Origin: an uncultured Rhodospirillales bacterium
GTDB lineage: Bacteria; Pseudomonadota; Alphaproteobacteria; ATCC43930; CGMCC-115725
Direction: 5' to 3'
Assembly: GCA_903822185.1 (NCBI GenBank)
Contig: CAIJOA010000011.1
Location: 806,001-870,000, forward strand
DNA length: 64,000 nt
Notes under the pieces: model-generated
What the model was told of the DNA's origin: nothing
Databases searched by the model: none
What the model saw: the letters and a program-made list of their open reading frames with translations, nothing else
Part shown: positions 1-64,000 of the stretch, piece by piece
How positions within the stretch are numbered: the first letter of the stretch is position 1
Layout of the letters: each line of letters starts with the position of its first letter
Position numbers and translations under genes: made by a program

Positions 1-327
1 GGTTCGGATTCACGGCCGCCGATCCGCAACGTGAACTGGCTCTTGGAATCCGGCGCGCGCCCGGGTTTCGAGCGTCAACCGATCTTCGCCGTGAATAATC
101 TCTATGCGATCTTGAAGGCGCTGCAATCGGGCCTCGGCATCGCGTCCCTGCCCGATTTCATGGAGCAGGAAACTTCGGGTCTCGTTCGCGTCCTGCCCGA
201 TATGCTGGGCGGCGAGTTCGAGGCGTTCTTCGTCTATCCCGAAGAACTGCGCACCTCGAAGCGCATCTCGGTCTTCCGCGACTTCTTGCTGCGCAAAGTC
301 GCGGACGCCAAGAACGGCCTGCCCTAA
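1..327 (+). CDS. LysR-family transcriptional regulator, C-terminal part
   Basis: The frame is open from the first base, so the gene starts outside the window; 108 residues are visible. They match the end of a LysR substrate-binding domain: the stretch NNLYAILKALQSGLGIASLP is the typical effector-domain segment in which the last lobe returns to the hinge, followed by the usual LVRVLP and a closing helix (RISVFRDFLL). The DNA-binding helix-turn-helix is not in view. A gene for a carboxymuconolactone-decarboxylase-like protein converges on it 6 bp away. The target genes cannot be read from the sequence. Confidence 0.85.
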   Translation, partial: GSDSRPPIRNVNWLLESGARPGFERQPIFAVNNLYAILKALQSGLGIASLPDFMEQETSGLVRVLPDMLGGEFEAFFVYPEELRTSKRISVFRDFLLRKVADAKNGLP

Positions 328-333
328 GCCTGT

Positions 334-882
334 TTAGTCGAGCGGACGCGTGCCGTCCGGCGTCGGCACCTCGAAGGCGTTCAGCGTAATCCCGACCATG
401 TTGTAGAAGCCGATCGAGAAGATCAGCTCGATCATCACCGGCTCGCCCAGCACCGCCTTGGCGCGCGCATAGGTCGCCGCGCTCAAGACATTCTTGGTCA
501 TCATCTCGGTCGTGACGTCGTAGATCACCTGCTCGTCCTCGCGGAAGACGGTCGCGGTCTTGCGCGTGCGGATCGCCTCGACGCTTGCGGCGGCAACGCC
601 CAATTCCTGCGCGCGCGGCCCATGCGCCCACCAGGCGAATTGCGCCGACCAATGGCGAATGACGACTAACGTCATCAATTCGAACAGGCGTTTCTCGAGG
701 ATGCCTTTTTTGCGTTGGGCAACGAACAGATCGATGATCGCCGGCCCAATGCCCGGCATCCGGATCCAGACCGAAAACGGCCCACCGAGACCGTTATGCG
801 CGATTACCGTCTGCAGCTTCTTAAGCGCTTCCTGTTGTTCCGGATTGAGATCGCTGACGGTGAGATCGGCGAGACGGCCCAT
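334..882 (-). CDS. Carboxymuconolactone decarboxylase family protein
   Basis: 182 residues from the ATG at 882, preceded by a good ribosome-binding site (GGGGGAAAT). Longer in-frame starts lie upstream, but they add arginine/cysteine-rich sequence of non-coding character. The protein resembles the larger carboxymuconolactone-decarboxylase/AhpD-fold proteins: a helical core with WIRMPGIGPAIIDL, then ELMTLVVIRHWSAQFAWWAH, where the family usually has its active-site or proton-relay region. Here that segment reads SAQFAWWAHG rather than CxxC, so a thiol-disulphide (AhpD-type) role is unlikely. Members often act in aromatic or lactone catabolism, or are of unknown function. Substrate is not assignable. 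Confidence 0.8.
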   Translation of the reverse strand: MGRLADLTVSDLNPEQQEALKKLQTVIAHNGLGGPFSVWIRMPGIGPAIIDLFVAQRKKGILEKRLFELMTLVVIRHWSAQFAWWAHGPRAQELGVAAASVEAIRTRKTATVFREDEQVIYDVTTEMMTKNVLSAATYARAKAVLGEPVMIELIFSIGFYNMVGITLNAFEVPTPDGTRPLD

Positions 883-1042
883 AGCATTTCCCCCAAGACT
901 TCGTGGCTTTCGACTTGGCCGCACGATGCCACAAAGCGTCCCACATCGTCTTGCGGATTCGCAGCGATGCAGAATTTGCATTGGAGGCAGACGGTTTTCC
1001 CGTTGGCGGTGAAAGAATCCAAGACGCATGTTGCGCCTGTCG

Positions 1043-1177
1043 CCGCAAGCAATTGCGGCCTCCGGATTTCCGGTCTCGGCTGCCGGAAAGGAGATCCTTG
1101 GATCTCTTACGTCTCGAAGACGTATTTAGCCTCCCTGTTCAAACTGACCCCGGCATCTTGTCGGGGTTTTTCTTTTT
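1043..1177 (+). ncRNA. Candidate structured small RNA or leader RNA ending in a terminator
   Basis: The 395-bp gap between divergent genes (883-1277) holds five consecutive perfect hairpins: 1043-1058 (CCGCAA/TTGCGG, GCAA loop), 1067-1089 (TTTCCGG/CCGGAAA), 1091-1106 (GAGATCC/GGATCTC), 1108-1124 (TACGTCT/AGACGTA), and a terminator stem at 1147-1167 followed by a T-rich run. Between the fourth hairpin and the terminator is an unpaired stretch containing CCTCCCTG, complementary to Shine-Dalgarno sequences. No convincing protein frame covers it. It could be a free-standing trans-acting sRNA or an attenuator-type leader of the ABC transporter operon starting at 1278. No promoter was confidently located. 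No match to a named RNA family is claimed. Confidence 0.5.
1147..1177 (+). terminator. Rho-independent terminator
   Basis: Stem ACCCCG/CGGGGT with a nine-base loop, followed directly by TTTTTCTTTTT. No + strand protein gene ends upstream of it, so it must terminate either the candidate RNA at 1043-1146 or leader transcription into the operon at 1278. Confidence 0.8.
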
Positions 1178-1277
1178 GGGCTTTTCGTTTCGCGAGGCCA
1201 ACGAAGCTGTGCTAGCTTCGATTCAACCCAAAAATGGCGACACAACGCCCACGGGTACCGGAGGAAAAGCCACCCCC

Positions 1278-2381
1278 ATGAGCAAACGGCCCATGCGCAA
1301 GACCATCGTCTTGGCCATTCTGCTGACGGCGGCCGCCGTCGGCGCGATGCCGGCGCAGGCCGAGATCGCCGCCATGACACCCGCCTTGGCTCAGGTGGTC
1401 GCCGGTGCGAAGGCCGAAGGCAAGCTTGTCATGCGCTCGACCATCACCATGTTCGGCGGTCCCGAAGGGGCCAAGGTGGCGCAGGACGGCATTAACCGGA
1501 TGTTCGGCACCAACCTGACGATCGAATGGAGCCCCGGACCGGCCTATGGCGCGCTCGCCGCCCTGATCTATCAGGAGATGCAGGCGGGACATGATTCCTC
1601 GACCGACGTCTTCACCTCGACCGCGGTGCAGCTCGCGCCCTATCTCGACAAGAAGATGTTCCGGACGATCGACTGGGTCAGCCTGATGCCCCAGCGGATC
1701 ACGCCCGGCATCGTCGAGGCCGAAGGCCGTGCCCTGCGCCGGTCCACCGCGATGCCCGGCATTCTCTACAACGTCAAAGCCGCGCCATGGGTCAAAGAGA
1801 TCAACACCACCGCCGACCTGTTGAAGCCCCAATATACGGGCAAGTTTTCAACGACGCCGTTCCTCGGCGGGTTCGACGTGATGCTGGCGCCCGATGTTTG
1901 GGGCGTCGAGAAAACCCAGGCCTATATCCGCGAATTTTCCAAGCAACTGGGCGGGCTCGCCGGTTGCGAAGCGACGGATCGCATCGCCTCGGGCGAGGTA
2001 CCGGCGCTGGCCGTCGATTGCAGCGGCGCCGCCCCCAATCGCGCGCAATATCGCGGCAAGGGCGTGCTCGACAATCAGATCATGAGCGACATGGCGCAGC
2101 GCCGTTTCGATTATCTGATGGTGCCGACCCATGCGGCCCATCCCAACGCGGCGATGCTTTACATCCTCTATCTCGTCTCGGTCGAGGGTCAGCAGAAGAT
2201 CATGCGCGATTTCATGGGCGACGATCTTTACGACTTTCCCGAATCCGAAGTGCGCCAGCATGCCGACGCGCTTGCCGCGAAGGGCGTCAAATTTGTCGAT
2301 GTGACGATCGGCTGGTGGCTGTCCCATCCGGGGCTCGATGCCGCCAACATCGAGCTGGCGAAACTCGTGCGTGAAAAATGA
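1278..2381 (+). CDS. ABC transporter periplasmic substrate-binding protein, paralogue 1 of 4
   Basis: 367 residues from the ATG at 1278. A GGAGG lies upstream at a rather long spacing of 13 nt. Residues 1-28 form a Sec signal peptide ending AQA|E, and an N-terminal extension of the frame back to 903 is non-coding in character. The mature protein belongs to the iron(III)/AfuA-like class of extracellular solute-binding proteins. Landmarks shared by all four paralogues are FGGPEGAK (59-66), PGPAYG (86-91), the YQEMQAG segment, a pair of cysteines (GCE and VDC) that could form a disulphide, and the C-terminal LAKLVREK. It delivers an unidentified solute to the permease and ATPase encoded downstream. 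Confidence 0.9.
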   Translation: MSKRPMRKTIVLAILLTAAAVGAMPAQAEIAAMTPALAQVVAGAKAEGKLVMRSTITMFGGPEGAKVAQDGINRMFGTNLTIEWSPGPAYGALAALIYQEMQAGHDSSTDVFTSTAVQLAPYLDKKMFRTIDWVSLMPQRITPGIVEAEGRALRRSTAMPGILYNVKAAPWVKEINTTADLLKPQYTGKFSTTPFLGGFDVMLAPDVWGVEKTQAYIREFSKQLGGLAGCEATDRIASGEVPALAVDCSGAAPNRAQYRGKGVLDNQIMSDMAQRRFDYLMVPTHAAHPNAAMLYILYLVSVEGQQKIMRDFMGDDLYDFPESEVRQHADALAAKGVKFVDVTIGWWLSHPGLDAANIELAKLVREK

Positions 2382-2398
2382 AACAGCGGAAGAGCCAG

Positions 2399-3484
2399 AT
2401 GATGAAGTTTCTTTCGGCGATGGCGGTTGCCTCCCTGGCAATCGTGGCGACGGCCGCCCATGCCGAAACCGTGCCGATGACGCCGGCGCTGGCCAAAGTG
2501 ATCGAGGCCGCCAACAAGGAAGGCGCGATCGCGCTGCGTTCGACCGGCACCGTCTTCGGTGGCGCCGAAGGCGCGAAAGCGGCCGAAATCGCGATCAACC
2601 AGACTTTCGGCACGCATCTGAAAATCGACTGGGTGCCCGGCCCGGCTTATGGCCCGATGGCCGCCATCGTTTATCAGGAAATGCAGGCCGGCCAAAAAGC
2701 ATCGACCGACGTTTATACGACGACGGCCGTGCAGGCGACGCCTTATCTCGACAAGAATCTTTTCCAGAAGATCGACTGGGCCGGCATCATGCCGTCGCGC
2801 ATCAAGCCCGACATGGTCGAAGCCGAAGGGCGGATGCTGCGTTTCCAGACGGTGCTGCCCGGTGTTCTCTACAACGTCAAAGCCGCGCCGTGGGTCAAGG
2901 ACCTCAAGACCACCGCCGACCTGTTGAAGCCGGAATATAAGGGCAAGTTCTATACGACACCGTTCCTCGCCGGCTTCGATGTCCTCCTCGCGCCCGATGT
3001 ATGGGGACCGCAAAAGACCGAAGATTACGTCAAAAAATTCTCGCAGCAGTTGGCCGGACTTGTCGGCTGCGAAGGCAGCGACCGCATCGCCTCGGGCGAG
3101 ATTCCCGCGCTTGCCTTCGATTGCAGCGGCGGCGCCGGCAACCGCATCCAGTATCGCGGCAAAGGCGTCTTCGATAACAAGATTCTGAGTGACATGGCGC
3201 AGCGGCGCGAGGATTACCTCGCCATCCCGACCAACGCGCCCAATCCGAACGCGGCGATCCTTTATACACTCTACATGATGACGCATGAGGGCCAAGAAAA
3301 GCTGGTCTTCGATATCTTCGGCGGCGACCTCTACGACTTCCCGGATTCGCACATCCACAAGGAAGTCAGCGATGCCGAAGCCAAGGGCATCAAATTCATC
3401 GACGTCACCATCGATTGGTGGCGGTCCCACCCCAACCTCGACGCGCAGAACAATGCGCTGGCCAAGCTCGTACGGGAGAAGTGA
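2399..3484 (+). CDS. ABC transporter periplasmic substrate-binding protein, paralogue 2 of 4
   Basis: 361 residues. The frame is open from an ATG at 2378 that overlaps the previous stop, but the start at 2399 has a GGAAGAG ribosome-binding site at good spacing and gives a compact signal peptide (cleavage AHA|ET), so it is preferred. It shares the FGG-EGAK, PGPAYGP, YNVKAAPWVK, FYTTPFL and WWRSHPNLD blocks with its neighbours and clearly arose by tandem duplication. The same two cysteines are kept (VGCE and FDCSG). Differences cluster between the conserved blocks, as expected if ligand preference differs. It sits 17 nt after paralogue 1 and 5 nt before paralogue 3, so co-transcription is near certain. 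Confidence 0.9.
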   Translation: MMKFLSAMAVASLAIVATAAHAETVPMTPALAKVIEAANKEGAIALRSTGTVFGGAEGAKAAEIAINQTFGTHLKIDWVPGPAYGPMAAIVYQEMQAGQKASTDVYTTTAVQATPYLDKNLFQKIDWAGIMPSRIKPDMVEAEGRMLRFQTVLPGVLYNVKAAPWVKDLKTTADLLKPEYKGKFYTTPFLAGFDVLLAPDVWGPQKTEDYVKKFSQQLAGLVGCEGSDRIASGEIPALAFDCSGGAGNRIQYRGKGVFDNKILSDMAQRREDYLAIPTNAPNPNAAILYTLYMMTHEGQEKLVFDIFGGDLYDFPDSHIHKEVSDAEAKGIKFIDVTIDWWRSHPNLDAQNNALAKLVREK

Positions 3485-3489
3485 GTAAA

Positions 3490-4584
3490 ATGAATCGGTT
3501 TCTTGCGACGACGTTCGCCGCGGCGGCGGTCTTCGGCTTGTGTTTCAACGGCGCAGCGCACGCCGACACGATCGAGATGACACCGCAACTCAAAGAGATC
3601 ATCGCCGGCGCGAATAAAGAAGCAAAGCTGACCGTCCGCTGGACCAACAACATCTTTGGTGGCCCGGAAGGCGCGAAGGTTGCGGAAGAGGCGATCAACC
3701 GCATGTTCGGCACCAAGATCAGCGTCGAATGGGCGCCGGGTCCGGCCTATGGACCGCTCGCTGCGATGCTCTACCAGGAAATGCAGGCAGGACTGGCCGC
3801 GACCTCCGACATCTATATCGCCACGGCGGTGCAAGCGACGCCGTATCTGCAGAAGAATCTGTTCCGTACGATTGACTGGGTTTCGATCATGCCGTCGCGC
3901 ATCACGCCGGTGATGGTCGAAGGCGAAGGCCGCGCGATCCGCATCGCCACCAACCTGCCGGGCATCGTCTATAATATGAAGACGGCCGCCTGGGTCGCCA
4001 ACGTGCAGACCAGCGCCGATCTGTTGAAGCCCGAGGCCAAAGGTCATTTTTATACGACGCCGTTCCTCGGCGGCTTCGACGTGCTGCTCGCGCCCGATGT
4101 ATGGGGCGTCGAGAAGACGACCGAGTATGTGAAGAAGTTATCGACGCAGGTGGCCGGGCTTGCCGGCTGCGAGGCGACGACACGCATCGCCGCCGGCGAA
4201 ATTCCGGCGCTGGCCATCGATTGCGGCGGCGGCATTCCCAACCGTCTCGAATATCGCGGCAAAGGCATCCTCGCCAATCAGGTCATGAGCGACATGGTGC
4301 AGAAGCGGTATAACTATCTGTCGGTTCTGACCCACGCGCCGCACCCGAACGCGGCCACGCTCTACATCCTCTACATCATGTCCAAGGAAGGGCAGGAGAA
4401 GATGATGTGGGACATTCAGGGAACCGACCTTGCCGACTTCCCGGATTCGCACATGAAGCACGAGTTCGAGACAGTCGAAGCGCGCGGCGGCAAGCCGGTC
4501 GATGTCTCGATCGCCTGGTGGCGCTCGCATCCCGGCCTCGAAGCCGCCAACGCCGAACTGGCAAAGCTCGTCCGCGAGAAATAA
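3490..4584 (+). CDS. ABC transporter periplasmic substrate-binding protein, paralogue 3 of 4
   Basis: 364 residues from the ATG at 3490; the ribosome-binding site (GGGAGAAG) lies in the last codons of the preceding gene, implying coupled translation. The signal peptide ends AHA|D around residue 25. It keeps the family blocks FGGPEGAK, PGPAYGPLAA, FYTTPFLGGFDVLLAPDVWG and WWRSHPGLEA. It departs most from the others in the ligand-side segment: VRWTNN replaces LRSTGT/MRSTIT, and YNMKTAAWVAN replaces YNVKAAPWVK. That makes it a candidate for altered specificity. The substrate is unknown. Confidence 0.9.
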   Translation: MNRFLATTFAAAAVFGLCFNGAAHADTIEMTPQLKEIIAGANKEAKLTVRWTNNIFGGPEGAKVAEEAINRMFGTKISVEWAPGPAYGPLAAMLYQEMQAGLAATSDIYIATAVQATPYLQKNLFRTIDWVSIMPSRITPVMVEGEGRAIRIATNLPGIVYNMKTAAWVANVQTSADLLKPEAKGHFYTTPFLGGFDVLLAPDVWGVEKTTEYVKKLSTQVAGLAGCEATTRIAAGEIPALAIDCGGGIPNRLEYRGKGILANQVMSDMVQKRYNYLSVLTHAPHPNAATLYILYIMSKEGQEKMMWDIQGTDLADFPDSHMKHEFETVEARGGKPVDVSIAWWRSHPGLEAANAELAKLVREK

Positions 4585-4589
4585 GTCCG

Positions 4590-5666
4590 ATGCGAGGGAT
4601 CGTTGCCGTCGCGGCGCTGACACTATTCGGAATCGGCGCCGCCGAGGCGGAGACAGTGACGATCAATCCCGCGCTCACCAAAGTGATCGAAGGCGCAAAG
4701 GCCGAGGGTGCCTTGTCGTTGCGATCGACTGCCGCTCTATTCGCCGGCGCCGGCGGCGCAAAGCGCGCGCAGGACGCCATCAACAAGGCCTTCGGCACGA
4801 AGCTCGTCATCGAATGGACGCCTGGCCCGGCCTACGGTCCTCTCGCTGCGATTCTCCATCAAGAACTCCAAGCAGGACAGCCGGCTTCGACCGATGTCTA
4901 TACGGCGTCAGCGGTGCAGATCACGGGCTATCTCGACAAGGGACTATTCCAAAAAGTCGATTGGCCAAACCTTTTGCCCGACCGCGTGACGCCGGCGATG
5001 GTCGAGGGCGAAGGCCGCGCCCTACGTTTCCAAACCGTGCTGCAAGGAATTTTGTACAACGTAAAGGCCGCGCCGTGGGCCGCCGACATCAACACGATCG
5101 CCGATTTTTTGAAGCCCCAATACAAAGGCAAGTTCTACACGACGCCTTTCCTCAGCGGCTTCGATGTGCTGCTGGCTGACGATGTCTGGGGCAAGCCCAA
5201 GACCGAAGCATTTGTTCGCGAATATGCGCAACCGATCGCCGGGCTTGCCGGCTGCGAGGCAAGCGACCGGGTGGCCTCGGGTGAAATTCCGGCATTATTC
5301 TCCTGCACTGGCGGCTCGACCCGGCGGGAGGAATTTCGCGACAAAGGCATCATCGACATTCATATCGTGTCGGACTTGGCGCAAAAACGCGAAAATTACA
5401 TGGCCATTCCCGCCAACGCGCCGCATCCCAATGCAGCGATTCTTTACTCGCTTTACATGATGACGCACGATGGCCAGGAAGACCTCATCTACGATATTAT
5501 CGGCAACGATCTATATGATTTCCCGGACTCCCATGTTCGTCGTGAAGTTAGTAGGCTCGAAGCCAACGGCGTGAAGTTCATCGATGTAACGATCGATTGG
5601 TGGCGCGCTCATCCCGGCCTCGACGAGGCCAATACGGCGCTCGCCAAATTGGTGCGCGAGAAATAG
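4590..5666 (+). CDS. ABC transporter periplasmic substrate-binding protein, paralogue 4 of 4
   Basis: 358 residues from the ATG at 4590, 5 nt after paralogue 3. It has a short signal peptide (cleavage near AEA|E, residue 20). The family blocks are kept, with distinct variants: FAGAGGAK instead of FGGPEGAK, HQELQAG instead of YQEMQAG, and ALFSCTGGSTRREEF instead of the DCSGG-NR segment. The cysteine pair itself is retained. This is the most diverged copy and lies next to the permease, 11 nt upstream of its GTG start. Tandem duplication is evident; function as a solute receptor is inferred from the family and the operon. Confidence 0.9.
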   Translation: MRGIVAVAALTLFGIGAAEAETVTINPALTKVIEGAKAEGALSLRSTAALFAGAGGAKRAQDAINKAFGTKLVIEWTPGPAYGPLAAILHQELQAGQPASTDVYTASAVQITGYLDKGLFQKVDWPNLLPDRVTPAMVEGEGRALRFQTVLQGILYNVKAAPWAADINTIADFLKPQYKGKFYTTPFLSGFDVLLADDVWGKPKTEAFVREYAQPIAGLAGCEASDRVASGEIPALFSCTGGSTRREEFRDKGIIDIHIVSDLAQKRENYMAIPANAPHPNAAILYSLYMMTHDGQEDLIYDIIGNDLYDFPDSHVRREVSRLEANGVKFIDVTIDWWRAHPGLDEANTALAKLVREK

Positions 5667-5677
5667 GGAGTGTACGG

Positions 5678-7429
5678 GTGGCGACTTTAGCCGCTGAGCA
5701 ACCGGTTGAGCCGCCCCGCGTGCGTGGCTTCGACTTCGTCCCCGGTGGACTGCTCGGCCTGACCATCTTTGCGACCGGCGCGGTGCTGGTGCTGGTTTCG
5801 ATCGTTCTCTGGCTGAGCTTCACCGAAGGCACGCCCGGCGATCCGGTCCTCGTTTATACGCTCGATCATTACCGCGCCATGTTCGGGGATGGCTTTACCT
5901 ATCGCGTCCTCTGGAACACGGTGCTGTTCTCGGCCGTCACGACAACGACCGCCTTCGCCCTAGCCTTGCCGATGGCCTGGCTGATGGAGCGAACGGATTT
6001 TCCGGGTAAGCCGATCGTCTTCACGATGATGACGCTGGCGCTGCTGATCCCCAGCTTTGCCGTGTCGCTGGGCTGGGTGTTTCTGCTGCATCCGAAGATT
6101 GGCCTGATCAATCAGGGCCTGATGCACGTCTTCAATCTCGAGAACGCGCCCTTCGATGTCTCGAACATCTTTTCGATGGGCGTGATCGAGGGCATGAACC
6201 TGACGCCGCTCGCCTTCATCATGACGGCAGTGGTGCTGCGCTCGATGGACCCGGCGCTGGAAGAAGCGGCGGCGATCAGCGGCGCGAAACCCTGGCAGGC
6301 GGTGCTGCGCGTCACGCTGCGCGTCCTCATGCCCGGCCTTCTGGCGGCGGCAATCTATATCGCGACAATCGGCTTCGCCGCCTTCGACGTGCCGGCGATC
6401 CTCGGCCTGACGCGGCGTATCTTCACCTTTTCGACCTATGTGTTCTGGGTGCTGACGCCATCGGAAGGCGCGCCGGAATACGGCAATGTCGCCACGCTCA
6501 GCGTCATTATGGTGGTCCTCGCCGCGTTTCTCAGTTGGGCTTATCGTAGGGCACAGCGTCAGGCGCCGAAATATGCCGTCGTCACCGGCAAGGCCTATCG
6601 CCCGCGCATATCGAAACTCGGCAAATGGCGCAGCTTGGCGATCCTGTTCGTCGTCGGTTACTTCATCGTCTCGCAATTGCTGCCGCTGATCATGCTCGCC
6701 TGGGCGTCGTTGCTGCCGTATCTGCAGACGCCGTCGCTGCAGGCGTTGGAATCGATCACCACGCGCAACTTCGTCAATCTGCCTAAGGAACTGGTTTGGC
6801 GTGCCGGCACTAACACCGCGATCCTCATGGTGCTGGTGCCGACGATCACGCTGATCCTCAGCGTCGCGGTGTCGTGGGTCGTCCTACGCACCAAGATTAA
6901 AGGCCGCGGCTGGTTCGATTTCCTCGCCTTCCTGCCGCTCGCCATTCCGGCGATCGTCTTCAGCGTCGCGGCGCTGCTGCTCGCGCTGTTCGTGCTGCGC
7001 CGTTACATCCCGATCTACGGCACGATTTGGATTCTGGTGCTGGTCTATTCGGTGGCGCGGCTCAGCTACGGCACACGCATGACCAATTCGGCGCTCATCC
7101 AGATTCATCCCGAGTTGGAAGAATCCGCCAAGGTCTGCGGCGCTTCGACCGGCAATATCCTGCGGCGCATCCTGTTGCCGCTGATGGGCCCCAGCCTCGC
7201 CTATGCCTGGATCTGGATCGCGCTGCTGACCTATCGCGAATTGACCCTGCCGGTAGTCATCTCCACCAGCAGCAACCTGCCGTTCTCCTATTTGGTGTGG
7301 GGATTCGTGCAGGCTTCGGCTTATGGTTCGGCATCCGCGGCGGCATTGTTGATGCTCTGCTTGATGCTGCCGTTCCTGCTATTGTATTGGTTCGTTGCAC
7401 GCCGCGCCGGAATGATCGCGCCGCGCTGA
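5678..7429 (+). CDS. ABC transporter permease, fused tandem-domain (FbpB/ThiP-type)
   Basis: 583 residues from a GTG at 5678 with AGGGAG seven bases upstream. The protein carries two binding-protein-dependent permease domains in one chain, roughly residues 60-290 and 370-575. Each has its cytoplasmic EAA loop: EEAAAISGAKPWQAV near residue 194 and LEESAKVCGASTGNI near residue 480. These are the contact sites for the ATPase dimer. This double-length layout is that of the Fe3+/thiamine/2-aminoethylphosphonate-type importers. Being a fusion, one polypeptide forms the whole membrane channel, and it must serve all four binding proteins encoded upstream because no other permease is present. Confidence 0.93.
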   Translation: MATLAAEQPVEPPRVRGFDFVPGGLLGLTIFATGAVLVLVSIVLWLSFTEGTPGDPVLVYTLDHYRAMFGDGFTYRVLWNTVLFSAVTTTTAFALALPMAWLMERTDFPGKPIVFTMMTLALLIPSFAVSLGWVFLLHPKIGLINQGLMHVFNLENAPFDVSNIFSMGVIEGMNLTPLAFIMTAVVLRSMDPALEEAAAISGAKPWQAVLRVTLRVLMPGLLAAAIYIATIGFAAFDVPAILGLTRRIFTFSTYVFWVLTPSEGAPEYGNVATLSVIMVVLAAFLSWAYRRAQRQAPKYAVVTGKAYRPRISKLGKWRSLAILFVVGYFIVSQLLPLIMLAWASLLPYLQTPSLQALESITTRNFVNLPKELVWRAGTNTAILMVLVPTITLILSVAVSWVVLRTKIKGRGWFDFLAFLPLAIPAIVFSVAALLLALFVLRRYIPIYGTIWILVLVYSVARLSYGTRMTNSALIQIHPELEESAKVCGASTGNILRRILLPLMGPSLAYAWIWIALLTYRELTLPVVISTSSNLPFSYLVWGFVQASAYGSASAAALLMLCLMLPFLLLYWFVARRAGMIAPR

Positions 7430-7442
7430 GGGGAAGAAACGC

Positions 7443-8546
7443 ATGATCGGCATTCGCAATCTGACCATGACCTACCGCACCGCTCACGGTGAGCATCAGG
7501 CGGTCAAAGGTGTCTCGGTCGATATTCCGGACGGACAATTTTATACGCTGCTCGGCCCGTCGGGCTGCGGCAAGACCACGATCCTGCGTTGTGTCGCCGG
7601 CCTCGAACAGCCCGATGGCGGCGAGATCATCATCGGCGGCCGTACCGTCTTCTCCTCCGAGAAAGGCATCTGGGTTCCGCCGCACGACCGCAATATCGGC
7701 ATGGTGTTCCAGTCCTACGCCATCTGGCCGCATATGACGGTGTTCGAGAACGTCGCCTTCCCGCTGCGCCACAAAAAGCCCAAGCCGAACCGCGCCGAGA
7801 TCAAAGACCGCGTCGCCAAGGCGCTCGCGCTCGTCCATCTCGCCGGCCTCGAAGATCGCCCGGCGCCCTACCTCTCGGGTGGACAACAACAGCGTCTCGC
7901 CCTCGCCCGCGCGCTCGTCTCCGAGCCGCGCGTGCTGCTGCTCGACGAGCCGCTGTCGAACCTCGACGCCAAGCTGCGCGAAGAGATGCGCTTCGAAATC
8001 CGCCAGGTCACCGAACGGCTAGGCGTCACGACCCTGTTCGTCACCCACGAACAGATCGAAGCCTTGACCATGTCCGACGTCATGGCCGTGATGAATGACG
8101 GTCTCATCATCCAGCAGGGCGCTCCGGCCGAAATTTACGCCAAGCCCACCGGCGCCTTCGTCGCCGACTTCATCGGCCGCTCGAACTTCCTTGCCGGCAA
8201 GATCACCGCGGTCAGCGGCACCAACGGTAGCTCCGTCGCCAGCGTCGCCACCCCGATCGGCGCGCTCAACGCCCGCACAGACGGCAAATCCAAGATCGGC
8301 GATTCAGTCACCATCGCGATCCGCCCCGAGAACGTCGTGCTGGTCTCGCCCTCGGCCCCGGCCGATGCCAACGAGTTCGCCGGCACGGTCGATGCGGTGG
8401 TCTATGTCGGCAACCTGCTCGATTGCGTCATCGCCGTCGGCTCGGAAAAGGTGAAGCTCCAGCTTCAACCGTCGGCCGCCGTCGATCGCGGCGCCACCGT
8501 CCGCCTGTCCTTCCCGCTCGAACACTGCCTGGCCCTGCCGCAGTAA
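7443..8546 (+). CDS. ABC transporter ATP-binding protein (FbpC/PotA-type, with TOBE domain)
   Basis: 367 residues from the ATG at 7443, with AGGGGAAG upstream. All nucleotide-binding motifs are intact: Walker A GPSGCGKTT (about 38-46), signature LSGGQQQR (about 143), Walker B LLLDEP (about 163-168) followed by the D-loop SNLD, and the H-loop VTHE (about 200). Residues from about 235 on form a TOBE-type regulatory domain, as in PotA, MalK and FbpC. It energises the importer encoded immediately upstream. The operon ends here; the hairpin at 8562-8581 could act as its terminator. Confidence 0.93.
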   Translation: MIGIRNLTMTYRTAHGEHQAVKGVSVDIPDGQFYTLLGPSGCGKTTILRCVAGLEQPDGGEIIIGGRTVFSSEKGIWVPPHDRNIGMVFQSYAIWPHMTVFENVAFPLRHKKPKPNRAEIKDRVAKALALVHLAGLEDRPAPYLSGGQQQRLALARALVSEPRVLLLDEPLSNLDAKLREEMRFEIRQVTERLGVTTLFVTHEQIEALTMSDVMAVMNDGLIIQQGAPAEIYAKPTGAFVADFIGRSNFLAGKITAVSGTNGSSVASVATPIGALNARTDGKSKIGDSVTIAIRPENVVLVSPSAPADANEFAGTVDAVVYVGNLLDCVIAVGSEKVKLQLQPSAAVDRGATVRLSFPLEHCLALPQ

Positions 8547-8561
8547 TTATTTTACTTCGTC

Positions 8562-8632
8562 ACCCCCGCGAAAGCGGGGGTCCATCTATCGCCCCCACGA
8601 TCTTCAACATGGATTCCCGCTTTTGCGGGAAT
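8562..8632. repeat. REP-like palindromic repeat doublet, left side of GIY-YIG gene
   Basis: Two oppositely oriented copies of a palindrome of the form CGTCAYYCCCGC-N4-GCGGGRRTCCA: ACCCCCGC/GCGGGGGT with GAAA loop at 8562-8581, and ATTCCCGC/GCGGGAAT with TTTT loop at 8613-8632. The same element recurs at 8974-9034 and 16090-16178, and in weaker form at 21699-21718. The first copy may also terminate the ABC operon. Confidence 0.85.
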
Positions 8633-8648
8633 GACGAATGGATGGGGA

Positions 8649-8939
8649 TTAGCGCAGTAAATCTTCGTAGAGATCACGCCAGTTCGGATTCTCTTTCTCA
8701 ATCAACGCGATCTTCCAAGCCCGCCGCCATTTCTTGATCTGCTTCTCGCGCAGAATTGCGTCCGGCATCGCCTCGTGGAATTCCGCGTGAACGAGCAAGT
8801 GAACGCCGTACCGCTTTGTGAACTCCTCGACTGCGTCCGAGCGATGTTCCCACGCCCGCCGCGCCAAATCGTTGGTGACGCCGACATAAAGCGTCCCATT
8901 TGGCGCGTTCGCGAGGATATAGACGCAGGCCCGAGTCAT
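8649..8939 (-). CDS. Small GIY-YIG endonuclease-domain protein
   Basis: 96 residues from the ATG at 8939. The single-domain fold is visible: VYILANAPNGTLYVGVTNDL supplies the two tyrosines (the GIY and YIG strands degenerate to VYI and YVG). It is followed by the arginines of RRAWEH, a YGVHLLVH-E segment, and a final EKQIKKWRRAWK helix with lysines and arginines. These solo GIY-YIG proteins (UPF0213/YhbQ-like) are common and mostly uncharacterised; a nicking or structure-specific nuclease activity is only inferred. The gene is bracketed on both sides by inverted REP-like doublets, unlike any other gene in the window. Confidence 0.88.
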   Translation of the reverse strand: MTRACVYILANAPNGTLYVGVTNDLARRAWEHRSDAVEEFTKRYGVHLLVHAEFHEAMPDAILREKQIKKWRRAWKIALIEKENPNWRDLYEDLLR

Positions 8940-8973
8940 AACGCACTATAATGCATAGCGGGCGGCGAGATGG

Positions 8974-9034
8974 ACCCCCGCTTTCGCGGGGGTGACGACA
9001 TTTGTGTTTTCGTCATTCCCGCGAAAGCGGGAAT
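8974..9034. repeat. REP-like palindromic repeat doublet, right side of GIY-YIG gene
   Basis: ACCCCCGC/GCGGGGGT with TTTC loop at 8974-8993, inverted relative to ATTCCCGC/GCGGGAAT with GAAA loop at 9015-9034. Together with 8562-8632 it brackets the GIY-YIG gene; the order of orientations is +, -, gene, -, +. One copy of each pair carries the CCCCC arm and one the TTCCC arm. Confidence 0.85.
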
Positions 9035-9079
9035 CCATGGGGCCGCATAAACAAACAGAAACCTGCGGTAACAAAAACC

Positions 9080-10846
9080 ATGACCAGCCCAGAAAAGAAA
9101 ACCCGTACCGTCGATCCGGTTGTGACCGAGATCGTGCGCAATGCCGTCATCGCTGTGACGGAAGAGATGAAGACCAATCTCATGCGCACCGCCTACAACA
9201 TCATCATCTACGAGGCGCTCGATTTCACGACCGGCCTCTTCACGCCGGACGGGCGGACGGTGTCGATTGGGCTAGGCCTGCCGATGTTCATTCGCGGCAT
9301 GGCAGAAACCGTGCAGTCGAAGATGCGGCATTACGGGGTCGAGAACATGTCCCCCGGCGACATCTATATCACCAACGATGCCTACACGACCGGCAGCCAT
9401 CTCAACCACGTCACCCTGACCCTGCCGATCTTCCAAAAAGACGTATTGGTCGGTTTCTCTTGCTGCATGGCGCATTGGCTCGATATCGGCGGCGCGCTGC
9501 GCGGTGCGGGAACCGACATCTATGCCGAAGGGCTGCAGATTCCGATCGTCAAATATCAGGACAAGGGCGTCATCAACGAAGACCTGCTCGACATCATCAA
9601 GATGAATGTCCGCATCCCCAACCGCGCGATGGGCGATCTGCGCGCCCAAGTCGCGGCGGTGAAGACGGGCGAGCGGCGCTTCCTGCAGGTGATCGAACGC
9701 TATGGCCGCGAGCCGGTGCTCAATGCCATCGACGCGATCATGGACAATTCCGAAGCCAAAGCCCGCGCCCGCACGCTCAGCATTCCCGACGGCACCTATG
9801 AAGCCGAATCCTTCATGGATGATGACGGCGTCGATGTCGCAAAGCGCGTGCCGATCAAAGTCCTCGTCGAGGTCAAAGGCGACGAGATGAGCATCGATCT
9901 CAGCCAGGTCAGCGATCAGGTTCGCGGCTTTTATAATTCGGGCCAGACCACCGGCATCGGCTGTACCCAGGTGGCGTTCAAATGCCTGACCTCGCCGACC
10001 GATTACCCGGTCAATGACGGCTCTTTCCGCAATCTCAAATCGATCGTCCCCGCCGGCAAGATCGTCAGCGCCGTGCGCCCCGCGCCGATGCGCAAATGGA
10101 TGACCTATCCGATGACCGTCATCGACACCGTCTTCAAGGCGATGAGCGACGCCATCCCCGAGCGCAGCATCTCCGGCCATCACGCCGACCTGTTGTCGGT
10201 GAATGTCCACGGCATCTATCCGAAAACGCGCGAGTTCTTCATCGGCGGCACCAGCCTTCCCGGCGGGGGGTGGGGCGCGAAGCATAACGAGGACGGCGTC
10301 TCCGCGACCGTCTGCATCAATGACGGCGACACCCACAACAGCCCGAACGAGCAGACCGAGGCGAAATTCCCGATCATCGTCGAAAGCTATTCGCTGATCC
10401 CCGATTCAGGCGGCGCCGGCAAATTCCGCGGCGGCCTCGGCGTCGAACGCACCTCGCGCGCCCGCGCCACCCTCACCGTCAACAGCCAGATCGACCGCGT
10501 CCATTGCAAACCCTGGGGCCTCAAAGGCGGCCTCGAAGGCGGCGGCAATGCGCTGACGACGCGCGTCAACGGCAAATGGCGCGACGACTACGCCAACGCC
10601 AAGATGATCTTCGAGTTGAAGAACGACGGCGACGCCTTCCAGGTGCGCAGTGGTGGCGGCGGTGGATACGGGCACCCGTATGAACGCGCGATCGAGTCCG
10701 TGCGGAATGACGTGCGGCAGGGCTATGTGACGGTGAAAGCGGCCGAGGAGCTGTACGGCGTGGTCATCGACGCGAAGACGTTCGTAATCGATGAGAAAGC
10801 TACGGAGAACAAAAGGGCAGATTTACGCAACAACTCTCATGCCTAA
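9080..10846 (+). CDS. Hydantoinase B / oxoprolinase family protein
   Basis: 588 residues from the ATG at 9080; the upstream in-frame extension translates the REP repeat and is discarded. The whole chain matches the HyuB family: TEIVRNAVIAVTEEMKTNLM at the start, DIYITNDAYTTGSHLNHVTL (metal/substrate region), PGGGWGAKHNEDG, and the closing SGGGGGYGHP. HyuB acts with an ATP-dependent HyuA partner to open cyclic amides such as N-methylhydantoin or 5-oxoproline, or as part of related carboxylases. No hyuA lies nearby. The last dozen codons fall where base composition starts to drop towards the island at 10.85 kb. Confidence 0.9.
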   Translation: MTSPEKKTRTVDPVVTEIVRNAVIAVTEEMKTNLMRTAYNIIIYEALDFTTGLFTPDGRTVSIGLGLPMFIRGMAETVQSKMRHYGVENMSPGDIYITNDAYTTGSHLNHVTLTLPIFQKDVLVGFSCCMAHWLDIGGALRGAGTDIYAEGLQIPIVKYQDKGVINEDLLDIIKMNVRIPNRAMGDLRAQVAAVKTGERRFLQVIERYGREPVLNAIDAIMDNSEAKARARTLSIPDGTYEAESFMDDDGVDVAKRVPIKVLVEVKGDEMSIDLSQVSDQVRGFYNSGQTTGIGCTQVAFKCLTSPTDYPVNDGSFRNLKSIVPAGKIVSAVRPAPMRKWMTYPMTVIDTVFKAMSDAIPERSISGHHADLLSVNVHGIYPKTREFFIGGTSLPGGGWGAKHNEDGVSATVCINDGDTHNSPNEQTEAKFPIIVESYSLIPDSGGAGKFRGGLGVERTSRARATLTVNSQIDRVHCKPWGLKGGLEGGGNALTTRVNGKWRDDYANAKMIFELKNDGDAFQVRSGGGGGYGHPYERAIESVRNDVRQGYVTVKAAEELYGVVIDAKTFVIDEKATENKRADLRNNSHA

Positions 10847-11453
10847 TGATCCAGATCACACAGCACGGGTTCAGAGTTTCCGAACATTATTTACAAATTC
10901 CAACGCGAACGAGATTGTCGCGACCAAACTATTATCTCCCGGTTCGTTTGCCCTTAGTGATGAAAAAGACGCCTCGATACGCCAATTTGTATCCGGTCAA
11001 TTTAATGTTCCCGCAGTTAACGTCGCAATCGTAAGTTCGGGAAAATTAGGTTTTTCGATTTCAAAAAAATACAAGGGTGGGCTAGTTGTAGGAGAACGAT
11101 ATCGCCCATTCACTGAGAAGTCTGACATTGATATCGCATTGATTTGCCCGACGCTATTCGACCAGGTATGGGAAGAAACATTTCGATACATGAATGATAT
11201 TGGCCCTTGGGCTCAACTTCGATCTTTCGAAAAGTATTTTTTCCGGGGGTGGATCAGGCCCGACAAGCTGCCTCGTTCTCCCAATTTCAGGCCTCTTCGA
11301 GAATGGGATAAATTCTTTGGTGATATGTCTCGGAATCGCGACTACACCAACCATCGAATTTCTGCCGGCCTTTACCGACAAGAGTTTTTTCTGCACTCCT
11401 ATCAGGCTGTGGCCGTTAATGAATGCTTACAAGAAGAGAGGACGCGCGCATGA
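10839..11453 (+). CDS. Nucleotidyltransferase-like protein of unknown function, partner of DUF262 protein
   Basis: 204 residues from the ATG at 10839, overlapping the hyuB stop by 8 nt; an ATG at 10791 is also possible, and neither has a clear ribosome-binding site. A region resembling the pol-beta nucleotidyltransferase core is visible: SSGKLGFSISKK followed by a loop and SDIDIALI, the Asp-x-Asp pair that would bind metal. Past it come PTLFDQVWEE and an aromatic-rich part (FFRGWIRPDKLP). I do not recognise a named family. Codon use is AT-rich, unlike its neighbours. The stop overlaps the start of the DUF262 gene (ATGA), so the two are translated together and probably work together. Confidence 0.65.
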   Translation: MPNDPDHTARVQSFRTLFTNSNANEIVATKLLSPGSFALSDEKDASIRQFVSGQFNVPAVNVAIVSSGKLGFSISKKYKGGLVVGERYRPFTEKSDIDIALICPTLFDQVWEETFRYMNDIGPWAQLRSFEKYFFRGWIRPDKLPRSPNFRPLREWDKFFGDMSRNRDYTNHRISAGLYRQEFFLHSYQAVAVNECLQEERTRA

Positions 11454-12445
11454 AAACCTCCGCCACGAATAAGAAGGTCCGCGAACTCATTACCGGAATA
11501 AGAGAGAGAACTCTTGTGCCACGCCCGGAATTTCAACGCAGGCTTGTTTGGCGCAATGCCGACAAAGTCAATTTTATTCAAACCGTCTTGAACGGATACC
11601 CTTTTCCGGAAATCTACATAGCCGATGGCGATGTAGATCTTGAGACTGGTATAGGCACGCAAATCCTTGTGGATGGCCAACAGCGCGTCACCACGCTCTA
11701 CCAATATTTCACTGCATCGGAAGAATTGAAACTACCTTCCAACTTGCCGCCATATGCAAAGATTTCAGCCGAGGAGCAAAGAGCTTTCCTCGGCTACGAC
11801 GTTGCGACGCGAGACCTGGGGTCAGTTCCAAAAGCGAACATCATAGAAGTATTTCGCCGCATCAATATGACTTCGTATGCGTTAAATGCGATGGAAATAA
11901 ATAACGCAGTTTACGAAGGGGAATTGAAGAAATTTGCTGACCACGTCTGCGATAAGGACTTCTTTGAACGACATAAAATCTTTACGCCGACCGATCTCAA
12001 GAGAATGGGAGATGTTAGATACGTTCTGACAATAGTGGTCACCATGATGGTCGGCTATTTCAATCGAGATGAGCTCTTGCAGGAATCTCTCGAACAAAAC
12101 AACGAACAATTTGATCGCAAAGACGAAATTGACGAACGGCTTTCAGCCGTTCTTTCATTTATCGAAGACGCGCGTTTTTCCGAGAAATCGAGGCTATGGA
12201 AGAAGGTTGATTTCTTTAGCGCACTGATCGAGATCGATAGGCTTTTAAGCCGAAAGAAATTACAAATCTCACCTGATGCGGCTCGCGATCGTCTCGAGGC
12301 ATTTTATCTACAGGTCGACAGTGCGTCCGCCGTAGATAATGAAGCTGAAGAGGCGAGATATTATCGTGCTGTATTACAGGCATCAAACGATCGCGTAAGT
12401 CGTTTACGACGCGGCGAGATACTCGAAAGAATTTTGACTAGCTAG
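11450..12445 (+). CDS. DUF262 domain-containing protein (GmrSD/ParB-like NTPase fold)
   Basis: 331 residues from the ATG at 11450, overlapping the previous stop; AAGAAGAGAGGA precedes it. DUF262 hallmarks are present in order: RPEFQRRLVW, then ILVDGQQRVTTLY (the DGQQR nucleotide/catalytic motif) and VFRRINMTSYALNAMEI. In GmrSD and SspE-type enzymes this fold hydrolyses NTPs and controls a fused or partner nuclease. No HNH/DUF1524 nuclease motif is visible in the remaining sequence, so an effector function would have to come from the upstream nucleotidyltransferase-like protein or from elsewhere. The gene is markedly AT-rich, indicating transfer. A defence role is inferred from family and composition only. 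Confidence 0.85.
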   Translation: MKTSATNKKVRELITGIRERTLVPRPEFQRRLVWRNADKVNFIQTVLNGYPFPEIYIADGDVDLETGIGTQILVDGQQRVTTLYQYFTASEELKLPSNLPPYAKISAEEQRAFLGYDVATRDLGSVPKANIIEVFRRINMTSYALNAMEINNAVYEGELKKFADHVCDKDFFERHKIFTPTDLKRMGDVRYVLTIVVTMMVGYFNRDELLQESLEQNNEQFDRKDEIDERLSAVLSFIEDARFSEKSRLWKKVDFFSALIEIDRLLSRKKLQISPDAARDRLEAFYLQVDSASAVDNEAEEARYYRAVLQASNDRVSRLRRGEILERILTS

Positions 12446-12538
12446 CAATGCTGCGTAAAATGGTCGTCCGGCAATAAAGCGAGGATATTATTGAAGATTT
12501 ATATGATCTGATACGATCATTCGAATTCTGCTAGACGT

Positions 12539-13342
12539 TTAGGCCTGCAGCAAAATCACTACCTTATATTCGGCGTGCCCTGCCGGGCTCATCGTGATCT
12601 GATTGTAAGTCCGTATTCCTTTCTTAAGATGATTAAACCGCCGCTCACCACCTTCGCGGGCAAGCACCGTGTAGCTATTCCAGAACCGCGCAAATGTTCC
12701 ACTCTTATCCGTCAAATCTGAAACCAATGCTTTGATCGGGGAATCATCCGCGTAGTGCGCCGTGTCCGCGCGAAACTCGGCTAGCAGTCGGCGCGCGCGG
12801 TTTTCCCAGTCTCCAATGAACGCGACGGCACTTGGATCGAGGAAGACGTAGCGCAGGAGGTTTCGTTCGGGACCTCCAAACCAGCCGCTGAACAGATGCG
12901 ACGCCGCGTCGTTCCAGCCGCACGCATTCCAATAACGATCGAGCAAGTAGGCCGGTACGGTGATCGCCTTAAGCGCCGCCGTCAGCTCGGGCGGCACGCC
13001 GGCTTCGTTCGCGTCGGCAACCGGCGGCGAGGGATCGCGTTTGCGGGTCAGTTCGAACAGATAGGTGCGTTCGGCCACCGTCAGGTGCAACGTGTCGGCG
13101 AGGCGGGCGAGCGCATGCGGTGACAACGCGATGTCGCGGCCCTGTTCCAGCCAGGTGTACCAGGTCGTGCTGATGCCGCAGAGTTGGGCGACCTCTTCGC
13201 GGCGGAGGCCCGGCGTGCGGCGGCGGGTTTGGGGGGCGGTCGGTTGGCCAGCGTCGGCGGGTTTCAGGGCTTCGCGCCGGGCGCGGAGGAAGGCGCTAAG
13301 TTCGCGGCGCTGGTTCGCGGTGGAATCGGTGTTGGTCGCCAT
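12539..13342 (-). CDS. XRE-family regulator with MmyB-like ligand-binding domain
   Basis: 267 residues from the ATG at 13342. Residues about 10-95 form a helix-turn-helix of the XRE type (RTPGLRREEVAQLCGISTTWYTWLEQGR, quoted in part: LRREEVAQLCGIS is the recognition unit). The rest matches the MmyB-like C-terminal domain seen in many proteobacterial and actinobacterial regulators: PAYLLDRYWNACGWNDAA, LRYVFLDP, and a closing YKVVILL. It is divergent to a methyltransferase gene 91 bp away, and an inverted repeat sits between them, consistent with control of itself and that gene. Its ligand is unknown; MmyB-like domains are thought to bind fatty-acid-like ligands. Confidence 0.9.
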   Translation of the reverse strand: MATNTDSTANQRRELSAFLRARREALKPADAGQPTAPQTRRRTPGLRREEVAQLCGISTTWYTWLEQGRDIALSPHALARLADTLHLTVAERTYLFELTRKRDPSPPVADANEAGVPPELTAALKAITVPAYLLDRYWNACGWNDAASHLFSGWFGGPERNLLRYVFLDPSAVAFIGDWENRARRLLAEFRADTAHYADDSPIKALVSDLTDKSGTFARFWNSYTVLAREGGERRFNHLKKGIRTYNQITMSPAGHAEYKVVILLQA

Positions 13343-13361
13343 GGCGGCAGGATTTATACCA

Positions 13362-13392
13362 GGATAAATGGCTATATTGTACCCGTTTATCC
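13362..13392. promoter_or_regulatory. Inverted repeat, probable operator between XRE regulator and methyltransferase
   Basis: GGATAAATGG at 13362-13371 is repeated inverted at 13383-13392 as CCGTTTATCC, nine of ten positions matching, with 11 bp between. The intervening AT-rich segment contains TATATT, a possible -10. Location in the divergent 91-bp spacer suits an XRE operator. Confidence 0.5.
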
Positions 13393-13433
13393 GGCGGCGC
13401 AGAGTGAGCGCCGTTCACCTGAGGAGCCGACCG

Positions 13434-14198
13434 ATGTCCGAATCCGAAAACCGCTTTGCCGCCGCCCATTACGGCCCGCGCGCGCAGGATTACGTCACCA
13501 GCAAGGATCACAGCATGGGCGAGGATCTGGATCAGATCGAAGCCGCGCTGCGCGACTTGCGGCCGGTGCGGGTGCTGGATCTGGGCTGCGGCGGCGGGCA
13601 TGTCAGCTATCGCGCGGCGCCGTTCGCGGGCGAAGTCGTCGCCTGCGACGTGACGCCGGCGATGATCGAAACCGTCGCGAAGGAAGCGGCGTCGCGCGGA
13701 CTCAACAATATCACCGTGCGGCAAGCGGCGGCCGAGGCGTTACCGTTCGAGGATAATAGTTTCGACGCGGTGCTGTGCCGCTTCACGACGCATCATTGGC
13801 CCGACATGGATGCGGGGCTGCGCGAGGCGCATCGCGTGTTGAAGCCGGGCGCAATAGCGGTGTTCATCGATTCGTTCGCGCCGGTGCCACGCGTGCTCGA
13901 TTCACATCTGCAGGCGATCGAGTTGCTGCGCGACGTATCGCATGTGCGGAATTATTCGATGGCGGAATGGTTGAGCGGTTTGGCGCGCGCGGGCTTCGCC
14001 GTGGAACGGATGAGCACGCGCAAAATGCGGATGGATTTCCCGGTGTGGAGCGCGCGGACGCGCACCCCGCCCGATCATCTGAAAGCCATCCGGTCGCTGC
14101 AACAGGGCGCATCACCGCTGGTGCGCGATTACTTCAAGATCGGCGAAGACGGCGGCTTCGATCTCGACGCGGCCACCATCTTCGTCCGCAACAGCTAG
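13434..14198 (+). CDS. Class I SAM-dependent methyltransferase
   Basis: 254 residues from the ATG at 13434, seven bases after GAGGAG. The Rossmann-type methyltransferase core is clear: motif I VLDLGCGGGHVSYRAA binds the adenosyl methionine glycines, then ACDVTPAMIE (acidic loop end), AEALPFEDNSFDAVLCRF (motif II-III), and HRVLKPGAIAVFID (post-III). This is the UbiE/BioC-like Methyltransf_11 pattern. The substrate is unknown. It is divergent to the XRE/MmyB regulator and converges with two small genes downstream. Confidence 0.9.
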   Translation: MSESENRFAAAHYGPRAQDYVTSKDHSMGEDLDQIEAALRDLRPVRVLDLGCGGGHVSYRAAPFAGEVVACDVTPAMIETVAKEAASRGLNNITVRQAAAEALPFEDNSFDAVLCRFTTHHWPDMDAGLREAHRVLKPGAIAVFIDSFAPVPRVLDSHLQAIELLRDVSHVRNYSMAEWLSGLARAGFAVERMSTRKMRMDFPVWSARTRTPPDHLKAIRSLQQGASPLVRDYFKIGEDGGFDLDAATIFVRNS

Positions 14199-14204
14199 CA
14201 GCGA

Positions 14205-14405
14205 TCAGTAAGCGCGATGACGCTGCAGGAAGTGATGCACGACCCGGTCTTGATCACGTAACTCGAAGCCGATGTTATGGGGCACGTTTGCGAGGGCATC
14301 GAAGGCGCGGTCGATCGCGTTATCGATATTGATCGCGTCGATCGGAAAGCCTTGCGGGAAAGGCCGACCCTGCCGATCGAGGAAGCGGCATTCAAAGCTG
14401 CTCAT
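14205..14405 (-). CDS. Small protein, DUF6894-like
   Basis: 66 residues from the ATG at 14405, which overlaps the stop of the next gene upstream (ATGA at 14402-14405). The sequence has the look of DUF6894-type small proteins: an opening beta strand with aromatic residues (FECRFLDRQGRPF) and a helix beginning DNAIDRAFDALANVP. It is distantly similar to its upstream neighbour (shared xDRQG and the following helix), suggesting duplication. Function unknown; the domain assignment is by eye. Confidence 0.55.
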   Translation of the reverse strand: MSSFECRFLDRQGRPFPQGFPIDAINIDNAIDRAFDALANVPHNIGFELRDQDRVVHHFLQRHRAY

Positions 14406-14614
14406 GATGCCGCAGCGATGCCGCGTTCGACCGGTTGGCCAAGGCCGGTGACGAAAGCCTCGCCGCGCCAAATCTGAACCCCGGCGATGCCGCGCGCCGG
14501 CGCGAGCAGATCGCGCGCATGATCCATTGCCGCGAAGTCGGTGACTTGTCCGCCTTCATCGGCGGCCTTCAACGCACCCTGACGATCGAAAAGATAATAG
14601 CGATAGCGTGCCAT
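14402..14614 (-). CDS. Small protein, DUF6894-like, translationally coupled pair
   Basis: 70 residues from the ATG at 14614 (MARYRYYLFDRQG). A longer in-frame start at 14677 would add 21 residues without a better ribosome-binding site. It shows the strand-turn-helix order of DUF6894-like proteins: RYRYYLFDRQGALKAADEGG, then a helix DFAAMDHARDLLA, then IQ-WRGEAFV-like strands (VQIWRGEAFV). Its stop overlaps the start of a similar 66-residue protein by 4 nt. Function unknown. Confidence 0.6.
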   Translation of the reverse strand: MARYRYYLFDRQGALKAADEGGQVTDFAAMDHARDLLAPARGIAGVQIWRGEAFVTGLGQPVERGIAAAS

Positions 14615-14685
14615 GATGAATTTCCGTTTAGGTTGCCAAGCCGTTAATCGGCAAGACGGATCATCTAGGAAACGCATAAGTTAAT

Positions 14686-14729
14686 TCAAACTCTATCTAT
14701 TAAAGTTTGAGTCAAATTCGATTCGAATT
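14686..14729. promoter_or_regulatory. Two adjacent AT-rich palindromes upstream of a lipoprotein gene
   Basis: TCAAACT at 14686-14692 is repeated inverted at 14704-14710. It is followed by a perfect 15-bp palindrome AATTCGA-T-TCGAATT at 14715-14729. The region is AT-rich compared with its surroundings and lies between the divergent small genes (start 14614) and the lipoprotein (start 14831), so it is a likely regulator-binding or promoter region. Confidence 0.4.
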
Positions 14730-14830
14730 TTAGAGGAGTCACCCTTCACAACCGGCCATTGCCTCCACACGCATGCGTTGTCATGCTTGCTGTAGCCGAA
14801 CGTAACGGCACGACATTGGGGGGATCGATC

Positions 14831-15523
14831 ATGCGGAAAACGACGCGCCTCGCGCGCAGCCTTGCTCTACCGATATTGTTGGGATTGTCGCTATCGGCCT
14901 GCGCGCTCGGGCGCGATGCCGTCGAGGTGAAGCTGCCGATCAGCGTCGCGACCGACAGCCGCGCCTTCGTCAAGATCGTCGCGGTGGAGGATAATCGCGT
15001 GTTCGAGGAAAGCCCCTCGGACGCAGGCATCCCTTCACTCAAAGATTCGGACGACATCCACAACAAGAAGATCACCGCGCAAGCGGTCGCGCGCAAGCGC
15101 AACGGCTACGGCATGGCGATGGGCGATATCGTCCTCGACGGGACCACGACCGTCGCCGACCTGGTGCGCGCGGCGGCGCAAAAGGCGCTGCAGGACAAGG
15201 GCTATGCCGTCGTGAACGAAGGCGCACCGGAATATGCCAATGCAGCGCCGCTGAGCATCGACATCAAAGAATTCTGGAGCTGGATCGCGCCCGGCTTTAT
15301 CTCTCTGACGATGGAGTTCAAATCGACGGTCGTTCTCTCCGGCGACCGGGTCATCACGCCAGGCAACGGCACGGCCATCTCACACGTCAAGCAGGAAACC
15401 GCCGCTGGCTTCACCAGCGTCTGGGTCAATCTGATGCAGCAGGGCGTTTCCGACCTGAGCGATCAGATCGGCGCGCACATCAAGCCGGCCCCCGCGTCGG
15501 CGATGTCCGCGCCGAGCACTTAA
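14831..15523 (+). CDS. Lipoprotein, YajG-like
   Basis: 230 residues from the ATG at 14831, preceded by GGGGGGAT. The N-terminus is a lipoprotein signal with lipobox LSAC, putting the mature protein on a membrane after lipidation by Lgt, which is encoded at 46.1 kb. The body has the pattern of YajG-family lipoproteins: an early strand-rich part with KIVAVEDNRVFEE, then TTVADLVRAAAQKALQDKGY and a strand SIDIKEFWSW. Family function is unknown. The assignment to YajG is by pattern and moderate in certainty; the lipoprotein call is firm. Confidence 0.8.
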   Translation: MRKTTRLARSLALPILLGLSLSACALGRDAVEVKLPISVATDSRAFVKIVAVEDNRVFEESPSDAGIPSLKDSDDIHNKKITAQAVARKRNGYGMAMGDIVLDGTTTVADLVRAAAQKALQDKGYAVVNEGAPEYANAAPLSIDIKEFWSWIAPGFISLTMEFKSTVVLSGDRVITPGNGTAISHVKQETAAGFTSVWVNLMQQGVSDLSDQIGAHIKPAPASAMSAPST

Positions 15524-15542
15524 AGCCCCGGGAGCGCGGCTC

Positions 15543-15992
15543 CTATTTCGTTTCGATCAGCGGCTGCGCGCGGAAGGAAATCGCGAGGCGGTTCCAAGCG
15601 TTGATCGTCACGATCTGCATCGTGAGCTGCACCAACTCCAGCTCGCTAAACTGCTTGCGCGCTTCTTCGAAGACATCGTCGGGCACATGGCCGTCGGCGA
15701 CCAGCGTCACGGCTTCGGTCCAAGCCAACGCCGCGCGTTCGCGGTCGGAATAGATCGACACTTCGCGCCAAGCGTTGAGCAGATACAGCCGGTCTTCGCT
15801 TTCGCCTTTCTTGCGCGCATCCTTCGTGTGCATGGCAAGGCAGAAGGCGCAGCCATTGATCTGCGAGGCGCGCGTCTTGACCAGTTCGAGCAGCAAGGGG
15901 TCGAGCGCGGTATCGTCGGCATGAGTTTGTAACGCCATCATCGCGGCGTAAGTGCCGTGCGATACTTTGTAGGGATTGAGACGCGCTTCCAT
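15543..15992 (-). CDS. AhpD-like carboxymuconolactone decarboxylase family protein
   Basis: 149 residues from the ATG at 15992, with a TGAGGAGG-type ribosome-binding site. The redox motif INGCAFCLAMHTKDARKKGE is present, with CxxC followed by the histidine of the proton-relay system, as in AhpD and the many AhpD-like peroxidase-associated proteins. A typical continuation is RERAALAWTEAVTLVADG-VPDDVFEEARKQF. The protein probably reduces peroxides or acts as a thiol adapter. No AhpC partner is adjacent. It contrasts with the CxxC-less relative at 334-882. Confidence 0.92.
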   Translation of the reverse strand: MEARLNPYKVSHGTYAAMMALQTHADDTALDPLLLELVKTRASQINGCAFCLAMHTKDARKKGESEDRLYLLNAWREVSIYSDRERAALAWTEAVTLVADGHVPDDVFEEARKQFSELELVQLTMQIVTINAWNRLAISFRAQPLIETK

Positions 15993-16089
15993 GATTCCTC
16001 CTGAGGGATTGTGCGAAATTATGGCGTCGGATGCCGCATGCAAACAACGCGCGGCGAGACATGGCCGCGATGCCTAAAAATCATTCGTC

Positions 16090-16178
16090 ATTCCCGCGAA
16101 AGCGGGAATCCATTCGGGCAACAAAACAAACTGACAGATGGATTCCCGCTCCTGAGCGAAGTCGAAGGGCGCGGGAAT
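16090..16178. repeat. REP-like palindrome pair, one copy with an enlarged loop
   Basis: ATTCCCGC/GCGGGAAT with GAAA loop at 16090-16109, and an inverted copy at 16142-16178 in which the four-base loop is replaced by 21 bases containing CCTGAGCGAAGTCGAAGG. Outside the loop both copies keep the CGTCA and TCCA flanks of the elements at 8562-9034. Confidence 0.85.
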
Positions 16179-16191
16179 GACGAAATTAAAT

Positions 16192-17148
16192 TCAGTGTTC
16201 TTCCGGCGGTTTCTTGTTCGCCGCGGCGATCGCTTCGCGCAGTTCGGCGGGAATGCCTTCGCCCAGCATCCAGACCGGCGGCGGGCCGTTCTTTTCCCAC
16301 ACCACCGGCTGCCAGCTATCGTCGAAGCGATCCATGTCGGTGAAGACTTCGATCTCGCCGCCACAGGGATTGGCGAAGTGCCAGAAGATGTGATTGCCCA
16401 GCGGCTGACGCCCCGGCCCCCAGGTGCCATTCCAGCCGCGCGCCTTCATGTGACCGCCGCTCCACAGCACATCGTCGAAGCCCGGCAGTTCCAGCGCGGC
16501 ATGATCGAAGCGCGCCTCCTTGCTGCCGATGGTCATGAACAAAAGCTGATGATGGTCGCTGATCCCGCTGAGCCGCATGAAATCCCCGACCATCAACGAA
16601 CGGTCCGTCAGCTTGAAGCCGAGACGTTCAAGATAGAAAGCCGACGCCTTCTCGCGTTGTTCCGGCAAGACGCGATAAACGACATGGCCGATGCGGGTCG
16701 GTGTGAGCCGCGTCGGCGGCGCAACGCGCTGGTTGAGCCGCGCCGAAACGTCATGGTTGTTCACCCGCGGCCGCGCCGGCGTCGCCGGTGTCGGGTTGCT
16801 GACGGCGAAGGCGATGGCGAAGCCGGTTTCGTCGCGCGCATGAAGGGCGCCATCCGGCGTTTTCCGAACGGCGCGATCTTTGGCGAGTTCGGCGGCGATG
16901 GCATCGAGGCTCGCGGCCGAATCGACACCCCACGTCACTTCGCGCAAGGTCGGGCCTGTTTCGGGTGATGCCGGCAACGACGGATCATCGATCGGCCGAA
17001 GGGTGATGGTTTGATTGGTCGGCGTACGGAACCGCGCACCCGCACCATCCGCATCGCGTTTTTCGAGACCGAGATCCTCGAAGAAGCGCGCGCCGGCGGC
17101 CATATCGGCAACGCCGAAAGTCAGAGATTCGATTCGCGTGATAGGCAT
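16192..17148 (-). CDS. VOC-family protein with two glyoxalase/dioxygenase domains
   Basis: 318 residues from the ATG at 17148 with GGGGGAA upstream. Two vicinal-oxygen-chelate modules follow one another: residues about 1-125 (RIESLTFGVADMAAGARFFEDLGL) and about 150-290 (RIGHVVYRVLPEQREKASAFY). The second keeps candidate metal ligands: His in RIGHVVY, His in RFDHAAL and Glu in GGEIEVF. The first lacks the histidine at the corresponding place, as in extradiol dioxygenases where only one half is catalytic. It is likely an aromatic-ring-cleavage type dioxygenase or lyase; the substrate is unknown. Confidence 0.88.
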   Translation of the reverse strand: MPITRIESLTFGVADMAAGARFFEDLGLEKRDADGAGARFRTPTNQTITLRPIDDPSLPASPETGPTLREVTWGVDSAASLDAIAAELAKDRAVRKTPDGALHARDETGFAIAFAVSNPTPATPARPRVNNHDVSARLNQRVAPPTRLTPTRIGHVVYRVLPEQREKASAFYLERLGFKLTDRSLMVGDFMRLSGISDHHQLLFMTIGSKEARFDHAALELPGFDDVLWSGGHMKARGWNGTWGPGRQPLGNHIFWHFANPCGGEIEVFTDMDRFDDSWQPVVWEKNGPPPVWMLGEGIPAELREAIAAANKKPPEEH

Positions 17149-17292
17149 GACGTTCCCCCGTGCTGTGCTCGTATTACGGGGAGCGGTTGCATCTGTCGTG
17201 AAGTACCCGCTTAGCGGTGAACTTCACCCTCCCCGACCGATATTCTTTGTTGGCTCTTATGTATCACAGCCGGTGGGCATGGCGGAACGGCG

Positions 17293-17460
17293 TTAGTGCG
17301 CGCCCATCATAAGCATCGCCGCGCGTACCGCCCAACCGAGCGCCCAAGGGATCACCCCCAGATAAATGAATGCGACCGCCAGCACGCCCAGGATCACGAT
17401 CATGACGAAACCGCCGAGCAAGGGCTCGCGGCGGGCTTTTGAGGCTGGGGGAAGGCTCAC
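17293..17460 (-). CDS. Small membrane protein (55 residues), possibly SOS-controlled
   Basis: An open frame starting at a GTG at 17460 and ending in TAA at 17293. It has a basic N-terminus (KARREP) and then one long hydrophobic segment (FVMIVILGVLAVAFIYLGV continuing to WALGWAV), so it should sit in the inner membrane with N-terminus inside. There is no Shine-Dalgarno sequence. Instead TATGAT lies six bases before the GTG, which would suit a leaderless message. A GTTC-N7-GTTC SOS box is centred about 42 bp upstream. No named family recognised; small SOS-induced membrane proteins such as Caulobacter SidA are a functional analogy only. The coding call itself is moderate. Confidence 0.45.
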   Translation of the reverse strand: MSLPPASKARREPLLGGFVMIVILGVLAVAFIYLGVIPWALGWAVRAAMLMMGAH

Positions 17461-17494
17461 CCGGTCATCATAGCGGATGAATCAAAGTTCGTTT

Positions 17495-17509
17495 GTTCTT
17501 CTTTCGTTC
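17495..17509. promoter_or_regulatory. Candidate LexA (SOS) box, alphaproteobacterial type
   Basis: GTTCTTCTTTCGTTC is an exact GTTC-N7-GTTC direct repeat, the known LexA site of alphaproteobacteria. An extra GTTC at 17487-17490 precedes it. The closest downstream frame is the small membrane ORF starting at 17460 on the minus strand, with TATGAT at 17467-17472. Confidence 0.55.
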
Positions 17510-17810
17510 TAGACGGCGGCGCGGCGAGATGCTATAAGGGGAACTGGCTAAGACGAAACCTGCCCGGCCGTTGCGTCGGGTGTAATCGTCGATAAATGGC
17601 CCATCCTTTTATCGACGTTGTCTTGTCTTGGTCTGCCAGGTGGCTCTCCCCCATTCGTCGATCCGCATCGCGGCGCGTCGGGTGGGGGAAGTCCGAAACA
17701 GAATCCTCCTCCTGTAAAATTTTGACGCCGCGCTTCGCGCGCGATCGATACCGCGTGCGTCCAAGACGGCATAGAATGACGCCAACAAGATATACGGGAG
17801 GCACGACGCC
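17510..17810. other. Gene-free 300 bp with strong hairpins
   Basis: No convincing protein frame. A perfect 10-bp inverted repeat CGTCGATAAA/TTTATCGACG with an 11-base loop spans 17587-17617. A longer stem pairs TCCCCCA with TGGGGGA at about 17648-17691, and a GC-rich stem (GCGC/GCGC around TTC) lies near 17733-17745. TATAAG at about 17531 could be a + strand -10. This could encode a structured RNA or a long leader of the amidohydrolase gene. I could not match it to 6S, SRP, RNase P or tmRNA signatures. Confidence 0.4.
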
Positions 17811-18620
17811 ATGCAGATCATCGACGCCCATGTTCATATCTGGTCCAGCAACGTCCCGAACCCGCCACATCGTCAGGTGTCGTCTTTCTCGGCCGAGGAA
17901 GTTTTAAGCGAGATGGATGCAGCCGGCGTCGATGCTGCCGTCATTCAGCCGCCGAACTGGGACCCGAACGCCAACGCGGTCGCCATCGCCGCGGCGAAGA
18001 AATACCCAAAGCGCTTTGCGATCCTCGGCGGCTTCGAACTCGACAAGCCCGAGAGCCGCGACCTGGTCGATACATGGAAGCAGCAGCCCGGCATGCTCGG
18101 CCTGCGCTTCACCTTCATGCTGCCACATCAACAGACCTGGCCCAGTGACGGTACGATGGATTGGTTGTGGCCTGCCGCCGAACGCGCCGGCTTACCGGTC
18201 GCGCTGGGCGCGGCGAATTTCCTGCCGCTGGTCGGCGAGATCGCCGCGCGTCATCCGAACCTCAAACTGACGATCGATCACTTCGGCATGCCACCGCGCG
18301 CCGTCGATGCTGCCGCGTTCGAGAAACTGCCGAACCTTCTCGCTTTGGCCAAGCACAAGAACGTCGCGGTCAAAGTAACCGGCGCGACCGGCATGACGAC
18401 AGCAGCCTATCCGTTCCGAAACCTGCATCAACCGATCCGCGCGATCTACGACGCGTTCGGTCCCGAACGGATGTTCTGGGGCACCGACATCACGCGTCTC
18501 AAGACGCCGTGGCGGCAATGCGTGACGCTGTTCACCGAAGAACTCGACTGGCTCACATCCCATGACAAGGAACTCATCATGGGCCAGGCGCTGTGCGACT
18601 GGATCGGCTGGAAGCGTTAA
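17811..18620 (+). CDS. Amidohydrolase family protein (TIM-barrel, amidohydrolase 2)
   Basis: 269 residues from the ATG at 17811 with GGGAGG upstream. The N-terminus IIDAHVHIW carries the HxH metal pair at the end of the first barrel strand; TIDHFGMP supplies the next histidine and RMFWGTDITRL the late aspartate. This is the pattern of COG3618-type hydrolases (lactonases, 2-pyrone-4,6-dicarboxylate lactonase and relatives) and decarboxylases. Length and motif order fit the family. The exact substrate cannot be read, and no pathway partners adjoin. Confidence 0.9.
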   Translation: MQIIDAHVHIWSSNVPNPPHRQVSSFSAEEVLSEMDAAGVDAAVIQPPNWDPNANAVAIAAAKKYPKRFAILGGFELDKPESRDLVDTWKQQPGMLGLRFTFMLPHQQTWPSDGTMDWLWPAAERAGLPVALGAANFLPLVGEIAARHPNLKLTIDHFGMPPRAVDAAAFEKLPNLLALAKHKNVAVKVTGATGMTTAAYPFRNLHQPIRAIYDAFGPERMFWGTDITRLKTPWRQCVTLFTEELDWLTSHDKELIMGQALCDWIGWKR

Positions 18621-18628
18621 ACGCGCGC

Positions 18629-19126
18629 TTATTCCTTCAGCAGAAACGGCAGCTTCGAGTTGCGAAGCAGAACAAGCCAGCGCACCGCGTTGATCAAGGC
18701 GAACGACGCGGCAGCAACGCCGGCGACGGCAAACCCAAAAGCGATCGGGCGATGGACAACGGCGGCATAAACCGCGGCGGCCGCCGGCGCTGCGGTGGCG
18801 ACGCCACCGGTGGCAACGGCGAAGATCGCGTTGCGTTTCTCGCGACGCAACGCGGCAAGCAATTCGGATGCAGTTGGGTCGATTGCCAACGGAACTTGTG
18901 CAACCGGCACTTCGCGCAGTTGCGCGGCACGCGCACGCAGTTGATTACCCGGCAGATCTGCGATCTCGATCGCATCATCGTTGGCAGCAGCCGCAACGAG
19001 TGTCGGCCGGCGCAACGGAACGACGGTTCCGGTGAGCGACGCGTCTTCCGGCGCAGCACGGCGCCACCAGTAAAGTGAATCCAATCCCGTGCCGGAACGG
19101 TCATCAAGCAGATCGACGTTAGCCAT
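18629..19126 (-). CDS. Conserved-looking membrane protein with C-terminal transmembrane hairpin
   Basis: 165 residues from the ATG at 19126, with GGAGG at good spacing. The first half is soluble and has an LR-rich stretch (TVVPLRRP, NQLRARAAQLRE). The last 60 residues form two membrane helices: AIFAVATGGVATAAPAAAAVY and IAFGFAVAGVAAASFALIN, then a short tail. The second helix closely resembles that of the divergent gene at 19320 (IGFGIAGLVASFIGLIT), where the hairpin is N-terminal. No family recognised. Confidence 0.75.
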   Translation of the reverse strand: MANVDLLDDRSGTGLDSLYWWRRAAPEDASLTGTVVPLRRPTLVAAAANDDAIEIADLPGNQLRARAAQLREVPVAQVPLAIDPTASELLAALRREKRNAIFAVATGGVATAAPAAAAVYAAVVHRPIAFGFAVAGVAAASFALINAVRWLVLLRNSKLPFLLKE

Positions 19127-19276
19127 ATTTTCCTCCGGGCGCGTTGTTTTCGAAAGCGCCTATCCCATGGCAACAATTGCAACGACCGAGCCAGTCGTTT
19201 CTTTTCAACGACTTGGCTGATGGAAACGCCAATCCCTATACAGCGATGTAAAAAACACCGGCATTGTTTGCGCTCC

Positions 19277-19306
19277 TTAACCTCTATTAAAGTTCATTAA
19301 GGTTAA
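19277..19306. promoter_or_regulatory. Inverted repeat in divergent promoter region
   Basis: TTAACCT (19277-19283) and AGGTTAA (19300-19306) face each other across an AT-rich 16-bp spacer that also holds ATTAA repeats. It lies just before the start at 19320 and within the 193-bp divergent spacer, so it could control both membrane-protein genes. Confidence 0.4.
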
Positions 19307-19319
19307 CGGAGGATATTCG

Positions 19320-19796
19320 ATGAGTGATCATAAACCGGTGGCGATTGCGATGATCGTCGGCTCGCTGGCTCTTGCTGCTAACGGTGCCGCGGCCTTCGTC
19401 GCCTTGTCGGTCACGACGCAGCCGCAAGCGATCGGTTTCGGGATCGCAGGCCTTGTCGCCTCGTTCATCGGATTGATCACCACCGCCGTTTGGGCGCGAC
19501 GCCGTGACGTCGTTGTGCGCGAGGTGCAACAGCGCCCACCGATCCTGACACCTTGGACTCCCGTAGCAGAGACTGAAGAAGAAGATGAAGCGTTTGCGTC
19601 GGCGCCGCTTGAAGAAGCTCTATTGGCGGCTGAAGAAGAAGCTCACCTGGCCTACCTCGCTGCCGGCCGTAGCTTTGACACCGTGCCCGCGATGGAAGCG
19701 GCAACAACATCGGCGGGCGACAACGTCGTTCAGCTTCGGGACTGGGTTCGCACGCATCGCCGCTCGGTGCCGCAGCGCCAACTCGGGAACTCTTAA
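19320..19796 (+). CDS. Membrane protein with N-terminal transmembrane hairpin and acidic tail
   Basis: 158 residues from the ATG at 19320; GGAGG precedes it. Two membrane helices (AIAMIVGSLALAANGAAAFVA and IGFGIAGLVASFIGLIT) come first, then a basic stop-transfer ARRR, and a soluble acidic domain (ETEEEDEAFASAPLEEALLAAEEEA) ending with GDNVVQLRDWVR. The hairpin is similar to the one at the C-terminus of the divergent gene 18629-19126, as if the same module had been attached to opposite ends of two proteins. No family recognised; function unknown. Confidence 0.7.
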   Translation: MSDHKPVAIAMIVGSLALAANGAAAFVALSVTTQPQAIGFGIAGLVASFIGLITTAVWARRRDVVVREVQQRPPILTPWTPVAETEEEDEAFASAPLEEALLAAEEEAHLAYLAAGRSFDTVPAMEAATTSAGDNVVQLRDWVRTHRRSVPQRQLGNS

Positions 19797-19907
19797 GAGA
19801 GATTAAAACCGCGCGGTTTGCGCCGCTTCGACAAGCGTTTTATCGGTCGCCTCATCGTTTATTAAGCTTCTTCGCCAAGACTGAGTTTGGTTACTTGGTA
19901 TTAGGCG

Positions 19908-20516
19908 ATGGCTGTAAAAGACGATCTTCCCACATCACCCCCGCAAGGCGCGCCGCGCAATCCCGGCCGGCGCATGTTGCTGGGCGGTATTCCGATCGCC
20001 GTCACCCTGGCGAGTAAGCCAGCGCTGGCCAGCGTCGGGCAATGTTCCGTCTCGAACGCGCTGTCGGGCAATCTATCGCATCCGATTCCGGCCGGCATAA
20101 ATTGCGGCCTGACGCCGTCATCGTGGGTCAGCCTCGCCGGCACCAATCAGCTGTGGCCACGTACGGCGATGTATCCGCAGACGACATTCTCGACGGCTTG
20201 CGGCTCGCCCGGCATGAGCAGCAATTGGACCATCGGCGCTCAATCGATGCTCGCGGCGCTGCAGGGCAGCCTCGTCATCACCTGCAAGATCAAAGGCAAC
20301 AAAACCACCCTCAACGCCGGGCTTTTCGGCGAACAGGTTGCGGCGAGCCTTTTGAACGCAGCCGCCTTCTCGCCGAACAATTACACCAAGACGCTGTCGC
20401 AAATTCAGGCGATGGTATCGCCGATCTGGTTGTCCTCGCCGAACAGCTCGAGCCAGGCGCAAAGCTCGCTCGATTCGGTCACGACCCAGCTCGCCCCGCT
20501 CAACATCAATAGCTGA
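19908..20516 (+). CDS. Secreted protein of unknown function in PqqD/HprK-related cassette
   Basis: 202 residues from the ATG at 19908. An N-terminal region with RNPGRRMLLGGIPIAVTLA and cleavage near ALA|S looks like a Sec or Tat-type signal: two arginines precede a short hydrophobic stretch. The mature part contains four cysteines (QCSVSN, NCGLTP, ACGSPG, TCKIKG), presumably two disulphides, and a Ser/Asn-rich C-terminal half. No enzyme motif was recognised. It lies 15 bp before a PqqD-like chaperone gene and an HprK-related kinase gene, so it is a candidate substrate or output of that system. This is inference from order only. Confidence 0.7.
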   Translation: MAVKDDLPTSPPQGAPRNPGRRMLLGGIPIAVTLASKPALASVGQCSVSNALSGNLSHPIPAGINCGLTPSSWVSLAGTNQLWPRTAMYPQTTFSTACGSPGMSSNWTIGAQSMLAALQGSLVITCKIKGNKTTLNAGLFGEQVAASLLNAAAFSPNNYTKTLSQIQAMVSPIWLSSPNSSSQAQSSLDSVTTQLAPLNINS

Positions 20517-20531
20517 CGCGGCCGTCGCGCG

Positions 20532-20812
20532 ATGACCGCCGCCCCGATCGCACGCCGCATCGGTCCCGCCGTGCAATGGCGCGATTGGGATGGCGAGATT
20601 GTCGCTTATAACGACCGCACCGGCGACACCCATCACTTCGCCGATCTGGCCGCCTGGATGTTTCGTTTGCTGATCGCGCGAACACTGGATGAATCCGGCA
20701 TCCGCGCCGCCGCCGAAGCCGAGATCGAATTGCCCCCGCGATCGACCGCGATGCCGCTATCGCACGCACCATCGCTTTGTTCGATCAACTGGAACTGACC
20801 GAGGCCGCATGA
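20532..20812 (+). CDS. PqqD-family peptide chaperone (HPr-rel-A type), frameshifted at a C5 tract
   Basis: The frame from the ATG at 20532 encodes a PqqD-like domain: VQWRDWDGEIVAYNDRTGDTHHF, then DLAAWMFRLL and a helix ending AEAEIE. After the run of five C at 20733-20737 the frame turns into unlikely sequence and stops at 20798. One base added in the C run restores a natural C-terminus (IDRDAAIARTIALFDQLELTEAA) that ends in TGA at 20810-20812, overlapping the kinase ATG in the usual coupled way. So the real gene is most likely 20532-20812 with a +1 problem at the C run: an indel mutation, a sequencing error, or slippage. PqqD-like proteins present peptides to modifying enzymes. Confidence 0.7.
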
Positions 20813-21681
20813 ATTCGCTCGCAATGCGGCTTGGCCCTTTCACGGCGACGCTGGAAACGCCGTTCGCATCATTGGTGGACGGGCTGCATCAGCTTTACCG
20901 GCCCGAACTCTTCGACGTCTCCGACAGCTTCGCCGACTTTCATGTGAGCCTCGCGCCCGGCAAAGGCGTACGGCGCTGGTTCCGGCAACAGGCGCGCTTT
21001 CTTGTCGATGGCGAAAGCCCCTTCATGCCGCTGCCGGCGGATCAGGCCCTGCCTATGTTCGAATGGGGACTCAATTACGCGATCGCCGCGCAAGCGCATC
21101 AGTATCTGGTCGTTCATGCCGCTGCGATCGAACTCAATGGCCGTGTCGCGATCCTGCCAGGCGCGCCCGGCGCCGGCAAAAGCACCCTGACCGCGGCGCT
21201 GGTTCAGCGCGGCTGGCGGCTTCTGTCGGACGAACTGGCGCTGATCCGCCCCGAGGATGGCCATGTCGTACCGTTGGCGCGGCCGATCAATTTGAAGAAC
21301 CGTTCGATCGACATCATGCGCGATTACGCGCCCGAGGCTGTCTTCAGCCGCGAGACGCACGACACGGCCAAGGGAACGGTTGCACTGATGCGTGCGCCGG
21401 ACGACAGCATGCGCCGCGTCGGCGAAAGCGCGCCGGTCGGCTGGATCGTCTTTCCGCGCTGGAAGGAAGATGCCGAGGCGCGCATGGAACCATGGTCGCG
21501 GCCGGCGGGATTGATGGAGATCGCGCATAACGCGATGAATTACAGCCTACACGAAGAGCGGGGCTTCAACGTGCTGGCGAATATTTTCGAGCAAAGCGGC
21601 TGTTACCGCTTCACCTACAGCAAGCTCGACGACGCCATCGAGCGCTTTGCAGCGCTCGCGGCGTCATCACTTCAATCTTGA
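20809..21681 (+). CDS. HprK-related kinase A
   Basis: 290 residues from the ATG at 20809, which overlaps the restored PqqD frame (ATGA). A P-loop GAPGAGKST (118-126) sits in the characteristic HPr-kinase context, preceded by HAAAIELNGRVAIL and followed by RGWRLLSDELALI, whose acidic residues correspond to the HprK active site. The N-terminal ~110 residues are specific to the HprK-related A family found beside PqqD-like chaperones. No HPr or PTS gene adjoins, so the phosphorylated target is probably not the classic HPr. The other partners (nucleotidyltransferase, asparagine-synthase-like) sometimes seen in such loci are absent here. Confidence 0.9.
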   Translation: MNSLAMRLGPFTATLETPFASLVDGLHQLYRPELFDVSDSFADFHVSLAPGKGVRRWFRQQARFLVDGESPFMPLPADQALPMFEWGLNYAIAAQAHQYLVVHAAAIELNGRVAILPGAPGAGKSTLTAALVQRGWRLLSDELALIRPEDGHVVPLARPINLKNRSIDIMRDYAPEAVFSRETHDTAKGTVALMRAPDDSMRRVGESAPVGWIVFPRWKEDAEARMEPWSRPAGLMEIAHNAMNYSLHEERGFNVLANIFEQSGCYRFTYSKLDDAIERFAALAASSLQS

Positions 21682-21698
21682 AATAATTTATAGCTTAG

Positions 21699-21746
21699 AT
21701 CCCCGCTTTCGCGGGGATGTCACGTCAGGTTTCCGAGACGGAAACC
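21699..21746 (+). terminator. Two hairpins after the kinase gene, terminator-like
   Basis: ATCCCCGC/GCGGGGAT with TTTC loop at 21699-21718, a degenerate copy of the REP-like element, followed by GGTTTCC/GGAAACC at 21728-21746. No long T tract, so termination in either direction is only probable. They lie between convergent genes ending at 21681 and 21754. Confidence 0.5.
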
Positions 21747-21753
21747 CGCCCTG

Positions 21754-21990
21754 TCACTTCCAGACCGGCTGGCCGAGATAGACTTGCGAAGGATCGGTCG
21801 CAGCACCTGCCGTCGCACCGACCGCGCCGCCGACCAGAGCGCCGATGAGCGGCGCCCCTAAGACAGACCCGATCAACGCACCGCCCGCAGCACCGAACCC
21901 GGCGCCGGTCAAAGCACGATCCGTCGGGGTCTGCCCGCAGGCAGATAGAAGCAGCGCGACAGCGAACGCAAAAACCACAGATTTACGCAT
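21754..21990 (-). CDS. Small glycine-zipper lipoprotein
   Basis: 78 residues from the ATG at 21990. The signal is a lipoprotein type with lipobox LLSAC (FAVALLLSAC). The mature part is a glycine-zipper region, GAGFGAAGGALIGSVLGAPLIG with GxxxG spacing, followed by GGAVGATAGA, as in OsmB/YmgG-like outer-membrane lipoproteins of unknown function. The protein ends in YLGQPVWK. A hairpin at 22063-22095 lies upstream, between it and msrP on the same strand. Confidence 0.85.
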   Translation of the reverse strand: MRKSVVFAFAVALLLSACGQTPTDRALTGAGFGAAGGALIGSVLGAPLIGALVGGAVGATAGAATDPSQVYLGQPVWK

Positions 21991-22062
21991 GGGAGGGCTC
22001 CCCCTGAAAAATTGTCTTCGGGAAACGCTATCAGAAGAGCCCAACGTTAACAAGGACTTCTA

Positions 22063-22095
22063 CCAGACTCCTCGTTACTTTGACTAAGAGTCTGG
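22063..22095 (-). terminator. Inverted repeat downstream of msrP
   Basis: CCAGACTC at 22063-22070 pairs with GAGTCTGG at 22088-22095 across 17 bp. It lies 15 bp after the msrP stop on the minus strand. No T tract follows on that strand, so it is a weak terminator candidate or 3-prime stabilising hairpin. Each arm contains GAGTC, a CcrM-type GANTC site. Confidence 0.45.
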
Positions 22096-22109
22096 TTTAG
22101 AAGCTTGAT

Positions 22110-23090
22110 TTAGGCGAACAGCCGTTCCGATTTGAGGTTGTCATACATCGACGCGACGTATTCGCCGTAGCCGTTCCACGGCAGGGTCGGTTTGCGCTCG
22201 CCGCCGCCCAGAATACGCTCGCTTGCTTGGCTCCAACGCGGATGCGGCACTTCGGGATTCACGTTCGCCCAGAAGCCGTATTCGCTGGCGTTCAGCTTTT
22301 CCCAATAGGAGACCGGCCGCTTGTCGGTGAAGCTGAACTTCACGATCGATTTGATCGACTTGAAGCCGTATTTCCACGGCGTCGCGAGGCGCAGCGGCGC
22401 GCCGTTCTGCTTCGGCATCGAATGGCCGTACATGCCGGTAGCGATGAAGGCGAGATCGTTGGTCGCTTCTTCCATCGTCAGGCCCTCGATATAGGGCCAG
22501 GGATACCAGAACATCTTTTGCCCCGGCGCCATGCTGGGATCTTTGAAGGTGGTCATTTGCAGGTATTTCGCGCCCGACGTCGGCTTCGCCAGCGCGACCA
22601 AATCCTTCAGCGGAAAGCCGCTCCACGGCACCGCCATCGACCATGCTTCGACGCAGCGATGGCGATAAAGCCGTTCTTCGAGCTGAACCTTCTTCAACAG
22701 ATCGTCGATGCCCATCGTCATCGGCTTTTCGACCATGCCGTCGATCTCGATCGTCCAAGGCCGGATCTTCAATTTCTGCGCGGCGTCGGAAATGCCTTTG
22801 TCTTCGCCGTATTCGTAGAAGTTGTTGTAGGTCGTCGAGAATTTCTCATCGGTCATCGGCCGATCGAGCGTGTATTTGTCGTTCTTCTTGGCAGGATAAA
22901 GCCCGGCCGACGGATCGGTCTCGGGCGCTGTCGCGGCAAAGGCCTGACCGAAAGGCAGCGAGCCGGCGCCGGCGGCGAGGATCGTCCCCAATCCCATCGC
23001 TTTCAGAACATCGCGGCGGTCGTGGAACACCGATTCCGGCGTCGCTTCGCTCTCGCGCATTTCCCAGCCGCGTTTCACCTTGATCAGCAT
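22110..23090 (-). CDS. msrP: Protein-methionine-sulfoxide reductase catalytic subunit MsrP (YedY)
   Basis: 326 residues from the ATG at 23090 with GGAGAG upstream; the frame's earlier starts are not credible. A Tat signal HDRRDVLKAMG (RR at 25-26) leads to the periplasm, as required for a folded molybdopterin enzyme. The molybdenum-ligating cysteine is Cys146 in LYRHRCVEAWSMAVPW; the family blocks FNNFYEYG-type (NNFYEYGEDK) and MYGHSMPKQNGAPLRL are present. It repairs oxidised methionines in envelope proteins. The usual membrane haem partner MsrQ is not next to it: the downstream gene is an unrelated lipoprotein. Moco genes are encoded at 34.8-37.3 kb. Confidence 0.94.
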   Translation of the reverse strand: MLIKVKRGWEMRESEATPESVFHDRRDVLKAMGLGTILAAGAGSLPFGQAFAATAPETDPSAGLYPAKKNDKYTLDRPMTDEKFSTTYNNFYEYGEDKGISDAAQKLKIRPWTIEIDGMVEKPMTMGIDDLLKKVQLEERLYRHRCVEAWSMAVPWSGFPLKDLVALAKPTSGAKYLQMTTFKDPSMAPGQKMFWYPWPYIEGLTMEEATNDLAFIATGMYGHSMPKQNGAPLRLATPWKYGFKSIKSIVKFSFTDKRPVSYWEKLNASEYGFWANVNPEVPHPRWSQASERILGGGERKPTLPWNGYGEYVASMYDNLKSERLFA

Positions 23091-23431
23091 GGCCCACTCT
23101 CCTTCACGACGAATCAGCGATAAACCCGCGATCCGGACGCTGCAAGTCAAAGAAACGCGATTGCCGCGTACCATCATCTTGTTCGCCCGCAACCGGGAAA
23201 AGTTACCCCGTCGCTATCGATACGATGCAAAGGGATGTGAAGATCAGGGGAAATGGGCGCTCCGTTCCTATCCGCAGCCTTATTTCCCCCAAACGCCCAC
23301 ATTATAGGGGTATTTTGCACGGCACCGATGCGCCCAACGATTTGACATCGGGGCCGCTTCCTTGTTGTCTTTGCTGAGATTTCAGCAGAGCACGCGGGCT
23401 GAAGCGCGGGCGGCGGTTCGGAGGGAAAATC
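23091..23431. promoter_or_regulatory. Divergent promoter region between two molybdoenzyme genes
   Basis: A 341-bp gap. On the minus strand a perfect TATAAT at 23301-23306 would start a roughly 200-nt msrP leader; a stem of GGGGAAAT (23247-23254) with ATTTCCCC (23282-23289) would sit near its 5-prime end. On the plus strand TTGACA at 23342-23347 with TTGTCT 17 bp later (23365-23370) is a possible promoter for the CoxL-like gene, whose start at 23432 follows GGAGGG. No clear gene in the gap. Confidence 0.45.
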
Positions 23432-25792
23432 ATGGCAGAAGCGGCGACAGGCGAAGGCATCGGGCAGCCGATACGGCGCAAAGAGGACCTTCGACTCCTC
23501 ACCGGCAAGGGCCATTACGCGGCCGACCACACCATGCCGAACATGTCCTATGCCGCGATGGTCCGCACGCCCCATGCGCACGCCAATATTCTGAGGATCG
23601 ATACGACAGCGGCCAAGGCCGCGCCGGGCGTCATCGCCATCTATACCGGCGCCGACTTCGTCGCCGACGGCCGCAAGCCGATCCCGCATTCGCCCGCCTG
23701 GAAAGGCGGCGGCGACGTCGATCTGACCTATGCCGAAGGCTACAAGGTCTATCTCGCGAGCCACCTGCCGATGCCCGACAAGCGCGTGCGCTATGTCGGC
23801 GAGCCGGTGGCGATGGTCATTGCCGAGACGTTGAACGAAGCCAAGGACGCGGCCGAACTGGTCGAGGTCGATTACGAATCCCTGCCGGCGGTCACGCGCG
23901 CCGCCGATGCGGTCGAGCCGGGTTCCGTTCAGGTTTGGGACGACCGTCCCGGCAATTGCAGCATCGACGGTGAAGTCGGCAACAAGGCAGCGACCGACGC
24001 CGCCTTCGCGCGCGCCGCGCATGTCACCAAATTCCATACCTGGATCAACCGTGTCACCGGCACGCCGATGGAGCCGCGCGCCGCGATCGGCTTCATCGAT
24101 GAGAAAGGCCGCTACACCATCTGGGCCGGCACCGGCGGCGGCATGGTCAAAGAGCGCCAGACCCTGGCCGGATCGCTGGGCGTGCCGCTGGAACAATGCC
24201 GCGCGATGTGCGGCGACATGGGCGGCAATTTCGGCACGCGTAATACTTTCTTCCCGGAATATGCCCTGTTACCCTGGGCGGCGAAGCGGCTGGGCCGGCC
24301 GGTCAAGTTCCTCGGCGACCGCAGCGAATGTTTCCTCACTGACTACCAGGGCCGCGACCTTACCTCGACGGTCGAGTTGGCGATCGACGAGAACAACATC
24401 TTCATCGGACTGCGCGGTCTCAATCTCAGCAATATCGGCGCCTATACCGCGCATTTCACGCCACTGCGCAAAGGCCTCGGCATCATGTCGGGCGTCTATA
24501 ACATTCCCGCTGTGCATTTCCGTGGCAAGGCGGTGATGACCAACACCATTCCGACGACACCCTACCGCAGCGCAGGCCGCCCTGAGGCGATCTACATCAT
24601 CGAACGGCTGGTCGATCTTGCCGCCGACGAGCTGGGAGTCGATCCGGCCGAGTTGCGGCGCAAGAATCTCATTCCGCCGGATGCCTTTCCCTACACCAAC
24701 GGTTCGGGCATCACCTACGACAACGGCGAATATGAAGAAGGCATGGATATCGCCTTACGGCTTGCCGACTACAAAGGCTTCGAGGCACGCCGCGCCGAAT
24801 CAAAGAAACGCGGCATGCTGCGCGGCCTCGGCATCTCCAATTACATCGAAGGCGCCGGCGGCGCGCCGCGCGAACGCGCCGAGATCACCGTCGCATCGAA
24901 AGGCCGGGTCGAGCTCGTGCTCGGCACGATGAACAGCGGCCAGGGCCACGAAACCAGCTTTGCCCAGCTCGTCACCGAATGGCTGGGCGTGCCGCATAAG
25001 AGCATCGATTTCGTCGCGCACGACACCGAACGGGTCAGCGTCGGGGGCGGTTCGCACTCCGGCCGCTCGATGCGCATCGCCTCGCTCGCCATCGGCGATG
25101 CCACCAACATCATCATCGAGAAGGGCAAGAAGATCGCCGCTTCGATCCTCGAAGCCAGCCCCGCCGATATCGAATTCACCAAGGGCGTCTTCACGATCAA
25201 AGGCACCGACCGCCACATGGGCATCTTCGAGGTCGCCAAAGCGGCGGAGACACGCAACGACCTGCCCGATGATTTACGCGGCAAGCTCGATGGTATCGGC
25301 GATCACACCGTTTCGGTCGGCGCTTTCCCCTCCGGCACGCATATCTGCGAAGTCGAGATCGACCCCGAGACCGGCCTGATCCGCATCCAGCGTTGGAGCG
25401 GCGTCGATGACGTCGGTCTCGCCATCAATCCGATGATCCTGCACGGCCAGACGCATGGCGCGGCGGCGCAGGGCATCGGCCAAGCCTTTCTCGAAGACTG
25501 CCATTACGACCAGCATAGCGGCCAGATGCTCGCCGGCTCGTTCATGGATTACGCCGTACCGCGCGCCGACTATTTGCCCTCGTTCAATTGCGAGTTGGTC
25601 GAAGTTCCGGCGACGAGCCACCGCTATGGCATCCGTCCCGGCGGCGAAGGCGGCACGACGCCGGCGCTGGGCGCCTGCATCAACGCCGTGGCCGATGCCT
25701 TGAGCGAACTGGGCGTACGTCACGTCGAGATGCCCGCCACGCCGCTGCGCGTTTGGGAAGCAATTCAAGCGGCGAAAGCAAAATCAGCTTAG
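23432..25792 (+). CDS. Xanthine dehydrogenase family molybdopterin-binding subunit (CoxL-like, form II)
   Basis: 786 residues from the ATG at 23432, full length for a large molybdenum subunit of the xanthine dehydrogenase/CO dehydrogenase family. It opens with the usual IGQPIRRKEDLRLLTGKGHYAAD, and has GGGMVKERQTLA, GDMGGNFGTRN and a late GEGGTTPALGA. The loop PYRSAGRPEA corresponds to the AYRGAGR of form II CoxL rather than the AYXCSFR of true CO dehydrogenase, so CO oxidation is unlikely. The small iron-sulphur and medium FAD subunits are not adjacent. Molybdenum-cofactor genes at 34.8-37.3 kb fit its need. Confidence 0.92.
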   Translation: MAEAATGEGIGQPIRRKEDLRLLTGKGHYAADHTMPNMSYAAMVRTPHAHANILRIDTTAAKAAPGVIAIYTGADFVADGRKPIPHSPAWKGGGDVDLTYAEGYKVYLASHLPMPDKRVRYVGEPVAMVIAETLNEAKDAAELVEVDYESLPAVTRAADAVEPGSVQVWDDRPGNCSIDGEVGNKAATDAAFARAAHVTKFHTWINRVTGTPMEPRAAIGFIDEKGRYTIWAGTGGGMVKERQTLAGSLGVPLEQCRAMCGDMGGNFGTRNTFFPEYALLPWAAKRLGRPVKFLGDRSECFLTDYQGRDLTSTVELAIDENNIFIGLRGLNLSNIGAYTAHFTPLRKGLGIMSGVYNIPAVHFRGKAVMTNTIPTTPYRSAGRPEAIYIIERLVDLAADELGVDPAELRRKNLIPPDAFPYTNGSGITYDNGEYEEGMDIALRLADYKGFEARRAESKKRGMLRGLGISNYIEGAGGAPRERAEITVASKGRVELVLGTMNSGQGHETSFAQLVTEWLGVPHKSIDFVAHDTERVSVGGGSHSGRSMRIASLAIGDATNIIIEKGKKIAASILEASPADIEFTKGVFTIKGTDRHMGIFEVAKAAETRNDLPDDLRGKLDGIGDHTVSVGAFPSGTHICEVEIDPETGLIRIQRWSGVDDVGLAINPMILHGQTHGAAAQGIGQAFLEDCHYDQHSGQMLAGSFMDYAVPRADYLPSFNCELVEVPATSHRYGIRPGGEGGTTPALGACINAVADALSELGVRHVEMPATPLRVWEAIQAAKAKSA

Positions 25793-25800
25793 AGACATTC

Positions 25801-25866
25801 CCCCTCACCCTCCCGCTGACGCGGGTCCCTCCCTCTCCCCGCCGGGGAGAGGGTTGGGGTGAGGGG
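25801..25866. repeat. Multi-hairpin intergenic repeat (CCCTCACCC type)
   Basis: An outer stem pairs CCCCTCACCC (25801-25810) with its complement near 25857-25866. Inside are CCCGC/GCGGG (25812-25825) and CCCTCTCCCC/GGGGAGAGGG (25831-25853). The result is a cloverleaf-like element of the CCCTCACCC...GGGTGAGGG type that is scattered in many proteobacterial genomes. Only one copy is in this window. Confidence 0.75.
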
Positions 25867-25891
25867 GTTTCACACAGAACCGGAGGACACG

Positions 25892-26626
25892 ATGGTCGAG
25901 AAGCTCGTTCGCTATGAAGTCGATGGACAACAGTATGAAGGCGCACTGGTTTATGACGACAGCGTCAAGACCAAACGTCCCGCTTTGTTCATGCAGCCCG
26001 ATTGGAGCGGACTTTGCGAACACACCTTTGAACAGGCGCGCGACATCGCCGGCAAGGATTACGTCGTGCTGATGGCCGATATGTTCGGCATTGGCTATGG
26101 CGCGAAGCCGAAGACGCATGACGATCTGATGAAGTCATCACGCTCCGTGCGCGGCAATGTTCCTTTCATCAAAGCCGTCGGCGGCAAGGCGTTGGAAGTG
26201 CTCAGCGCCGAAGCCGATAAACTGGGCCTCATCGACCGGGCAAAGCTGGTCGGCGTCGGCTATTGCATCGGTGGCGGCTTCGTCCTCGAACAAGCCCGCG
26301 CCGGCACCGACTTCAAAGCGACGATCGTCTTCCACGTCACCGCGCCGAATCCCGTCGGCCAACAGGGCACGCCGAACATCAAAGGCCGCGTCCTCGCCGT
26401 TCACGGCGCCGCCGACCCGGTAACGCCCAAGCCGCAGATGGATGCCTTCGAAGCCGAACTGACCGAGAACAAAGTCGATTGGGAAGTCGTGATGTTCGGC
26501 CACGCCGTCCATTCCTTCTGCGACCCGACCGCGCAAACCACGCCGGGCGGCCCGCAACGCTTCGAGCCAAAGCTGCGCGACAAAGCCTACGCCCGGATGC
26601 GCGAATTCATCAGCGACACGTTGTAA
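25892..26626 (+). CDS. Dienelactone hydrolase family protein (cytoplasmic, Cys type)
   Basis: 244 residues from the ATG at 25892 after CGGAGG. An alpha/beta hydrolase of the dienelactone hydrolase family: nucleophile elbow GVGYCIGGGF with cysteine, acid in HGAADPVTP and histidine in FGHAVHSF. Cysteine as the nucleophile is standard in true dienelactone hydrolases. There is no signal peptide. It follows the CoxL-like gene across a repeat element, and its real substrate is unknown. Two other members of the fold occur at 53.3 kb and 56.1 kb. Confidence 0.9.
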   Translation: MVEKLVRYEVDGQQYEGALVYDDSVKTKRPALFMQPDWSGLCEHTFEQARDIAGKDYVVLMADMFGIGYGAKPKTHDDLMKSSRSVRGNVPFIKAVGGKALEVLSAEADKLGLIDRAKLVGVGYCIGGGFVLEQARAGTDFKATIVFHVTAPNPVGQQGTPNIKGRVLAVHGAADPVTPKPQMDAFEAELTENKVDWEVVMFGHAVHSFCDPTAQTTPGGPQRFEPKLRDKAYARMREFISDTL

Positions 26627-26654
26627 GTCTCAAAGCATCCGTTCCGATTTCGGC

Positions 26655-26685
26655 AAAGGCCGCGCGAGCAATCGCGCGGCCTTTT
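26655..26685. terminator. Bidirectional rho-independent terminator
   Basis: AAAGGCCGCGCG / CGCGCGGCCTTTT around an AGCAAT loop, T-rich on one side and A-rich on the other. It sits between the convergent hydrolase (ends 26626) and aquaporin (ends 26692) genes and would end both transcripts. Confidence 0.9.
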
Positions 26686-26691
26686 AATACG

Positions 26692-27441
26692 TTAGGCGGC
26701 AGCCTTCTTCGCGTCCGGCACGGCATGCGGTGCGGGAGCTGGTTCCGTCGCGGTGCCACGCAGCGCGCGATAGGTGAAGCCCCCCAGCACGCCACCCAAC
26801 AGCGGCGCGGCCCAGAAAACCCAAAGCTGCGACAGCGCCCAGCCGCCGACGAACAAGGCCTGACCGGTGCTGCGCGCCGGATTGACCGAAGTGTTGGTCA
26901 CCGGGATGCTGATCAGATGGATCAGCGTCAAAGCGAGTCCGATCGCGATCGGCGCGAAGCCCGCCGGCACGCGCGCATCGGTCGATCCCAGGATGACGAT
27001 GAGGAAGCCGCAAGTCAGCACGGTTTCGATGACCAGCGCCGAGAGCAGCGGATAGCCGCCCGGCGAATGTTCGCCATAACCGTTCGAGGCGAAGCCTCCC
27101 GCGAGCGAGAAGCCCGCCTTGCCGCTGGCGACGAGATAAAGCACCGCCGCCGCCACGATCGCCCCTGCGACCTGAGCAGTCCAGTAGGGAATGATGTCGC
27201 GCGCTTCGAATTTTCCGCCGGCCCAAAGACCCAGTGTCACCGCCGGATTGAAATGACCGCCCGAGATATGACCGACGGCATAGGCCATCGTCAGCACGGT
27301 AAGGCCGAAGGCCAGCGCAACACCGGCGAAACCGACACCGAGGCCCGGAAAGCCGGCGGCGAGAACCGCGCTGCCGCAACCGCCGAAGACAAGCCAAAAG
27401 GTGCCGATGAATTCAGCCCCGAGTTTTTTTGAAAGCGACAT
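26692..27441 (-). CDS. aqpZ: Aquaporin (AqpZ-type water channel)
   Basis: 249 residues from the ATG at 27441; a GTG one codon upstream is in frame, but AGGGG sits at better spacing to the ATG. Six membrane helices and both NPA half-helices are evident: [10 protein letters not shown] and SVNPARSTG. The arginine after the second NPA and the preceding helix residues fit the narrow water-selective filter of AqpZ rather than the wider glycerol-facilitator type. The C-terminal tail is short and rich in alanine/proline. Role: osmotic water flux across the inner membrane. Confidence 0.92.
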
Positions 27442-27521
27442 CACAATCCCCTAAAGTTCATACCGTGGAGCGCGAAGCATTCCCGATTTAAGGGACGGCG
27501 ACAAGCGATGCGGGGAGCACA

Positions 27522-27563
27522 AACGAAAACGGCTCACCGCATCCGGTGGAACGCGATGAGCCG
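27522..27563 (-). terminator. Rho-independent terminator of the aminotransferase gene
   Basis: On the minus strand, CGGCTCA (27563-27557) pairs with TGAGCCG (27536-27530), followed by TTTTCGTT. It comes 16 bp after the stop at 27579. Confidence 0.7.
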
Positions 27564-27578
27564 CTGATCGAAAGCCGC

Positions 27579-28874
<1,296 letters not shown>

Positions 28875-28940
28875 TCAACCGTCCATAGACGATCCGCCGC
28901 AGCGCTGGAATAAGCGCCATCGGCACCTTATCTTAGTGCC

Positions 28941-31102
<2,162 letters not shown>

Positions 31103-31106
<4 letters not shown>

Positions 31107-31861
31107 CCGGCGCGGCGCTCGTCACCGGCGGGGCAAAACGCATCGGCCGCGCCATCGCCTTGGCGCTCGCTGACGACGGCTACGACATTGCCGTGCATTA
31201 CGGAAACTCACACGCCGAAGCGGACGCGCTGGTCGATGCGATCAAAGCCAAGGGCCGCAAGGCCGTCGCCCTCTCCGCCGATCTCGCGAAAGAGTCCGAG
31301 ACCCAGCCGCTGATCGCCGCCGCGACGAAAGCGCTGAGCCAACCGATCAACTGCTTGATCAATAACGCGTCCCTGTTCGAGCGCGACGAGGCGCTGACCG
31401 TGACACGCGAAAGCTGGGACGCGCATCTCGACATCAATCTGCGCGCGCCGTTCGTGTTGATGCAGGAATTCGCGCGGTTGCTGCCGCCAACGGCGCACGG
31501 CGCGATCGTGAACATCATCAACGAGCGCGTCTGGAATCTCACACCGCATTTCGTGTCCTATAGCCTGAGCAAGGCAGGGCTGTGGACATTGACCCAAACG
31601 ATGGCGCTCGCCTTTGCGCCGCGCATACGCGTCAACGCGGTCGGCCCCGGCCCGACATTGCCCAGCCCGCGCCAAAGCGCCGAGCAATTCGCCAAGCAAA
31701 GCGAGAGCATGCCGTTGCATCGCGGCGCAACGCCTGAGGAAATCGCCGCCGCCGTGCGCTTCATTGTCGGCGCCGGTGCGATGACCGGACAGATGATCGC
31801 GCTGGATGGTGGTCAGCATCTCGCCTGGTCGCAGTCCGGCACGACGCCGCAGACTGAATAA
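31103..31861 (+). CDS. SDR-family oxidoreductase, pteridine-reductase/FolM-like
   Basis: 252 residues, start ATG at 31103 overlapping the uvrB stop. Short-chain dehydrogenase/reductase: cofactor loop [15 protein letters not shown] (7-21, with Lys-Arg suited to NADPH), NNAS (structural), and catalytic SYSLSKAG (Tyr-x3-Lys). The order and the alanine-rich N-terminal match dihydromonapterin/pteridine reductase-like (FolM/PTR1) proteins common next to alphaproteobacterial uvrC/pgsA/moa genes. Together with the nearby moa genes a role in pterin reduction is plausible, but the substrate is not proven by sequence. Confidence 0.88.
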
Positions 31862-32272
31862 GGCAAAAGGCGAAGCGGGGAGTCTGAAAGAGCCGCTAAG
31901 CATCAGACTCGCTTAGGATTTGTCGAAAAGGCCCGGCGCGATAGCGCGGCGATCACTTGTTCACAAGGCCTCGGGCAACGATGGAAACACTGCGAATCAA
32001 AGGCAATTTTGTGACCTATGACCATCCTGTGACGCTTTATTCCAAGAAGTTTGTTGTTTTTCAGATAGATAGAAAAATGCTTAAAATCTGAGCAAACCCA
32101 CGAAAGCCGCATAACAGCGCCGTTACCTGATGGTCGTCCGGTTGTTTTCAACAGAGTTTTCCACCGGAGTCGTGGATAGTTCTAAATGCAACAGAAAAAA
32201 ACGCGCCGGCGCGAATCCGGCCTGATGCGCGGCAATTGACGGCGGGCCGCGGAAAAGCCAAGTGATGACGCG
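31862..32272. other. AT-richer 411-bp gap before uvrC
   Basis: Holds an inverted repeat GAGTCTGA (31880-31887)/TCAGACTC (31903-31910) just after the SDR gene, which could be a terminator. A short palindrome CTTGT-TC-ACAAG lies at about 31956. TGTGAC occurs twice near 32012-32035. An AT-rich run follows around 32040-32095, and GTTG-TTTT-CAAC near 32142. The 82-codon minus-strand frame here (31903-32151) has no family look or ribosome-binding site. Probably the uvrC promoter region; no clear -35/-10 pair could be fixed. Confidence 0.4.
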
Positions 32273-34195
32273 ATGAGCGACGAGTTGGACGACGATATTT
32301 CGACCCTCGACGAGGAGATCGAAGCCGAGGAGATCGCGGCGACGGGCCAGATTGCCCAGGGCGTCGAGGTTATCCGCGCCGTCCTGCGCAATCTGCCGCC
32401 CGCGCCCGGCGTCTATCGGATGATCAACGCCAAGGGCGATCCGATTTATGTCGGCAAGGCGAACAGCCTCAAGAATCGCGTCGCCAATTACACGCACCCG
32501 GCCAATCTTTCGAACCGCATCCGGCGCATGATCGCCGAGACCCGGTCGATGGAATTCGTTATCACCCACACCGAAGTCGAGGCGCTGCTCCTCGAGTGCA
32601 ACCTCATCAAGCGCTTCATGCCGCGCTACAACGTGCTGCTGCGCGACGATAAGTCGTTTCCCTATATCCATCTGACCGGCGACGGCGAGTTCGCCCAATT
32701 AACCAAGCATCGCGGCGCGATGGGCGACGCCGGCGATTATTTCGGCCCCTTCGCCTCGGCCGGCTCGGTCAACCGCACCTTGATCGCCCTGCAGCGCGCG
32801 TTCCTGCTGCGCTCCTGCTCCAACAGCATTTTCTCCAGCCGGACGCGGCCGTGCCTGCTCTATCAAATCAAGCGCTGCAGCGCGCCCTGCGTCGGCCGGG
32901 TCGATAAGGAAGGCTATGACCGGCTCGTCACCGAGGCGCGCGCCTTCCTCAAAGGCCGGACCAAGGACGTGCAGGAACGGCTGGCCACGCGCATGACCGA
33001 GATGTCGGACGCGCTCGATTTCGAGGGCGCTGCGTTCATCCGCGACCGCATCCGCGCCCTGACCCAGGTTCAGGGCCGCCAGGACATCAACGTCATGGGC
33101 ATGGGCGATGCCGACGTGATCGCGGGGCATCAGGCCGGCGGCCATGTCTCGGTCCAGGTGTTCTTCTTCCGCGGCGGCCAGAACTGGGGCAACCGGGCCT
33201 ATTTCCCCGTCCATACCCAGGACATGACCCTGCCCGAGATGCTGGCCGCGTTTCTGGGCCAATTTTACGCCAATCGTCCCGCCCCGCCCGCGATCCTGTT
33301 GAATGAGATGCCGGCCGACGCGCTGCTGATCGCCGACGCCTTGTCGGAACGGGCCGAGCGCCGGGTCGAGATCGCCGCCCCGCAGCGCGGCGACAAGCGC
33401 AAGCTGATCGAGCATGCCCTGGTGAACGCGCGCGAGGCCCTGGCACGCCGCCTGGCCGAAAGCTCGGCCCAGATCAAATTGCTGCAAGGCGTGGCCGATA
33501 TCTTCGCCTTGGACGGCATCCCGCAGCGCATCGAAGTCTATGACAACAGCCACATCCAGGGCGCGCATGCCGTTGGCGGCATGATCGTCGCGGGACCGCA
33601 GGGCTTCATCAAAGCGGCCTATCGCAAGTTCAACATCAAGTCCGAAGAGATCACGCCAGGCGACGATTTCGGCATGATGCGCGAAGTCCTGACCCGGCGT
33701 TTCGCGCGGGCGCTCAAAGAAGACCCGGAGCGCGATCGCGGCACCTGGCCCGATCTGGTGCTGATCGACGGCGGCGCGGGGCAGCTTTCGGCGGTGCTGA
33801 AAGTGCTCGCCGATCTCGGCATCGACGACCTGCCCGTCGTGGGTGTCGCCAAGGGCGTCGATCGCGATGCCGGCCGCGAGCGTTTCTTCCGCGAGGGCGA
33901 ACCGCCCCTGTCCCTCGATATGAAGGACCCGGTTCTCTACTACCTGCAACGGTTGCGCGACGAAGCCCACCGCTTTGCCATCGGCGCGCACCGCCAAAAG
34001 CGCGCCAAGGCGATCACGACCTCACCGCTGGACGAGGTGCCCGGTATCGGGGCGCGGCGCAAACGGGCGCTGCTGCATCATTTCGGCTCGGCGCGGGAGG
34101 TTTCGACGGCCGGGCTCACCGATCTCGAACGCGTCGAGGGGATCAGCAAAACCGTCGCAAAAAAGGTTTATGACCATTTCCATGTCGAAGGCTAA
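32273..34195 (+). CDS. uvrC: Excinuclease ABC subunit UvrC
   Basis: 640 residues from the ATG at 32273. Dual-incision nuclease of nucleotide excision repair. After an acidic 35-residue N-terminal extension comes the GIY-YIG domain (PGVYRMI at 45-51, [13 protein letters not shown] at 58-70) for the 3-prime cut. A UVR motif near 230-260 ([20 protein letters not shown]) binds UvrB. The RNase-H-like domain with [13 protein letters not shown] and [11 protein letters not shown] makes the 5-prime cut, and two helix-hairpin-helix repeats end the protein ([17 protein letters not shown]). Full length. Confidence 0.97.
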
Positions 34196-34210
34196 GATCG
34201 CGCCAAAGCG

Positions 34211-34822
34211 ATGCTGAACACCCTTCCCAATCTGCTGACGCTCTCGCGCATCCTGTCTATGCCGCTGATCATCGCGACATTCTACATGCCTGAGCCGGCG
34301 GGCCCGTGGACGGGCTGTGTGTTGTTCGCATTGGCCGGATTCACCGATTGGCTCGACGGCAAGATCGCCCGCGCCTGGCAGCAGCAATCCGAATGGGGCC
34401 GTTTTCTCGATCCGATCGCGGACAAGGTATTGGTCGCCGGCGTGTTGCTGATGCTGACCGCGTCCGGCCGCTTGTCGGCCTCCGCCGTTCTTCCGGCGCT
34501 CGTTATTCTGTGCCGTGAAATTCTGGTCTCGGGCCTGCGCGAACATCTCGCCGATATGCGCGTCAAAGTTCCGGTAACCAATCTCGCCAAGTGGAAAACC
34601 ACCATTCAGATGATGGCGATCGGCGTTCTGCTGGTCGATGACGTCGCGCCGGATTTCATCCATGCGCGCGGCCTCGGCGAGACGATGCTGTGGATCGCCG
34701 CCGCCTTTACCCTCGTCACCGGCTACAAATATCTTCATGCCGGCATCGTGCATGTGAACATCGAAGAGACGCGGCGTCAGGCGAACCCGCTGAAAGCCGT
34801 CGAGCCCACCGAGGCGACGTGA
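34211..34822 (+). CDS. pgsA: CDP-diacylglycerol--glycerol-3-phosphate 3-phosphatidyltransferase
   Basis: 203 residues. Makes phosphatidylglycerophosphate, the first step to phosphatidylglycerol, in the inner membrane. The CDP-alcohol phosphotransferase signature D-x2-DG-x2-AR-x8-G-x3-D-x3-D is perfect: D46, D49-G50, A53-R54, G63, D67, D71. Several membrane helices surround it, and LPNLLTLSRI at the start is typical. It lies 15 bp after uvrC and 4 bp before mobB, in the common alphaproteobacterial uvrC-pgsA-moa order, so co-transcription is likely. Confidence 0.95.
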   Translation: MLNTLPNLLTLSRILSMPLIIATFYMPEPAGPWTGCVLFALAGFTDWLDGKIARAWQQQSEWGRFLDPIADKVLVAGVLLMLTASGRLSASAVLPALVILCREILVSGLREHLADMRVKVPVTNLAKWKTTIQMMAIGVLLVDDVAPDFIHARGLGETMLWIAAAFTLVTGYKYLHAGIVHVNIEETRRQANPLKAVEPTEAT

Positions 34823-34826
34823 TCCG

Positions 34827-35348
34827 ATGCGCATCTTCGGCCTCGCGGGTTGGAGCGGCAGCGGCAAGACCACGCTGATCGTGCAGTTGATTCCTGCCCT
34901 CACGCGGCATGGCATCACGGTTTCGACCATCAAGCACGCACATCACGATTTCGATATCGATCAACCCGGCAAGGATAGCCATCGCCATCGGACCAGCGGC
35001 GCGACCGAAGTCATGGTGACGTCGGATCAACGCTGGGCGTTGATGCATGAATTGCGCGGCGCGCCGGCCCAGACGATCGGCGAACTATGCCGCCATATGA
35101 GCCCCGTCGATCTGATCCTGGTCGAAGGTTTCAAGCGCGAGCCGCATCCGAAACTCGAGATTCACCGCCCGTCGGTCGGCAAGCCGCTATTGGCGCCTGA
35201 GGACAAAACCATTGTCGCCATCGCCAGCGATGCCGCGCTGACGGGTTTATCATTGCCGGTCTTGCCATTGAACGATATCGAGGCGATCGCGCGTTTCATC
35301 ATCACCCATTGTGATCTCACAGCAGGCGAACGTGGCGCAGCTCAGTGA
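34827..35348 (+). CDS. mobB: Molybdopterin-guanine dinucleotide biosynthesis adaptor MobB
   Basis: 173 residues from the ATG at 34827. P-loop GTPase GWSGSGKTT at 8-16; STIKHAHHDFDIDQPGKDS is the family's switch-like segment and LILVEGFKRE the Walker B-like stretch. MobB helps MobA attach GMP to molybdopterin. It overlaps the start of moeA. The resulting cofactor would serve MsrP-type (Mo-MPT) or, after dinucleotide addition, CoxL-type (MCD) enzymes; for the latter MocA rather than MobA would be needed, and neither is in view. Confidence 0.93.
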   Translation: MRIFGLAGWSGSGKTTLIVQLIPALTRHGITVSTIKHAHHDFDIDQPGKDSHRHRTSGATEVMVTSDQRWALMHELRGAPAQTIGELCRHMSPVDLILVEGFKREPHPKLEIHRPSVGKPLLAPEDKTIVAIASDAALTGLSLPVLPLNDIEAIARFIITHCDLTAGERGAAQ

Positions 35349-36588
35349 CGATTGCTTCGCGTTCGGCGGCGAGCTGATGCCCGCCGCGGCGGCGCTTGCC
35401 TTGCTGAAGAGCAAGATCGTGCCATTGCCCGAAACCGAGCGTGTCGGCTTAAAAGAAGCCGCGGGCCGCATTCTCGCCGAACCACTTGTTGCGACGCGCG
35501 ACGTGCCGCCGGCAGACAATGTCGCGGTCGATGGCTTCGCGGTTTATTTCGACGATCTCCACGCAACCGAGACGACGATCATGCCGCTAAGCGCGCGCGC
35601 CGCGGCGGGTCATCCCCTGCGCGACGTTGCGGCGCGCGGCACGGCGATCCGCGTCTTCACCGGCGCGTTGCTGCCGCCGGGCACCGACACGGTGCTGATG
35701 CAGGAAGACTGCAAGGTCGAACATGGCGCGGTGCATCTGCCGCCCGGCATCAAGCGCGGCGCCAATCGCCGCCGCGCCGGCGAAGATGTAAAGGCCGGCA
35801 CCACCGTTCTTGGCGCGGGCCGCCGCTTGCGTGCCCAGGAAGTCGGTCTTGCCGCTTCGCTGGGCATGACATCGTTGCTGGTCTATCGACCGTTGCGCGT
35901 TGCGTTGTTCTCCACCGGTGACGAACTGCGCGAACCGGGCGAGCCCTTGCCGCTGGGCGCGATCTATGACGCCAATCGCTATACCCTCGGCGCATTGCTG
36001 CATGGTCTTGGCGCTCATGTTTCCGATCTCGGCATCCTGCCCGATAAGCCGGAAGCGGTTCGCTCCGCACTCGCAGAAGCCGCAGAGGCGCATGATCTGG
36101 TGCTAACGTCGGGCGGCATGTCGATGGGCGAGGAAGATCACGTCAAAGCCGCTGTCGAAGCACAAGGATCGCTGCATTTCTGGCGGCTGGCGATCAAGCC
36201 GGGACGGCCGGTAGCGATGGGTCAGATCGGCCGCGTGCCCTTTATGGGCCTGCCCGGCAACCCGGTTGCCGTGATGGTCACCTTCATGCTGCTGGCCCGA
36301 CCGCTGATCCTGATGCTGTCGGGTGCCAACGATGCCGGCCCCCGGCTCTATCGCGTCCGCGCCGGTTTCGATTACAAGAAAAAGCCCAACCGCACCGAAT
36401 ATGTCCGCGCCCGCCTGATCCGCGCAGAGGATGGCGCGTGGATCGCCGAGAAATTCGCCCGCGACGGTGCGGGTATCCTGACCTCGATGGTCGAATCCGA
36501 CGGCCTTGTCGAAGTCGGCGACGGGATCACCAAGCTGGAACCGGGCATGACCGTGGATTTCCTGCCCTTTTCCGAAGTCATCTCCTAG
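35332..36588 (+). CDS. moeA: Molybdopterin molybdotransferase MoeA
   Basis: 418 residues from a GTG at 35332 (MAQLSDDCFAFG, the typical beginning of alphaproteobacterial MoeA), overlapping the end of mobB by 17 nt. An earlier GTG at 35311 is possible but has no ribosome-binding site. MoeA inserts molybdate into adenylated molybdopterin. Seen: DNVAVDGFAV near the start (cofactor pocket), VFTGALLPPGTDTVLMQED, the MogA/MoaB-like domain with TSGGMSMGEEDHV, and GLPGNPVAVMVTF. Followed by moaD and moaE, forming a cofactor-synthesis operon. Confidence 0.95.
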   Translation: MAQLSDDCFAFGGELMPAAAALALLKSKIVPLPETERVGLKEAAGRILAEPLVATRDVPPADNVAVDGFAVYFDDLHATETTIMPLSARAAAGHPLRDVAARGTAIRVFTGALLPPGTDTVLMQEDCKVEHGAVHLPPGIKRGANRRRAGEDVKAGTTVLGAGRRLRAQEVGLAASLGMTSLLVYRPLRVALFSTGDELREPGEPLPLGAIYDANRYTLGALLHGLGAHVSDLGILPDKPEAVRSALAEAAEAHDLVLTSGGMSMGEEDHVKAAVEAQGSLHFWRLAIKPGRPVAMGQIGRVPFMGLPGNPVAVMVTFMLLARPLILMLSGANDAGPRLYRVRAGFDYKKKPNRTEYVRARLIRAEDGAWIAEKFARDGAGILTSMVESDGLVEVGDGITKLEPGMTVDFLPFSEVIS

Positions 36589-36620
36589 GTCCGGCGACGC
36601 GGACGCCCTAGATTAGCAAA

Positions 36621-36872
36621 ATGAAACTGCTCTATTTCGCTTGGCTACGGCAGAAGATCGGCATCGCCGAGGAAACACTCGATCTGCCGCCCGGCGTCGA
36701 GACGGTCGCCGCATTGATCGATTGGCTGAAAACGCGCGGGCCGAATTATGCGGCGGCGCTGGATAACACCAAGCTCGTTCGCGTTGCGGTCAATCGCGAA
36801 TATGTCACCTACGATCATCGCCTGAATGCCGGCGACGAAGTCGGGCTGTTTCCGCCCGTCACCGGAGGCTGA
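36621..36872 (+). CDS. moaD: Molybdopterin synthase sulfur carrier subunit MoaD
   Basis: 83 residues from the ATG at 36621. Ubiquitin-like fold protein: starts KLLYFAWLRQKIG and ends FPPVTGG with the Gly-Gly C-terminus that is thiocarboxylated and donates sulphur to precursor Z in the MoaE active site. Stop is 3 bp before the moaE start; the ribosome-binding site for moaE (GGAGG) lies in its last codons. Confidence 0.96.
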   Translation: MKLLYFAWLRQKIGIAEETLDLPPGVETVAALIDWLKTRGPNYAAALDNTKLVRVAVNREYVTYDHRLNAGDEVGLFPPVTGG

Positions 36873-36875
36873 CGC

Positions 36876-37328
36876 ATGATCCGCGTCCAGCGCGAGGATT
36901 TCGATCCGGGTGTCGAACTCGAAGCGATGACGCGCGGCAAGACGCATATCGGTGGCGTCACCTCCTTCACCGGTCTCGTCCGCGATATGGCCGGCGGCAC
37001 CGCGATCACTGCGATGACGCTCGAGCATTATCCCGGCATGACCGAGAAGCAGCTTGCCGAGATCGAAGCCGAGGCGCATCGGCGCTGGCCGCTCGACGCG
37101 GTGCTGATCATTCATCGTTACGGCGAATTGAAACCGGGCGATCGCATCGTCCTGGTCGCGACCGCATCATCGCATCGCGACGCGGCATTTGATTCGTGCC
37201 GCTTCATGATCGACTGGCTTAAGACCAAAGCGCCGTTCTGGAAACTGGAAGCGACCGATGCAGGATCGCATTGGGTCGAGGCGAAGGAAAGCGATGACGC
37301 AGCCGCCGATCGCTGGCGTCAGAGTTAG
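36876..37328 (+). CDS. moaE: Molybdopterin synthase catalytic subunit MoaE
   Basis: 150 residues from the ATG at 36876. Catalytic half of molybdopterin synthase: GGVTSFTGLVRD near residue 30, MTLEHYPGMTEKQ, then IIHRYGELKPGD, HRDAAFDSCRFMIDWLKTKAPFWK with the active-site lysines. Converts cyclic pyranopterin monophosphate to molybdopterin with MoaD. Last gene of the Mo-cofactor operon; it converges with a periplasmic-protein gene (4-bp overlap). Confidence 0.96.
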   Translation: MIRVQREDFDPGVELEAMTRGKTHIGGVTSFTGLVRDMAGGTAITAMTLEHYPGMTEKQLAEIEAEAHRRWPLDAVLIIHRYGELKPGDRIVLVATASSHRDAAFDSCRFMIDWLKTKAPFWKLEATDAGSHWVEAKESDDAAADRWRQS

Positions 37329-37762
37329 TCGCACACCATCGTTTGAACGGCCGATTCCGAAACGCCCTTCTTCTTATCGTAAGGCGTCGCCGTTTGTTCG
37401 CAGCGGCTGAGGCCGTTAGCTTTCAACCGCAAAATCTGCGGCGCGCCGCGATACTGACAATCGATGAAATAGGACCAGCCCGGTTCAACCGGCAGCGTCC
37501 AAGAATTATGCCAGGTCTTGCCGCGCGCGAAGCCGTTGTCGGGCACGAGCGTCGGGCGATAGACCTCGTCGATCGTCTCGCCGTCTTTTGCCGATAACAG
37601 AGCAACTTCCGTCAACGGCGCATCGCCCGGGAGATGCCAGTCCGCCGGCGCTGTCGCCGGACAGGCGAGCTTATGCGCCGGCATCGCCGCATGCGCCTGC
37701 GCCTGCGCAAAGCAAAACGCCGCGAAAGCCATCACGGCTATCGCGGCGTTTGTTCTCATCAT
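37325..37762 (-). CDS. Periplasmic protein, STY0301-like
   Basis: 145 residues from the ATG at 37762 (ATG at 37759 equally possible). Signal peptide MMRTNAAIAVMAFAAFCFA with cleavage near AHA|A. The mature protein has four cysteines (ACPATA, DCQYRG, RCEQTA, VCD), a tryptophan-rich centre (TWHNSWTLPVEPGWSYFIDC) and ends at the last cysteine-aspartate. The layout fits the STY0301 family of small secreted proteins of unknown function; this match is by eye. It overlaps moaE convergently by 4 bp and is 11 bp after ilvE on the same strand, so it may be read through from ilvE. Confidence 0.7.
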   Translation of the reverse strand: MMRTNAAIAVMAFAAFCFAQAQAHAAMPAHKLACPATAPADWHLPGDAPLTEVALLSAKDGETIDEVYRPTLVPDNGFARGKTWHNSWTLPVEPGWSYFIDCQYRGAPQILRLKANGLSRCEQTATPYDKKKGVSESAVQTMVCD

Positions 37763-37773
37763 CGACGAAGTCG

Positions 37774-38655
37774 TTAAGCGCGAACCAGCTTGTCGAAATC
37801 CGCCATCAATTGCTTGGCAATCGGGCCGACAGGATATTTGTGCTCGGCGATCTGGGTCACGGGCGCGATCTCGGCGGCGGTGCCGGTGACGAACACTTCC
37901 TGGGCGCGCCCCATTTCCGACGGCATCATCGGACGCTCGATTACTTTGATCTGGCGCGCGTTGGCGAGGCCGATCACGGCGCGGCGGGTGATCCCATCGA
38001 GGAAGCAATCCGGCGTCGGGGTATGCAGTTCACCATCGATGCCGAAGAAGATGTTCGCGCCGGTGGCCTCGGCGATCTGGCCGCGATAATCGAGCATCAG
38101 CGCGTCATCGAAGCCTTCAGCCTCGGCGGCGTGCTTCGACATCGTGCAGATCATATAAAGACCGGCTGCTTTGGCTGCCGTCGGCGCGGTATTCGGCGCC
38201 GGACGGGCCCATTTAGAAATCGACATGCGGATGCCTTTGAGGCGCGCCTCGGGCGAGAAATAGTCTTTCCAGTCGTCCCAAACGGCGATCGCCATATGGA
38301 CTTTGGTCAGCTGGGCGGCGACGCCCATCTGTTCCGGCCCGCGCCAGGCGACAGGGCGGACATAACCGTCGAGAATGCCGGCGGCTTTGACCGTTTCGTT
38401 CGAGGCGGCTTCGATCTGTTCCAGCGTCCAGGGGATCTCGAAACCGAGGATCCGGGCGGAATCGATCAGGCGTTGGCTATGTTCGCGCAGCTTGAAGATG
38501 CGGCCGCTATAGATGCGTTCGCCCTCGAAAACACAGCTCGCATAATGCAAGGCATGCGTCAAAACATGGACATTTGCCTCGCGCCATGGCACGAGCTTGC
38601 CATCGAGCCAAATGCTGCCGTCCCGATTATCGAAGGGTTTTGTCGTTGCTGCCAT
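37774..38655 (-). CDS. ilvE: Branched-chain-amino-acid aminotransferase
   Basis: 293 residues from the ATG at 38655. Fold type IV PLP aminotransferase: DGSIWLDGKLVPWREANVHVLTHALHYASCVFEGER is the family opening (quoted pieces: NVHVLTHALHYASCVFEGER), then ITRRAVIGLA and EVFVTGTAAEIAPVTQI near the end, the latter forming the PLP phosphate pocket. Transfers amino groups in the last step of Leu, Ile and Val synthesis. It is divergent to the MarR-type gene at 38755; in alphaproteobacteria this ilvE-PetP-PetR neighbourhood is common. Confidence 0.94.
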   Translation of the reverse strand: MAATTKPFDNRDGSIWLDGKLVPWREANVHVLTHALHYASCVFEGERIYSGRIFKLREHSQRLIDSARILGFEIPWTLEQIEAASNETVKAAGILDGYVRPVAWRGPEQMGVAAQLTKVHMAIAVWDDWKDYFSPEARLKGIRMSISKWARPAPNTAPTAAKAAGLYMICTMSKHAAEAEGFDDALMLDYRGQIAEATGANIFFGIDGELHTPTPDCFLDGITRRAVIGLANARQIKVIERPMMPSEMGRAQEVFVTGTAAEIAPVTQIAEHKYPVGPIAKQLMADFDKLVRA

Positions 38656-38745
38656 ATCCAGCGTTCCTCGTGCCGAACTCGAATTCTATGGCTGCGCAGC
38701 GTTCGCCGGCCCGCCTTGCCGTGCATGTAACAACCCTGCTAAAAA

Positions 38746-38766
38746 TATGTCAACATGTCTGACATA
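38746..38766. promoter_or_regulatory. Palindrome over the start of the MarR gene, probable autoregulatory operator
   Basis: TATGTCA (38746-38752) and TGACATA (38760-38766) are perfect inverted repeats around the ATG at 38755. Such a site overlapping the start codon suits MarR-type self-repression and would also lie about 90 bp upstream of ilvE. Confidence 0.55.
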
Positions 38767-39252
38767 AAAACCACAGAGGGCTTAACGCCGCCCCTAACGC
38801 TCCCGGAGGACGAGGTCCGCCAGGGCATCGAACTGCTGTTCTATGCCTATCGCGACTTCACCATCGAGCCGGACACGATCCTGCTGAAATACGGCTTCGG
38901 TCGGGCGCATCACCGCGTGATCTATTTCGTCGGGCGTCACCCTCATATGAGCGTGAGCGAGTTGTTGGTCATCCTGCGGATCACCAAGCAAAGCCTCGCC
39001 CGTGTGCTCGGCCAGTTGGTGCGGCAAGGCTTCATCGTCCAACACACCGGCAAGAGCGACCGCCGCCAGCGTTTGCTGCAACTGACCCCAACCGGCGTCG
39101 AGTTGGAGCGGCAGCTTTCGGAAAATCAGCGTCAGCGTATCCAACGCGCCTATGTCGAGGCCGGACCGCACGCCGTCGAAGGCTTCCGCAAAGTCATGCT
39201 CGGCGTCATTTCGGGCGATGCCGACCGTGGCCGTTTCCGCCGCACGCGCTGA
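38755..39252 (+). CDS. MarR-family regulator, PetP-like
   Basis: 165 residues from the ATG at 38755. A winged helix-turn-helix of the MarR type: LLKYGFGRAHHRVIYFVGRH, MSVSELLVILRITKQSLARV (recognition helix) and the wing GKSDRRQRLLQLTP. Size and the following OmpR-type gene match PetP of the petP-petR pair of Rhodobacter, where PetR is needed for petABC expression. petABC is in this window at 57-59.8 kb, though not adjacent. A palindrome overlaps the start codon. Confidence 0.88.
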   Translation: MSDIKTTEGLTPPLTLPEDEVRQGIELLFYAYRDFTIEPDTILLKYGFGRAHHRVIYFVGRHPHMSVSELLVILRITKQSLARVLGQLVRQGFIVQHTGKSDRRQRLLQLTPTGVELERQLSENQRQRIQRAYVEAGPHAVEGFRKVMLGVISGDADRGRFRRTR

Positions 39253-39273
39253 GGCGCGCCGCGCCGATCCGTG

Positions 39274-39279
39274 TATAAT
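39274..39279 (+). promoter_or_regulatory. Consensus -10 box immediately before the response-regulator ATG
   Basis: TATAAT is separated from the ATG at 39286 by six bases, so transcription from it would start at about the ATG and give a leaderless message. No good -35 is visible. The 33-bp spacer after the MarR gene has no Shine-Dalgarno sequence for the ATG at 39286. Confidence 0.4.
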
Positions 39280-39285
39280 CCGGCC

Positions 39286-40020
39286 ATGAACGGTATCCCG
39301 CATGGCGAACCGACCGGCAACGAACCATCCGGGAAGAGCGACGATGAGGCCCATATCCTTGTCGTCGATGATGATTCGCGGCTGCGCGATCTGCTGCGCC
39401 GCTATCTCGTCGAGTCCGGGTTTCGCATCACCACCGCCGCCGACGCCGCAGAAGCGCGAGTCAAACTGCAAAGCCTGTCGTTCGATCTGCTGATCATCGA
39501 TGTGATGATGCCCGGCGAGAATGGGCTCGATTTGACCGAGAGCTTACGCCGCGACAGCGCTGTACCGATCCTGCTGCTGACCGCGATGGCCGAATCGCAG
39601 AATCGTATCGACGGGCTAGAACGCGGTGCCGACGATTACCTGACCAAGCCGTTCGAGCCGCGCGAACTGGTGCTGCGCATCCGCAATATCCTGCAACGTG
39701 TCGCGCAAGCGCCCGCCGCGGTGATCGAGGAAATTAGCCTCGGTACCTATCGTCTCGATATGAAGCGCGGAACGCTGTTTCGCGGCCCCCAACCGGTTCA
39801 TCTAACTACCGCCGAAGCGGCATTGCTGCTGGCCCTCGCCAAGACGCCCGGTGAACCCGTGTCGCGCGAGGCCTTGTCGCAAGAAGCGCAATGCAGCGGC
39901 AATCTGCGCACCGTCGATGTTCAAATGACGCGGCTTCGCCGCAAGATCGAGCGCGATCCGAAATTCCCGCGCTATCTGCAGACGGTTCGAGGAACGGGCT
40001 ATGTCCTCAAGCCCGATTGA
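39286..40020 (+). CDS. OmpR-family response regulator, PetR-like
   Basis: 244 residues from the ATG at 39286; a GTG at 39271 is in frame but overlaps the TATAAT. Receiver domain first: acidic pair in LVVDDDSRLRDLL (28-30), phosphoacceptor D72 in LLIIDVMMPGENG, lysine in DDYLTKPFE. Then an OmpR/PhoB winged helix (TTAEAALLLALAKTPGEPVS, VDVQMTRLRRKIE, TVRGTGYVLKPD). Preceded by a PetP-like MarR gene and overlapping a sensor kinase gene by 20 nt, giving a complete regulator set. Confidence 0.93.
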   Translation: MNGIPHGEPTGNEPSGKSDDEAHILVVDDDSRLRDLLRRYLVESGFRITTAADAAEARVKLQSLSFDLLIIDVMMPGENGLDLTESLRRDSAVPILLLTAMAESQNRIDGLERGADDYLTKPFEPRELVLRIRNILQRVAQAPAAVIEEISLGTYRLDMKRGTLFRGPQPVHLTTAEAALLLALAKTPGEPVSREALSQEAQCSGNLRTVDVQMTRLRRKIERDPKFPRYLQTVRGTGYVLKPD

Positions 40021-41395
40021 AACTGCGCAAAAAACGCTGCCTTCGCCGCCCGTAAGCGTACCGGCGTCTTCGGACAGCCACGGCCGTTGGTTCAAGCGCG
40101 CCCTACCCCGCTCGCTCTGGGGGCGGTCGCTGCTGATCCTGATCCTGCCGTTGGTGATCGCCGAATTATTGGCGACCTGGTTTTTCTACGATCGTGTCTG
40201 GGACACGGTCGCGCGGCGTCTCTCGTCCGCCGTCGCATCCGAGATAGGCTTCACCCTGACGGCGATGAATTACGCCGACTCTCCCTATGAGCGTGTTCAA
40301 CTTTTGCGCCGCGCCGCCGACATCACCGAATTGTTCTACGGCTTTCGGCCGAATGAAAAGCTGCCCGAAGGCATGGCGCGGACGACCGGCGGGCCGGTCG
40401 AAGATCAACTGGCTTTGGCCGTCGCCGAGCGTGTCGGGCGGCCGTTCCAGATCGACGGCGAATTCGATCCCCGCGATATGCTGATATCGATCGAGATGCC
40501 CAACGGCGTGATGCAGGTCGCCGTGCCGCGCAAACGGCTTTCGACCCCAACGACGTATCTGTTCGTCGTCTGGATGGCGGGCTCGTCGCTGGTGTTACTG
40601 GGTATCGCCTCGGTCTTCATGCGTAACCAGGTGAAGACACTGCGCCGACTCGCCGCCGCGGCCGACGCTTTCGGCAAAGGCCGCGACGTCCCCAATTTCA
40701 AGCCGGAAGGCGCGACCGAAGTACGCCAAGTGGCGCGCGCTTTCATCAAGATGCGCGACCGCATCCAGCGTCAGATCACCCAGCGCACCGAGATGCTGGC
40801 CGGCGTGTCCCATGACCTGCGCACGCCGCTCACCCGCATGAAGCTGGCGCTGGAACTGATGCCGAAAGACCCGAGCGTCGATGATTTGAAGATCGATGTC
40901 GGCGCGATGCAGCGCATGGTGCAAGGCTATCTCGACTTCGCCCGCGGCGAAGGCGAAGAGCAGCCACGCGATATCGACATCGTGCTGCTGGTCAACGAGT
41001 TGATCTCATCGTTGCCGCGCGAGGAGCCTTTGGTATCCGCCGCGATGCCCGAGCGTTTCGTCATGCCGCTTCGTCCCGATGCGACGCGGCGTTGCCTTGC
41101 CAATCTGGTCGGTAATGCGCGGCGCTATGGCAAGCATATCTGGGTGACCGGCATCGCGACTCGCGACGGCTTCGACATTCTGGTCGATGACGACGGGCCG
41201 GGCATTCCCGCCGAGCAGCGCGAAAGCGTGTTCCGCGCTTTCTTCCGGCTGGACGCCGCGCGCAATCCGAATACCGGCGGCTTAGGGCTGGGCCTGACCA
41301 TCGCGCGCGATCTGGCGCGGGGACAAGGTGGCGATCTGACGTTGGAGGATTCGCCGCAAGGCGGGTTGCGGGCGCGGCTGCGCCTGCCGACGTAG
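40001..41395 (+). CDS. Sensor histidine kinase, EnvZ-like
   Basis: 464 residues from the ATG at 40001, inside the end of the regulator gene. Domain order: cytoplasmic N-terminus with proline-rich start, membrane helix (LLILILPLVIAELLATWFFY), a periplasmic loop of about 130 residues, a second helix (LFVVWMAGSSLVLLGIASVF), HAMP, the H-box AGVSHDLRTPLTRMK with H271, then the ATPase domain with N box LVGNARRYG, G1 DDDGPGIP and G2 GGLGLGLTIARDLA. This is the EnvZ architecture and it should phosphorylate the upstream regulator. The signal is unknown. Confidence 0.93.
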   Translation: MSSSPIETAQKTLPSPPVSVPASSDSHGRWFKRALPRSLWGRSLLILILPLVIAELLATWFFYDRVWDTVARRLSSAVASEIGFTLTAMNYADSPYERVQLLRRAADITELFYGFRPNEKLPEGMARTTGGPVEDQLALAVAERVGRPFQIDGEFDPRDMLISIEMPNGVMQVAVPRKRLSTPTTYLFVVWMAGSSLVLLGIASVFMRNQVKTLRRLAAAADAFGKGRDVPNFKPEGATEVRQVARAFIKMRDRIQRQITQRTEMLAGVSHDLRTPLTRMKLALELMPKDPSVDDLKIDVGAMQRMVQGYLDFARGEGEEQPRDIDIVLLVNELISSLPREEPLVSAAMPERFVMPLRPDATRRCLANLVGNARRYGKHIWVTGIATRDGFDILVDDDGPGIPAEQRESVFRAFFRLDAARNPNTGGLGLGLTIARDLARGQGGDLTLEDSPQGGLRARLRLPT

Positions 41396-41399
41396 AACG

Positions 41400-41939
41400 C
41401 TAGCCGACGGCGAGAACGCGTTCTTTCACCGGTTGAGCAAAGACCGGTCGCGCGATGCAATCGCGCGCCAAGGTAATGTCGATACGCGAGCCATCGGCCC
41501 GCGAATGAAGCATCAACGTGCCGCCGAGATCGGCAACGCATCGGGCGAGCCATTGCGGACCAACCCCGAACGCGGCCAATTGACGAAGATCGTAGCTGCC
41601 CTGGAATGGGAAGCCTTTGCCGTCATCCTCGATACTCAGCATCACGACGCCGCCATTCACATGAATGCCGACACGGACCAGCGCCGCCGCGGCATGAACC
41701 GCGGCGTTGACGGTCGCCTCTTGCAGCAAGGCATGAATCGTATCGGTGAGATCGGGAGCGAGACCGTCAGCCGCTTCGGCATTGGCGAAGTCGATGGCGA
41801 TGGTCAGGGGATAGTCACGTTCGAGGCTTTGGCGAAGTGCGGCGAGGCGAAGGCAAAGACCGGCGGCGCCGAAACGCGCCAGCCCCAAGCGGGGGCTGGA
41901 AGGACGATCGAGAATGGGATCGACGCGCCATGTATCCAT
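41400..41939 (-). CDS. Orphan HATPase-domain protein (histidine-kinase-like ATPase)
   Basis: 179 residues from the ATG at 41939. An open GTG-start frame from 42026 would begin inside the phasin terminator stem, so it is rejected. The C-terminal part is a kinase-type ATP-binding domain: N box ALLQEATVNAAVHAAAA, G1 IEDDGKGFPF and a late GGTLMLHSRADGSRIDITLA. The N-terminal 60 residues (PRLGLARFGAAGLCLRLAAL) are helical and have no phosphorylatable histidine in an H-box context, so no DHp is evident. It may be a partner-switching or degenerate kinase. No response regulator on its own strand; the EnvZ-like kinase gene converges with it (4 bp apart). Confidence 0.7.
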   Translation of the reverse strand: MDTWRVDPILDRPSSPRLGLARFGAAGLCLRLAALRQSLERDYPLTIAIDFANAEAADGLAPDLTDTIHALLQEATVNAAVHAAAALVRVGIHVNGGVVMLSIEDDGKGFPFQGSYDLRQLAAFGVGPQWLARCVADLGGTLMLHSRADGSRIDITLARDCIARPVFAQPVKERVLAVG

Positions 41940-42003
41940 GTCTTTAGCTTGCTGCAGTGCAACTAAAGAATGGTTAACGGCGATAAGCTCTTTTGGATGC
42001 ACA

Positions 42004-42037
42004 AACGCCGCTTCATGCGTTAGCACGAAGCGGCGTT
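42004..42037 (-). terminator. Rho-independent terminator of the phasin gene
   Basis: Perfect 11-bp stem AACGCCGCTTC/GAAGCGGCGTT with a 12-base loop, followed by TTTG on the minus strand, 53 bp after the phasin stop. Confidence 0.75.
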
Positions 42038-42089
42038 GTCAGTATCCGCGATACCCGCTCACCCGAAGGTGAGCCGGATCGATCTCGAA

Positions 42090-42515
42090 TTAGGCGGCTT
42101 TGCTCGCCAGTTCGTTCATCTCGGAGAAGCTCTCGGTGACGCGCTTGGTGATCACGTTGAAAGCGTCGGTGTTCGCCTTGGTGACGAGCTCGCCGAGTTC
42201 CTTGGCCGAGGCCAGGTTCTTCTCGAACGTCAGTTTCGCGAGTTCGGCGCTCTTCGCCATCTTCTCTTGCGGGGCGCCGGGCTGGCTGAATTCACGGAAC
42301 ATGACCGGGGCGTCTTCGATCGCCGCACGGGCGAGTTCGGCCTGGCGACGGGCAAAAGCCTGCACGCCTTCGATCGCGAGCTGATTGGCTTGGGTGAACG
42401 CTTCGACGTTCTTCCGCTGCACGGCCATGATCGCTTCCATATTGAAGCCGGGGAACGAGAAGGCCGAAAAAGCCTTGGTCATATCGTAATCGAGGAAGGG
42501 CATTTTGCCGGTCAT
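42090..42515 (-). CDS. Phasin family protein (PHA granule-associated)
   Basis: 141 residues from the ATG at 42515 with AAGGAT upstream; the frame's earlier part is the promoter region. An alanine-rich, all-helical amphipathic protein with the phasin layout: NMEAIMAVQRKNVEAFTQAN, then VQAFARRQAELARAAIEDA, and a C-terminal helix KELGELVTKANTDAFNVITK. Phasins coat polyhydroxyalkanoate granules. Promoter and a TTGCACTGCACAA palindrome lie upstream, and a strong terminator follows. A COQ9-like TetR gene is just upstream on the same strand. No PHA synthase is in the window. Confidence 0.9.
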   Translation of the reverse strand: MTGKMPFLDYDMTKAFSAFSFPGFNMEAIMAVQRKNVEAFTQANQLAIEGVQAFARRQAELARAAIEDAPVMFREFSQPGAPQEKMAKSAELAKLTFEKNLASAKELGELVTKANTDAFNVITKRVTESFSEMNELASKAA

Positions 42516-42553
42516 GATTTCAAATCCTTTGAAGCAAGTGGGTATCAAATATG

Positions 42554-42600
42554 TTGCACTGCACAATGCCTAATATGGCAGCACCCCTGCCCAGGGTCAA
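42554..42600 (-). promoter_or_regulatory. Phasin promoter with candidate PhaR operator
   Basis: On the minus strand TTGACC (42600-42595) and CATATT (42577-42572) are separated by 17 bp, a good sigma-70-like pair. Just downstream lies the near-perfect palindrome TTGCACTGCACAA (42554-42566), with the TGC-N3-GCA form reported for PhaR-type repressors of phasin genes. No phaR is in the window. Confidence 0.55.
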
Positions 42601-42639
42601 GGGCAGCCTCTAAAATTCTTCGCACATGCACAAAAACGT

Positions 42640-43251
42640 CTAGGACGTTGATTTGACGCCGGAAAACACCGGTTTTAGGAAGCCCAGCATTGATTCGACC
42701 TGCCGTAATCGGCGGTCGAGGGCAACCATCGTGGTCCCCAAATCGGTGCTTTCGTCGCGATAGAAAGTCGGCAGCAACGAAACATAGAGCGCCGCCAGCG
42801 CGCGGCAGCTTAAGTGGCCGCGACAGCCGCCCGACGGCAGCCCGGCCGCGCCGAGCATCCAGGACATCGAACGCATCAGCCCCGGCACCGACCGGATCAG
42901 AGCCGGATCGCCCACGCTCTCACGGAGAATGATCCGAAGACTGGCGCGGTAGGGCTGCAGCGCCTCGAGACGCCGCATCAGCACGTCGAACAACCGATCG
43001 CGCGGGTCATCGCCCGTCACCACCCCGCCGGCCAGCACGGCCTCGTCGATGCCATGGCGAAAGGCGCTGAGAACGGCGTATTTCGACCGATAGAGGGAAT
43101 GGGCTTCGTCCAGCGGCACGTCGGCCGCGGCGGCGATGGCCGCCATGTCGAGACGGCGCCAGCCCTGGCTTTCCGCCAAGGACAGGGTCGCGTCGATGAG
43201 ACGCTGTGAGGCCGGTTTCGGGGGTGATTTGGCGCGTCGTTTGGCGGGCAT
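42640..43251 (-). CDS. TetR-family protein with COQ9-like C-terminal domain
   Basis: 203 residues from the ATG at 43251. N-terminal TetR-type helix-turn-helix: RLIDATLSLAESQGWRRLDMAAIAAAADVPLDEAHSLYRSK, in pieces DMAAIAAAADVPLDEAHSLY and YAVLSAF. The C-terminal half fits the COQ9/TetR_C family: RSMSWMLGAAGLP, ALAALYVSLLPTFYRD, DLGTTMVALDRRLRQVE. Members are annotated as regulators or as COQ9-like ubiquinone-synthesis factors. It lies 124 bp upstream of the phasin gene on the same strand; whether it regulates phasin is unknown. Confidence 0.85.
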   Translation of the reverse strand: MPAKRRAKSPPKPASQRLIDATLSLAESQGWRRLDMAAIAAAADVPLDEAHSLYRSKYAVLSAFRHGIDEAVLAGGVVTGDDPRDRLFDVLMRRLEALQPYRASLRIILRESVGDPALIRSVPGLMRSMSWMLGAAGLPSGGCRGHLSCRALAALYVSLLPTFYRDESTDLGTTMVALDRRLRQVESMLGFLKPVFSGVKSTS

Positions 43252-43298
43252 GGGCTCCTACGCTTACACCGCAGGATAAGGGAGAAAGCCGCCCGGCT

Positions 43299-44126
43299 TC
43301 AATCCGCGAGTTCGCGCGACCGCGCCGTCGCGGCGGCAATCGCCCGCCGCATCAGGGCTTCGAGCCCATTATCGGCCATCAGGACTTTGAGCGCGGCTTC
43401 GGTCGTGCCGCCCGGCGAGGTCACGTTCTTGCGCAATTGGGATGCCTCGTCCGACGACTGCCGCGCCAACTCGCCCGATCCGGCGACGGTCGCGCGCGCC
43501 AAGCGCAGCGCCAGATCGCGGGGTAGGCCGGCAGCGATCCCTGCCTCGGCCAGAGCTTCGATCAATAGAAACACATAGGCCGGGCCACTGCCCGATACCG
43601 CCGTGACTGGATCGAGCAAGGCTTCGTCATCGATCCAGGCGACCTCGCCAGCGGCCTTGAGCAAGCGCCCGCACAGCTTCTTTTGCCCCGCCGTTACCCC
43701 ACTATTCGCGCAAGCGACGGTGATGCCGCGCCCGATCGCTGCGGGCGTGTTCGGCATCGTCCGCACCACCGCCGCACTCGCCCCGAGATGGCGCGCGAAA
43801 AAGCGCAGCGTCTTACCGGCGGCGATCGACAGGAAAACGGCCTTATCGGCATAACGCAGATAGGCCGGCAACGCCTCGGCCAGCGATTGCGGCTTCACCG
43901 CGAAGACGACCACGGCGGGCGAAAAATTCTTCGGCAGAGCCGTGATCGCGGCATAACGCTTCACGCCTTTCGGCGTGGCGACAGCCATCGGTTCGATCAC
44001 AGCGATGGTTTCAGCGTTCGGGCGTTTCTTCCAGCCGGCGAGAAGGGCGCCGCCCATCTTGCCGCAACCGACGAGGAGGATACCGCTAGGCGCCCTAGAC
44101 TTCGTGGCCGGTTTCTTGACGCTCAC
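43299..44126 (-). CDS. proC: Pyrroline-5-carboxylate reductase
   Basis: 275 residues from a GTG at 44126 that overlaps the stop of the YbjN-like gene (GTGA). NADPH-dependent last step of proline synthesis. N-terminal Rossmann motif ILLVGCGKMGGALLAGW, then the signature DPVTAVSGSGPAYVFLLIEAL and a closing TSPGGTTEAALKVL, all typical of ProC. Longer in-frame starts are in the neighbouring gene and not credible. Same transcript as the YbjN-like gene. Confidence 0.95.
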   Translation of the reverse strand: MSVKKPATKSRAPSGILLVGCGKMGGALLAGWKKRPNAETIAVIEPMAVATPKGVKRYAAITALPKNFSPAVVVFAVKPQSLAEALPAYLRYADKAVFLSIAAGKTLRFFARHLGASAAVVRTMPNTPAAIGRGITVACANSGVTAGQKKLCGRLLKAAGEVAWIDDEALLDPVTAVSGSGPAYVFLLIEALAEAGIAAGLPRDLALRLARATVAGSGELARQSSDEASQLRKNVTSPGGTTEAALKVLMADNGLEALMRRAIAAATARSRELAD

Positions 44127-44626
44127 GCCTCGCCAACCGGATCGATCATGGCCGCCGCGATGGCTTCCTTCGCGTTCTTGCCGGCCCAAACGACGAGTTG
44201 GAACGCCGGGAAGAACCGCTCGCATTCGCTGACAGAAATATCGACCAAATCCTCGATCTGCTCGACGCTGGGGCCGAACGCGCCGCGCAACAGCACGCCC
44301 TGACGGAACGAGGGCGCGGCATCGTCTGCGGCGAGATCGAAATGGCCGATCCAGAGCCGCTCGTTGATGGCAGCCAACAACTCGAAGATTGCGGCGCGGC
44401 GGCCGCGCGGCACTTTCATCTCGAAGCCACAGGAATAATGCAGCGCGTTCATTTCACGCTGCCACACGAACAGCAGCCGGTAATCGCACCAGCGGCCGGA
44501 AATTTCGATCACCATTTCCTCGTCGCTGGCCCGGTCATGCGCCCATTCGTTGGCCTGCACGATTTCTTCGACGAGATCGATGGGATTCGCCAAGACGGTC
44601 TTGGTCTCGATCGACAAGGCGGTCAT
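44123..44626 (-). CDS. YbjN domain-containing protein
   Basis: 167 residues from the ATG at 44626, with GGGGGAGAAT upstream. The YbjN/DUF1790-like fold, related to type III secretion chaperones, is recognised by NEWAHDRASDEEMVIEISGRW, then YRLLFVWQREMNALHYSCGF and KEAIAAAMIDPVGEA at the end. The pairing of ybjN with proC is common in alphaproteobacteria, but the function is unknown. Its stop overlaps the proC start. Confidence 0.9.
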   Translation of the reverse strand: MTALSIETKTVLANPIDLVEEIVQANEWAHDRASDEEMVIEISGRWCDYRLLFVWQREMNALHYSCGFEMKVPRGRRAAIFELLAAINERLWIGHFDLAADDAAPSFRQGVLLRGAFGPSVEQIEDLVDISVSECERFFPAFQLVVWAGKNAKEAIAAAMIDPVGEA

Positions 44627-44770
44627 CCGGATTCTCCCCCTGCACGCCCGGCCCACGACATATGGTGGGTGTTCCCCGGCGGAACCACTATGGTTACCCT
44701 GCCAAAGAAGCGTGGGGGCGTGCAAGGCCGAATCGGGCCTGTCGCCGAAAAACCTATGGGATAACTCGGG

Positions 44771-45085
44771 TTAGCCGCGTTTTGCGGCAGGTGCCCTGCG
44801 GCGGCGCGGTGCCGTAACCGGCTTTGCCGGCGCGTCGGCCAAGCCCAAATGCGCCTCAAGCGCTGCGATTCGCGCTTTGAGTGTTTCCTGCTCGGACCGA
44901 GCCTTGGCGGCCATCGCCTGAACCGCGTCGAATTCTTCGCGGCGGACAAGATTCATGTGGCCGAGCATGCGTTCGAACTGTTCGCGCATCCGGGTTTCGA
45001 CTTCGCCGCGCATGCCGGTGAACGCGCTGGCGGCACCGCTGGCGACACGGGCGAGATCGTCGAGGAATCGGTTCTGGCTCTGCAT
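44771..45085 (-). CDS. ubiK: Ubiquinone biosynthesis accessory factor UbiK
   Basis: 104 residues from the ATG at 45085. BMFP-domain protein: MQSQNRFLDDLARVASGAAS, then a coiled coil (MNLVRREEFDAVQAMAAKAR ... LKARIAALEAHLGL) and a basic tail APRRRRAPAAKRG. In proteobacteria UbiK binds UbiJ and aids ubiquinone assembly; the quinone serves the bc1 complex encoded at 57-60 kb. It is divergent to hldD. Alphaproteobacterial homologues are fusogenic BMFP proteins, so the exact role is by analogy. Confidence 0.9.
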   Translation of the reverse strand: MQSQNRFLDDLARVASGAASAFTGMRGEVETRMREQFERMLGHMNLVRREEFDAVQAMAAKARSEQETLKARIAALEAHLGLADAPAKPVTAPRRRRAPAAKRG

Positions 45086-45163
45086 GAAAGCTTGCGTAGC
45101 ATAGGACGCCGATCAGGGGAACCGTTGCTTGTGAGCGTCATGTTGCAGCGCCTATAAAGGGCG

Positions 45164-46149
<986 letters not shown>

Positions 46150-46150
<1 letters not shown>

Positions 46151-46941
46151 TGCTGACCATTCCCTATCCGATGATCGATCCGATCGCTTTGTCGATCGGA
46201 CCCTTCGCCATTCGCTGGTATGCGCTGGCCTATATCGTCGGGCTAATTTCCGGATGGCGTTATTGCTTGTGGGTCGCACGTCGCCCGCCCGCCGTCGCCT
46301 CGCAAACCGCGCTCGATGATTTCCTCGTCTGGGCGACGCTGGGTGTCGTCCTCGGCGGACGCACCGGTTATGTGCTGTTCTACAAACCCGATTTTTATTT
46401 CGCGAACCCAAGCGAGATTTTGCAGCTCTGGCACGGCGGCATGTCGTTCCACGGCGGCGCGCTGGGCGTTATCGCCGCGATGTGGTTGTTCTGCCGGCAG
46501 CGCAGCCTCTCGTTCCTCGCCTTCTCCGACATCATCACGGCCGCGGTGCCGATCGGCATTTTCTTCGGCCGTCTCGCCAACTTCGTGAACAGCGAATTAT
46601 GGGGCCGCCCAACCAATGTGCCATGGGCAATGGTCTTTCCGAACGGTGGACCCGAGCCACGCCACCCAAGTCAGCTTTACGAGGCCAGCCTCGAAGGTGT
46701 GTTGTTGTTCCTGATCATGTTCGCGCTGCTGCGCTGGACCAACATTCGCGAGAAGCCCGGCATGCTGGCGGGCGTGTTCCTGATCGGCTACGGCCTCGCA
46801 CGCATCTTCTCGGAATTCTTCCGCGAGCCGGATTCTTTCCTCGGCTTCCTCTGGTTCGGCGCCACGATGGGGCAATTGCTGTCGATCCCGATTCTGCTCT
46901 TCGGGATTTGGTTTGCGTGGGTCGCGAAGCGCGAGACGTGA
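46150..46941 (+). CDS. lgt: Prolipoprotein diacylglyceryl transferase
   Basis: 263 residues from the ATG at 46150. Inner-membrane enzyme that attaches diacylglycerol from phosphatidylglycerol to the lipobox cysteine of lipoproteins. Seven membrane helices; HGGMSFHGG carries the essential histidine, GRLANFVNSELWGRPTN is the Lgt signature, and EPRHPSQLYEA follows. Substrate lipoproteins in this window include those at 14.8, 21.8 and 48.8 kb. Its stop overlaps the next gene (GTGA). Confidence 0.97.
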
Positions 46942-48011
46942 ACGACGCCGAGGCCTTCGCGCAACGTCTGCGCCGGCGCATCGAAACCAGCGGCCCGATC
47001 AGCATCGCCGACTACATGGCTGATGCAGGTTCGTTCTATTACGCCACGCGCGATCCCTTCGGCGTTGCCGGCGACTTCATCACTGCCCCCGAAATCAGCC
47101 AAATGTTCGGCGAATTGATCGGCGCATGGTGCGCCGATTTCTGGCTGCGCATGGGTGCGCCCAATCCGGTTTCGCTGATCGAGCTTGGCCCGGGACGTGG
47201 CACCTTGATGGCCGATGCGCTGCGCGCGACGCGCCATGTTCCCGGCTTCGCCGAGGCGATCCGGCTTCATCTCGTCGAGCAAAGCCCGGTGTTGCGCAAG
47301 ATGCAGAGCGAGAAGCTTGCCGCCTTTGCGCCGACATTCCACGACAGCATCGCGACCTTGCCCGATGGCCCGATGCTGCTCATCGCAAACGAGTTTCTCG
47401 ACGCCTTGCCGATACGCCAATTTCAGCGCCGCCAAGGAGCATGGCACGAGCGCATGATTGGCCTTGCCCCCGACAAAGAAGCACTGACATTCTGTCTCGA
47501 TCCGCAACCAAGCCTGCTCGACAAAGCGCTTCCTGCAGCCGCCGATGACTCGATCCTCGAGCTCTGTCCCGCTGCCTTAGCGGTGGCGGAAGATATCGGG
47601 ATACGCTTGAGCGAAGACGGCGGCGCGGCGTTGTTCATCGACTACGGCCATGTCACAAGCGCATGCGGCGACACCTTCCAGGCGCTGCGCCAGCATCAGC
47701 ACGTCTCCATCCTCGATGAACCGGGCAACGCCGATCTAACCGCGCATGTCGATTTCGCCGCCTTTGCCGCCGCAGCGGATAGCGCCGTCACGCATGGCCC
47801 CGTGACGCAGCGTCAGTTTCTGCAATCGCTCGGCATCGAGACGCGTGAAGCGGCGCTTCTGAAAAATGCTTCGCCCGAGCAACAAACAACGATCCGCGAA
47901 AGCTGCGAACGCTTGATCGATCCCGCCGCGATGGGCACCTTGTTCAAGGTATTGGCACTCACTGGCAGCACGCCGCCGACGCCGGCCGGCTTTGGTTTGG
48001 AACCAGCATGA
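46938..48011 (+). CDS. SAM-dependent methyltransferase, MidA/NDUFAF7 family
   Basis: 357 residues from a GTG at 46938 overlapping the lgt stop; the long upstream extension of the frame is a shadow of lgt. MidA-family features: GPISIADYMADAGSFYYATRDPFG (pieces: ISIADYMADAGSFYYATRD), GDFITAPEISQMFGELIGAW, motif I LIELGPGRGTLMADALRA, ANEFLDALPIRQF and ALFIDYGH. NDUFAF7 dimethylates an arginine of the complex I subunit NDUFS2; bacterial homologues probably have a similar or related target. The conserved lgt-midA-pgeF order supports the call. Confidence 0.94.
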   Translation: MNDAEAFAQRLRRRIETSGPISIADYMADAGSFYYATRDPFGVAGDFITAPEISQMFGELIGAWCADFWLRMGAPNPVSLIELGPGRGTLMADALRATRHVPGFAEAIRLHLVEQSPVLRKMQSEKLAAFAPTFHDSIATLPDGPMLLIANEFLDALPIRQFQRRQGAWHERMIGLAPDKEALTFCLDPQPSLLDKALPAAADDSILELCPAALAVAEDIGIRLSEDGGAALFIDYGHVTSACGDTFQALRQHQHVSILDEPGNADLTAHVDFAAFAAAADSAVTHGPVTQRQFLQSLGIETREAALLKNASPEQQTTIRESCERLIDPAAMGTLFKVLALTGSTPPTPAGFGLEPA

Positions 48012-48775
48012 TCATCCGCACGCGTCTGCTTGAATCGCCAACCGTTCGCCACGGTTTCTTCACCCGCCGGGGCGGCGTCAGCAGCGGCATCTTTGCTTCG
48101 CTCAATTGCAGTCTTGGCTCAAGCGACGATTTCGATCATGTCCACGAGAACCGCCGCCGTGCGATGGAACAACTGGGTGTTGGCGCCGACGCGCTCACCA
48201 CGGTGCATCAGGTTCACAGCCCCGACGTCGTGATGGTCGATCAGCCCTGGCCGCAAGCGGAACGGCCGCGCGCCGATGCGATGGTGACGAAACGTAAGGG
48301 CATCGCGCTGGGCATTCTGACCGCCGATTGCGGGCCGGTATTGTTCGCCGATGAAACCGCCGGCGTGATCGGCGCTGCCCATGCCGGCTGGCGCGGCGCG
48401 GTGACGGGCGTCATGGAAGCGACCATCGAGATGATGATCAAAGCCGGCGCACAGAAGACGCGGATCGCCGCCGCGATCGGTCCCTGCATCGGTTTCGCCT
48501 CGTACGAAGTCGGCCCCGAATTCCCCGCGCCGTTCTTGGCGCAGGACACGGCCAATGCCGTCTTCTTTCGACCTGCACAACGCGAGGGCCATCATTTCTT
48601 CGACCTGCCCGGTTACCTCCGCGCGCGTCTGACCGCTGCCGGCATTACGCGCATCGAAGCGACCGGCGGCGATACCTGTGCCGAACCAGAGCGGTTCTTT
48701 TCCTATCGTCGTACCTGTCACGAAGGCGAAAAGAAATTCGGTCACGGGCTCTCGGCAATCTGCCTTGCGCCCTAG
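48008..48775 (+). CDS. pgeF: Purine nucleosidase/laccase-domain protein PgeF (YfiH)
   Basis: 255 residues from the ATG at 48008 (ATGA overlap with the previous gene). Multicopper-like YfiH fold: VRHGFFTRRGGVSSGIFASL at the start, TVHQVHSPDVVMV, GILTADCGPVLFAD and GAAHAGWRGAVTGV carrying the Cys/His metal set, then GPCIGFASYEVG. Family members act on purine nucleosides, and PgeF also prevents misincorporation of L-Ser into peptidoglycan; both roles are reported for homologues. End of the hldD-lgt-midA-pgeF operon. Confidence 0.94.
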   Translation: MIIRTRLLESPTVRHGFFTRRGGVSSGIFASLNCSLGSSDDFDHVHENRRRAMEQLGVGADALTTVHQVHSPDVVMVDQPWPQAERPRADAMVTKRKGIALGILTADCGPVLFADETAGVIGAAHAGWRGAVTGVMEATIEMMIKAGAQKTRIAAAIGPCIGFASYEVGPEFPAPFLAQDTANAVFFRPAQREGHHFFDLPGYLRARLTAAGITRIEATGGDTCAEPERFFSYRRTCHEGEKKFGHGLSAICLAP

Positions 48776-48798
48776 GCTTGCCGCGATATCATCCCGCC

Positions 48799-49659
48799 AT
48801 GCGTTTTATTGGTCTTGCCGCGTTGCTGTTGCTGGGTGCGTGCCAGCCATTGCCGCATCCGTTCGCCGATGATCGGCCGCCACCCAATTCCGACATTCTG
48901 ACGCCGCCAGACAGCGCCGGCATCGTCGTCGAGATCGTCACCGGCGCGCCGGAACCGGCGGCCCACGATCTCGCCCAGGCGATGGCCATCGCCCTCCAAA
49001 AAGAAGACGTCCTGGCCAGCACCGAGGCGCGCAACCGCAATTCCTTCCGCCTCTCCGGCAGCGCCGTCACGACCGAGGCCGGCAACGGCAATCTGCGCGT
49101 CACCGTCACCTGGGCCATGCACGAACCCGGCGGCAAAACCCTCGACCAGCAGGAATCGAATTCGGTCATGCCGGCCGCCGCTTGGAAACAGGGCGGACCG
49201 GTGGTTGCGGTCCTCGCGCAACAATCCGCGGCAGGTTTCGCCAAATTGATCGAAACCCGTGCGCCGACGGTGGTGGGCGGTCTCGATCCCCTGGTCGCGG
49301 TCCGGACCGTGACCGGCGCTCCCGGCGACGGCGGTCATGCCCTGACCAGCGCCATGACCGACGCCCTCCGCCACGCCAATCTGGCGATGGCCGAGAATCC
49401 GCAGGCCAAGCCAAATTTCATCGTCGAAGGCTGGGTCGAGATGTCGGCCCCAGACGCCGGCAAACAAAAGATTAAGATCGCCTGGGTGCTGCGTAAGGGA
49501 ACCGGCGAGCAAATCGGCCAGGTTAACCAGGAAAATGCCGTCGCAGCGGGCAGCCTCAACGGCGCCTGGGGCCTGACGGCCTTCGATGTGGCCAATTCGG
49601 CGGCTCCGGGGATCACCGCCCTGATCGAAGAGGCCAAACGTGCCGCCGCCTGGTCGTAA
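48799..49659 (+). CDS. Lipoprotein with an internal duplication
   Basis: 286 residues from the ATG at 48799. A signal with lipobox LLGAC (MRFIGLAALLLLGACQPLP) is followed by a proline-rich linker. The rest is two similar halves of about 115 residues: VTGAPEPAAHDLAQAMAIAL ... ESNSVMPAAAW...FAKLI, and VTGAPGDGGHALTSAMTDAL ... QENAVAAGSLN...ITALI. Each carries a strand pair (LRVTVTWAM / IKIAWVL). No family recognised. It stands between pgeF and prs, with its own 23-bp gap to pgeF, and may be part of that operon. Confidence 0.8.
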   Translation: MRFIGLAALLLLGACQPLPHPFADDRPPPNSDILTPPDSAGIVVEIVTGAPEPAAHDLAQAMAIALQKEDVLASTEARNRNSFRLSGSAVTTEAGNGNLRVTVTWAMHEPGGKTLDQQESNSVMPAAAWKQGGPVVAVLAQQSAAGFAKLIETRAPTVVGGLDPLVAVRTVTGAPGDGGHALTSAMTDALRHANLAMAENPQAKPNFIVEGWVEMSAPDAGKQKIKIAWVLRKGTGEQIGQVNQENAVAAGSLNGAWGLTAFDVANSAAPGITALIEEAKRAAAWS

Positions 49660-49695
49660 ATCGGGGGAAATAAGGCGGGAAATCGCCCGCGCCGG

Positions 49696-49723
49696 TTTAC
49701 AGCGGGGAGCCCCTTTGTTACAT
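49696..49723 (+). promoter_or_regulatory. Candidate promoter of prs
   Basis: TTTACA (49696-49701) and TTACAT (49718-49723) with a 16-bp spacer containing GGGG-AG-CCCC, 31 bp before the prs start. Confidence 0.4.
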
Positions 49724-49754
49724 TCCCGCGCACTCCCTAAACGGCGTCCTGCAT

Positions 49755-50693
49755 ATGAAAATCCTTGCTTGCAACAGCAATCGGCCCTTGGCCGAGGCAA
49801 TCGCGGCGTATCTCCACCTGCCGCTAACCGACGCCAGCGTCCGACGCTTCCAGGACCAGGAGGTGTTTGTCGAAATTCACGAGAACGCCCGCGGCGAGGA
49901 CGTGTTCGTGATCCAATCGACATCTTTTCCGGCGAACGACAATCTGATGGAATTGCTGGTGACGCTCGACGCGTTGAAGCGCGCTTCGGTGCGCCGCGCG
50001 ACCGCCGTCATCCCCTATTACGGCTATGCCCGCCAGGACCGGAAATCCGGTCCGCGCACGCCGATCTCGGCCAAGCTGGTCGCCAACATGATCACGGCCG
50101 CCGGCGCCGATCGCGTCCTGACGCTCGATCTTCACGCCGGCCAGATCCAAGGCTTCTTCGACATCCCGCTCGATAACCTTTTCGCGGCGCCGGTTTTCAT
50201 CGACGACATCAAAGAACGTTATAACGGCGGCGGCGGCGATCTCGTCGTCGTGTCGCCCGATGTCGGCGGCGTCGTCCGCGCCCGCGCGATCGCGCGCCGG
50301 GTCGATGCCGATCTTGCCATCATCGACAAACGCCGCGAACGTGCCGGCGTTTCCGAAGTCATGAACATCATCGGCGATGTCGCCGGACGCCGCTGCATCC
50401 TGATCGACGATATCGTCGATAGCGCCGGCACGCTCTGCAACGCCGCCGAAGCTTTGATGGAACGCGGCGCGAAATCCGTCGCCGCTTACGTCACCCACGG
50501 CGTTTTATCGGGCGGCGCGGTTGCGCGCGTGACTGCCTCGCCGCTCGAAGCCCTCGTCACCACCGACAGCATCGCGGCGACCGAGGCCGTGCAAGGCGCC
50601 CGCAACATCCGGCGCCTGCCCATCGCGCCTTTGATGGCGGAAGCGATCACCCGCATCAGCGAAGAACGCTCGGTTTCGAGCCTGTTCGTTTAA
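49755..50693 (+). CDS. prs: Ribose-phosphate pyrophosphokinase
   Basis: 312 residues from the ATG at 49755. Makes PRPP for nucleotide, His and Trp synthesis. Class I PRPP synthetase features: [20 protein letters not shown] (catalytic flexible loop region), [36 protein letters not shown] and the PRPP loop [17 protein letters not shown]. It heads a run with rplY, pth and ychF, a typical alphaproteobacterial order. Confidence 0.97.
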
Positions 50694-50760
50694 GATATTC
50701 AGTTTCTCAACCGCGTCCGGCACCCCTGGAGGCCGGCGCATCTCGCCTGAAGGAGTAATT

Positions 50761-51453
50761 ATGGCTGATACTGTGACTTTGCGCGCTGAGCCGCGCGACC
50801 GGGCTGGAAAGGGGGCCGCCCGGGCCGCACGTCGCTCAGGCCGCGTACCCGCCGTCATTTATGGTGAGGGCAAGCCCGCCACCATGATCTCGGTCGATCC
50901 CCGCGAACTCGCTCGCATGCTGCAAAAGCCGGGCTTTTTCGCGCGCCTCGTCAATGTCGATGTCGGTGGAACGATCCATCGCACCCTGCCCCGTGACGTT
51001 CAGCTTCATCCGGTGTCGGACGAAGCCCTGCATGTGGATTTCCTCCGCATCACGGCGGGCATGACGATCACAGTGTCGGTCCCGGTTCATTTCATCAACC
51101 AGGAAACCTCCCCCGGCATCCGCCGCGGCGGCATGCTCAACATCGTGCGCCACGAGATCGAACTCGTCTGCCCGGTCGATGGCATTCCCGATCGTATCGA
51201 CATCAACCTCGAAGGCATGCAGATCGGCGACAGCGTTCACAGCTCGCAGCTCGCTTTGCCGCCCGGCACCAAGCCGACGCTCGACCGCAACTTCACCGTT
51301 GCCTCGATCGCCGCGCCGACCGCCGTGCGTGACGAGCAAGCCGCCGCCAAAGCCGCTTCGATGGCCCCGGCTGCCGCAGCGGCCGAAGCCGCTCCTGCGG
51401 CCGGCGCTGCCGCTGCTCCCGCTGCTGGCGCAAAAGCCGGCGGCAAGGGCTGA
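50761..51453 (+). CDS. rplY: 50S ribosomal protein L25 / general stress protein Ctc
   Basis: 230 residues from the ATG at 50761 after GAAGGAG. Long CTC-type L25: the N-terminal L25 domain (TLRAEPRDRAGKGAARAARR, GRVPAVIYGEG) binds 5S rRNA, and a C-terminal beta domain (INLEGMQIGDSVHSSQL) follows. It ends in an alanine-rich, low-complexity tail of about 40 residues. A CCGGC/GCCGG hairpin lies in the leader just before the ribosome-binding site. A strong terminator follows at 51463. Confidence 0.95.
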   Translation: MADTVTLRAEPRDRAGKGAARAARRSGRVPAVIYGEGKPATMISVDPRELARMLQKPGFFARLVNVDVGGTIHRTLPRDVQLHPVSDEALHVDFLRITAGMTITVSVPVHFINQETSPGIRRGGMLNIVRHEIELVCPVDGIPDRIDINLEGMQIGDSVHSSQLALPPGTKPTLDRNFTVASIAAPTAVRDEQAAAKAASMAPAAAAAEAAPAAGAAAAPAAGAKAGGKG

Positions 51454-51462
51454 TAGGAAAAG

Positions 51463-51495
51463 GCCCGGCCGGGTTCTTCATCCGGCCGGGCTTCT
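51463..51495 (+). terminator. Rho-independent terminator after rplY
   Basis: GCCCGGCCGG (51463-51472) pairs perfectly with CCGGCCGGGC (51482-51491), followed by TTCTCTT. The pth start is only 8 bp further, so it acts as attenuator between rplY and pth. Confidence 0.85.
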
Positions 51496-51498
51496 CTT

Positions 51499-52113
51499 AT
51501 GCCCGTCATCCGTCTCCTCGTCGGGCTTGGCAATCCAGGCTCTCGCTACGCCGCCACACGGCACAATATCGGCTTCATGGCCGTCGATGCGGTGGCGCAG
51601 CTTTATCGCTTCCCATCGTTTCGCAGCAAATTCCAAGGCACGATCACCGAAGGCAATATCGGCGATGCCAAGGTCATGCTGTTGAAACCCGAAACCTATA
51701 TGAATTTGAGCGGCGACTCCGTCGGCGCCGCGGTGCGATTTTATAAAATCCTGCCGGAAGAAATCGCCGTCCTGCACGACGATATCGACCTGCCCGACGG
51801 CAAGTTGCGCGTCAAACTAGGCGGCGGTCACGGCGGCCATAACGGCCTGCGCTCGATCGATGCCGCTATCGGCCAGAATTATTGGCGCGTGCGTTTGGGC
51901 GTCGGTCATCCGGGCCAGCGCGAATTGGTCGAGAGTTACGTCCTGCAGAATTTCCCCGCCGAGGAAAAGACCTGGCTCGATCCGCTGATCGATGCGGTCG
52001 CCGAGGCGATACCGATGCTGGTCAATCACAACGCGCAACGCTTCATGACCACGGTCGCATTGATCTTGAAGCCGCCGCCGAAGAAAGAAGCGCCCGCCTC
52101 GCCCGCCGACTGA
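51499..52113 (+). CDS. pth: Peptidyl-tRNA hydrolase
   Basis: 204 residues from the ATG at 51499. Recycles peptidyl-tRNAs. Family residues are in place: GLGNPGSRYAATRHNIGFMA with the catalytic histidine and substrate asparagine, KPETYMNLSG, DDIDLPDGKLRVK with the catalytic aspartate, and GGGHGGHNGLRS. A lysine/proline tail ends the protein. There is little room for a promoter after the rplY terminator, so expression is by read-through. Confidence 0.96.
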   Translation: MPVIRLLVGLGNPGSRYAATRHNIGFMAVDAVAQLYRFPSFRSKFQGTITEGNIGDAKVMLLKPETYMNLSGDSVGAAVRFYKILPEEIAVLHDDIDLPDGKLRVKLGGGHGGHNGLRSIDAAIGQNYWRVRLGVGHPGQRELVESYVLQNFPAEEKTWLDPLIDAVAEAIPMLVNHNAQRFMTTVALILKPPPKKEAPASPAD

Positions 52114-52141
52114 AGCGAGAGGGCCATAGAAAGGTTACGCC

Positions 52142-53239
52142 ATGGGTTTCAATTGCGGCATCGTCGGTCTGCCCAATGTCGGCAAATCGACCCTCTTCAA
52201 CGCTCTGACCGCAACACAAGCGGCGGAAGCGGCGAACTATCCGTTCTGCACCATCGAGCCGAATATCGGCCGCGTCGCCGTGCCGGACGAGCGGCTCGAT
52301 ATCTGCGCGAACCTGGCGAAGTCGGCGAAGATCGTGCCGACACAGTTGGAATTCGTCGATATCGCCGGTCTCGTACGCGGCGCGTCGAAAGGCGAAGGGC
52401 TGGGCAATCAATTCCTTGGCCATATCCGCGAGGTCGAAGCCATCGCCCATGTGCTGCGATGCTTTGAAGACGGCAACATCACCCATGTCGAAGGTTCGAT
52501 CGACCCGATCCGCGATGCGGAGACGATCGAAACCGAGTTGATGATCGCCGACATGGAAAGCCTCGAGAAGCGCGTGACGTCGGCGCAGAAGAAAGCGCGC
52601 AACATGGACAAGGAATCGAAAGCTTTCCTCGAAGTCGCCGAGCCCGCTCTTGCTCTGTTGCGCGACGGCAAACCGGCACGGACGCTTCAGGTGCCGGCCG
52701 AGCAACGCGCCGCATTCAAAAGCCTGACGCTGCTGACGGCGAAGCCGATTCTTTATGTCTGTAATGTCGAAGAAAGCGCGGCCGCAACCGGCAACGCGCA
52801 ATCGGAACGGGTTGCTGCTTACGCCAAGGAACGGGGCGCCGAGAGCGTCGTCGTCTCGGCCGCGATCGAAGCAGAGGTTTCTATGCTGGAGGAAGCCGAC
52901 AAGCAGGAGTTTCTCGAGACGCTCGGCCTCAAAGAGGCCGGCCTCAACCGCATCATTCAGGCCGGCTACAAGCTGCTGGACCTCGTGACCTTCTTCACGG
53001 TCGGCCCCAAGGAAGCGCGCGCCTGGACCGTTCAGGGCGGCTCCAAAGCGCCCCAAGCCGCGGGCGTGATTCACACCGATTTCGAAAAAGGCTTCATTCG
53101 CGCCGAGACCATCGCCTATGACGATTTTGTTGCAGGCAAGGGCGAGCAAGGCGCGAAGGAAGCAGGGAAAATGCGGCTGGAAGGGTCGGAATATGTCGTC
53201 CATGACGGCGACATCTTCCATTTCCGCTTCAACGTCTGA
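52142..53239 (+). CDS. ychF: Redox-regulated ATPase YchF
   Basis: 365 residues from the ATG at 52142. Obg-related OLA1/YchF protein: G1 GLPNVGKSTLFNAL, G3 DIAGLVRGASKGEGLGNQFL, an N-(M/L)-x-E specificity motif (YVCNVEES) that favours ATP over GTP, a coiled-coil insert, and a C-terminal TGS domain (TFFTVGPKEARAWTV, EGSEYVVHDGDIFHFR). Ribosome-binding ATPase linked to stress and redox control. It follows pth, the conserved order. Confidence 0.97.
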   Translation: MGFNCGIVGLPNVGKSTLFNALTATQAAEAANYPFCTIEPNIGRVAVPDERLDICANLAKSAKIVPTQLEFVDIAGLVRGASKGEGLGNQFLGHIREVEAIAHVLRCFEDGNITHVEGSIDPIRDAETIETELMIADMESLEKRVTSAQKKARNMDKESKAFLEVAEPALALLRDGKPARTLQVPAEQRAAFKSLTLLTAKPILYVCNVEESAAATGNAQSERVAAYAKERGAESVVVSAAIEAEVSMLEEADKQEFLETLGLKEAGLNRIIQAGYKLLDLVTFFTVGPKEARAWTVQGGSKAPQAAGVIHTDFEKGFIRAETIAYDDFVAGKGEQGAKEAGKMRLEGSEYVVHDGDIFHFRFNV

Positions 53240-53328
53240 ACCGGGCGGGGGCGAGCGCCTTTCGCCCGCTCCCGCGACCTTCTATGATAACGGCAACAAC
53301 AACGATCAAAACCGAGGAGGACTAAATC

Positions 53329-54000
53329 ATGGGTCAGAATGTCACGCTTACCGCGAAAGATGGCTTCACGTTCGACGCTTACCGTGCCGATCCCGAAGGC
53401 AAGCCACGCGGCGCCATCGTCGTCATCCAAGAAATCTTCGGCGTCAATCACCACATCAAATCGGTGACCGACCGCTACGCCCAACTCGGTTATGTTGCGA
53501 TCGCCCCGGCGCTGTTCGACCGCGTCGAAAAAGGTTTCGATGTCGGTTATGACGGCCCGTCGATGGACAAGGCACGCGCCAATGCCGGCAAGGGCAATGT
53601 CGATGCCCGCCTGATGGACACGCAAGCCGCGGTCGATGCGGTGAAGTCGGCCGGCAAGGTTGCCGTGGTCGGTTTCTGCATGGGCGGCACCATCGCGTTC
53701 CTCTCGACCACGCGTCTCGAAGGCGTCTCGGCCGGCGTCGGCTATTACGGCGGCCAGGTCGCGCAGTTCGCCGATGAGAAACCGAAGGCTCCGGTCATGC
53801 TGCATTTCGGCGAGAAGGATCAGAGCATCCCGTTGACCGACGTCGAGAAGATCAAAGCCGCTCAGTCGGGCGCGCCGATCTATGTCTATATGGGCGCCGG
53901 TCACGGCTTCCATTGCGATGAGCGCGGCTCGTTCAACGCCGAAGCGGCGCAGGTTGCCGGCGCGCGGACCCAGGAATTCCTGGCCAAGCATATCGGCTGA
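53329..54000 (+). CDS. Dienelactone hydrolase family protein (Cys type)
   Basis: 223 residues from the ATG at 53329 with GAGGAGGA upstream. Classic carboxymethylenebutenolidase-like layout: VVIQEIFGVNHHIKSVTDRY near residue 30 with the conserved glutamate, nucleophile VVGFCMGGTIAF with cysteine, acid in FGEKDQSIP and histidine in GAGHGFHCDERGSF. The EIFG and C-x-GG patterns are those of true dienelactone hydrolases. Single gene with a strong terminator shared with mtnA. Natural substrate not known. Confidence 0.93.
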   Translation: MGQNVTLTAKDGFTFDAYRADPEGKPRGAIVVIQEIFGVNHHIKSVTDRYAQLGYVAIAPALFDRVEKGFDVGYDGPSMDKARANAGKGNVDARLMDTQAAVDAVKSAGKVAVVGFCMGGTIAFLSTTRLEGVSAGVGYYGGQVAQFADEKPKAPVMLHFGEKDQSIPLTDVEKIKAAQSGAPIYVYMGAGHGFHCDERGSFNAEAAQVAGARTQEFLAKHIG

Positions 54001-54048
54001 TTAAAACGCCAGCGTCCGTTCCACGCGCGGGACGGACGAAGACGATCA

Positions 54049-54084
54049 ACGGCCCCGAGGCTATTGCCTCGCGGGCCGTTTTTA
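54049..54084. terminator. Terminator between the hydrolase and mtnA
   Basis: Stem ACGGCCC-GAGGC / GCCTC-GGGCCGT with TATT loop, followed by TTTTTATTTT on the plus strand. It overlaps the mtnA stop codon, so on the minus strand it would form right at the end of mtnA. Confidence 0.85.
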
Positions 54085-55176
54085 TTTTCGTTCGGGAAAG
54101 AGACTCAGCAAGCCTTCACGCGATGCAGCGCAAACGCCGCGTTCGGTGATAAGGCCGGTGACGAGCCGCGCCGGCGTGACGTCGAAACCGTAATTCGCCG
54201 CGGCGCTGCCTTCGGGCGTCAGCCGCACCGTCGCGAGCGTGCCGGCATCGGTGAGGCCGGTTATATGCGTGACTTCGCTAGGATCGCGCTCCTCGATCGG
54301 AATTTGCGCGACGCCATCGGTGAGCGACCAGTCGATCGTCGGCGACGGGAGCGCGACATAGAACGGCACGTTGTTGTCATGCGCGGCGAGCGCCTTCAGA
54401 TACGTACCGATCTTGTTGGCGACATCGCCCGACGCCGTGGTGCGGTCGGTGCCGACGATGCAGAGATCGACGCGGCCATGCTGCATCAGATGACCGCCGG
54501 CGTTATCGACGATGATGGTATGCGGCACACCGTGCTGGCCTAGTTCCCAGGCCGACAAGCTGGCGCCCTGATTGCGCGGCCGGGTTTCATCGACCCAGAC
54601 ATGGACCGGGATGCCCTTGTCATGCGCCATGTAAATCGGCGCGAGCGACATGCCCCAATCGACAGCGGCGAGCCAGCCGGCATTGCAATGGGTCAGAACT
54701 TCGACGACGCCCTGTTGTTTCTTCTTGGCCCAGGCCGCCTCGATCAGCGGCAGGCCGGCGGTAGCGATGGCGTGATTGATCGCGACGTCTTCATCGCAGA
54801 TCGCAGCGGCGCGCGCATAAGCGGCAGCAAGACGCTGCGCCGGCGGCAGCGGCGTCAGCACGCGCTGCATATCCTCGATCGCCCAGCGCAGATTGACCGC
54901 TGTCGGGCGCGTCGCCAGCAGTATCTCGCACGCCTTCGCCAGTCCCGCATCGCTGGCATCGGCACGCATCGCCAACGCGACGCCGTAACCCGCAGCGGCG
55001 CCGATCAGCGGCGCGCCGCGTACCAGCATGGCGCGGATGGCGTGCGCTGCTTCGTCGAGGTTATGCAGCTGAACCTTGACAAGTTCGTGCGGCAACTTGG
55101 TCTGATCGATGATGCCGACGGTCGCGCCATCGGGTTCGAGCCAGATGGTTCGAGTCGGCTGACCGGCAACTTTCAT
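54082..55176 (-). CDS. mtnA: S-methyl-5-thioribose-1-phosphate isomerase
   Basis: 364 residues from the ATG at 55176, overlapping the mtnP stop (ATGA). Second step of methionine salvage: aldose-ketose isomerisation of methylthioribose 1-phosphate. Family residues: [18 protein letters not shown], catalytic cysteine in [15 protein letters not shown], and the catalytic aspartate in [20 protein letters not shown]. Related to eIF2B subunits. Operon with mtnP. Confidence 0.95.
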
Positions 55177-56042
55177 TTGTTGAGAACGCGGCCCGCGACA
55201 GCGTCGAGGCGTTTCATCATCACCGGATCGCGCGCATCGGGCGAGGTGATGAGCGCGTAATCGAGGGCATGGCGGCAGCCTTCGCCGCATTCGGTGTCGG
55301 GACCGGCCAGCGGCACCAAGGCCTTAACCAGCGACTTCGCCGCCTCGGCATTCTTGGTCAGCACCTTGATGATCATATCGACCGTGACGTTGTCATGATC
55401 GGGATGCCAGCAATCGAAGTCGGTGATCATCGCGACGGTCGCGTAGCAAATCTCGGCTTCGCGGGCGAGCTTCGCCTCGGGCATGTTGGTCATGCCGATA
55501 ACGTCGCAATGCCATTGCTCGCGATAGAGATTGCTTTCGGCGAGGGTCGAGAATTGCGGCCCTTCCATGACGAGATACGTCCCGCCGCGTTTCATCTCGA
55601 TACCGACATTTCGGCCGGCGTGGGCGAGATGGTGGCCGAGGCGCTTACACACCGGATGCGCCATCGAGACATGCGCAACGCAGCCTTTACCGAAGAAACT
55701 TTTCTCGCGCGCAAAGGTCCGGTCGATGAATTGATCGACGAGTACGAACGCGCCCGGTGGAAGATCGGGGCTGAGGCTGCCCACTGCCGAGAGCGAGATC
55801 AGGTCGGTCACGCCCGAGCGTTTCAGCGCATCGATATTGGCGCGGAAATTGATCTCGCTGGGCGGGATGACATGGCCGCGCCCATGACGCGGCAGAAAGA
55901 CGATTTGAGTACCATCGAGCTTGCCGAAGCACAACTCATCCGAGGGTTCGCCGAAGGGCGACGCCACGCGACGCCATTCGATATCGGTGAGACCCTCGAT
56001 TTGATAGAGGCCGCTGCCTCCAAGAATGCCAATGACTGCCAT
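55173..56042 (-). CDS. mtnP: S-methyl-5'-thioadenosine phosphorylase
   Basis: 289 residues from the ATG at 56042 ([18 protein letters not shown]); the upstream frame is not conserved. Cleaves methylthioadenosine, a polyamine and quorum-signal by-product, into adenine and methylthioribose 1-phosphate, the substrate of MtnA encoded next. Family sites: [36 protein letters not shown] and [20 protein letters not shown]. First gene of the two-gene salvage operon. Confidence 0.96.
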
Positions 56043-56108
56043 GGGGCGCAGTGTTCCAGGCGGAAGCGTGCGCGGCAACAGGAATTGTGACGCGAAAGCG
56101 TTTGTGGA

Positions 56109-57023
56109 ATGATCGCCCTCATGCGCTTCACGGCGATAGGGCTTTTGATTCTTCTCGGCAGCGTGCCAGCGCACGCGGAATCCAGCTATGTCACATCGGA
56201 TGTCACCATCGCGACCACCACCGGCGGCGTCCCGCAGGATATTCCGGCGCGATTACTGAAGCCCGAGGGCGATGGGCCTTTTCCGGCAATCGTGATGCTG
56301 CACGATTGCAGCGGACTTGGTCCGCGATCGAGCGGTGCGCCTGGACGCTGGAGCGCATTGCTGGCCGGCCAAGGCTATGTCGTCATCATTCCCGACAGCT
56401 TCACGCCGCGCGGCTTCCCGCAGGGCGTCTGCACGGCGCCTTTCGGGCCGCAGACCAATACGGTCAATCCGGTACCGCGCGCGGCCGATGCTTTGGCGAC
56501 ACTCGCCTTCCTGCGGACGCTTCCGTACATCGACGGCAAACGGATCGGGGTGATGGGCGGATCGCATGGCGGCACGACCACCTTGGCCGCAAATATTTTC
56601 GCCACCGGACAACCCAATGGCTTCGCGGCGGCGATTGCCTTTTATCCCGGATGCGGCGGACGTTTAGGCGAATGGAATGTCGATCGGCACCCCGCGCCAG
56701 GGCCGGTGACCGGTTATATCGGCACCTATCGTCCAGCGGCACCGCTGCTCATCCTGATCGGTGAAAAGGACGATTGGACACCGGCCGCAGATTGCAAGGT
56801 GATGGCGGAGCGCGCGCAGGCCGCCGGCTATCCGGTGACGATCAAGATCTATCCCGGCGCCTATCATGCGTTCGACAATAATTCGTCGCCGCGTTACATC
56901 GCCGAGCGCCGCAACATCAACAAGCCGGATGGCAGAGGAGCGACCACAGGCGGCGATGCCGCCGCCTGGGCCGATAGTATCAACGAAGTGAAATCGTTCT
57001 TCGCGCGCACGCTCGCGCGCTGA
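56109..57023 (+). CDS. Secreted dienelactone hydrolase-like alpha/beta hydrolase (Ser type)
   Basis: 304 residues from the ATG at 56109; an ATG at 56121 is equally possible. Signal peptide MRFTAIGLLILLGSVPAHA with cleavage before ESS. The fold is that of dienelactone hydrolases: VMLHDCSGLGPRS near residue 62, nucleophile GVMGGSHGGTTTL with serine instead of cysteine, acid in GEKDDWTP, histidine in PGAYHAFDN. Being exported and serine-based, it is functionally different from the two cytoplasmic Cys-type members in the window. It converges with petC and is divergent to mtnP. Confidence 0.88.
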   Translation: MIALMRFTAIGLLILLGSVPAHAESSYVTSDVTIATTTGGVPQDIPARLLKPEGDGPFPAIVMLHDCSGLGPRSSGAPGRWSALLAGQGYVVIIPDSFTPRGFPQGVCTAPFGPQTNTVNPVPRAADALATLAFLRTLPYIDGKRIGVMGGSHGGTTTLAANIFATGQPNGFAAAIAFYPGCGGRLGEWNVDRHPAPGPVTGYIGTYRPAAPLLILIGEKDDWTPAADCKVMAERAQAAGYPVTIKIYPGAYHAFDNNSSPRYIAERRNINKPDGRGATTGGDAAAWADSINEVKSFFARTLAR

Positions 57024-57044
57024 AGCAACGGGACGTCGGTCGGT

Positions 57045-57833
57045 TTAGTGAACCGACGCCCAGATCTTCCGCTTCGCCGCGTAGAGCACGCCGGTCATAA
57101 ACAGCAGGAAGATCATGACCTTCACGCCGGTACGCTTGCGATCTTCGAGATGCGGCTCGGCAGCCCATTGCAGAAAGGTCACGACGTCATGCGCTTCCTG
57201 TGCTGTCGTCGCCTTGGTGCCGTCGGCATAGGTGACGAGATCGTCGGAGAGCGGCGCCGGCATCGAGATCTGATGACCTGGGAAATGCTCATTGTACTGC
57301 ATCGTATCCGGCATCTTCATGCCCGCCGGCGTCGGCTTGTAGCCGGTGAGGATGCCATAGACGTAATCGGCATTGCCTTCACGCGCCTTGACGATCAGCG
57401 ACAGATCGGGCGGCAGCGCGCCGTTATGCGCGGCGCGATTGGCCTGATCGTTCGGGAACGGCGGCACAATATGATCGGACGCACGCGCCGGACGCTGGAA
57501 CATTTCACCCTGGTCGTTCGGACCATCGGTGGTTTCCTTCGCCGCCGCGATCGCTTTGACCTCGTCGTCGTTGTAGCCGAGGCCACCGCCTGGACCACCC
57601 GGACCGTAATCGCCGTAGGTGACGAGCTTCAGCGAGTGGCAGTTCGAGCAGACATTCTGGAACACCTCGAACCCACGCTGCAACGCGGCGCGATCATAGG
57701 TGCCGAACGGGCCGTCGAACGACCATTTCTGCTTTGCGAGCGGCGGCATCGCTTCTTCCTGCGCCATCGCGCCGGAAGAGAGAACAACAAAGCCGAGAGC
57801 GGCCAGACCAAGAGCGAGAACGTGCTTCCGCAT
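57045..57833 (-). CDS. petC: Cytochrome c1 (bc1 complex)
   Basis: 262 residues from the ATG at 57833, sharing bases with the petB stop (TAATG). Periplasmic haem protein anchored by a C-terminal helix. A signal peptide ending AMA|Q, haem-binding C62-x2-C65-H66 in VCSNCHSLKL, PDLSLIVKAREG, a methionine ligand in HQISMPAPL, and the final helix VMIFLLFMTGVLYAAKRK. Part of ubiquinol:cytochrome c oxidoreductase. A 7-bp inverted repeat (57039-57057) overlaps the stop codon. Confidence 0.96.
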   Translation of the reverse strand: MRKHVLALGLAALGFVVLSSGAMAQEEAMPPLAKQKWSFDGPFGTYDRAALQRGFEVFQNVCSNCHSLKLVTYGDYGPGGPGGGLGYNDDEVKAIAAAKETTDGPNDQGEMFQRPARASDHIVPPFPNDQANRAAHNGALPPDLSLIVKAREGNADYVYGILTGYKPTPAGMKMPDTMQYNEHFPGHQISMPAPLSDDLVTYADGTKATTAQEAHDVVTFLQWAAEPHLEDRKRTGVKVMIFLLFMTGVLYAAKRKIWASVH

Positions 57834-59104
57834 TACGGCTTCTCCATCGGCGCCGTGGCACCGGCAACCTTGCCGCCGCCTTTTTTGGTAACGGCTTCGC
57901 TGATGCTGTTGGGCAGCGGCAGCGGACGTTCGAAGATGCCGATCAACGGGAACAAAATCAGGAAGTGAACGAAGTAGTAGAGCGTGCCGAGACGGCCGGC
58001 GATCACCCACAGACCTTCGGGACGATGCGCGCCGACCATCGCCAGAAGGACGATGTCGATGACGAGCAGCCAGAAGACCCACTTATAAACCGGACGGAAC
58101 CGCGCGCTGCGCACCGGCGAGGTATCGAGCCAGGGCAGAATGAACAGCAGACCGATCGAGCCGAACATCGCCAACACGCCGGCGAGCTTCGCCTTGATGA
58201 AGAGGATATCGGGGACCGAACGGAGCATCGCGTAGAACGGCAGGAAGTACCATTCCGGCACGATTTCCGGCGGCGTCTGCAAGGGGTTGGCGCGGATGTA
58301 GTTCGCCGGATCGCCCAAAAGGTTCGGGCCGAAGAAGACGAAGCCGCAGAAGATCAACAGGAACACGCCAAGACCGAACATGTCTTTGATCGTGTAGTAG
58401 GGATGGAACGGGATGCTGTCCTGCGGGCCTTTGCGATCGATGCCCAGCGGATTGTTCGAGCCATGGGTATGGAGCGCCATAACGTGCAGCCCGACGATGC
58501 CCAGGATGACGAAGGGCAACAGGTAATGCAGCGCGTAGAAGCGGTTGAGCGTCGGATTATCGACCGAGAAGCCGCCCCAGAGCCAGGTCACGATCTCGTT
58601 GCCGACCAGCGGCACGGCCGAGAACAAGTTGGTGATGACCGTCGCGCCCCAGAAGCTCATCTGGCCCCACGGCAGCACATAGCCCATGAACGCCGTCGCC
58701 ATCATGCACAGCAGAATGACAACGCCGATCATCCACAGCAGTTCGCGTGGTTGCTTGTAGGAGCCGAAATAGAGGCCGCGGAAAATATGGATGTAGGTGA
58801 CGATGAAGAAGAACGACGCGCCGTTCATATGGATGTAACGGATCAACCAGCCGTAATTCACGTCGCGCATGATGCGTTCGACGGAGTCAAAGGCCAGATT
58901 GACGTTCGGCGTATATTCCATCGCCAGGAAAATCCCGGTGATGATCATGATCAACAGCATGATCCCGGCGAGCGACCCGTAGTTCCACCAATAATTCAGA
59001 TTCTTGGGGGTCGGGTACTCGTTGAGCTCATGATTCATGAAGGTGAAGATCGGCAACCGGTGATCGATCCACCGCACGACTTTATTCTGCGATTGCAGCG
59101 CCAT
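57833..59104 (-). CDS. petB: Cytochrome b (bc1 complex)
   Basis: 423 residues from the ATG at 59104. Eight-helix membrane subunit with the two b haems and quinol sites: [20 protein letters not shown], histidine-bearing helices [20 protein letters not shown] and [20 protein letters not shown], Qo-site [12 protein letters not shown] (PEWY motif). A 9-bp gap separates it from petA; it overlaps petC. Confidence 0.97.
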
Positions 59105-59113
59105 CGGAATGTC

Positions 59114-59770
59114 CTAGATCTGCTCGACGGAATTGAAGTCGAAGGTTGAATCGGCTGGGTTTTCACCCACGCGGATGACCGTATCGCTGACGAAATGATA
59201 CGGCGGCACCGGCAAGTTATACGGCGCGGGCACGTTCTGGAACACGCGGCCGGCGAGGTCGTAACGCGAGCCGTGGCACGGGCAGAAATAGCCGCCTTGC
59301 CAGGACGCGCCGAGGCTTCCGCCCGGCTGCGGCACGAATTCCGGAATGCAGCCCAGATGCGTGCAGATGCCGACGAGAACCAGATATTCCGGCTTCACCG
59401 AGCGGCTATCGTTCTGCGCATAAGGCGGCTGCTGGTTGGCGGCCGATTGCGGATCGCGCAGTTGGCCTTTGACCTCGGGGGTCGCGAGCTTCGTGACCTG
59501 ATCGGGCGTGCGGCGGACGATGAAAATCGGACGGCTGCGCCACAGCACGATGATCTGCTGACCCGGTTGCAGGCTTTTCAGATCGACATCGATCGGCGCA
59601 CCGGCGGCTAGCGTATCCGCGGCCGGGTTCATGCTATCGACGAGCGGCCATAGAGCACATGCGGCGCCGACACCAGCGATCGCGGTTGCCGCGATCGACA
59701 GGAAATCGCGTCTCGTCCCGCCCTCGGGCGTATGTGCGTCCACTGGGCCGGGTTGCGCGGTTTCCGCCAT
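59114..59770 (-). CDS. petA: Rieske iron-sulphur subunit (bc1 complex)
   Basis: 218 residues from the ATG at 59770. Tat-type N-terminal anchor with RR at 20-21 (GTRRDFLSIAATAIAGV). The 2Fe-2S cluster is held by C136 and H138 of CTHLGC and C163 and H166 of CPCHGS, with C141-C165 as disulphide. Completes petABC in the standard alphaproteobacterial order. The promoter lies in the 148-bp divergent gap to trmL; no firm -35/-10 could be fixed. Confidence 0.97.
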   Translation of the reverse strand: MAETAQPGPVDAHTPEGGTRRDFLSIAATAIAGVGAACALWPLVDSMNPAADTLAAGAPIDVDLKSLQPGQQIIVLWRSRPIFIVRRTPDQVTKLATPEVKGQLRDPQSAANQQPPYAQNDSRSVKPEYLVLVGICTHLGCIPEFVPQPGGSLGASWQGGYFCPCHGSRYDLAGRVFQNVPAPYNLPVPPYHFVSDTVIRVGENPADSTFDFNSVEQI

Positions 59771-59918
59771 GAAATCCCCTCTCTCTCACTACACCCGAAC
59801 AAACTGAATCGGGCGCCCCACCACATCGCAGGCAATGTAATCCGCGCCGGAAGCTATAGTGTTGAGCGGAAGCTTCTATGCGACATCCTGCCGCACGAAA
59901 CAAGAGGTAGAGGGAGCC

Positions 59919-60380
59919 ATGCGGCTCGCGCTTTTCGAACCTGATATTCCGCAGAACACCGGCGCTATTTTGCGCCTCGCCGCCTGCCTCGGCGTCGGCG
60001 TCGATCTGATCGAGCCGTTCGGTTTCCTATGGGAAGACCGCCGGCTGAAGCGTGCGGGCATGGATTACCTCGACTCGGTCCCGCTCGAACGTCACAGCTC
60101 TTGGGCAAAGTTCCGCACAGCGCGCGGCCCCGGCCGGTTGGTTCTGCTGACGACAAGAGCCACCACGCCCTATCACCAATTCACCTTCGCCGCCGATGAC
60201 ACACTGCTGCTGGGGCGCGAGAGCAGTGGCGTACCGGAAGAGGTCCATCAGGCGGTCGATGCGCGGGTGATCGTGCCGATGCAACCAGCGCTGCGTTCGA
60301 TCAATGTGGCGATGACCGCCGCGATGGTGCTGGGCGAGGCCTTGCGGCAAACCGGGTTGCTGCCCGATAACAGCCCATGA
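59919..60380 (+). CDS. trmL: tRNA (cytidine(34)-2'-O)-methyltransferase
   Basis: 153 residues from the ATG at 59919 with AGGGAG upstream. SPOUT-class, knotted fold: [20 protein letters not shown] at the start, [34 protein letters not shown] (SAM-binding knot) and [18 protein letters not shown]. Methylates the wobble ribose of tRNA-Leu. Its stop overlaps the hemF start (ATGA). Confidence 0.95.
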
Positions 60381-61210
60381 CTGTTGATATCCAGAAAGAA
60401 GAAGCCCGGCGCTGGTTCGAAGCGCTGCGCGATCGCATCTGCGCCAGCCTTGAAGCCATCGAGGACGAATTCGATCCCGCAGGCGAGAAACAGCGCTTCG
60501 TGAAAAAGCCGTGGGATCGTGACGGCGGCGGTGGCGGCGTCATCGGCCTCATGCACGGCCGCGTCTTCGAGAAGGCCGGGGTCAATGTCTCGACCGTCAT
60601 GGGTGAATTCAGCCCGGAATTCCGGGCACAGATTCCCGGCGCCGCCGAAGACCCGCGCTTCTGGGCCAGCGGCATCTCGCTGGTGATCCATCCGCGCTCG
60701 CCGCTGGTGCCGGCGGTGCATATGAACACCCGCCATATCGTCACGACCAAAAGCTGGTTCGGCGGCGGCGCTGATCTGACGCCGATTTATCCCGACGAAA
60801 CCGATACGCGCGATTTTCACGCGGCCTTCGAAGCCGCCTGCGCCAAGCACGATCCGGACTACTACCCGCGCTTCAAGAAATGGTGCGACGAATATTTCTT
60901 TTTGAAGCACCGCAACGAAGCGCGCGGCGTCGGCGGCATCTTCTACGATTATCTCGACAAGGATTGGGCGAACGATTTTTCCTTCACCCGCGATGTCGGC
61001 GAGGCTTGGCTATCGATCTATCCGGCCCTGGTACGACGTCACTTCCGCGATCGTTGGACCGAAGAGCAGCGCGCCTATCAGCGCATGCGCCGTGGGCGCT
61101 ATGTCGAGTTCAACCTGATCTATGACCGCGGCACGCTGTTCGGGCTGAAGACCGGTGGCAACGTCGAAGCGATCATGATGTCGCTGCCGCCCGATGTGAG
61201 CTGGCCCTGA
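60377..61210 (+). CDS. hemF: Oxygen-dependent coproporphyrinogen III oxidase
   Basis: 277 residues from the ATG at 60377. Converts coproporphyrinogen III to protoporphyrinogen IX with O2, in haem synthesis; haem is needed for the neighbouring bc1 complex. Family pieces: [80 protein letters not shown]. Overlaps both neighbours by a few bases. Confidence 0.97.
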
Positions 61211-61695
61211 TGCGGATTTACGTCGCGAGTCCCCTCGGATTTTCCGAAGCCGGGCGGCATTTTTATTACGGCGTCATCATCCCCGCGCTTGAAGCGCAAG
61301 GTCATGACGTCGTCGATCCGTGGAAACTGACCTCGCCCGAGAAGATCGAAATGGCGACGCAGTTATCCTATGGCACAGCGAAGCGCGATGCTTGGAAGAT
61401 TCTGAATGCCGAGATCGCCGACAATAATCGTGAGGCCATCGATCAAAGCGATGCCGTCTTCGCGGTATTGGATGGGGTCGATGTCGATAGCGGCACGGCG
61501 TCGGAGATCGGATATGCCTTCGCCAAAGGGAAAAAGATCCTCGGCTATCGTGGCGATTTCCGCCTGTCGGCCGACAATGAAGGCGCGATCGTCAATCTTC
61601 AGGTCGAGAATTTCATTCTGCAGAGCGGCGGCAGCATCATCGCGCGGATGACGGAACTGCCGCATGCCCTGAGGCAGATAACGCCAGGCGGCTAA
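61210..61695 (+). CDS. Nucleoside 2-deoxyribosyltransferase
   Basis: 161 residues from the ATG at 61210, sharing a base with the hemF stop. Swaps the base of 2'-deoxyribonucleosides, purine/pyrimidine salvage. Fold pieces: IYVASPLGFSEAGRHFYYGV, DVVDPWK, AVFAVLDGVDVDSGTASEIG with the catalytic glutamate, and YRGDFRLSADNEGAIVN. Its 3-prime end overlaps the isocitrate-dehydrogenase-like gene by 4 bp, convergent. Confidence 0.9.
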   Translation: MRIYVASPLGFSEAGRHFYYGVIIPALEAQGHDVVDPWKLTSPEKIEMATQLSYGTAKRDAWKILNAEIADNNREAIDQSDAVFAVLDGVDVDSGTASEIGYAFAKGKKILGYRGDFRLSADNEGAIVNLQVENFILQSGGSIIARMTELPHALRQITPGG

Positions 61696-62708
61696 ACCCG
61701 CTTCGCGATCGCTGCGGCGAATTCCTGGGTCGAGGCTTTGCCGCCCATATCGCCGGTCCGCACATTATCCTCGTTGATCGCCCTGCTGATGCCTGCGCGC
61801 AGACGCTCCGCCAGATCGAGACGATCGACATGTTCCAGCATCAGCCCCGTGGCCAGCAGCAGCGAGACCGGATTGGCGATGCCCTTGCCGGCGATGTCTG
61901 GGGCCGAGCCGTGCACGGCCTCGAAAATCGCCGCATCGGCACCGATATTGGCGCCCGGCGCCAAACCTAATCCACCGACCAGCCCGGCCATTTCATCGGA
62001 CAAAATATCGCCGAATAGATTGGTGGTGACGATCACATCGAACTGCCAAGGATCGAGCACAAGCTGCATCGCGCAGGCATCGATGATGCGATCGTTCACC
62101 TCGATGCGGCCTTCATATTCCTTGGCGACCTCGCGGCCCATCTCAAGGAAAAGACCGGTCAGCGCTTTCAGCACGTTGGCCTTGTGGACGATGGTGATTT
62201 TTTTGCGGCCGTTCTTCACCGCATATTCGAAGGCATATTTGATGAGCCGGCGCGAGCCGGCCTTGGTGTTGACGCCCGACGCGACGGCGACGGCGTGCGG
62301 ATCGTCGCCGATCGGAATGTAATGCTCGAAGCCGACATAGAGGCCTTCGAGATTTTCGCGGAACAGGACGATGTCGATATTTTCATAGCGCTGTCCGGGG
62401 ATGATGGTCCGGACCGGGCGCACATTGGCATAGAGCGCGAATTCTTCGCGCAGCCGCACATTGACCGAACGGAAACCGCCGCCAACCGGCGTGGTGAGAG
62501 GGCCTTTGAGCGCGAGGCGCGTACGGCGAATACTGTCGAGGGTCGCAGCCGGCAGTGCATCGCCGCATTGCTGGATCGCAGCCATGCCACCTTGCTGAAG
62601 GTCCCAATCGAAAGGCGAGCCCATCGCACCGAGGACGGTCTTAACCGCCTCGACGATCTCCGGTCCGATGCCGTCGCCGGGAATCAGAGTCGCTGCAATG
62701 CCTGCCAT
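61692..62708 (-). CDS. Isocitrate/isopropylmalate dehydrogenase family protein
   Basis: 338 residues from the ATG at 62708. Beta-decarboxylating dehydrogenase: TLIPGDGIGPEIVEAV at the start, RLREEFALYANVRPVRTI (substrate arginines), FRENLEGLYVGFEH, VHKANVLKALTGLFLEM with lysine, and NLFGDILSDEMAGLVGGLG with the metal aspartates, followed by EAVHGSAPDIAGKGIANP. Size and NAD-type pattern resemble NAD-dependent isocitrate dehydrogenase (IDH3-like) more than LeuB, but substrate cannot be fixed by eye. Confidence 0.9.
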   Translation of the reverse strand: MAGIAATLIPGDGIGPEIVEAVKTVLGAMGSPFDWDLQQGGMAAIQQCGDALPAATLDSIRRTRLALKGPLTTPVGGGFRSVNVRLREEFALYANVRPVRTIIPGQRYENIDIVLFRENLEGLYVGFEHYIPIGDDPHAVAVASGVNTKAGSRRLIKYAFEYAVKNGRKKITIVHKANVLKALTGLFLEMGREVAKEYEGRIEVNDRIIDACAMQLVLDPWQFDVIVTTNLFGDILSDEMAGLVGGLGLAPGANIGADAAIFEAVHGSAPDIAGKGIANPVSLLLATGLMLEHVDRLDLAERLRAGISRAINEDNVRTGDMGGKASTQEFAAAIAKRV

Positions 62709-62819
62709 GTTCTGCTCGCTCCTTCAATGAGGTGCCGTCGCGCTGGCGATAAAAACCTTACACCCGATTATGCGCGCGAGGGGTGGGGCATCTTGTCTCC
62801 CTTATGGTTAATTTCGTGT

Positions 62820-64000
62820 TTACGTTTTAGGCAAGGTCGCATCGACGCGGTGCTGCAAGTCGGACAGCAGCGCATCGCGATGGGCTTTGAAATCGCCCAT
62901 TACCCATGCGGTTTCGAGCGCCTTGAGATGTTGGCCGACATCGGGGCCTGGCAAAACGCCGAGCGCGGTTACGTCACCGCCCTTCAACGGGAAGACCGGT
63001 ATTTTCCAGCGTTTGGCCGCCACGAGTAACGGCTTCACTTTGTCCACGTCGCCCGTGATCGCCGCCGTAACCAGCACGCGGTCGATATAGGTGTCATGAC
63101 CCAGGCGATAAATATCCCGATGCTGTGCAGCGGCATCTGCGGCGAGGTCCAGCGGCGCGTCGATCCCGATCAGCCGGTCGCGTTGGTCGTTTGAAAGCTT
63201 CAGTTTTGTCGCGACAGCAGCAGCATCGGCTTCGATCAAAAGACCCAGGCGGCGCAACGGATCGGCAGTCATCTCGATTTTGATGAGCCGGGCCAGCATC
63301 TCAAGCGGTCGCGCATGCGGCACGAGCCGCGCGAGGACACCGTCCTCGGCCATCATGGCGAGGCTGGGCAGCGGGTTACGCGCGCCGAGCAGCTTCAACA
63401 TTTCCATGCGCAACCGCTCGCCCGAGAGGGTCGGCAACAGCGCCGCCGAAGCATGGCAAGCCGCGCGCGCGGCCGGATCGGCCTCGCCGCGCCCATACCA
63501 GGCGTGGAAACGATAAAAACGCAGCAGCCGCAGCACATCCTCGCGAATACGCAATGCCGGGTCGCCGACGAAACGGACCTTGCCCGCGCGCAGATCGCGC
63601 AGCCCGTCGTGATAGTCGAATACCTCGCCATCGAGGGTCATCGATAAGGCGTTCATCGTGAAATCGCGGCGGCGCGAGTCTTCTTCCCAATCCGCCGAAA
63701 ACGCGACGGTCGCGTGCCGCCCAAACGTCTCGACGTCGCGGCGCAGCGTCGTGATCTCGAACGGACGCCCCGATGCGACGGCCGTGATCGTGCCATGCGC
63801 GATGCCGGTCGGCACGGCCTTGAGGCCGGCGGCTTCGAGCCGGCGCGTCACCTCTTCGGGGTAAAGCGGCGTTGCGATATCGATATCGCCGATCGGCCGT
63901 TTGAGGATCGTGTCGCGCACACTGCCGCCGACAAAACGCGCATCGCCTTTGAGCGCCGTCATCACGGCGTGCGTGGCGCCCTCTTCCATCCAGTCGGTCG
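62820..64000 (-). CDS. CCA tRNA nucleotidyltransferase (class II type), 5-prime end outside window
   Basis: At least 389 residues. The first ATG in the window is at 63989, but the frame stays open to the edge (codons TDW precede it) and homologues carry a short N-terminal helix, so the true start is probably beyond 64000. Visible: RFVGGSVRDTILKRPIGDIDIAT with the GGxVRD and DxD catalytic motifs, RRDFTMNALSM, the RIREDVLRLLRFYRFHA neck, and a helical tail. Adds or repairs the 3-prime CCA of tRNAs. Confidence 0.92.
   Translation of the reverse strand, partial: TDWMEEGATHAVMTALKGDARFVGGSVRDTILKRPIGDIDIATPLYPEEVTRRLEAAGLKAVPTGIAHGTITAVASGRPFEITTLRRDVETFGRHATVAFSADWEEDSRRRDFTMNALSMTLDGEVFDYHDGLRDLRAGKVRFVGDPALRIREDVLRLLRFYRFHAWYGRGEADPAARAACHASAALLPTLSGERLRMEMLKLLGARNPLPSLAMMAEDGVLARLVPHARPLEMLARLIKIEMTADPLRRLGLLIEADAAAVATKLKLSNDQRDRLIGIDAPLDLAADAAAQHRDIYRLGHDTYIDRVLVTAAITGDVDKVKPLLVAAKRWKIPVFPLKGGDVTALGVLPGPDVGQHLKALETAWVMGDFKAHRDALLSDLQHRVDATLPKT

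Follow-up and report, generated by a model that had tools for sequence, protein, structure and literature searches.

The AbcR small RNAs, the LysR-type regulator LsrB/VtlR and small RNAs with anti-Shine-Dalgarno motifs are each already known in Rhizobiales. AbcR RNAs, which are described as occurring throughout that order (PMC7486931), show CUCCCA in the loop of a hairpin and have another anti-Shine-Dalgarno motif between hairpins (PMC5461406). VtlR directly activates abcR1 in A. tumefaciens (PMC7486931), and in S. meliloti the abcR1 promoter (PabcR1) is bound by LsrB at a box located at -61 to -49 (PMC8844928). LsrB has been described as unique to Rhizobiales (PMC11975290), and high synteny across alphaproteobacteria has also been mentioned (PMC8844928). 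In Caulobacter, where SisA-D correspond to mmgR/ar8, pairing of the anti-Shine-Dalgarno type has been shown for SisA (PMC12559287). A further family, SmelC671, described in Rhizobiales only, presents a single-stranded CUCCCUGU between hairpins, the last of which is the terminator (PMC3927594), and is by this description comparable to the RNA considered here.

The DNA analysed (hereafter the window) is a 64,000-nucleotide stretch from an uncultured Rhodospirillales bacterium, in which a first-pass annotation had placed an RNA with five stems and a T-tract terminator ahead of a transporter operon. All of these elements were located at 1042-1177 (Table 1), the terminator being followed by a U-rich tail, and the region 1030-1190 folds with a minimum free energy of -62.2 kcal/mol, compared with a mean of -47.7 kcal/mol for shuffled sequences (z = -3.8; none of 200 shuffles was as good). 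The accompanying claim that no plus-strand protein gene is available to be terminated was borne out as well, as none is confirmed to end there: lysR stops at 327 and the following gene lies on the minus strand. A mechanical plus-strand open reading frame (903-2381) spans the RNA region, and the binding-protein gene probably starts at a signal-peptide ATG at 1278. The unpaired linker, said to be complementary to ribosome-binding sites, contains the seed CCUCCC, with which GGGAGG pairs perfectly. Because the LsrB site of S. meliloti abcR1 lies at -61 to -49, the start of the RNA would fall near 1030.

Table 1. Features of the lysR-small RNA region (window coordinates)
Feature	Position	Strand	Remarks
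lysR, 3' part (LsrB/VtlR-type LysR regulator)	1..327	+	HTH_1 and LysR_substrate domains
Gene between lysR and the RNA	334..882	-	seen at this place in this genus only (window and same-genus genome G001)
Inverted repeat ATGCAGAATTTGCAT	967..981	+	ATGC and GCAT around AGAATTT; predicted LysR (LsrB/VtlR) binding box
Predicted small RNA	1030..1177	+	5' end predicted; 3' end at the terminator T-tract
Hairpin 1	1042..1059	+	GCCGCAA/UUGCGGC; conservation weak
Hairpin 2	1067..1089	+	UUUCCGG/CCGGAAA; structure kept, sequence variable
Hairpin 3	1091..1106	+	GAGAUC/GAUCUC; covarying
Hairpin 4	1108..1124	+	UACGUCU/AGACGUA; stem invariant
Anti-Shine-Dalgarno seed CCUCCCUG	1130..1137	+	in single-stranded linker 1125-1146; invariant in alignment A2
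Intrinsic terminator	hairpin 1147-1167, then T-rich tract to 1177	+	nine covarying pairs

A DNA search of relatives yielded matches within the genus (E 5e-15), in numerous genomes of its family and in the neighbouring family, and homologues of the RNA also occur elsewhere in the order Rhodospirillales. Their invariant core reads CGUCUC-nn-AGACGU-GAAGCCUCCCUGUU, and a scan of named alphaproteobacterial genomes with this pattern returned at least 119 stretches; among the matches listed are Azospirillum, Roseomonas and its relatives, Reyranella, Thalassospira, Kiloniella, Magnetovibrio, Nisaea, Tagaea, Caedibacter-like bacteria and many metagenome-assembled genomes (MAGs), so that the known spread includes Rhodospirillales, Acetobacteraceae, Azospirillum, Reyranella, Thalassospira and relatives. 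A covariance model (R1) built from 43 sequences matches 192 of 385 sampled alphaproteobacterial genomes at E <= 0.01; since counts at this threshold take in some ar8 paralogues (one mmgR copy of the window's own genome matched at 3e-4), the stricter count of about 130 genomes at E < 1e-9 is given alongside. The predicted RNAs form a large alphaproteobacterial group that is unrecognised by Rfam.

Among these homologues, both hairpin 3 and the terminator covary. When RNAalifold was applied to the first alignment, these two elements were misaligned and no covariation was seen; a structure set by hand, together with model R1 and refitting, remedied this. The resulting alignment of 101 distinct sequences was fitted to the structure and favours it; standard pairs fill 97.0% of its pair cells, double changes occur in 15 of the 21 pairs, and the covariation score of 0.572 compares with 0.165 after shuffling (none of 500 shuffles reached 0.572) and with 0.16 or less for slid versions. 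Double-sided changes affect every pair of the hairpin 3 main helix (5/5; 96.8% of cells paired) and of the terminator helix (9/9; 96.5%). Given the effect size and the slid controls, chance covariation is unlikely despite the structure-fitted alignment. The linker and hairpin 4 show almost no variation; hairpin 4 for this reason contributes no covariation evidence and is conserved at the level of sequence. Hairpins 3 and 4 and the terminator are present throughout the family, and hairpin 2 retains its structure in relatives (mean z -1.84; 80% below -1). The five-stem description holds for the window, with the qualification that in relatives the structure of hairpin 1 is weakly kept (mean z -0.5).

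The loop of hairpin 4 is CUCCCA in typical relatives (149 of 170 carry the tri-nucleotide that yields this motif), compared with CUCGAA in the window and CUCUAA in the same-genus genome; with the loop motif lost, the window RNA keeps the linker seed only. In two Minwuia MAGs (L038:4417-4576 and L054:7414-7573), a second CGCCTCCCTGTTCAGCAATG immediately precedes the RNA core, as though through a duplication of the seed.

Conserved neighbours of the RNA lie on its upstream side. The best PDB match of the window LysR is 9hh1 (E 3e-94), an entry recorded as a LysR family regulator and presumably Agrobacterium LsrB. Directly upstream of lysR, outside the window, is trxB (L260, 4443-5411), encoding a thioredoxin reductase (TIGR01292). 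Of 194 loci, 147 have a LysR gene upstream of the RNA on the same strand, usually at 134-450 bp from the core, and trxB precedes LysR in 89. The count includes truncated contigs, to which many of the loci without LysR belong. Independent searches with the LysR protein and with R1 gave adjoining places in 40 genomes, as counted from the listed places. The minus-strand gene at 334-882 gave no Pfam match, and its tblastn matches are restricted to L001/L230/L260 and L006/L261.

The stretch between these genes and the RNA contains a conserved palindrome. Of 166 unique loci, 97 have an exact ATGC-N7-GCAT within the 330 bases before the core, where 0.6 would be expected, and these copies cluster 100-200 bases ahead of the core. 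In the same 166 upstream regions, the N5, N6 and N8 spacings of this repeat remained at background level. The pattern agrees with the generic LysR motif T-N11-A. At three loci (L041 from Thalassospira, L137 and L139) two copies of the RNA stand about 370 bp apart, each with one box, an arrangement that recalls AbcR1/AbcR2.

The first-pass annotation offered two readings, a small RNA of the CUCC-motif type and a leader of the binding-protein operon that responds to a ligand or protein. Covariation, conservation across the class and the conserved regulator and DNA box all speak strongly for the former. As a leader, the RNA would act in cis as an attenuator of the binding-protein/ABC-transporter operon, with ligand-dependent termination at 1177. 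It does lie about 100 bp upstream of that operon on the same strand with a terminator at its end, and the arrangement recurs in the same-genus genome. However, that genome is the only one to share the operon; in nearly all other homologues the downstream genes differ (the largest downstream cluster comprises 11 loci), while the upstream trxB-lysR neighbours are conserved. Moreover, a strong terminator closes the RNA ahead of the operon start codon, what is conserved in the core is its sequence, with the anti-Shine-Dalgarno linker left free, and it showed no alternative antiterminator. Pairing of the linker with the start region of the first binding-protein gene is predicted to be weak (-10.2 kcal/mol), by which measure the adjacent operon would not be a specially good target. 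The leader reading is considered highly improbable and was discarded, as no downstream gene is conserved among homologues; the locus is better described as a predicted, conserved small-RNA gene. The operon itself begins with four consecutive paralogous solute-binding protein genes (1278-5666), followed by a two-domain ABC permease gene (5597-7429).

The identity of this small RNA was compared with described families. No match above any Rfam family cut-off was obtained across the entire 64-kb window, and the best sub-threshold matches in 900-1400 were to SorX (26.5 bits against a cut-off of 46.6; E 2.6e-4) and mmgR (20.4 against 41). Orthology to SorX (RF02784), the Rhodobacter stress RNA, would accord with this best Rfam similarity, with the many places across the class matched by both the SorX and R1 models, and with the CCUCCCUGUU linker that stands immediately ahead of the terminator in SorX and SorY (RF02651) of Rhodobacterales as in the window. 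Membership was nevertheless rejected on score. In addition, the top-scoring SorX places in Rhodobacter-like genomes (family f24) lack LysR and TrxB nearby, whereas a lower-scoring RNA is found behind LysR (L262, L265), for which reason SorX proper is more probably paralogous, located elsewhere in the genomes examined than in the LysR slot. SorX proper derives from an mRNA 3' end. The Paracoccus RNA behind LysR scores 52.6 bits with SorX (above cut-off) and 57.7 with SorY (below cut-off). Overall, an orthologous relationship to SorX appears unlikely.

A divergent member of mmgR/ar8 (RF00519) is likewise a very unlikely identity. The general plan agrees, with a hairpin, a CCUCCCU linker, AAACUU and a terminator, and sub-threshold mmgR scores rise from that of the window RNA to as much as 28.8 bits in relatives and 40.6 in Tistrella. 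Against this, the same genome holds four separate ar8 copies above the cut-off (43.6-61.8 bits), the ar8 10-mer UUUCCUCCCU is absent from the window RNA, which has UUUAGCCUCCCU instead, and ar8 has been reported to be linked to FGase (PMC12559287), unlike the synteny with LysR seen here. The low score and the four true copies elsewhere led to rejection of mmgR membership. An RNA-like element of the same genome (G000, C17:100012-100086, minus strand; locus L172; SorX model 29.6 bits) also has AGCCTCCCTGTTAGCG and a terminator, and is possibly one more anti-Shine-Dalgarno RNA in addition to the window RNA and the four mmgR copies. As for BjrC1505 (RF02356), R1 matches the 3' part of the BjrC1505 RNA in L271 (28 bits), but that family's model is longer, differs in its 5' part and gives no match to the window RNA. 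In the genome family to which L271 and L270 belong, three tandem RNAs lie behind trxB-lysR (L271:10637-11246 and L270:3984-4578), some of them with several CUCCCA-loop hairpins; the BjrC1505 match in L271 is about 8.5 kb away.

Taken together, the RNA is quite probably a trans-acting anti-Shine-Dalgarno small RNA of about 150 nt, activated by LsrB/VtlR and AbcR-like in its action. By analogy with the AbcR literature, its expression is probably turned on by the redox-type LysR protein whose gene lies close by, and the RNA can probably silence nutrient-transporter genes by masking their ribosome-binding sites. In such a mechanism, the LsrB/VtlR-type protein from the upstream trxB-lysR unit would bind ATGC-N7-GCAT at 967-981 and activate transcription from about 1030, and RNA polymerase would halt at the terminator (1147-1177). 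For LsrB, peroxide or thiol stress has been proposed as the signal. Stable hairpins would then display the single-stranded CCUCCCUG(UU) linker, to which most relatives add the CUCCCA loop, and these segments would pair, probably with Hfq, with GGGAGG-type ribosome-binding sites. Translation of many mRNAs would thereby be repressed, notably those for ABC-transporter substrate-binding proteins and catabolic enzymes. Transcription is a prediction from the locus, and LysR activation, Hfq dependence and translational repression are predicted from AbcR.

Candidate targets were examined in 0.86 Mb of the genome (827 genes called with a home-made gene caller), in a test devised after the first matches had been noticed. 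GGGAGG precedes ATG at 238 places in the genome compared with 21 for the reversed pattern, which identifies it as a native strong ribosome site; AAGGAG was dropped as a control site because it was too near background. Signal-peptide proteins of binding-protein size account for 11 of 39 genes with GGGAGG sites and 84 of 788 others (p = 0.003), as against 0-13% for other ribosome-site types, and a broader test with GGGAG gave 21/102 versus 53/725 for the same protein class (p = 7e-5). Pfam binding proteins were found in 10 of the 39 (eight NMT1, one Peripla_BP_6 and one TctC), while among 98 random genes these three families had fewer than two members each, with about five binding proteins recognised by eye. 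Candidate target genes for binding proteins with GGGAGG sites include two of the NMT1 type (G000, C18:28006 and C48:148766) and one of the LivK type (C49:39816). The longer complementarity ACAGGGAGG occurs before seven start codons and the reversed pattern before none; these sites are not evidence by themselves, because 3.7 are expected given the 238 GGGAGG sites and the ACA excess before GGGAGG is not significant. The seven genes include three for binding proteins and one for a PhaB-like reductase, with duplex energies of -18 to -23 kcal/mol. The four ar8 RNAs of the same genome bear a similar CCUCCC seed. The binding-protein excess at GGGAGG sites is supporting rather than decisive evidence for targets of this RNA.

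These results indicate that modules of this kind are also present in Rhodospirillales, Acetobacteraceae, Azospirillum and further groups, with a DNA box that is strongly conserved. No paper joining AbcR with Rhodospirillales was found in the open-access literature, and an earlier description is possible. There is about an even chance that most Alphaproteobacteria inherited a trxB-lysR-small RNA module from their ancestor, that the RNA in it then diverged far enough in sequence to go by separate names or none, and that some phages carry copies of the core. If so, AbcR/ar15 in Rhizobiales, the SorX/SorY-like RNAs in Rhodobacterales and the nameless group of the window RNA would be diverged versions of one module RNA. 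The results also suggest that several alphaproteobacterial small-RNA families are one lineage. Regulator, box and RNA are defined, and together with the candidate targets (nutrient uptake linked with thiol redox state) they could be tested in culturable bacteria, for instance Azospirillum or Roseomonas.

Viral contigs from IMG/VR (L154:2927 and L163:6979, and also L156, L158 and L161) contain the core CGTCTCCCAGACG, then AAGCCTCCCTGTT and a terminator, without lysR. In L154 the core lies between a DnaB-like helicase gene and a terminase gene, and in L163 just ahead of terminase and portal genes. Phages may accordingly encode copies of the host small-RNA core, and copies beside packaging genes could perhaps manipulate the host network.

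Among described systems, AbcR1/AbcR2 (ar15, RF02345) stand closest, in the same slot behind trxB-lysR (lsrB/vtlR), into which one genus-specific minus-strand gene is interposed in the window. In Sinorhizobium meliloti (pSymB), Rhizobium leguminosarum and Shinella, LysR, 47-49% identical to that of the window, is followed by two ar15 RNAs, with box-like repeats ahead of the first; trxB is annotated before lysR in the S. meliloti and R. leguminosarum records. Membership in ar15 itself was excluded on score, as the covariance search of 900-1400 gave no match at E <= 10 (membership cut-off 40 bits), whereas the same library detects the rhizobial ar15 RNAs at 97-127 bits. The window RNA is AbcR-like in its predicted ATGC-N7-GCAT-like box, its anti-Shine-Dalgarno linker and its terminator, and tandem copies occur in its family in Thalassospira as they do for AbcR1/AbcR2 in Rhizobiales. 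It differs in its hairpins 2 and 3, which are extra relative to AbcR, in the loop motif M1 (CUCCCA), found in most of its relatives but replaced in the window, and in the linker motif M2 (GUUCCC/UUCCCCUC), in place of which the window linker reads CCUCCCUGUUC and includes CCUCCCUGUU. The explanation that fits the whole best, and is held with good confidence, is an RNA family distinct from AbcR that occupies the same slot and would work in an AbcR-like manner.

Follow-up and report, generated by a model that had tools for sequence, protein, structure and literature searches.

An HprK-related kinase A cassette with a recurrent exported partner protein in an alphaproteobacterial genome

According to excerpts of PMC9266682 and PMC8498205, lasso peptide clusters can encode HprK-like kinases with His, Lys, Asp and Asp (His-Lys-Asp-Asp) that phosphorylate a Ser of the precursor, and in the case of pseudomycoidin the phosphate is then decorated with one or two hexoses by a nucleotidyltransferase; enzymes of this kind occasionally occur as fusions with the B2 protein (PMC8498205, excerpts). 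A second described system, HPr-rel-A, is given by two profile models, i.e., TIGR04352 for HprK-related kinase A and TIGR04353 for a PqqD-like protein; a nucleotidyltransferase of family PF14907 is its usual companion and stands outside the profile definition. Neither HprK-related kinase A (HPr-rel-A) nor PF14907 (NTP_transf_5) is named in the literature searched, which lay mostly outside subscription journals and yielded no account of the system, and the available parts of PMC9850573, PMC1569441 and PMC11340318 do not contain the system. As the kinase is known only from profile models and goes unnamed in this literature, we found no substrate in print.

The locus described here resembles HPr-rel-A in a kinase well above the family cut-off, in a PqqD protein of the corresponding family and in the gene order of its relatives; it differs in the addition of a recurrent exported partner family and, in the clade studied, in a nucleotidyltransferase located at an XrtA locus. 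With the pseudomycoidin (PsmK/PsmN) and paeninodin (PadeK) systems it shares an RRE-type protein, an HprK-like kinase, a nucleotidyltransferase (likened to PsmN by enzyme type) and an encoded precursor. Unlike these lasso systems, however, the locus encodes a partner of 202 aa (members of its family mostly measure 180-290 aa as ORFs) and no short peptide, the unit has neither a lasso cyclase C nor a B2 protease, and the putative modification site is not C-terminal across the family.

The three-gene cassette

The window, i.e., the whole stretch of 64,000 nucleotides that was analysed, carries at positions 19908-21681, on one strand (+), reading frames for an exported protein (202 aa), a PqqD-like protein and a kinase (290 aa). 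The initial annotation had described these genes as one short cassette, and the reading frames and profile matches show that this three-gene unit is real. The kinase (20809-21681, +), which likely starts at the ATG at 20809, matched TIGR04352 with 361.5 bits over 280 of 280 positions (cut-off 200); no second strong match was obtained in the genome of 4.27 Mb. Against TIGR00679, the model for HprK/P, it scored 25.3 bits (cut-off 240), with the sequence match confined to the P-loop region. Its structural model (pLDDT 94.7) has a predicted HprK/PEPCK-type fold; it aligned with PEPCK from end to end (Z 17.2; 278 residues; rmsd 4.8) and also matched HprK/P (Foldseek), the HprK/P and PEPCK folds being related. 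The stretch running from His through the P-loop to Asp aligns with HprK, and three elements of it are invariant among the 23 kinases of alignment A4, namely (i) His103 (21115-21117, +), which precedes the Walker A motif, (ii) Walker A itself, GAPGAGKST (residues 118-126; 21160-21186, +; invariant at G121 and G123-T126), and (iii) the catalytic-type pair Asp141-Glu142 (21229-21234, +), aligned to LIADD of L. casei HprK. The kinase thus resembles HprK/P in its P-loop, upstream His, Asp and fold match, but differs from it in falling far under the TIGR00679 cut-off and in having no adjoining HPr gene. Family profiles identified neither an HPr gene nor lasso enzymes among the eight proteins scanned, i.e., the cassette and its neighbours.

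The middle gene (20532-20798, +) matched TIGR04353 (PqqD_rel_X) over profile positions 1-50 (of 74) with 28.2 bits, which is less than the 35 that the family cut-off requires. The initial annotation had overlooked a frameshift that breaks the reading frame. The C-terminus as listed, PPRSTAMPLSHAPSLCSINWN, is unlike both intact orthologues compared; the other frame, from approx. position 20735, reads PAIDRDAAIARTIALFDQLELTEAA and stops at the TGA at 20810-20812, which overlaps the kinase ATG (ATGA). This second stretch (20735-20812, +) is the true PqqD C-terminal coding stretch, as it aligns with the intact orthologues of L117 and L035; the PAIDRDAAIARTIALFDQLELTEAA tail reached alignment scores of 56 with the same-genus orthologue (vs. 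15 for the listed tail) and 44 with the REEB11 orthologue (vs. 18). Intact PqqD orthologues scored 38.8 and 42.7 bits against TIGR04353, above the cut-off, and the PqqD-like protein of the window falls below it because of the frameshift. Relative to close relatives, the frameshift consists of one base in a C5 run (at approx. 20733-20737; affected stretch 20733-20812) and may reflect either a mutation or an assembly error.

Upstream of the cassette are two small ORFs of membrane type (18629-19126, -; 19320-19796, +) that could be assigned to no family; by eye, L035 and L117-L120 have relatives of the second one ahead of their cassettes. Downstream, the minus strand at 21754-23192 carries genes for a glycine-zipper lipoprotein and for MsrP (methionine sulfoxide reductase catalytic subunit), and similar genes are found downstream of the L035 cassette.

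Recurrence of the exported partner

Kinase loci were collected by two scans. Among 289 genomes of the class, eight (including that of the window) were above the kinase cut-off, and a broad scan of 84,980 species, with one genome per species, contributed its best 80 kinase loci. The seven class loci and these best 80 make up the 87 other listed loci (88 with the window). Six of the seven class loci have a Cys-bearing leader protein adjoining PqqD; in L003, also a class locus, a polysaccharide export gene takes the place of the partner. An iterated precursor profile found one protein per locus in 85 of the 88 listed loci (84 of 87 without the window) and missed L003, L009 and L043, of which L009 carries a leader protein by eye. 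All 84 non-window matches are located on the strand of the kinase, and PqqD was found at 85 of the 87 other listed loci. In L096 the precursor gene (4815-5474) is located 3' of the nucleotidyltransferase and not ahead of PqqD.

As the mature parts of the exported proteins diverge, the family is detectable only by profile. With the window protein as a lone query, the 289 class genomes yielded no credible relative (two matches with stop codons were ignored), and in alignment A3 all but one of the 60 other members were 16-30% identical to the window protein, the exception being L035 (56%). The profile built from A3, which contains 61 of the 85 precursors (selected among the named loci, together with the window), matched eight of the 289 class genomes, i.e., six of the eight kinase-positive genomes and two others (P = 1e-9; Fisher's exact test, which here and below treats genomes as independent, although they are not). 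The two others were kept in the counts; one (G269) was judged a false positive, representing a solute-binding protein with a Tat-type leader, and the other (G124) is a leader protein near a contig end.

A sample of 299 genomes from the phylum (Pseudomonadota) included 51 kinase-positive genomes, 36 of which were matched by the precursor profile; in 30 the match is located just upstream of the kinase, as judged from coordinates read by hand, with off-contig or off-strand matches (G478, G393, G382, G444, G570 and G493) excluded from this adjacent count. For the remaining 21 genomes, 19 upstream stretches were inspected; the other two are G012, which is the same as L009, and G478, whose kinase gene runs off the contig. 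Of these upstream stretches, 11 contain a leader protein, as does L009. In total, 42 of the 51 kinase-positive genomes have a leader protein just ahead of the kinase and seven have none, and in two the contig ends (G478, and G493 with only 33 bases upstream). The comparison of gene neighbourhoods for a recurring exported protein, as proposed in the initial annotation, was thus borne out in both sets of loci. The recurrence across kinase loci also refutes a chance adjacency of the three genes in the window, an explanation that draws on nothing but the absence of a neighbouring nucleotidyltransferase and has a practically negligible probability.

Overall, these data show that a known, uncharacterised kinase system has a dedicated and undescribed family of exported partners, which is a broader result than the cassette alone had indicated. 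The view that kinase, PqqD and exported protein form one system, with the exported protein as the prime candidate for its product, survived this test of recurrence, with the modification itself being inferred. Based on the strength of the genomic association, we consider with good confidence that the exported protein is the substrate of the kinase; that the kinase phosphorylates it is probable. One alternative is that the kinase regulates another protein, either HPr-like or an exopolysaccharide enzyme, and that the exported protein is only co-expressed, with a structural or sensory role. A regulatory function is known for HprK itself, and L003, L043 and G393 have the kinase and a nucleotidyltransferase without the exported protein, partly beside exopolysaccharide genes. 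A PqqD-type binder at 85 of 87 listed loci and a tight one-to-one association with the precursor, however, suit a dedicated substrate better than a regulator, and the lack of an HPr gene among the eight scanned cassette and neighbour proteins also argues against regulation, which we regard as unlikely.

Leader, motif and fold of the exported protein

The exported partner in the window (19908-20516, +; ORF of 202 aa), our candidate substrate, matches no Pfam or NCBIfam family. When 61 family members were compared with the same collections, there was no credible match and three weak ones, each to a single member; the partner family is thus undescribed and without a Pfam or NCBIfam model. The leader of the window protein reads GRRMLLGGIPIAVTLASKPALA and includes a twin-arginine core, RRMLLGGIPIAVTLASKPALA (residues 21-41; 19968-20030, +), in which R21 and R22 are nearly invariant (alignments A2 and A3). 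Among the 85 homologues from the listed loci, the leader follows the consensus SRR[RK][FL]x[KR]xG...TLxSRPxLA, with the twin Arg followed by a hydrophobic stretch, and has the layout of an export signal (S-R-R-x-[FL]-x-[KR], a hydrophobic stretch and A-x-A). The Tat models TIGR01409 and PF10518 did not match the window protein; PF10518 matched weakly in L002.

The mature part opens with a motif common to the family, C-[ST]-x-S-x-x-x-S-G-N-x-S, which in the window reads C-S-V-S-N-A-L-S-G-N-L-S (C46-S57; 20043-20078, +) and which, by its conservation, represents a candidate phosphoacceptor region. Among the 85 homologues from the listed loci, conservation was 84/84 for C46, 71/83 for [ST]47, 80/85 for S49, 80/85 for S53 and 70/81 for C66; a PG[YF]W[KR]N-like stretch is also conserved over the 85 homologues. 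Positions nearly invariant in both A2 and A3 are R21, R22, C46, S49, S53, C66, L149 and N150 (window numbering). The four cysteines that the initial annotation had emphasised are indeed exactly four in the window protein (residues 46, 66, 98 and 126), but this number is not a trait of the family; homologues from the listed loci have 2 to 11 Cys, with exactly four in 19 of 85, and C46 alone is invariant, with C66 being usual. A recurrent partner with a near-invariant Cys/Ser motif makes the substrate of the kinase directly testable.

Lasso-like chemistry would place the modification elsewhere, i.e., on a C-terminal Ser or Thr, as for PadeK and PsmK, which act on a C-terminal Ser (PMC9266682, excerpts). 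Proteins of the window clade do end in LNIN[ST] (window, L035 and L117-L119), and the last residue of the window protein is Ser. However, a C-terminal Ser or Thr occurs in 17 of the 85 homologues from the listed loci, which is close to the background of 18%, and this reading is therefore highly improbable. We favour the motif over the C-terminus as the probable site because of its conservation, the C-terminus not being enriched for Ser or Thr.

The AlphaFold model of the window protein (pLDDT 80.5; pTM 0.71) has a confident domain from approx. residue 70, with a predicted folded part of approx. 130 residues, and the motif is located in a low-confidence, probably flexible stretch ahead of this domain. 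Foldseek searches with the model returned nothing at E<=0.001, no sequence relative was found in the PDB, and the best VIA-align hit (Z 4.0; 84 residues; rmsd 4.2) was a designed helical repeat, which does not imply a new fold. These features also bear on a RiPP-like explanation, in which the leader would be recognised by an RRE, rather than serve as an export signal, and its cleavage would yield a modified product, either a peptide or a small protein. A conserved leader ahead of strongly divergent mature parts would suit such a pathway, as would the relation of PqqD homologues to RRE proteins, which we take to be peptide binders. The export-signal layout of the leader, the size of the predicted folded domain and the absence of a protease or transporter gene within the three- or four-gene unit nevertheless make this explanation improbable.

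Mimicry of HPr by the motif (e.g., CTISGMMSGNLS in L061, which resembles the HPr Ser46 loop KSIMGVMSLG) was pursued as a candidate and gave a weak lead only. The sequence KSIMGVMSLG was confirmed as HPr, and we take Ser46 to be the HPr acceptor residue. HPr segments around Ser46 ranked top, picking out the motif in 25 of 84 precursors, as compared to up to 16 for unrelated HPr segments, and 14 of 300 10-mer shuffles equalled or beat the Ser46 segments.

Five alphaproteobacterial loci (L005-L009) encode proteins that keep the leader and Cys but are unrelated in the mature part, which has no Ser-Gly motif; these possibly represent a second type of substrate. In two public plasmid records the partner gene, next to genes for HprK-related kinase A and a nucleotidyltransferase, carries the annotation "hypothetical protein". 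In one of them, a Vibrio alfacsensis plasmid (L166, 4875-7942; precursor, kinase and nucleotidyltransferase), the partner reads SRRRFIRSAAISSPILLSIKSPSAWA...CSITSCMSGNAS; the presence of these genes on a plasmid indicates that the system can be plasmid-borne.

Nucleotidyltransferase and exopolysaccharide genes

A PF14907 nucleotidyltransferase gene is located directly 3' of the kinase in 86 of the 87 other listed loci, the family having been named by profile for two of these adjacent proteins. The window has no PF14907 gene beside the kinase, as the initial annotation had stated for the cassette; this holds for the cassette neighbourhood but not for the genome, which encodes a single PF14907 protein on another contig, beside an XrtA exopolysaccharide locus. 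The family to which the window belongs comprises 39 genomes, and a kinase match at E<=1e-20 was obtained in 11 of them. Full kinase loci are present in eight relatives within this family, each including a precursor; four show the three-gene form (L117-L120, of which L120 is identical in sequence to the named REEB11 locus L035) and four have PF14907 next to the kinase (L121-L124). L125 has a different, weaker kinase and L126 is a remnant. The five genomes with the three-gene form (including that of the window) each have exactly one PF14907 gene, located elsewhere, and in all five it adjoins wza-like and chain-length genes; in G000, G299, G321 and G322 it shares a contig with XrtA, at a distance of no more than approx. 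9 kb. Apart from XrtA, the genes at the exopolysaccharide locus of G000 were named by us from their sequence and from known families. The nucleotidyltransferase thus normally completes the operon and has moved to the XrtA exopolysaccharide locus in the clade of the window.

XrtA is also associated with the kinase at the level of genomes. In the class, XrtA (E<=1e-3) was found in 7/8 kinase-positive genomes as compared to 32/281 others (P = 3.6e-6; Fisher's exact test, genomes again treated as independent), and in the phylum sample XrtA above the cut-off was found in 15/51 kinase-positive genomes as compared to 5/248 others (P = 3.6e-9; same test and same treatment). A wza-like gene is present in the flanks of 28 of the 87 listed loci; when a set of six genes (exopolysaccharide or XrtA) is considered, 31 of these loci have at least one there. 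Strict dependence on XrtA was considered and ruled out; XrtA is not obligatory, since at E<=1e-30 it is absent from 30 of the 51 kinase-positive genomes and since G318 has a full cassette with no XrtA detected. The cassette thus co-occurs and partly co-locates with the XrtA/PEP-CTERM system, but its exported partner has no PEP-CTERM tail; inspection by eye of the 85 homologue tails from the listed loci revealed none with the PEP-TM-basic arrangement. For a role of the cassette in exopolysaccharide production we regard the case as evenly balanced, and the link to XrtA points to colony, floc or biofilm form as features in which a phenotype may be sought.

On a Deinococcus psychrotolerans plasmid (L168, 3782-5119), a protein annotated as lasso B2 consists of PF14907 and Transglut_core3, and no other annotated lasso gene is located within 4 kb. 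This fusion ties the PF14907 family to a lasso-type role and, together with the precedent of lasso kinases and nucleotidyltransferases, leads us to propose the following order of events. The PqqD-like protein, as an RRE-type binder, would present the precursor, probably via its leader region, and the HprK-related kinase A would phosphorylate a Ser or Thr of the motif that opens the mature part. By analogy with PsmK/PsmN, the PF14907 nucleotidyltransferase may then cap the phosphate with a hexose or a nucleotide, a step that we put forward more tentatively. The folded, modified protein would leave the cell through the Tat pathway, a route that fits because Tat carries folded proteins that were modified in the cytoplasm. 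In lineages that have XrtA, the exported protein might take part, at the cell surface, in producing XrtA-type exopolysaccharide. Taken as a whole, the cassette probably represents a dedicated modification and export unit in which the kinase phosphorylates, the nucleotidyltransferase caps and the exported protein acts in exopolysaccharide production. If so, lasso-type phosphoglycosylation would extend to secreted proteins in bacteria. A further extension, in which a general phosphoglycosylation pathway yields a Tat-exported glycophosphoprotein that serves as primer or anchor tying XrtA-type exopolysaccharide to the cell surface, is speculative and rather doubtful.

A natural loss was observed in G319, which belongs to the genus of the L118-L120 genomes and has neither PF14907 nor XrtA. 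The joint loss of cassette, PF14907 and XrtA is suggestive and represents one event in one draft genome. At the remnant locus of G319 (L126), a natural deletion fuses the leader of the precursor to the C-terminus of the kinase.
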